Virus record (IMG/VR): IMGVR_UViG_3300030329_000040
Span: 1 to 20,074 of that record
Reading direction: 5' to 3' (one strand)
DNA length: 20,074 bases
From: a virus
Below, in pieces: positions 1 through 20,074 of the stretch (the stretch's first letter is position 1; each line of letters begins with the position of its first letter). The notes under the pieces are model-generated. The model did not search any database. It had not been told where the DNA came from and worked only from the letters and a program-made list of their open reading frames with translations. The position numbers were made by a program, and so were the translations under genes.

Positions 1-21
1 TCGTATTTTAAGAAACGGTGA
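1..21 (+). CDS. possible 3' end of an upstream gene (partial)
   Basis: The window opens inside or just after an upstream gene. Frame 1 reads SYFKKR and stops with TGA at 19-21, leaving a leader with a strong Shine-Dalgarno (AAGGAGGT, about 39-46) for the next gene. Frame 2 is also open from base 2 to a TAG at 80-82 and would overlap the next gene by 31 nt. The sequence alone cannot say which frame is coding. The non-overlapping frame 1 end fits the compact spacing of the rest of the window slightly better. No function can be assigned. Confidence 0.25.
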   Translation, partial: SYFKKR

Positions 22-51
22 GTACAACCGTCTAACTAAGGAGGTAAAGCT

Positions 52-384
52 ATGGCTACCGCAGACAGAAACAGTTACTTAGAGTTGCATCAATTATTAT
101 GTGATGAAGCAAGGGCTTTATCCGAAAAGAAAAACAAGGACTACACAGGAAAAGCGGGGACTGACCCGTTCGGTAACTTTAAACGCTGTGAACTCATGGG
201 TATTTGTTCTACAGAGCAAGGGTTTTTAGTAAGACTTACCGATAAGATGTCTAGATTAAGTACCTTTGCTCAGTCAGGATCTTTTGAAGTAGCTGATGAA
301 TCTCTTAAAGATACTTGTATGGATGTCATCAATTATATTATTCTTATGTATGCGTTTGTTCAGGAGAAAGAGAACGCAAAATGA
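52..384 (+). CDS. DUF1599-like (nucleotide-modification/MazG-like) small protein
   Basis: This 110-aa protein starts at an ATG preceded by a near-perfect SD (AAGGAGGT, spacing about 6). It has the pattern of the phage DUF1599 / nucleotide-modification-associated family: a KKNKDY segment (about residues 26-31), a DPFGNF segment (38-43), a DKMSRL helix (64-69) and an acidic DTCMDVINYIIL helix (87-98). Family members are all-helical and are thought to act on nucleotides in a MazG/dUTPase-like fold; the exact substrate is unknown. The stop overlaps the next start as ATGA, implying translational coupling. It sits just before the head genes, so it may be the last metabolism gene or a moron. The family call is from remembered motifs and the enzymatic role is inference. 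Confidence 0.6.
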   Translation: MATADRNSYLELHQLLCDEARALSEKKNKDYTGKAGTDPFGNFKRCELMGICSTEQGFLVRLTDKMSRLSTFAQSGSFEVADESLKDTCMDVINYIILMYAFVQEKENAK

Positions 385-578
385 ATAAGAACAACTATAT
401 GGAAAAACCCCCTACAATTTCAAAAGAATTAGTCCAATGGTTGGACCATAACTTCCCTGTCGTGCAACCTAAAATGCAAGATACTGACAGAGAAATCTTT
501 TACAAAGTAGGACAACGCTCAGTTATAGATCATTTACAATCAGTCTTTAACGAGCAGAACGAAAATATATTGAGGTAA
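381..578 (+). CDS. small conserved phage protein (65 aa), unknown function
   Basis: I chose the ATG at 381 over an in-frame ATG at 315, because the longer form would lie 70 nt inside the previous gene with an unlikely N-terminus. The ATG at 381 overlaps the previous stop (ATGA) and has AGGAG about 14 nt upstream. The product is 65 aa: a proline-containing N-terminus, then ISKELVQWLDHNFP and GQRSVIDHLQ blocks. This resembles a small helical protein commonly seen next to portal genes in T7-like phages, where the GQ-x-x-VI-x-x-L segment is the most constant part. The function is unknown. There are no membrane segments or cysteines. Confidence 0.65.
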   Translation: MNKNNYMEKPPTISKELVQWLDHNFPVVQPKMQDTDREIFYKVGQRSVIDHLQSVFNEQNENILR

Positions 579-582
579 AATT

Positions 583-843
583 ATGTGTGATCTTTCTGCA
601 ATTGTTACATTGATGGGGGCTATCATGGCAAGTAATAGAGCAAGACCCCCAAGACCTCCTGCTCCATTGCCTGAACCTGAGCAAATAGCCCCAAAACCTG
701 CTGAAACCGCTATGGAAATGCAACAAGCAGGTCAAGCTACTAGAAAAAGAGCAGGAACTACACGACCTCGCACCAGTCTTTTAAGAAGATTACGAATACC
801 TTTAGCGGGGCAAAGTGGTTCTGGCGTAGGTAGTGGATATTAA
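583..843 (+). CDS. proline-rich small protein upstream of portal
   Basis: This is an 86-aa protein whose ATG lies 5 nt after the previous stop, with a GAGGT SD. Residues 1-16 are moderately hydrophobic. Residues about 20-45 are rich in proline and arginine (RPPRPPAPLPEPEQ). The C-terminal half is basic and ends in a Gly/Ser-rich tail after a TSLLRRLRIPLAG segment. Small Pro-rich proteins with a similar Arg-rich 'tsLL…L-x-G' ending are frequent just before the portal gene in marine podoviruses; their function is not established. An internal ATG at 625 would remove the hydrophobic start, but the first ATG has the better SD. It is followed within 1 nt by the portal start, so it is part of the head operon. 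Confidence 0.6.
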   Translation: MCDLSAIVTLMGAIMASNRARPPRPPAPLPEPEQIAPKPAETAMEMQQAGQATRKRAGTTRPRTSLLRRLRIPLAGQSGSGVGSGY

Positions 844-844
844 T

Positions 845-2395
845 ATGAGTGGTCAAGCCCAAGGGATGTACACAAAGTTAGAAGCCCAAAGGTTTTCTTT
901 CTTAGAACGAGCTAGAGATTGCAGTCGTTTAACCATTCCTACCTTAGTGCCTGACGCAGGTCATTCTTCGGCTACTCGTTTTGATACTCCTTATAACGGA
1001 ACTGGAGCAAGAGGAGTTAATAATTTAGCAAGTGCTTTACTACTAAGTTTATTGCCCCCAAGTTCTCCATTCTTTCGGTTGGTGTTAGACGATCAAGCCT
1101 TGCGTCAAATCGAAGGTGTTCCTGATATAAAGACTGAAGTCGAGTCTACTTTGTCTGCTATTGAAAAAGCAGTTATGAAGGAGATCGAAACAAATAACAT
1201 AAGAACGGCTACATTTGAAGCAGTTAAGCATCTTTTAGTAGCAGGTAATGTATTGGTTCACATGCCGAATGAGGGAGGTATGCGGGTCTTTCATTTAGAT
1301 CGTTATGTTGTTGAGCGTGACCCTATGGGTAACGTCATAAAAATAATCACAAAAGAAAGCGTAAATCCCACGGTTTTACCAGAAGACATACAGGCAGCCA
1401 TCGCTTCGCAGTCACCTAATACAGATGGATCTGTAGATTTATATACTTGCATAGAAACACTTCCCGATAAAAAATGCTCAGTATTTCAAGAAGTAGGTGG
1501 AGTAGAAATAGAGGGTAGCCGTGGGGTATACGCTAAAGATAAATCACCTTATATAGCTTTGCGTCTTCACAGAGTAGAAGGCGAAAACTATGGACGAGGA
1601 TACGTTGAACAATACTTAGGGGACTTGAAGTCTCTTGAAGGATTGTCAATGGCGATTGTAGAAGGCGCAGCAGCCGCAAGTAAAATCTTATTCTTAGTCA
1701 ATCCAAATGGAACTACTAGAGCTAAAGCATTGGCTCAATCTGCAAATGGTAGTATTGTGGAGGGTTCAGCAAATGATGTTACTGTACTTCAAAGCCAGAA
1801 AAGTCAAGATTTGTCTATTGCTGCGTCAACGAGTCAAGCGATTCAAGAGCGTCTGTCGTACGCATTTCTATTAACTGAATCTACTATAAGAAATGCTGAC
1901 AGAGTTACCGCAGAAGAAATACGAGTTATACAACAATCTATAGAGCGACAACTAGGGGGCATCTATAGTTTGTTATCACAAGAGTTTCAGTTACCTTTAA
2001 TCACTAGGCTCATGGCTAGGATGGAGAAACAGAAACGATTACCGAAGCTCCCTAAGAAATTCATTACTCCTACTATTATTACTGGTGTAGAAGCCTTAGG
2101 ACGAGCCTCGGATCTTAATAAGTTAGACTTTTTCCTACAGGGAATAGCACAAACATTAGGTCCAGAAGTTCTGGGTCAATACGTCAATCTACAAGAATAT
2201 ATAAAACGTAGAGCGACTGCACTAAGTTTAGACACAGAAGGCTTAATCAAGACTCCTGAACAAATTGCTGAAGAACAACAAGCAATGCAACAACAAATGA
2301 TGGCACAACAAGTTGGTCCACAGATGTTGGATATTGCAGATAAGCAGTTCAGAGAATCACAGAAGATTGAAGCCGAGATGTCCAAAGGAGAATAA
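845..2395 (+). CDS. portal protein (T7 gp8-like head-tail connector)
   Basis: The portal forms the dodecameric ring at the capsid vertex through which DNA is packaged and ejected. With the ATG at 845 the product is 516 aa, close to the 536 aa of T7 gp8. An in-frame ATG at 833 would overlap the previous gene and is less likely because family members begin with the YxKLExxRxxFLERAR helix (here YTKLEAQRFSFLERAR). Other family features are RLTIPTLVP (about residues 28-36), the block YNGTGARGVNNLASALLLSLLPP (about 49-71) that precedes SPFFRL, and the acidic Gln-rich C-terminus (QQAMQQQMMAQQ). It is followed by the scaffold gene 2 nt later. The SD upstream is weak, which suggests coupling to the preceding gene. 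Confidence 0.95.
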   Translation: MSGQAQGMYTKLEAQRFSFLERARDCSRLTIPTLVPDAGHSSATRFDTPYNGTGARGVNNLASALLLSLLPPSSPFFRLVLDDQALRQIEGVPDIKTEVESTLSAIEKAVMKEIETNNIRTATFEAVKHLLVAGNVLVHMPNEGGMRVFHLDRYVVERDPMGNVIKIITKESVNPTVLPEDIQAAIASQSPNTDGSVDLYTCIETLPDKKCSVFQEVGGVEIEGSRGVYAKDKSPYIALRLHRVEGENYGRGYVEQYLGDLKSLEGLSMAIVEGAAAASKILFLVNPNGTTRAKALAQSANGSIVEGSANDVTVLQSQKSQDLSIAASTSQAIQERLSYAFLLTESTIRNADRVTAEEIRVIQQSIERQLGGIYSLLSQEFQLPLITRLMARMEKQKRLPKLPKKFITPTIITGVEALGRASDLNKLDFFLQGIAQTLGPEVLGQYVNLQEYIKRRATALSLDTEGLIKTPEQIAEEQQAMQQQMMAQQVGPQMLDIADKQFRESQKIEAEMSKGE

Positions 2396-2397
2396 TA

Positions 2398-3117
2398 ATG
2401 GATCGAGTCCAGATGGAAACTGGCGTGACAGGACCAGACGCACCAACACCAGAAGAACCACAAGCAGAAAGACCTGAGTGGTTACCTGAAAAGTTTAATA
2501 GTGCTGAAGATTTAGCTACTGCTTATTCTGAATTAGAATCAAAGATGGGACAACAACCAGAAGCAGAAGCACAACCAGAAGAAGTTGTAGAAGAAACCAA
2601 CGAAGAATCTACAGGTTTATTTGGTGAAAACGATGTTGAAAAGTACAACGCTGAGTTTAGCGAAACTGGTACGTTGTCTGATGAAACAGTAAAAAACATA
2701 GTAGACAAAGGTTTACCAGAAGAATTTGTTAGAACTTATGTCGATGGTTTAAAAGCACTCGCAAGCCAAGCCGAGGCATCGGTGTATAACACCGTAGGTG
2801 GCGAAGAGTCTTACAACAACATGATGGAATGGGCTACTGAAAATCTTTCAGATGCAGAGATAGAAGCCTATAACAATACAATTGCTGAGTCATCAAACGA
2901 TGCACGACTTTTAGCAGTTCAAGGGTTGCATGCAAGGTTCACTCAAAGTGAAGGCACATCGCCTAGTTTGTTTAAAGGTAAAGCTACAGGTACGGCTACA
3001 AATGCTTTTGGTTCTTGGCAACAAGTATCAGAAGCGATGAGGAATCCTAAATACACTAAAGATCCTGCGTACCGTAAGGAAATCCAACAACGTCTTTCTA
3101 TTTCTAATCTTTCTTAA
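2398..3117 (+). CDS. capsid assembly scaffolding protein (T7 gp9-like)
   Basis: Scaffold proteins direct prohead assembly and then leave. This 239-aa protein is strongly acidic, with a PEPQAERPEWLPEKF opening and the SAEDLATAYSELESKMG block (about residues 36-52) that is typical of podovirus scaffolds. A Glu/Gln-rich stretch follows (about 53-72). The C-terminal half is helical and ends in a basic segment (NPKYTKDPAYRKEIQQRL) that would contact the coat protein. SD: AAAGGAG about 8 nt before the ATG. T7 gp9 is about 307 aa, so this is a shorter member. The call rests on position between portal and capsid, composition, and the AEDLAxAYxELE motif. Confidence 0.9.
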   Translation: MDRVQMETGVTGPDAPTPEEPQAERPEWLPEKFNSAEDLATAYSELESKMGQQPEAEAQPEEVVEETNEESTGLFGENDVEKYNAEFSETGTLSDETVKNIVDKGLPEEFVRTYVDGLKALASQAEASVYNTVGGEESYNNMMEWATENLSDAEIEAYNNTIAESSNDARLLAVQGLHARFTQSEGTSPSLFKGKATGTATNAFGSWQQVSEAMRNPKYTKDPAYRKEIQQRLSISNLS

Positions 3118-3128
3118 AGGAGATCGTA

Positions 3129-3365
3129 ATGTCTAAACCAGGATATAAATCCACAGAATTTTGGTTATCTAGTAGCGCAATGCTCGGAGGAATTTTAATG
3201 GCTTCTGGAGTGTTCCCTATTGAAAGTAGCCTTGGGCAAATTTTAGGTATGATTATGAGTACCTTAGCTGCTCTAGGATACACAGGTAGCCGAGCTTCTG
3301 TAAAGAAGAAACAAGCTGAAGAAGAAGCTAAGTGGGAAACTGACGAAACTGCAAGTGCAGAATAA
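3129..3365 (+). CDS. two-TM small membrane protein, holin-like
   Basis: This 78-aa protein has a strong SD (AAAGGAG, 7 nt upstream). It begins with a short polar N-terminus (MSKPGYKSTEFW) and has two hydrophobic segments (about residues 12-28 and 35-52, separated by PIESSLG). After TGSRASVKKK it ends in a charged tail. This size and two-helix topology match class II holins and a family of small marine-phage membrane proteins of the form YKSTEFW…LAALGYTGSRA. The role is inferred from topology; no holin signature was tested. It lies between scaffold and capsid, unlike T7, where the holin (17.5) follows the tail fibre. Its TAA overlaps the next ATG (TAATG). Confidence 0.55.
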   Translation: MSKPGYKSTEFWLSSSAMLGGILMASGVFPIESSLGQILGMIMSTLAALGYTGSRASVKKKQAEEEAKWETDETASAE

Positions 3366-3541
3366 TGTCGTTTCTTATTAGTTTAATTACTTCAGTTATA
3401 CACAAAATATTACCTACACTTTTGGAGAAAGCGAATGAACCGACTATTGGTAAAGATGCCCCTCCTCCTCCTAAGCGGATTCGCTCTGCTTGGACTAACA
3501 GGGTGCGGAAGTTCAAGAGTCGTATTCGTCCCCGAAAGTGA
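3365..3541 (+). CDS. 58-aa basic protein, overlapping the lipoprotein gene
   Basis: This short ORF starts at the TAATG junction with the previous gene and runs 58 codons to TGA at 3539-3541. It overlaps the first 107 nt of the lipoprotein gene in another frame. The protein has a hydrophobic, possibly membrane-associated N-terminus (MSFLISLITSVIHKILPTLL), a short linker (EKANEPTIGKD), then APPPPKR and a very basic tail (TNRVRKFKSRIRPRK). The composition is not random-looking, and the start is positioned as expected for translational coupling, so I take it as real. I do not recognise a named family. The membrane/Pro/basic layout beside a holin-like gene and a lipoprotein suggests an envelope or lysis role, but it is too short for a classical Rz i-spanin. 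Confidence 0.6.
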   Translation: MSFLISLITSVIHKILPTLLEKANEPTIGKDAPPPPKRIRSAWTNRVRKFKSRIRPRK

Positions 3542-3743
3542 AGGTCTTATACGCATAGGTCCTAATGTTAGGGGCTATGTTTACTACTGGAATGGTTCCG
3601 ATTGGGAACTTTCTGGTAACAAGGTAACTATTCCCGAAGGGTGGTTATCTGGAAGTGCTGATATGGATGAGCCTTCAGAAACTCTAACGCAGCCCACTAC
3701 GGTGGACAACTGGACAGCTTGGAATCCTGTAAGTAACCATTAA
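3435..3743 (+). CDS. phage lipoprotein (possible outer-membrane lysis or exclusion protein)
   Basis: This 102-aa protein has a classic type II signal peptide: MNRLLVK, a hydrophobic core (MPLLLLSGFALLG) and lipobox LTGC with Cys at about residue 24. The mature part begins CGSSRVVFVP and contains GLIRIGPNVRGYVYYWNGSDWELS and VTIPEGWL. Similar short lipoproteins (VVFVPE…RIGPxVxGxVYxWDGxxW…PEGWxxG) occur in other phages. The start is supported by GGAG 8 nt upstream. The first third overlaps the 58-aa gene in a different frame. Exported lipoproteins in phages are o-spanins or superinfection-exclusion proteins. The overlap is reminiscent of Rz/Rz1, but the mature part is longer and not Pro-rich, so spanin function is only inference. 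Confidence 0.75.
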   Translation: MNRLLVKMPLLLLSGFALLGLTGCGSSRVVFVPESEGLIRIGPNVRGYVYYWNGSDWELSGNKVTIPEGWLSGSADMDEPSETLTQPTTVDNWTAWNPVSNH

Positions 3744-3791
3744 AAACTTCAAACTTTATTTTTATAAATTCCAAAATGAAAGAGGTTAATT

Positions 3792-4759
3792 ATGTCAAAT
3801 ATGACTGAATCTCGTTTGGGGCTTAAAAGAGGTGGTTCTGATAACTTTGAACTTTTTCTGAAAACATTCTCAGGAGAGGTACTTGCAGCGTTTGAAGAAC
3901 GAAACGTTATGATGCCCTTACACAATGTGCGGACTATCCAAAGTGGTAAGTCTGCTCAGTTTCCTTTAATAAGCACGGCAAGTGCTGGTTATCATGCTCC
4001 TGGTGATGAAATTCTTGGCACAGCTATAGATCATTCCGAAAGAGTTATTAGCATTGATAACCTATTAGTTGCTTCAGCATTCATTGCTAATATAGATGAA
4101 GCCATGAACCATTTCGATGTTCGTGCTACATATTCGAGAGAATTAGGGTACGCTCTAGCTAATCATGCTGATAAAGCAATTATTCGTGCAGGTCTTGCAG
4201 GTGCTTTAGATGCTACTGATCCGCTTAATAAAACAGGCGGTGTTAACTTAGCTACAGGTGGTACTGGATCAGGTGTTATTGATAAGATTCTAGAAGCTGC
4301 ACAGCACATGGATGAACAAAGCATTCCACAAGGAGATCGTTATTGCGTTCTTCTTCCAAGTTTGTTCTACAAAGTGTTACAATCAGCAGGATCTTCTAAT
4401 AGTGCTGGTGCTGTTCTAAACCGTGACTTTGGTAACGGTGGATCGTTCCAACAAGGTGGAAGTCAAATTCTAACCGTTGGTGGTGTTCAAGTTATGATGA
4501 GTAACCACATTCCAACAACTAACGAAGATGATGACGGCGGCGGAACAGTTGATACTACTCTTGGATCTACGTCAGTACGAAACGCTCCATTTAACGATGC
4601 AGAGGTTTCAGGTGCAGATGCCAATGAAGGCTACTCAGGTATGAACTTTACTAATTACGAAGGTCTTGTATTCCATAGATCAGGTATTGGTACAGTTAAA
4701 CTGCTTGACCTTGCAATTGAATCTGATTACTTGGTACAAAACCAAGGTACTTTGATGGT
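3792..4759 (+). CDS. major capsid protein (T7 gp10-like), exon 1
   Basis: The major coat protein has the HK97-type fold and builds the icosahedral shell. Exon 1 encodes residues 1-322 plus two bases of codon 323. The SD is AGAGG about 7 nt before the ATG. T7-like capsid features are LFLKTFSGEVLAAFEE (about 21-36), SGKSAQFPLIS (54-64), YHAPGDEI (70-77), ERVISIDNLLVASAFIANIDEAMNHFDVR (about 86-114) and VLLPSLFYKVL. Read without splicing, the ORF continues six codons beyond codon 323 (NYCLAA) into the intron and stops at TAG 4779-4781, giving 329 aa without the usual C-terminus. Joining 4759 to 5009 gives 344 aa ending as T7-like capsids do. The 5' exon ends in U, as required for the G·U pair at a group I 5' splice site. 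Confidence 0.93.
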
Positions 4760-5008
4760 AAACTACTGCCTCGCTGCTTAGTAATAAGCAAGCGTTAATC
4801 CTGTGAATTGCTGGAAACTCTCTATGAGACAATCAGCAGCCAAGCCCTTCGGGGAAGGTTCAACGACTATTCCGTAAGGAAGTAGACTCGAAGCCGAGTC
4901 GAAGTGCAGGAATCCCTATATGGGATATGATATAGTCTGAACTGTTAGGTGACTAACAGCAGCCGTAAATCGGCGGTTCTTAACTAGCGATTAAGAGCGA
5001 ACATAATG
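4760..5008 (+). ncRNA. group I intron (IA2-like), ORF-less, in the capsid gene
   Basis: A full group I ribozyme can be folded by eye. P1: 4757-4760 with 4767-4770 (exon GGU with intron GCC, U4759·G4768). P2: 4772-4780/4785-4794, GUAA loop, one bulge. P3: 4799-4805/4905-4911. P4: 4809-4813/4834-4838. P5: 4819-4822/4826-4829. P6: 4839-4841/4857-4859, with P6a 4845-4847/4852-4854 capped by UUCG. P7: 4865-4869/4933-4937. P7.1: 4870-4873/4878-4881, GUAA loop. P7.2: 4885-4890/4895-4900. P8: 4913-4916/4922-4925. P9: 4942-4948/4953-4959, GUGA loop. P9.1: 4962-4965/4971-4974. P9.2: 4978-4983/4991-4996. The conserved R (GGUUCAACGACUA) and S (GAUAUAGUCUGAAC) strings are intact. The intron ends ACAUAAUG with omega-G at 5008, and exon AG 5009-5010 can make a short P10 with CU 4766-4767. 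P7.1/P7.2 place it with T4 td-type introns. At 249 nt there is no room for a homing endonuclease. Confidence 0.94.
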
Positions 5009-5075
5009 AGCAAAGTATGCAATGGGTCACAATTACCTACGTCCAGCAGCTTGTGTAGGACTAAAAACCTCATAA
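5009..5075 (+). CDS. major capsid protein, exon 2 (C-terminal 21 residues)
   Basis: This 67-nt exon supplies the last base of codon 323 (GT|A, Val) and then AKYAMGHNYLRPAACVGLKTS followed by TAA at 5073-5075. The KYAMGH…LRP pattern is the normal C-terminal strand of T7-like capsid proteins, and it appears in no ORF that starts with its own SD. That is the strongest evidence that the upstream segment is removed by splicing rather than being an ordinary intergenic region. The frame closes exactly: 968 + 67 = 1035 nt, 344 codons plus stop. An isolated ATG at 5022 exists but has no SD. Confidence 0.9.
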
Positions 5076-5099
5076 GTTTGTTGACGACAATACAATGGG

Positions 5100-5131
5100 C
5101 TACTCCTCGACAGGGGAGTGGTTCCTATTTT
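5100..5131 (+). terminator. stem-loop terminator downstream of capsid gene
   Basis: A 9-bp stem (5100-5108 with 5113-5121, two G·U pairs, GACA loop) is followed by UUCCUAUUUU. It lies between the capsid stop and the tail tube A start, the place where T7 has its late terminator T-phi after gene 10. The U-tract is interrupted, so termination is probably partial. That would give more capsid mRNA than downstream tail mRNA. It is followed directly by the AGGAG (5132-5136) of the next gene. Confidence 0.5.
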
Positions 5132-5142
5132 AGGAGATATAT

Positions 5143-5748
5143 ATGTTAGGAACTACAAGTAAACTAAACGCTGTAAACACAATGCTTAGTGCTGTAGGGG
5201 AAGCCCCTATAAATTCACTAACGTCAAACGTAACAGCCGATGTTTCACTTGCTACTTCTATACTTGATGAAATCTCCAGAGAAGTCCAATCTCATGGTTG
5301 GCATTTTAATACTGTTATAGATTATCCATTAATACCAGATAGCACTACAAACATTAACTTACCTACAAACATGGTAAGGGTAGACTTAGAGGGACTTAAC
5401 TTAGACCCTGACTTTGATATTGTAGTTCGTGGTACTAAACTGTATAACAGAGTAAACAATTCGTATGTCTTTACACAAACTCTTAAAGTAACTGCTGTTG
5501 TTTTACTAGAGTGGGACGAGATGCCTGAAGTAGCTAAAAGATACATTATGATTCGTGCTGCTAGGGTGTACCAGGATAGACTTTTAGGTTCTGGTAAACT
5601 GCATGATTTCAATAGAGTCAACGAGCAACAAGCATTTATGGCACTTAGAGAATACGAAATGGATACAGCCGATCACAATATCTTTGAAAACGATGATGTC
5701 TTTAGGATTATCAATAGAGGTAATATTATTAATAGAGTGAGGACCTAA
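5143..5748 (+). CDS. tail tubular protein A (T7 gp11-like)
   Basis: This protein forms the ring that joins the portal to the tail nozzle. It is 201 aa, against 196 in T7. The N-terminal block LNAVNTMLSAVGEAPINSL (about residues 8-26) is the hallmark of the family. It is followed by ILDEISREVQSHGWHFN (about 41-57), a beta-rich middle (residues 60-125) and the C-terminal helix AKRYIMIRAARVYQDRLLGS (about 131-150). SD: AGGAG, 6 nt from the ATG. The TAA overlaps the tail tube B start (TAATG), so the two nozzle proteins are translationally coupled. Confidence 0.94.
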   Translation: MLGTTSKLNAVNTMLSAVGEAPINSLTSNVTADVSLATSILDEISREVQSHGWHFNTVIDYPLIPDSTTNINLPTNMVRVDLEGLNLDPDFDIVVRGTKLYNRVNNSYVFTQTLKVTAVVLLEWDEMPEVAKRYIMIRAARVYQDRLLGSGKLHDFNRVNEQQAFMALREYEMDTADHNIFENDDVFRIINRGNIINRVRT

Positions 5749-8150
5749 TGTTAATTAGTAAGTCAATCCCTAACTTAATCAATGGGGTATCTCAACAGCC
5801 TGATAGCCTACGGTTTTCAACCCAATGCGAATCTCAGGTTAATGCTTATCCTTCTATTGTTGACGGTCTAACAAAAAGATACCCAACAGAGCATGTCAAG
5901 GCTTTGTCAGGGTTGACTACAGGTGCTAAGACTTTTACTCACTTTATTAACAGAGATTCTACAGAGCAATATGTAGTAGTTCTTAGAGATGAAGAAATTA
6001 AAGTATACGATTTAGATGGTAATCCAGAAGATGTAGATACTCCTGATGGTGTTAGTTATTTAAATACCGACAATGCAGACACAGCGTTTCGTGCGGTTAC
6101 TATTGCTGATGTTACTTTTATATTAAATACTGAAGATACGGTAGAGACTACAGGTGCTACTCCTTCTTCTGCGGCTGCGTTTGAAGCTCTTATATTTATA
6201 AAACAAGGATCTACAAGTGGAGATTATGTAGTTACTATTAAAGACGGTACTAACACCGAAACTGCTAAAACTGTGGGTGCTACAGGTGTTTTAACTACAG
6301 ACGCTACAAGTATTGCTACCGCAATAGATACTGACAATACTAATTTCCCAAATTTAACAGCCGCCGCAGCAGGGTCAGTTGTTTATGTGTCTAGTGCAAG
6401 TGATTTTACAATTACATCTACTTATACAAAAAGCACAGGGTACATTGAAACATTTAAAGAGTCTGCTCAAACCTTTACAGATTTACCTAACTTTGCTAAA
6501 GATGGGATGATCTTAAAAATAGACGGATCTCCTACTGACAACATAGATGATTATTACGTTAAGTTTGTTACCAATGCTGTAGCAGGATCTATAGGTGAAG
6601 GCTTGTGGGAAGAATGCCCTGCTCCTGCTTTAGCAAATGGTTTAGGTCTAAACCCTGCGTCAATGCCTCATGTATTAATACGACAAGCTGACAATACGTT
6701 TGTATTTCAAAAAGCAGACGGTACTGCCCACGATGGCTACGATTACAGTGCTTTTGGTTGGACTAGCCGTCTTGTAGGAGACTTTACGACTAATCCTGAT
6801 CCTAGCTTTGTTGGTCTACAAATAAACGATATATTCTTGTTTAAGAACCGTTTAGGATTCTTAGCAGGAGAAAACATTGTTCTTAGTGAATCTGGGGAAT
6901 ACTTTAATTTCTTTAGGACTACTGTTACTGACTTACTAGACTCTGATCTTATAGATGTTGCAGCAGCGCACACTCAAGTGGCTACTCTAAAACATGCAGT
7001 ACCCTTCAGTGAGAACCTTATATTATTCTCTGACTTTGCTCAGTTTATACTACAAGGTGGTACTACTCTTACACCTAAGACGGTATCAATGGCTCAAATC
7101 TCTAACTACGAGAACTTACCAAACTGCACACCATTAGCTACAGCTACCTCAATTTACTTTGGGTTCAAACGTGGCGGTAGTTTTAGTGGAGTAAGAGAAT
7201 ACCTTCCTACAAGTAGTGATACCGATAAGTTTGAAGGCTTAGATATTGCGGCTCATGTCCCTAAGTACATACCAGGAAACATAAAGTTGATGGCTGCTGC
7301 TACCCATGAAAATGTTCTTGTGGCTCTTAGCGATAGTGATCCTGATGCTTTGTACTTATACAACTATTACCAGTCAGGACGAGAACGAATACAAAGCGCA
7401 TGGCATCAGTTTGAGTTTGGGACAGACACCGAAGTCTATGGTATGGAGTTTATAGACACCGATTTGTTTATTGTTTGTAGAAGAACCGAAGGTGTATTCT
7501 TAGAAAAGATGGCTTTTGAAGCAGGTAAAACAGACTCAGGGTCTACTTATGTTACGTCATTAGACCGTAGGTTAACTAATACATCTACTGGTGTATCTCT
7601 TTCGTCTGATACCTTGACTATTCCTTATAAAAAATCAGCAGGTAGAACTATTGAAATATACACAGCAGCAGGACAGAAAGTAGATATTACGACACAAACT
7701 AATGGTAGCAATGAGTTGGTACTTAAAGATGCTACGCCATTGGCTTCTGGAGTGTATTACATAGGTGAAGCGTATGAGATGTCTTACCAGTTTTCTGATC
7801 TTACTATTAAACAAAATACCCCTGCGGGAGGTAGAGCAATTGTTACTGACGGTAGAGTCCAAATACGATACGGCACATTGGTCTACGATGAGTCAGGTTA
7901 TTTTCAAGTAGAAGTAACTCCTGACTTTAGAGATACAAGTACACATAAATTTACTGGTAGAATCTTAGGGTCTAACACTTTGTTGATTGGGTCTACCAAT
8001 ATTGATTCTGGTGAATATAGATTCCCTGTGTTTTCCAAAGCGAATCAAACTTCGATTATAATAAAAAACGACAAACCTGTACCGAGTAACCTTATGTCTG
8101 CTGAATTTGAAATTAACTTTTCCCCTAGAACACGGCGTATAGATGCGTGA
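5748..8150 (+). CDS. tail tubular protein B (T7 gp12-like nozzle protein)
   Basis: This is the large nozzle protein of podovirus tails, 800 aa compared with 794 in T7. The N-terminus IPNLINGVSQQPDSLRF (about residues 7-23) is the standard signature of the family, followed by YPSIVDGLTKRYPTEHV. Residues about 147-232 (FIKQGSTSGDYVV … FTITSTYTK) look like an inserted beta-sandwich (small Thr/Ala/Gly-rich strands) of the kind often found in marine members. The conserved core resumes at ECPAPALANGLGLNPASMPHVLIRQ and NDIFLFKNRLGFLAGENIVLSESGEYFNFF. The SD GAGG lies at 5739-5742, inside the end of tail tube A. The TGA overlaps the GTG start of the next gene. Confidence 0.94.
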   Translation: MLISKSIPNLINGVSQQPDSLRFSTQCESQVNAYPSIVDGLTKRYPTEHVKALSGLTTGAKTFTHFINRDSTEQYVVVLRDEEIKVYDLDGNPEDVDTPDGVSYLNTDNADTAFRAVTIADVTFILNTEDTVETTGATPSSAAAFEALIFIKQGSTSGDYVVTIKDGTNTETAKTVGATGVLTTDATSIATAIDTDNTNFPNLTAAAAGSVVYVSSASDFTITSTYTKSTGYIETFKESAQTFTDLPNFAKDGMILKIDGSPTDNIDDYYVKFVTNAVAGSIGEGLWEECPAPALANGLGLNPASMPHVLIRQADNTFVFQKADGTAHDGYDYSAFGWTSRLVGDFTTNPDPSFVGLQINDIFLFKNRLGFLAGENIVLSESGEYFNFFRTTVTDLLDSDLIDVAAAHTQVATLKHAVPFSENLILFSDFAQFILQGGTTLTPKTVSMAQISNYENLPNCTPLATATSIYFGFKRGGSFSGVREYLPTSSDTDKFEGLDIAAHVPKYIPGNIKLMAAATHENVLVALSDSDPDALYLYNYYQSGRERIQSAWHQFEFGTDTEVYGMEFIDTDLFIVCRRTEGVFLEKMAFEAGKTDSGSTYVTSLDRRLTNTSTGVSLSSDTLTIPYKKSAGRTIEIYTAAGQKVDITTQTNGSNELVLKDATPLASGVYYIGEAYEMSYQFSDLTIKQNTPAGGRAIVTDGRVQIRYGTLVYDESGYFQVEVTPDFRDTSTHKFTGRILGSNTLLIGSTNIDSGEYRFPVFSKANQTSIIIKNDKPVPSNLMSAEFEINFSPRTRRIDA

Positions 8151-8620
8151 TTGTTGCGTCAAGACCATCGTATATCCCTGATTGTTTTTACATAGCTGCT
8201 CACATGAGGGAAGCTGATAAACAAGAAGTACAAGCTAATAGTAATAAAGCTCCAAAAGATACTATGTTAAATGGGTATGCTGTATCAGAAAAACCTATGA
8301 CGGTTACAGTTAATGGTATCCCCGCAGCCATGTATGGAGTAGTGCGTGTGGACAACAACGCAGGGTATATATGGATGCTAGGAACCGATGAGATTACAAA
8401 AGCTAATTTTAGTTTTTTAAAAGCGTGTCGTGGTTTTGTAGGAAGTAAAGTGTTTCCCGCCGATGTTTTTAAAAGTTACAAAATGTTATTTACCTATATG
8501 GATTCGAGAAATACTGTCCATATAAATTGGGCTAAATGGTTAGGTTTTTCTATTATTAATAAACACCCTGAATATGGGCATGAGAAACGTCTATTCTATG
8601 AGTTTGTGAGGATAATTTAA
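8147..8620 (+). CDS. internal virion protein A (T7 gp13-like)
   Basis: This 157-aa protein starts with GTG in a GTGA overlap with the tail tube B stop. An internal ATG at 8204 would delete the first 19 residues, but these (SRPSYIPDCFYIAAHMREADKQEVQA) match the conserved N-terminal region of gp13-like proteins, so the GTG start is preferred. The layout resembles an N-acetyltransferase-like fold: NGIPAAMYGVVRV, GYIWMLGTDEITK, and the C-terminal HINWAKWLGFSII…FYEFVRI (a classic 'Fl.klGF' ending). T7 gp13 is 138 aa and is needed for infectious virions, although it is not a major core component. Position between gp12-like and gp14-like genes supports the call. No acetyl-CoA-binding glycine motif is clear, so catalysis is doubtful. 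Confidence 0.75.
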   Translation: MIVASRPSYIPDCFYIAAHMREADKQEVQANSNKAPKDTMLNGYAVSEKPMTVTVNGIPAAMYGVVRVDNNAGYIWMLGTDEITKANFSFLKACRGFVGSKVFPADVFKSYKMLFTYMDSRNTVHINWAKWLGFSIINKHPEYGHEKRLFYEFVRII

Positions 8621-9315
8621 TGTGTATATTTAGTTCAGGAGAAGGCGGATTTACTACTCAAGCTGCTGCTGATGCTGCAAATACGCAATTCGGTATGCAA
8701 GCAGCGACTTCAGCTTTTGGTTTTATTCAAGGTAATAGAGACGCTAGAAGAGTTGCCAGAGCTAAACAAGCGACTCAAGATCGTATTGCTAAACAATCTC
8801 TTGATGCTTATACCAAAGGAGTTGCCTTTAGTAGACAAAGACAAGCTCGTAATCGTGTTTTAGCCGCACAAGAAATAGAACAAATAAACAGACAAGGGCG
8901 TAGAGCTAGGGCTTCTTATGCAGTCACTACAGGTGAATCAGGTGTCACAGGACAATCAGCAGAACTTATAGATCAGGAATATGAAAAAGCCATCATGGCG
9001 TATGAACTAAATGTTTTAGATAACTTAGAAGTAACTCAGGCAGACATTGAGTACGACATGCAGTTAGCTAAAGCAACTGGAGAAGGACGCATTGAAGCAG
9101 GACGAGCAACACCTACAGCTTCCCCTTCACCATTAGCTTTTGGTCTTAACTTAGCGAATGCTTATTATGGCGCACAAAAAGATTGGGGATACTTTGGTCC
9201 AACACCTAGTGCCAATACACCAAGCGTTCCTATAGGAATTCCTAATATAAATCAGATGGGATATATCGGTGGTAGCTCTACCTATGGTATCTCAAGTCCC
9301 CTCCTCCCCTTCTAA
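8620..9315 (+). CDS. internal virion protein B (T7 gp14-like)
   Basis: In T7, gp14 is part of the internal core and is ejected to form a pore in the outer membrane. This protein is 231 aa (T7: 196). The N-terminus is small-residue-rich (GGFTTQAAADAANTQFG). A long charged amphipathic helix covers about residues 40-110 (ARRVARAKQATQDRIAK … IEQINRQGRRARASY), followed by the family's GVTGQS…IDQEYEKAIM block (about 108-128). The tail is Gly/Pro/Ser-rich. The start forms TAATG with the previous stop; the SD is GAGG. Order, length and the helix pattern support the call. Confidence 0.85.
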   Translation: MCIFSSGEGGFTTQAAADAANTQFGMQAATSAFGFIQGNRDARRVARAKQATQDRIAKQSLDAYTKGVAFSRQRQARNRVLAAQEIEQINRQGRRARASYAVTTGESGVTGQSAELIDQEYEKAIMAYELNVLDNLEVTQADIEYDMQLAKATGEGRIEAGRATPTASPSPLAFGLNLANAYYGAQKDWGYFGPTPSANTPSVPIGIPNINQMGYIGGSSTYGISSPLLPF

Positions 9316-9331
9316 TATAAAGTGAATAATC

Positions 9332-11626
9332 ATGGCTAAACAATCAATACAGAATCTTTTTAAAGGGGATTTAAGTAGACAGCAAGTTGACTTTGATCCT
9401 GTTAAAAAGTTAGAACAAAGTAGTCGTAGAGTTTTTGATCCTTATGTAGGAACGAAACAAATACTTCCTGCTGACTCAGGGACTAACGAAGTTCTAAATG
9501 CTATGACTCGTTTTGTTAACACTTACAAAGGTGTACAAGAAAAAGAAGTAAAAGCCGAAGAAGAAGCTAGGACGGTAGAACTTAAAGATCAATACGCTCA
9601 GATGAGTCCTGAAGATAGACTTGCTGTTATAAACGGAGCGTATCAAAAGGAACAAAAAGAAGGTCGTATTCCTATAGGTGGTCAGTTACTAGATCGTATG
9701 GTCTTTGCAGAACTTAATGGTGTTGAGATTGGTAACTTACAATATAAAAACGATTTGTATGCCAATATAGAAAGACTTGCTGATCCTACTTCAGGTGAAG
9801 ATGCAGCAGCTTATGAAGCTAAAAGATTCCAAGAGTTGTCTGAGGGTCTAAATCACTTTCAGAAAAAGGGGTTGCAATCAGTAAGAGATAAAGTAAGAGA
9901 AAACTTTCTGTACGAAGCCTCTAGAAAATACTCAGCAAATCTTAATGCACAAGCTAATCAAACGGCTAGTCGTGAGGTGTACCGAGTGATTGACGAAGGT
10001 GGTTCTGTAAAAGACGTTAATAATATACTTAACACCTATTACAACGATAAAACAGGTAGATACATCTCAGCAGACGATAGAGCAGAGTTAATTTACAAAG
10101 CCTACCAAAACAAAGCACAAGATTTAGCAAGAGATGGTCGAATAGAAGAAGCGTTAATTTTATTAGATGATTTAAATAATTTAAAAGCAGGACAAGACTC
10201 TGTGTACAACATGAGGCGTTCTGAAATACAAGCTCTTAAAGATAGTTTACCTGCAATAGATGATGAAGCGTATAACCAAGAAATAAGAGAACGAACTTCA
10301 AGAAACAATAGAATAGCAGATAACGCTAATAAAGTACAATCAATAATTGTAAATGAACAAATAAACAAAGAAGAGTTATCTTTTTATAATCCTAATTCTC
10401 CCGAAAATATGGAAGATATTATGTCTCGTTTAAGAGAAAGAGGAGTTTCTGAAGATGAGCTTTTAGAAACTGCACAAGACGTTGCAACTAAAATTCTTAG
10501 GTATTCAAACAACACTAGTGGTAAAAATAATCCTCTTGTAGTTCAAGAAGTAAGAACAATGATACGCAACCGTACTAGTTTTGATGCTATTCAATTAGTA
10601 ATAGATGATGCTCAAGAAAAAGAAGAGATAACTCCTCTAATGGCAATACAATTAACCGACCTTGCTTTTAAAATAACAGGAGATGAAGCAGTTCGAGATA
10701 ATATTGAATCTAATCTTACCTTTGATGCTAGAGATGCAAAAAGGTTAATAGGCACCACTATAGAAGATGATGAAAACATAGACGCTGTGACAAATACTGA
10801 AATTTTTCTTAAAATAGAAGAAGAAATAGAAGAAGAAAAAGAAAGAATTATAGATGCCGTTCGGTCAGATGAAAAAACTAAAGATTTACCACCTGAAGAA
10901 CAATCTAAAATAGTTTCTGAAAAATTAAGAAATTACACAAAGGACAAAGTTAAAGAAATTAGCCAAGCTCAAAGTGGATTTGTTTCTTCAGAAAACGAAA
11001 GTGTTATGATGTACCAAAAAGCTCGCACACCAACTGAAGACGAGATTACTACTCCTCCTGAGTTAGAGCCTCAAGACAGAAGTGCATTATTTGGGGCATT
11101 TACATCTCCTTTTAGAAATAGATATTTTGAACACAATAGAGATCGTGAAGAAATTAAAAATACTAAAGATAAAGACACTTTAAAAGGCTTAGTTTTAGAA
11201 CATAAAAAACAAACAAAAGAGTTATATAATCTAGCTTTAGAGAGAGTAAAACGAATACATAGATTTGAGCAGCCTAAAGAGCCAGAGCCGTGGCAAATTC
11301 TCGCAGATAGACCACAGCCCCCTACATTAGAAGAAATAAAAGAATATTTTCAAGCAAAATCAATTGTTGGGTTGACTACAAAAGAATTACAAGAAGGTAA
11401 AACAGATTTAGGATTTCCTATTCCTGAAAGGCTTAAAGATCCTATGTATGTAATTATGCTTGCTGATTTTAAAGGTAATGTTGAAGATTTAAGCGATACA
11501 GATGTTGAAGGTCTTCTTGAGTTTTTACCTGGTGAAATAAGACAAAGGTATATTGGAAAAGAAGGAATAAAACTTTTAGTTAAACATCAAGGTGATTTAT
11601 TAACGAAGTACAGAACTTTTAATTAA
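9332..11626 (+). CDS. internal virion protein C (T7 gp15-like)
   Basis: This 764-aa protein (T7 gp15: 747) would be part of the ejected internal core that spans the periplasm in T7. It is almost wholly helical and highly charged. The N-terminus has FVNTYKGVQEKEVKAEEEARTVELKDQYAQM (about 61-91), followed by the GGQLLDRMVFAELNG and DPTSGEDAAAYEAKRFQEL segments typical of the family. A very acidic stretch follows at about 495-510 (IEEEIEEEKERI). There is no signal peptide or membrane segment. The SD is weak (AGTGA), leaving a 16-nt gap after the previous gene. The last ~14 codons lie in a 41-nt near-direct repeat (see the repeat entry), so the C-terminus may have been altered by duplication. Confidence 0.85.
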   Translation: MAKQSIQNLFKGDLSRQQVDFDPVKKLEQSSRRVFDPYVGTKQILPADSGTNEVLNAMTRFVNTYKGVQEKEVKAEEEARTVELKDQYAQMSPEDRLAVINGAYQKEQKEGRIPIGGQLLDRMVFAELNGVEIGNLQYKNDLYANIERLADPTSGEDAAAYEAKRFQELSEGLNHFQKKGLQSVRDKVRENFLYEASRKYSANLNAQANQTASREVYRVIDEGGSVKDVNNILNTYYNDKTGRYISADDRAELIYKAYQNKAQDLARDGRIEEALILLDDLNNLKAGQDSVYNMRRSEIQALKDSLPAIDDEAYNQEIRERTSRNNRIADNANKVQSIIVNEQINKEELSFYNPNSPENMEDIMSRLRERGVSEDELLETAQDVATKILRYSNNTSGKNNPLVVQEVRTMIRNRTSFDAIQLVIDDAQEKEEITPLMAIQLTDLAFKITGDEAVRDNIESNLTFDARDAKRLIGTTIEDDENIDAVTNTEIFLKIEEEIEEEKERIIDAVRSDEKTKDLPPEEQSKIVSEKLRNYTKDKVKEISQAQSGFVSSENESVMMYQKARTPTEDEITTPPELEPQDRSALFGAFTSPFRNRYFEHNRDREEIKNTKDKDTLKGLVLEHKKQTKELYNLALERVKRIHRFEQPKEPEPWQILADRPQPPTLEEIKEYFQAKSIVGLTTKELQEGKTDLGFPIPERLKDPMYVIMLADFKGNVEDLSDTDVEGLLEFLPGEIRQRYIGKEGIKLLVKHQGDLLTKYRTFN

Positions 11627-11654
11627 ACATCAAGGTGATAGATTAATGAGGTAC
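11571..11654 (+). repeat. imperfect tandem repeat (2 × 41 nt, period 43) at the gp15/gp16 junction
   Basis: Copy 1 is 11571-11611 and copy 2 is 11614-11654; they match at 36 of 41 positions by direct reading (shared core TTAAACATCAAGGTGAT). Copy 1 is the coding end of the gp15-like gene. Copy 2 is non-coding and holds TGAGGT, which serves as the Shine-Dalgarno of the gp16-like gene; copy 1 has CGAAGT at that place. The repeat looks like a local duplication in which the second copy became the translation signal. Confidence 0.8.
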
Positions 11655-11659
11655 AAATA

Positions 11660-14600
11660 ATGGTTACTTACCGAGAAATTCTCGAAGAAGAAAATAAAAA
11701 TATTGGCGAAGATCAACAAACAGTTTTTCAGACTGTAAATGAAGAAGAAGAAAATTCTTTCTTTGACTCTGTTGTAGATGTGGGTTTGTCTCCTGTACGA
11801 GGTATAGCAGGGGCTGTTGAAAGTGCTGCCGAAATAGGAAATATCTTTGGGCTTGATTATGATATCCCTGAGAACTTAGGTCTTGGCGGTTCGGAAACTA
11901 TGGTTGGTGGTGCTGTTGAAGGTATTACTCAGTTTGCTACAGGGTTTATTCCTGGGATTGGTCTTGTTAGTAAGGCAGGTAAGTTTACTAAAATAGGTGG
12001 AGCTACTGGTAAAGTTGCAAAAGCAGTCGCTAAAGCTACCGATCAAAATAGAAAGAAGACAGCATTAGCCATCACTAGAGGATCTGAAGCTATTAAATAT
12101 GCAGCAGCAGGAGCAGTAGCAGACTTTACTGTATTTGACGGGCATGAAGCTAGGCTTTCTAATTTAGTAAACGAACAGTTCCCTGACTTAGCAAACCCTT
12201 TGACAGAATACTTAGCAGCCGATGAAGACGATACAGAAATAGAAGGTAGATTTAAAGCAGCTATTGAAGGTCTTGGTTTAGGACTTGCTTTAGATGGAAT
12301 CTTTTTATTAGCTAAAGGTATCAAAGCAGGTCGTAAAGCAGGAGGCGTAGATGCTGATGGTAATGTTATTAATAAAGATAAAGCTACAAAAAAACTTGAA
12401 GAAGTAACAGACGAAGCTCCTACACCTAAAGAAGAACCTGATGCTACACCTAAAGATGAACCCGATGCTAAACCTAAAGAAGAACCTGAAGTTGAACGCA
12501 CTTTAGAAGATGAGCTAAAAGACTTTAGGGCAATAATGAAAGAAAAAGGCGTTGAAAAAATTAAAGAAATAAGGAACAAAGCCTTAAATTGGAAAAATGT
12601 TTCTTCTAATGCACAAGTTAGCGATGCTATACGCATAGCTACCGCAGCTAATAAAGTATTACAAGAAGCAACTGAAAAAGGTACAGGTCTTACAAATGAC
12701 GTTTTAACACAAAACAGTAAACAAATTAGATCAGACATAGCTGATAGCACAGGTGTTGTCATAGGAACAGATGAAGAAATTGAATCTTTATTAGGAGCAA
12801 GTAAAAAAGTCCCAGATAACGTAAAAGAAGCAATTTCAGTCGTAGGGGCTTTAAGAGATGTGTTAGAAGAAAGAGGTCAATTACTTTTAGATACTACTAC
12901 ACAAGTAGTAAAAAATCCTACTGAAATATCTCGACAACAAATAGGAGAATTTCTTTTAGCTAACATACAAGTCAATCAAATAACAGAAGTAGTACAAGAG
13001 GTTTCTGGACTTTTTGGATCAGCTTTACGATCTTTAAAATTAAAACCAGGACGTTTTGGTAGAGAATTCGAAGGAGTTACTTCTCAATCTTTAAGAGATA
13101 ATCCAAAATTACTTGATGAAATGATAGCTAAAGCAGGCGGAGAAGCTGCTGTTAGAGAACAAATGCAACGAATGGCGTTGTCACAGAATTGGAAACAAGC
13201 CACAAAAAGTGTTCAAAAAGAAGCAACCGCATTAGGAGCTATTACTGAATACTGGATGAACTCTATTCTTTCTGGTCCTATTACCAACGTAGTTAACTTT
13301 ACGTCAGCAGCTTTAACTACTCTAATGGCTCCTGCTGAAAAAGCGTTGGGGTATGCGTTTACTGGAGATATGGGTAAAGCAGCTTCAGAACTCGCTAGAT
13401 ACAAACTTATGTATACTGAAGTAGAACATGCTTTAGCATTTGCGAAATTAGCTATAAAAGAAAATGAAGCTATTTTAGATCCTTTATTACGAACAGTAGA
13501 AACTTCAGGATCTAAATCAAAGATTACTGATTATTTAGTAAACAAAGGACTTAAAGAAGGAACTATGGGTAACTTAGCTGCTCAATGGTTAGGAACGATT
13601 GCTAACTTACCTTCACGAGCATTGCTAGGCGGTGATGAGTTTTTCAAACAAGTTAATTATAGAAGCATGATGAAACATCAATTAATGGAACAAGTAGTTA
13701 AAGAAGGTCATACTAATCCTAGAATTATTAATAATTTAGTAGATCAAAGGTTTGATAAACTTGTTAAAAAAGGAAACCAAACTGCAAGAAAACAAATAGC
13801 ACAACAAGCTAGAAACATAAAAGAGTTTGAAGGGCGATCTGCTAGTTATAGGACAAAGTTTGTAGATCCTATAACAGGACAAGAAGTTAAAAAAGCAATG
13901 ACAAAATCTGAGTACATAAATTCACGACTTAAACAATATTCATTAATGAATGAAAAAGCATTAGGAACTGCTCAAAAAGTTACCTTTACAGAACCTTTAA
14001 CAAAAGATCGTGGTGCATTTATAGGAATGAGTAGTGATTTATCTACTTTTGTAAATAGAAACCCTGCTGCTCGTTTAGTTCTACCTTTTATGAGAACTCC
14101 TGCAAACATCATTCAACACTTCTTTGATCGTGTTCCTTTATTAGGTACAAGCCAAAGAAAAGCTATGCGTGATTTAGGAAAAGAATTAAACCATGCGGAT
14201 GCTGAAATTAGAGCCGATGCTATTGGAAGGTTGGCTACAGGATCTATATTTACAGTTGTAGGGCTAACAGCCGTGTCTTCTGGGACTATTACAGGTGGTG
14301 GACCAACTGATAAAGCTAGAAGAAAAGCAATGGAAGACGCAGGGTGGCAACCTTATTCCGTTAAGATTGGGAATGCTTATGTGTCTTACCGAAGGTTAGA
14401 TCCTGCTGCTATGACTATAGGTATGCTTGCGGATCTTGGTACTATTTTCTTAGAAGGTGATGAGGAAATTAGGAAAACCGCAGGAGACTATATTTCTGCT
14501 GTAACTGTGTCTATGGCTCGTAATCTTACAAGTAAAACATACTTAACAGGTGTTACAAAATTTACAAACGCTTTGTCTGATCCTGAAGGATTTGGTAGTG

Positions 14601-15259
14601 CGTATATGAGAAGTTTAGGTGGTTCTTTTATTCCTAACTTTGCCGCACAAATAAACAGATCATTTGATGCTGAGACAAAAGACATTAAGAACTTTATAGA
14701 TACTGTTCGAGCTAGAATTCCAGGATTCTCTCAAGATGCTCCTCCAGTACGCAATATGTTTGGTGAGCCTGTGCTACGAAAAGGATTTCACCCTAGTGTA
14801 GACTTCATCTCTCCTTTTGATTACTCAGAGGTAACAGATGACCCATTAAAGAAAGAACTAGCACAGATCGGTCACAGCTTCTCGTCTCCTCGTTCGTTTA
14901 AAAATGGAGTAGAACTTAGAGAATACTTTTCCTCTAAAGGTCAGTCAGCGTATGACCGTTGGTTGCAACTTCATGGCGAGGTAAAGATTGGTCGTAAGAC
15001 CCTTCGTCAAGAGCTATCTAGGCTTATTAAATCTAGAGGTTACAAACGTCTACCTTACGAATCTATCGAGGATATTGATAAGAGTCCTCGTGTTAATGAG
15101 TGGAGAAAAATTCTGTCCGAGTATAGAGCAAAGGCTTTCGAGCAGATGTTAAAAGAGTTTCCTGAGGTAGCTCAGAGAAATAGTATTCTGGGTCAAATTA
15201 AAAGAGAAAGGCGTAGAGGTCGGTCTTATCAACAACTTCTACAATTACTTGAGGATTAA
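11660..15259 (+). CDS. internal virion protein D (T7 gp16-like DNA-ejection protein, no visible transglycosylase)
   Basis: This is the largest gene: 1199 aa against 1318 in T7 gp16, placed between the gp15-like gene and the fibre. It should form the central channel of the ejectosome. Hydrophobic Gly/Ala-rich segments occur at about 78-102 (GGAVEGITQF…IPGIGLVSK), 203-220 (GLGLGLALDGIFLL), 534-566 and 854-880 (AIGRLATGSIFTVVGL). An acidic Pro/Glu linker with three 8-residue repeats spans about 255-278. The C-terminal third (NRNPAARLVLPFMRTPANIIQHFFDRVPLL, about 802-831) matches the long membrane-associated phage ejection proteins. The lytic-transglycosylase domain of T7 gp16 (first ~150 residues) is not seen: the N-terminus is a short charged region followed directly by hydrophobic helices. 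SD: GAGGT. Confidence 0.85.
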   Translation: MVTYREILEEENKNIGEDQQTVFQTVNEEEENSFFDSVVDVGLSPVRGIAGAVESAAEIGNIFGLDYDIPENLGLGGSETMVGGAVEGITQFATGFIPGIGLVSKAGKFTKIGGATGKVAKAVAKATDQNRKKTALAITRGSEAIKYAAAGAVADFTVFDGHEARLSNLVNEQFPDLANPLTEYLAADEDDTEIEGRFKAAIEGLGLGLALDGIFLLAKGIKAGRKAGGVDADGNVINKDKATKKLEEVTDEAPTPKEEPDATPKDEPDAKPKEEPEVERTLEDELKDFRAIMKEKGVEKIKEIRNKALNWKNVSSNAQVSDAIRIATAANKVLQEATEKGTGLTNDVLTQNSKQIRSDIADSTGVVIGTDEEIESLLGASKKVPDNVKEAISVVGALRDVLEERGQLLLDTTTQVVKNPTEISRQQIGEFLLANIQVNQITEVVQEVSGLFGSALRSLKLKPGRFGREFEGVTSQSLRDNPKLLDEMIAKAGGEAAVREQMQRMALSQNWKQATKSVQKEATALGAITEYWMNSILSGPITNVVNFTSAALTTLMAPAEKALGYAFTGDMGKAASELARYKLMYTEVEHALAFAKLAIKENEAILDPLLRTVETSGSKSKITDYLVNKGLKEGTMGNLAAQWLGTIANLPSRALLGGDEFFKQVNYRSMMKHQLMEQVVKEGHTNPRIINNLVDQRFDKLVKKGNQTARKQIAQQARNIKEFEGRSASYRTKFVDPITGQEVKKAMTKSEYINSRLKQYSLMNEKALGTAQKVTFTEPLTKDRGAFIGMSSDLSTFVNRNPAARLVLPFMRTPANIIQHFFDRVPLLGTSQRKAMRDLGKELNHADAEIRADAIGRLATGSIFTVVGLTAVSSGTITGGGPTDKARRKAMEDAGWQPYSVKIGNAYVSYRRLDPAAMTIGMLADLGTIFLEGDEEIRKTAGDYISAVTVSMARNLTSKTYLTGVTKFTNALSDPEGFGSAYMRSLGGSFIPNFAAQINRSFDAETKDIKNFIDTVRARIPGFSQDAPPVRNMFGEPVLRKGFHPSVDFISPFDYSEVTDDPLKKELAQIGHSFSSPRSFKNGVELREYFSSKGQSAYDRWLQLHGEVKIGRKTLRQELSRLIKSRGYKRLPYESIEDIDKSPRVNEWRKILSEYRAKAFEQMLKEFPEVAQRNSILGQIKRERRRGRSYQQLLQLLED
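12422..12493 (+). repeat. three 24-nt repeats coding an acidic Pro/Glu linker
   Basis: Three consecutive 24-nt units (12422-12445, 12446-12469, 12470-12493) encode TPKEEPDA, TPKDEPDA and KPKEEPEV in the gp16-like protein. Units 1 and 2 differ at two bases, while unit 3 has drifted further. Each unit keeps the frame, so copy number can vary without disrupting the protein. It probably forms a flexible spacer between the N-terminal hydrophobic part and the helical body. Confidence 0.85.
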
Positions 15260-15261
15260 TT

Positions 15262-17250
15262 ATGCCATTTAGTTACAACCGTTATACATCAACTGCCGAT
15301 CAAACTATTTTTAACATTACCGTTCAGTTCTTGTCTACATCTCACCTAAGCGTGACTGTGGACGGAGTGACTCAATCGAGTGGTGTTACTATTGCAGGGA
15401 CTAGTGGTTCTGGAACTGCTACGTTTGATACTGCTCCTCCTAGTGGATCTGTAGTTATTATTCAAAGAACAACCCCAAAAACAAAAGCTAACTTTCAGGA
15501 TCAAATAGTTAACTTTGCGGATGGTTCGGTATTAACTGAAACAGACTTAGACAATGCGGTCTTAGGGTTACTTTATATTGCTCAAGAAGCAGACGACTCT
15601 GGGGCTACCAATGCGTTATCTTTTGATACTACCGATCAACAATGGGATGCTCAGAGTAAACGTATTAAAAACTTAGCACTAGATCCTGTTAATGATTTAG
15701 ACGCAGTAAATAAACAATATGTAGATAGTCAAGTTAGTTTTGGAGCTTCTACATCACCCCAAGTATACAGCCTTGCTTCTACTAGGTTTAGCACAAGCGG
15801 TAACAATCAAGTAGCAACTTTAGGAACAGGAGATGGTGAAGCAACACCTTTATCAGACAATGACGTAATGTACATTGTTGAGGTAGGCGGAGTTATACAA
15901 AAACCAACTACGGATTACACTATAACTTCTCTTGATGGTGTCTTTACTTTAACTCTTATAGGAACTGCGGATAATCCTGCGACAGCACCTACCGCCGATG
16001 TTCATGTTAGAAACTTAGGAATTGCTCGTAGTGTATTTGCAGGATCAGTTAGTGGTGATGTTACGTTTGATGAAGGTACTCTTCATGTAGACGCTACGAA
16101 TAACCGAGTAGGCGTAGGTACTACAAGTCCACAAAGACCATTAGAGGTTAAAGAAACTGGAGACTCTTTAATTCGAGTTGAAGGAGGAGCAAGTAATGCT
16201 GTAGGTATAGAGTTTTTAAACTCAGGCAAAGACGCTACTCAATTGTACAGCTCTGATGAAAACTTACACATATTTACTAATAGTGCAGAAAGAGTGCGTG
16301 TGCAGTCTGACGGTAAAGTTGGGATTGGAACTACGGCTCCTGAACAAGAACTTGAGGTTGAAGAAAGTGGAGGATCTCCAGTAATACAAGTTAGCGATGG
16401 TACTCGTAAACTTCAGATGGGTTCGGATAGTAATAATCCATTTATAGGTACAAGCACAGAACATGATCTTAGAATTATTTCTAATAATACTGAACAAATG
16501 CGTATTAAGTCTGATGGTAAAGTTGGGATTGGTACTAATGCCCCTAATGCACTATTACACATACATGAAACCGATTCAGCAGGGGTTTACAACCGATTAA
16601 CTAACTCAGGAAGCACTACGGCAGGCACAGCAATAGGTTTATCTTCTGCTGATAATACGGTTATTCAAAATGAAATTGCTGCTAAAGATATTCTTTTCCA
16701 ACATGTAAAAAGTGGCGATGGATCAACTGTTACTCAAGCAGCAAGAATAACTGAGAATGGGCTTCACTTTCCAAACGGAAGTGCTACTACTGTTCCTGAT
16801 TCGGCTGCTACAGGACTTGATTACTATGTAGAAGGACATATTGTACCTACATTTTCAACAGGAGATAGTACATCTATAACTTTAGATGCTTCTGGAGCTA
16901 AAATAAGATATGTTCGTATAGGACGTTTAGTAACTCTTACAGGACGTTTACTTGTATCGTCTGGGTATGCGGCAGGTGTACAAAACCATCAAACAGCTAA
17001 AATTACGAACCTTCCATTTACTTGTCTTTCTGGGACTACTTGCACTACTGCTGTTGCTTTAATAGGAAATTTTAATGCGGGGGGTTCTTCAATATCTGGT
17101 GCAATTAAAATAACACAAAATACAAAAGAATTAAGTATAGGAGAAATGGTAACTAATGATTTAGAACTAGGTAGAGGATCAACTTTTCTTAGAACTGGCG
17201 ATGAATTGTTTATAAATATATCTTACATGGCTAGTGATACAGAAGAATAA
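15262..17250 (+). CDS. tail fibre protein (T7 gp17 N-terminal domain, GIGT-type repeats)
   Basis: This 662-aa fibre binds the host surface. Residues 1 to about 155 are the T7-tail attachment domain: PFSYNRYTSTADQTIFNI, the GSVVIIQRTTPKT strand, the FADGSVLTETDLDNA motif (about 86-100), then DLDAVNKQYVDSQV (about 147-160) leading into the shaft. Three VG(V/I)GT-x-(S/A)P elements lie near residues 281, 351 and 418. The last two sit in a 68-residue duplication (16255-16341 and 16459-16545, ending SDGKVGIGT). The C-terminal domain (about 515-662) is beta-rich (VRIGRLVTLTGRLLV) with a cysteine pair region LPFTCLSGTTCTT. No S74 intramolecular chaperone is visible. SD: GAGG; the start lies 2 nt after the previous stop. 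Confidence 0.93.
   Translation: MPFSYNRYTSTADQTIFNITVQFLSTSHLSVTVDGVTQSSGVTIAGTSGSGTATFDTAPPSGSVVIIQRTTPKTKANFQDQIVNFADGSVLTETDLDNAVLGLLYIAQEADDSGATNALSFDTTDQQWDAQSKRIKNLALDPVNDLDAVNKQYVDSQVSFGASTSPQVYSLASTRFSTSGNNQVATLGTGDGEATPLSDNDVMYIVEVGGVIQKPTTDYTITSLDGVFTLTLIGTADNPATAPTADVHVRNLGIARSVFAGSVSGDVTFDEGTLHVDATNNRVGVGTTSPQRPLEVKETGDSLIRVEGGASNAVGIEFLNSGKDATQLYSSDENLHIFTNSAERVRVQSDGKVGIGTTAPEQELEVEESGGSPVIQVSDGTRKLQMGSDSNNPFIGTSTEHDLRIISNNTEQMRIKSDGKVGIGTNAPNALLHIHETDSAGVYNRLTNSGSTTAGTAIGLSSADNTVIQNEIAAKDILFQHVKSGDGSTVTQAARITENGLHFPNGSATTVPDSAATGLDYYVEGHIVPTFSTGDSTSITLDASGAKIRYVRIGRLVTLTGRLLVSSGYAAGVQNHQTAKITNLPFTCLSGTTCTTAVALIGNFNAGGSSISGAIKITQNTKELSIGEMVTNDLELGRGSTFLRTGDELFINISYMASDTEE
16255..16545 (+). 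repeat. in-gene duplication in the tail fibre (period 204 nt, 68 aa)
   Basis: Copies at 16255-16341 and 16459-16545 encode related segments, DENLHIFTNSAERVRV then QSDGKVGIGTTAP, and EHDLRIISNNTEQMRI then KSDGKVGIGTNAP. Around the GKVGIG core the DNA is nearly identical (GGTAAAGTTGGGATTGG). A third, more diverged GVGTTSP element lies about 210 nt upstream. Such repeats form trimeric shaft units in fibres and are recombination points. Confidence 0.75.
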
Positions 17251-17264
17251 TAAAGGAGAAACCA

Positions 17265-18176
17265 ATGGCAACTAAAGTACAAATTGAAAAGATAGCTTTA
17301 GCAGGACACGCTGCTGCAACAGAGTCCTCAAGTTTTCTTGAAAGCCCTACTCTTTTTAGACAGTTCAGAATAACCTCAGATATAACTACAACTGCGGGGC
17401 AATCGTTTATTGCAAGTAATTTAGAAGAAGTCGGGGGCTATGGGTTTAAAGGTGTTGGAACTATGTCTGCTGCTTCGGCTGCTACGGCAACTATAACCGT
17501 AAACGATCCTGGTCCAAACGCAGGTGATACTATTATTCTTCGGTCTACAGGAGGTCTTTTAAAAACTTACACAGGACATGCTGATACTACTACGGCAGGA
17601 AGTAATCAATTTAGTGTAGCAGGAAGTAATACCGATATAGCTCAAGCGTTAAAAACTTGTATTGAACACTCAAGTGGACACAACGGTGAAATTGTTGTAA
17701 GTGGATCAAGTCATATTTTAACTCTTACTCAACGAGATACAGGAACAAACGGTAACAATGTAATATTAAACGCAGGTTCTCCTTTAAGTAACGTAGTGTC
17801 TTCTTCTCAGTTTAGTGGTGGTAGAGACGGTGGAGAAATGATCTTCCCGCAAACAGGGAAATACCTAGTAAGTTGTACTTCTAATATTGCAAGAGCGAGT
17901 GCTGATGTTACGAGTTTAGGAATAAGCATATTAGCAAGCACTAACTTTGATAACACAAGTGATGCAGTTGCCTATACACAAATAGCAGATACTTTTGGTT
18001 GTGTACATACTGATGCTCCTAGAATGATGCTTCATGCTTCAGTAGCACTAGACGTTACGGATGTCAGCACCACAGTTGCTAGATTTAGATACGATGCCAA
18101 CGGCGCTGCTACCATAGTAGGTGATACTAATTTAAACAAAACATACTTTCAGTATCTTCGAGTAGGAAGCACCTAA
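17265..18176 (+). CDS. virion/tail adhesin with jelly-roll-like C-terminus (303 aa)
   Basis: The SD is AAGGAG, 8 nt from the ATG. The N-terminal ~60 residues are a leader (FLESPTLFRQFRIT … SNLEEVGGYGFKG). Residues about 65-185 look like a widespread phage tail module: ATATITVNDPGPNAGDTIIL, then a SNTDIAQALKTCIEHSSGHNG helix, then HILTLTQRDTGTNGNNVIL and FSGG. The C-terminal ~115 residues (FPQTGKYLVSCTSNI … STTVARFRYD … NKTYFQYLRVGS) resemble a C1q/TNF-like jelly roll as used in receptor-binding proteins. Position right after the fibre supports a role in host attachment. There is no signal peptide or membrane segment. The domain reading is by eye and no family was tested. Confidence 0.65.
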   Translation: MATKVQIEKIALAGHAAATESSSFLESPTLFRQFRITSDITTTAGQSFIASNLEEVGGYGFKGVGTMSAASAATATITVNDPGPNAGDTIILRSTGGLLKTYTGHADTTTAGSNQFSVAGSNTDIAQALKTCIEHSSGHNGEIVVSGSSHILTLTQRDTGTNGNNVILNAGSPLSNVVSSSQFSGGRDGGEMIFPQTGKYLVSCTSNIARASADVTSLGISILASTNFDNTSDAVAYTQIADTFGCVHTDAPRMMLHASVALDVTDVSTTVARFRYDANGAATIVGDTNLNKTYFQYLRVGST

Positions 18177-18385
18177 TGAACGAAGAGATATTAGTGGCTC
18201 TAGGAAGACTAGAGGGTAAAGTCGATGCTTTGATAACTCGTCAATCACTTATAGATGAAGAGTTGTCTAGGCACGAAAAACGTATACGTTCCCTAGAACA
18301 AAGTAAAAGTTGGGTACTTGGTGCTGCTGCGATGGTCGGGGCTGCCGTATCTCTTTTAGTTAAATTTTTAAAGTTGGAGAATTAA
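18176..18385 (+). CDS. XhlA/holin-like small membrane protein
   Basis: This 69-aa protein has an N-terminal coiled-coil helix (about residues 1-43, EEILVALGRLEGKVDALI … SRHEKRIRSLEQ) and a C-terminal transmembrane segment (about 46-64, WVLGAAAMVGAAVSLLVKFL). This layout matches XhlA-type holin partners and the T7 gp17.5-like position just after the fibre region. It starts in a TAATG overlap with the upstream gene, with GGAAG upstream. Membrane permeabilisation at lysis is inferred from topology and location. Confidence 0.6.
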   Translation: MNEEILVALGRLEGKVDALITRQSLIDEELSRHEKRIRSLEQSKSWVLGAAAMVGAAVSLLVKFLKLEN

Positions 18386-18386
18386 A

Positions 18387-18707
18387 ATGATAATTCATAA
18401 ATTTTTTGAAGCAGATGGTACTACGTTTCCTATTGTAGACCAATCTGACTCAACCGTTATAAGAGTAAATTTTGTAAACGATGTCCGAACAGGGATTTTT
18501 CATTGTCAAAACACAAATGCACAAACTACAAATGTAACCTTAAAAGGTTCAATGGATGGTGAAACAGATTCGTATGTGACTGTTCATACATTTACTGCTT
18601 TAGAGTCTGACGGAACTGATGCTGCTTCTGCCGTTGTAACTTTATTTCCTTATATGAAAGTTATCCAAGATCAAGCAGGTTCTATTCGTGCTTATTTAGG
18701 AGAGTAA
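18387..18707 (+). CDS. conserved virion-associated protein, unknown function (106 aa)
   Basis: The SD is GGAG, about 9 nt from the ATG, which lies 1 nt after the preceding stop. The product is beta-rich and acidic, with strands such as STVIRVNFVN, GIFHCQNTNAQTTNVTLKGS and YMKVIQDQAG, and no membrane segment. It sits between other fibre-region genes. The TTNVTLKGSMDGE pattern suggests a short beta-sandwich, as found in tail accessory proteins that measure or decorate the tail. I do not recognise a family. Confidence 0.55.
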   Translation: MIIHKFFEADGTTFPIVDQSDSTVIRVNFVNDVRTGIFHCQNTNAQTTNVTLKGSMDGETDSYVTVHTFTALESDGTDAASAVVTLFPYMKVIQDQAGSIRAYLGE

Positions 18708-18709
18708 TT

Positions 18710-19525
18710 ATGCCTTTATGGAAACCTACTGATAGATCAGATGTACGCCTTTGGTTAAAGTCTGAAGATATTACTGGAGGTGACTGGAAAGACAGTTCTA
18801 AACACAGCTATTCTGTAACTTCAGGAGCTAAACCTAGTTTATCTACTACTCGTAAGAATAATAAAAAAGGTGCTACCTTTAACGGTTCTTCTCAATATTT
18901 ATCTATTGCAGATACAGGGGTACAGCCTATGGATGTAGGGACTGGGGGTTACTTTTTAGGATTATTTGCTAAAATACCTAATATTTCGAGTGGTGTAGAA
19001 ACTTTTATATCCCACGACAGTTCTGGAAATCGTTACGAATTAAGGATGAATTCTTCTCAATATCTTATTGCTGCTTTACCTTCTGGTAATACGACAGGTG
19101 GAGACGCTTTAACAGTAGGTGATTATTATTGGTTAAATAACTATAGATCAGGTACGACTGTTAGTGTAGGCTATAATGATACAGTAGATCAAACAGAAAC
19201 AAGTAGCTCTGACCTTGATGAGGACAGTGAATTTAATATTGGTTGTCGAAATGAAAACGATAAATTTTTCGGCTCTGATATGTTAGAAGTATTAGTTATT
19301 CATGCTGATATAGGTGCGGATGATATCGCAAGAGTAGCAGGATATATTTCCCACAAATTTGATAATGAGTCTGCTTTAGGAAGTTCTCACGCTTATAAGT
19401 CTGGACCACCTACAACTTGTCACTGTATAGCTGAAGGTACTTTATCTACAACTGCTTTATCCTCAAACCCTAGAAACCCAGCGGAACTAAGCGAGAACTT
19501 AAACATTTTTGATGAACGGAGATAA
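18710..19525 (+). CDS. LamG/concanavalin-like lectin-domain virion protein (271 aa)
   Basis: The SD is AGGAG, 9 nt from the ATG. Residues about 12-215 show the layout of a ConA-like jelly roll (LamG superfamily): VRLWLKSEDI with a SKHSYSVTSGAKP start, KKGATFNGSSQYLSI (about 52-66), and central strands YELRMNSSQYLIAA and YWLNNYRSGTTVSVGYND. The NIGCRNENDKFFGSDMLEVLVI ending is the characteristic last strands of this fold ('…G…GDI-x-EVLVY…'). It likely binds host glycans. The C-terminal ~50 residues (GPPTTCHCIAEGTLSTTA…) form a separate tail. It is part of the adhesin set after the fibre gene. Confidence 0.75.
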   Translation: MPLWKPTDRSDVRLWLKSEDITGGDWKDSSKHSYSVTSGAKPSLSTTRKNNKKGATFNGSSQYLSIADTGVQPMDVGTGGYFLGLFAKIPNISSGVETFISHDSSGNRYELRMNSSQYLIAALPSGNTTGGDALTVGDYYWLNNYRSGTTVSVGYNDTVDQTETSSSDLDEDSEFNIGCRNENDKFFGSDMLEVLVIHADIGADDIARVAGYISHKFDNESALGSSHAYKSGPPTTCHCIAEGTLSTTALSSNPRNPAELSENLNIFDERR

Positions 19526-19527
19526 CA

Positions 19528-19746
19528 ATGGACAAAGACAAACTATCGTCTTTACATGCAGGACTTACGTTACTGCTTTTAGAAAAGATACAAAGTGGCG
19601 AGGCTTCTTCAGGTGATCTGAGTGTAGCCCGTCAGTTCCTAAGAGACAACGGTATTGATGCCAATGTAAATCAAAGTGAACCCTTATTGAACCTTGCGAA
19701 GGTTCTTCCGTTTGAAGCTAAAGAACAGATAGAGGAAGCAGGATGA
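19528..19746 (+). CDS. terS: terminase small subunit / DNA maturase A (T7 gp18-like)
   Basis: This 72-aa protein recognises packaging DNA and assists the large terminase. It has the LSSLHAGLTLLLLEKIQSGEASSGDLSVARQFLRDNGID pattern (about residues 6-44), which is the helix-turn-helix core of small terminases in T7-like marine phages. T7 gp18 is 89 aa, so this is a slightly short member. SD: GGAG. The gene lies just upstream of the large terminase start, separated by one small membrane gene, which is where T7 has 18.5/18.7. Confidence 0.88.
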   Translation: MDKDKLSSLHAGLTLLLLEKIQSGEASSGDLSVARQFLRDNGIDANVNQSEPLLNLAKVLPFEAKEQIEEAG

Positions 19747-19752
19747 CACAAG

Positions 19753-20040
19753 ATGCAGAACATGGAAGAAGTGACGACACTCATCAAGGATGTAGGTTTT
19801 CCCATTGCTGCTGCGATAGGTGCAGGTGTTGTCGTATGGTGTATGATCTCTTGGCTAAAATCGAGTCTTGTCTCGAAGCTAGACCAAAACAATGCCATGA
19901 TTGTAAAGCTGATTGATCGTTGTCGTGCTTTAGATAACTCAATTGTACGTTTAGAACTTTTAATGAGATTAATGAATGATTTACCTCCTGATTGGGAGCG
20001 TACTGGTAAGTTAGATCCTGAGGATCGCCGAAAGGATTGA
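19753..20040 (+). CDS. membrane protein between the terminase genes (holin- or i-spanin-like)
   Basis: This 95-aa protein has one N-terminal transmembrane segment (about residues 14-36, VGFPIAAAIGAGVVVWCMISWL) followed by a long charged helix (KLDQNNAMIVKLIDRCRALDNSIVRLELL) and a hydrophilic tail with DLPPDWERTGK. The start at 19753 is 6 nt after the small terminase stop; an in-frame ATG at 19762 is possible. T7 places its Rz/Rz1 spanins here. A TM followed by a coiled coil fits an inner-membrane spanin or holin-like role, though it is short and no overlapping lipoprotein is seen. Confidence 0.65.
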   Translation: MQNMEEVTTLIKDVGFPIAAAIGAGVVVWCMISWLKSSLVSKLDQNNAMIVKLIDRCRALDNSIVRLELLMRLMNDLPPDWERTGKLDPEDRRKD

Positions 20041-20041
20041 C

Positions 20042-20074
20042 ATGGATGTCAGACTTAAAGACTTCAGGAACTTC
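20042..20074 (+). CDS. terL: terminase large subunit, first 11 codons (partial)
   Basis: The ATG at 20042, one base after the previous TGA, reads MDVRLKDFRNF to the end of the window. T7-like large terminases commonly begin with a short lead and then 'LKDFRNFL', so this is very likely the start of the DNA-packaging ATPase/nuclease. AGGATCG lies upstream as a weak SD. It follows the small terminase and membrane gene in the expected order. Only the N-terminus is visible. Confidence 0.7.
   Translation, partial: MDVRLKDFRNF

What the first reader, a model, noticed from the sequence alone, without database searches (positions are those of the whole stretch)
4760..5008. Group I intron in the major capsid gene of a T7-like phage
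An apparently non-coding gap holds every paired element of an IA2-like group I intron, including P7.1 and P7.2, intact P/Q/R/S sequences, three GNRA loops, a UUCG loop and an omega-G. Its removal joins capsid codon 323 (GT|A) to a 67-nt exon encoding the missing conserved C-terminus. T7-like phage introns are best known in DNA polymerase and other enzyme genes, so one in the coat protein, the most highly expressed gene, is unusual.
Basis: partly seen in the sequence, partly recalled or inferred. Interest (0 to 1): 0.88.

Follow-up and report, generated by a model that had tools for sequence, protein, structure and literature searches.

The report
Self-splicing intron in phage coat gene
The coat-protein gene of this uncultured marine virus of bacteria is interrupted by a 249-base RNA element that should cut itself out of the message, and related marine viruses carry similar elements at six other places in the same gene.

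Summary
The finding holds. Window 4760-5008 is a 249-nt group I intron in the T7-like major capsid gene. Rfam RF00028 scores 87.6 bits against a cut-off of 50. Both boundaries are fixed by empty sites: 78 of 78 testable relatives read straight through at codon 323, including two that match the window almost base for base around the site. Splicing restores the conserved AKYAMGH C-terminus in a 344-aa protein. Three more contigs carry an intron at this site: one identical, and a diverged pair about 82% identical. With a related intron elsewhere in the gene, a 64-pair structure including the P3/P7 pseudoknot shows 25 pairs changed on both sides, 0 of 500 shuffles. The intron carries no homing endonuclease and comes and goes between near-identical alleles.

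It is not a one-off. Related introns occur at six other sites in this gene in marine phages, up to two per gene, including GenBank KT997847 and the cultured Pelagibacter phage HTVC120P, where the split gene is annotated as two capsid proteins. Capsid introns are known in other phages (mycobacteriophage LittleE). I found no report in T7-like phages. Splicing was not shown experimentally.

The parts
3792..4759 (+). MCP exon 1 (codons 1-322 plus GT of codon 323)
   Evidence: Gp10A-like PF21703 E=2.9e-48; tblastn matches to relatives end at or near residue 323
4760..5008 (+). group I intron, 249 nt, no homing endonuclease ORF
   Evidence: RF00028 87.6 bits; empty sites in relatives; covariation; no HEG ORF
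4753..4773 (+). P1: 5' exon UGA[U]GGU (4753-4759) with internal guide sequence GCCUCG (4768-4773); U4759.G4768 marks the 5' splice site
   Evidence: hairpin fold
4773..4793 (+). P2 (GCU.GCUU / AAGC.AGC)
4799..4911 (+). P3 (4799-4803 with 4907-4911), pseudoknotted with P7; 3 of 5 pairs compensated
4808..4839 (+). P4 (4808-4813 with 4834-4839) and P5 (4819-4822 with 4826-4829)
   Evidence: 3 compensated pairs in P4
4840..4858 (+). P6/P6a with UUCG loop
4865..4937 (+). P7 (4865-4869 with 4933-4937)
   Evidence: 1 compensated pair (U-A to C-G in L016)
4870..4900 (+). P7.1 (4870-4881, GUAA loop) and P7.2 (4885-4900), the IA-type insertion
   Evidence: 5 compensated pairs
4912..4926 (+). P8
   Evidence: 2 compensated pairs
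4942..4996 (+). P9 (4942-4959, GUGA loop), P9.1 (4962-4974), P9.2 (4978-4996)
   Evidence: 8 compensated pairs
5008..5008 (+). omega-G, last base of the intron
   Evidence: empty-site alignment; also G in L084, L086, L087
5009..5075 (+). MCP exon 2, AKYAMGHNYLRPAACVGLKTS* after completing codon 323
   Evidence: contiguous in 78 intronless relatives; aligns with solved T7-type capsid chains to residue 340-341
4779..4781 (+). in-frame stop in the unspliced message (product would end ...MVNYCLAA)

Best explanation
A 249-nt, endonuclease-free group I intron sits in codon 323 of the major capsid gene. In the transcript it folds into its P3-P9 core, aligns the 5' splice site by the U4759.G4768 pair in P1, cuts there with a guanosine cofactor and joins U4759 to A5009 after omega-G5008. 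This restores the conserved C-terminal 21 residues of the 344-aa coat protein. It has spread between alleles by recombination or homing. Shown by sequence: structure, boundaries, presence/absence polymorphism, restored reading frame. Inferred: splicing in the cell, its efficiency and the route of movement.
For: RF00028 87.6 bits. Empty sites at exactly 4759|5009 in 78/78 relatives. L001 and L003 match the exon flanks at 96-99% across the downstream 390 nt with the 249 nt absent. Same-site introns in L084 (identical), L086 and L087 (about 82%). 25 of 64 pairs with two-sided changes, 0/500 shuffles, slid structures at most 43% paired. The spliced protein aligns to solved T7-type capsid proteins to residue 340-341. 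Exon 2 of L087 differs from the window mainly by synonymous changes (sequence). L016 is identical to L087 over the 437 nt before the site but lacks the intron there.
Against: No RNA or protein data. P1 contains a bulged U and P10 is only 2-3 pairs. The Rfam model draws a different P1. The source is an uncultured 20-kb metagenome fragment.
Confidence: 0.95

Rival explanations
1. The intron is degenerate or poorly spliced, and the unspliced, truncated capsid (329 aa, ending NYCLAA) is a functional second form, comparable to the two capsid forms 10A/10B of T7.
For: An in-frame stop lies 7 codons into the intron; incomplete or alternative splicing is known in phages (PMC11878797).
Against: All core helices are intact and compensated, and 78 intronless relatives make no such short form.
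Confidence: 0.04
2. The 5' splice occurs at another GGU (for example after 4748, as Rfam's P1 drawing would allow), joining exon 2 in the other frame.
For: AGGU 4745-4748 can pair with GCCU; Rfam places P1 there; the shifted frame stays open to 5149.
Against: It would delete the conserved residues TLMV and frameshift the conserved AKYAMGH exon. Empty alleles contain GGTACTTTGATGGT intact. The capsid stop region differs by a 10-nt insertion in L003 and L084, so the shifted frame is not kept.
Confidence: 0.01

Closest known systems
Capsid-gene intron of mycobacteriophage LittleE (Cluster J) and HEG-less tail-gene intron of BAKA (PMC3706429)
   Same: intron in a major capsid gene, spliced as shown by RT-PCR; U at the exon end and G at the intron end
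   Different: about 820 nt with an endonuclease ORF in LittleE, type only probably group I, siphovirus of Mycobacterium; here 249 nt, well-defined group I, T7-like marine phage, no endonuclease
Group I intron of T7-like phage DNA polymerase genes (Bonocora & Shub 2004, cited in PMC8351571)
   Same: group I intron in a T7-like phage
   Different: replication enzyme gene, not the coat protein
KT997847 (Chosvirus KM23C739) and Pelagibacter phage HTVC120P capsid genes
   Same: group I introns inside the T7-like major capsid gene, no endonuclease
   Different: other insertion sites and a shorter intron subfamily; in the records the gene is annotated as two capsid proteins
Introns of Vibrio phage D181, Roseobacter phage CRP-7 (ribonucleotide reductase), Acinetobacter phage nACB1 (DNA polymerase, HNH ORF), DSS3_VP1 (terminase)
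   Same: about 75-80% identical ribozyme core over 110-140 nt
   Different: other host genes; several carry an ORF

Membership tests
Group I self-splicing intron (RF00028) | covariance-model match over the family cut-off | tested here: met
   87.6 bits vs 50, full model 1-253
Group I self-splicing intron (RF00028) | P3-P9 core with P3/P7 pseudoknot, supported by covariation | tested here: met
   25 two-sided pairs of 64, all pairs of P3 and P7 formed in all four sequences
Group I self-splicing intron (RF00028) | U.G wobble at the 5' splice site in P1 | tested here: met
   U4759.G4768, P1 with one bulged U
Group I self-splicing intron (RF00028) | omega-G at the 3' end | tested here: met
   G5008; conserved in L084, L086, L087
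Group I self-splicing intron (RF00028) | P10 pairing of the 3' exon with the guide sequence | tested here: inconclusive
   A5009-U4767, G5010-C4766, A5012-U4764 only, with a C.A mismatch (sequence)
Group I self-splicing intron (RF00028) | ligated exons give the uninterrupted gene | tested here: met
   empty sites in 78 relatives
Group I self-splicing intron (RF00028) | excision shown experimentally | not testable with these tools
   no RNA data
Subgroup IA2 | P7.1 and P7.2 between P7 and P3 | tested here: met
   both helices, 5 compensated pairs
Subgroup IA2 | best match to IA2 over IA1/IA3 models | not tested
   no subgroup models on hand
Mobile (homing) intron | encodes a homing endonuclease | tested here: not met
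   no ORF above 25 aa wholly inside the intron and none resembling an endonuclease
T7-like (Autographiviridae) phage | T7 morphogenesis gene order and proteins | tested here: met
   portal, scaffold, Gp10A, tail tube, nozzle, gp14, T7 tail fibre

The most novel reading that the evidence does not exclude
The T7-like major capsid gene of marine phages is a recurrent target of small, endonuclease-free group I introns: at least seven insertion sites and up to two per gene, with introns at different sites of the gene often being each other's closest known relatives. That suggests spread within the gene (by reverse splicing or ectopic recombination) rather than classical endonuclease homing.
Probability: 0.5. 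Interest if true: 0.7.

Novelty: new member of a known kind. Interest (0 to 1): 0.55.

Why it matters
A 2025 study of phage introns asks why they colonise only nucleotide- and DNA-metabolism genes, with the proposal that they act as switches or as weapons aimed at such genes (PMC11878797). A family of introns in the coat gene, a gene usually expressed at very high level, of marine T7-like phages is a counter-example to that pattern. HTVC120P is cultured, so splicing efficiency in a coat gene can be tested. The split genes are also mis-annotated in public records, which truncates a common marker gene.

Tried and rejected
T7-style -1 frameshift extension (10B-like): the -1 frame over exon 2 is open to 5149, but a 10-nt insertion in L003 and L084 changes the phase, so it is not conserved. 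L082, L083 and L085 match the omega-G pattern but give no group I hit: L082 is an intronless capsid gene with a TGT codon and L083 looks like a chance match. tRNA scan: none. Direct folding without pseudoknots misses P3/P7 together and is not informative about the core. HTVC120P gave no hit at Rfam's gathering score and needed an E-value search (48.6 bits, E=1.5e-11). Exact splice points of the Chosvirus-type introns were not resolved (ambiguous by 2 nt or more). A scan with the HTVC120P capsid gave 80 relatives, whose match lengths show no insertion. Literature searches for pelagiphage or T7-like capsid introns gave no report, but the library is open-access only.

Full report
Observation. The window is a 20,074-base virus record from a metagenome with T7-like gene order: portal, scaffold, major capsid protein (MCP), tail tube, nozzle, internal virion proteins, tail fibre. 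The MCP reading frame 3792-4781 stops after ...LMVNYCLAA. Rfam finds one RNA in the whole window, RF00028 group I intron, 4739-4959 plus strand, 87.6 bits against a cut-off of 50, E=1.7e-21.

Boundaries. Most tblastn matches of the MCP to relatives end at or near residue 323. In 78 of 78 IMG/VR relatives long enough to judge, the frame continues directly into a KY..GH..LR-type sequence, the C-terminus that the window encodes only at 5009-5075. The closest intronless alleles, L001 and L003 (88-90% DNA identity over exon 1), match the 390 nt after the site at 96-99% and simply lack the 249 nt. The junction is T4759|A4760 ... G5008|A5009. A shift of one base is possible from sequence alone; the U.G and omega-G rules of group I introns select this one. 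Codon 323 becomes GT|A and the spliced protein has 344 residues; it aligns with solved T7-type capsid chains to residue 340-341.

Structure. Helices P2 to P9.2, including P7.1, P7.2, P9.1 and P9.2, were placed by hand and checked pair by pair. On an alignment of the window intron, two diverged introns at the same site (L086, L087) and one at another site (L016), 97.7% of cells pair, 25 of 64 pairs change on both sides, 0 of 500 shuffles reach this, and structures slid by 1-3 columns pair in at most 43% of cells. P3 and P7, which form the pseudoknot, pair in every sequence. L086 and L087 differ by one base, so this is in effect three independent sequences. P1 is UGA[U]GGU with GCCUCG, U4759.G4768 at the splice site. 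P10 is weak. There is no endonuclease ORF.

Same site elsewhere. A pattern for a G two bases before an AKYAMGH-type exon recovered three further capsid genes with an intron at this site: L084 (same contig as L002, intron identical to the window's), L086 and L087. L084 carries a different 3' end of the gene (AAAGAATCTTAA), shared with intronless L003, while the window's version is shared with intronless L001; intron presence is therefore uncoupled from the sequence about 60 nt downstream. The window and L087 exon 2 differ mainly at synonymous positions. L016 is identical to L087 over the 437 nt before the site yet has no intron there.

Marker bases. Intron-bearing alleles all read A at exon +1 and +4 (AGCAAAG); none of 38 distinct empty sites has both. 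Either these bases were carried in with the intron (exon co-conversion, as in homing) or they are kept because they pair in P10 (A5009-U4767, A5012-U4764). I cannot separate the two.

Other sites in the same gene. L016 has a related intron (72-73% identical) at KTFSG|EVL. GenBank KT997847 (Chosvirus) has two introns, after HYDVK.. and after ESEYD, and is annotated as two capsid proteins; the paper I take to describe it (PMC4981710) does not contain the word intron. L150 has the same two sites; L131 has introns at LFLKV|FSGEV and after ALGHG; L153 has one at LFLKV|FSGEV that is identical over 184 nt to L131's. The cultured Pelagibacter phage HTVC120P has one after KSATFPV (48.6 bits, just under the cut-off, but 89% identical over 154 nt to the Chosvirus intron), again annotated as two capsid proteins. 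That makes seven sites. The sites of the last group are approximate to a few bases. Most sampled capsid genes have none: a third set of 80 relatives shows no insertion by match length.

Relationships. In my sample, introns at different capsid sites are often each other's best matches: L150 first intron with L131 first intron (different sites) at 83%, Chosvirus first intron with L131's last at 82.5%. In annotated phages the best match of the Chosvirus first intron outside its own record is HTVC120P's capsid. The window intron, however, is also 80% identical over 141 nt to an intron in Vibrio phage D181. Spread within the gene is therefore a lead, not a result.

Mechanism. By established group I chemistry the intron excises itself from the capsid message with a guanosine cofactor. 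The coat protein is needed in large amounts, and the 21 residues of exon 2 are conserved in all relatives, so efficient splicing is expected; this is inference. How an intron without an endonuclease moves is open: homing by an endonuclease supplied in trans, general recombination in co-infection, or reverse splicing.

Known and new. Capsid introns are known in LittleE and Tuc2009 (PMC3706429). T7-like phage introns are known in DNA polymerase (Bonocora & Shub 2004, cited in PMC8351571). I found no report of introns in a T7-like capsid gene (open-access only). A 2025 survey asks why phage introns sit only in nucleotide and DNA metabolism genes (PMC11878797); these capsid introns are an exception. 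The window's intron itself is a new member of a known kind.

Noticed in passing
L016:3085-3338: A related group I intron at a different site (KTFSG|EVL) of a capsid gene that is otherwise identical over 437 nt to that of L087, which has its intron at the window's site.
   Followed up: yes
L089:2320-2500 and 3029-3209 (KT997847): Two unannotated group I introns in the capsid gene of Chosvirus KM23C739; the record lists two 'capsid protein' genes and lacks the C-terminal exon.
   Followed up: yes
L177:1367-1549 (MH598807, Pelagibacter phage HTVC120P): Intron in the capsid gene of a cultured pelagiphage, just under Rfam's cut-off; annotated as two capsid proteins.
   Followed up: yes
L131:427-601, 1432-1607; L150:3320-3500, 4021-4196; L153:70-244: More capsid-gene introns, two per gene in L131 and L150; L131 and L153 share an identical intron over 184 nt although their capsid proteins differ.
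   Followed up: partly
window 5097-5124: Terminator-like hairpin between capsid and tail tube genes, conserved in L001, L003 and L084, at a position comparable to T7's late terminator.
   Followed up: no
window 5006-5149: The -1 frame over exon 2 stays open for 47 codons; not conserved in L003/L084.
   Followed up: partly
LR756501 190377-190452: A 735-kb uncultured phage has an intron core 93% identical over 76 nt to the Chosvirus capsid intron.
   Followed up: no
window 12043-12762, minus strand: A 239-aa open frame antisense to the large internal virion protein gene, probably chance.
   Followed up: no
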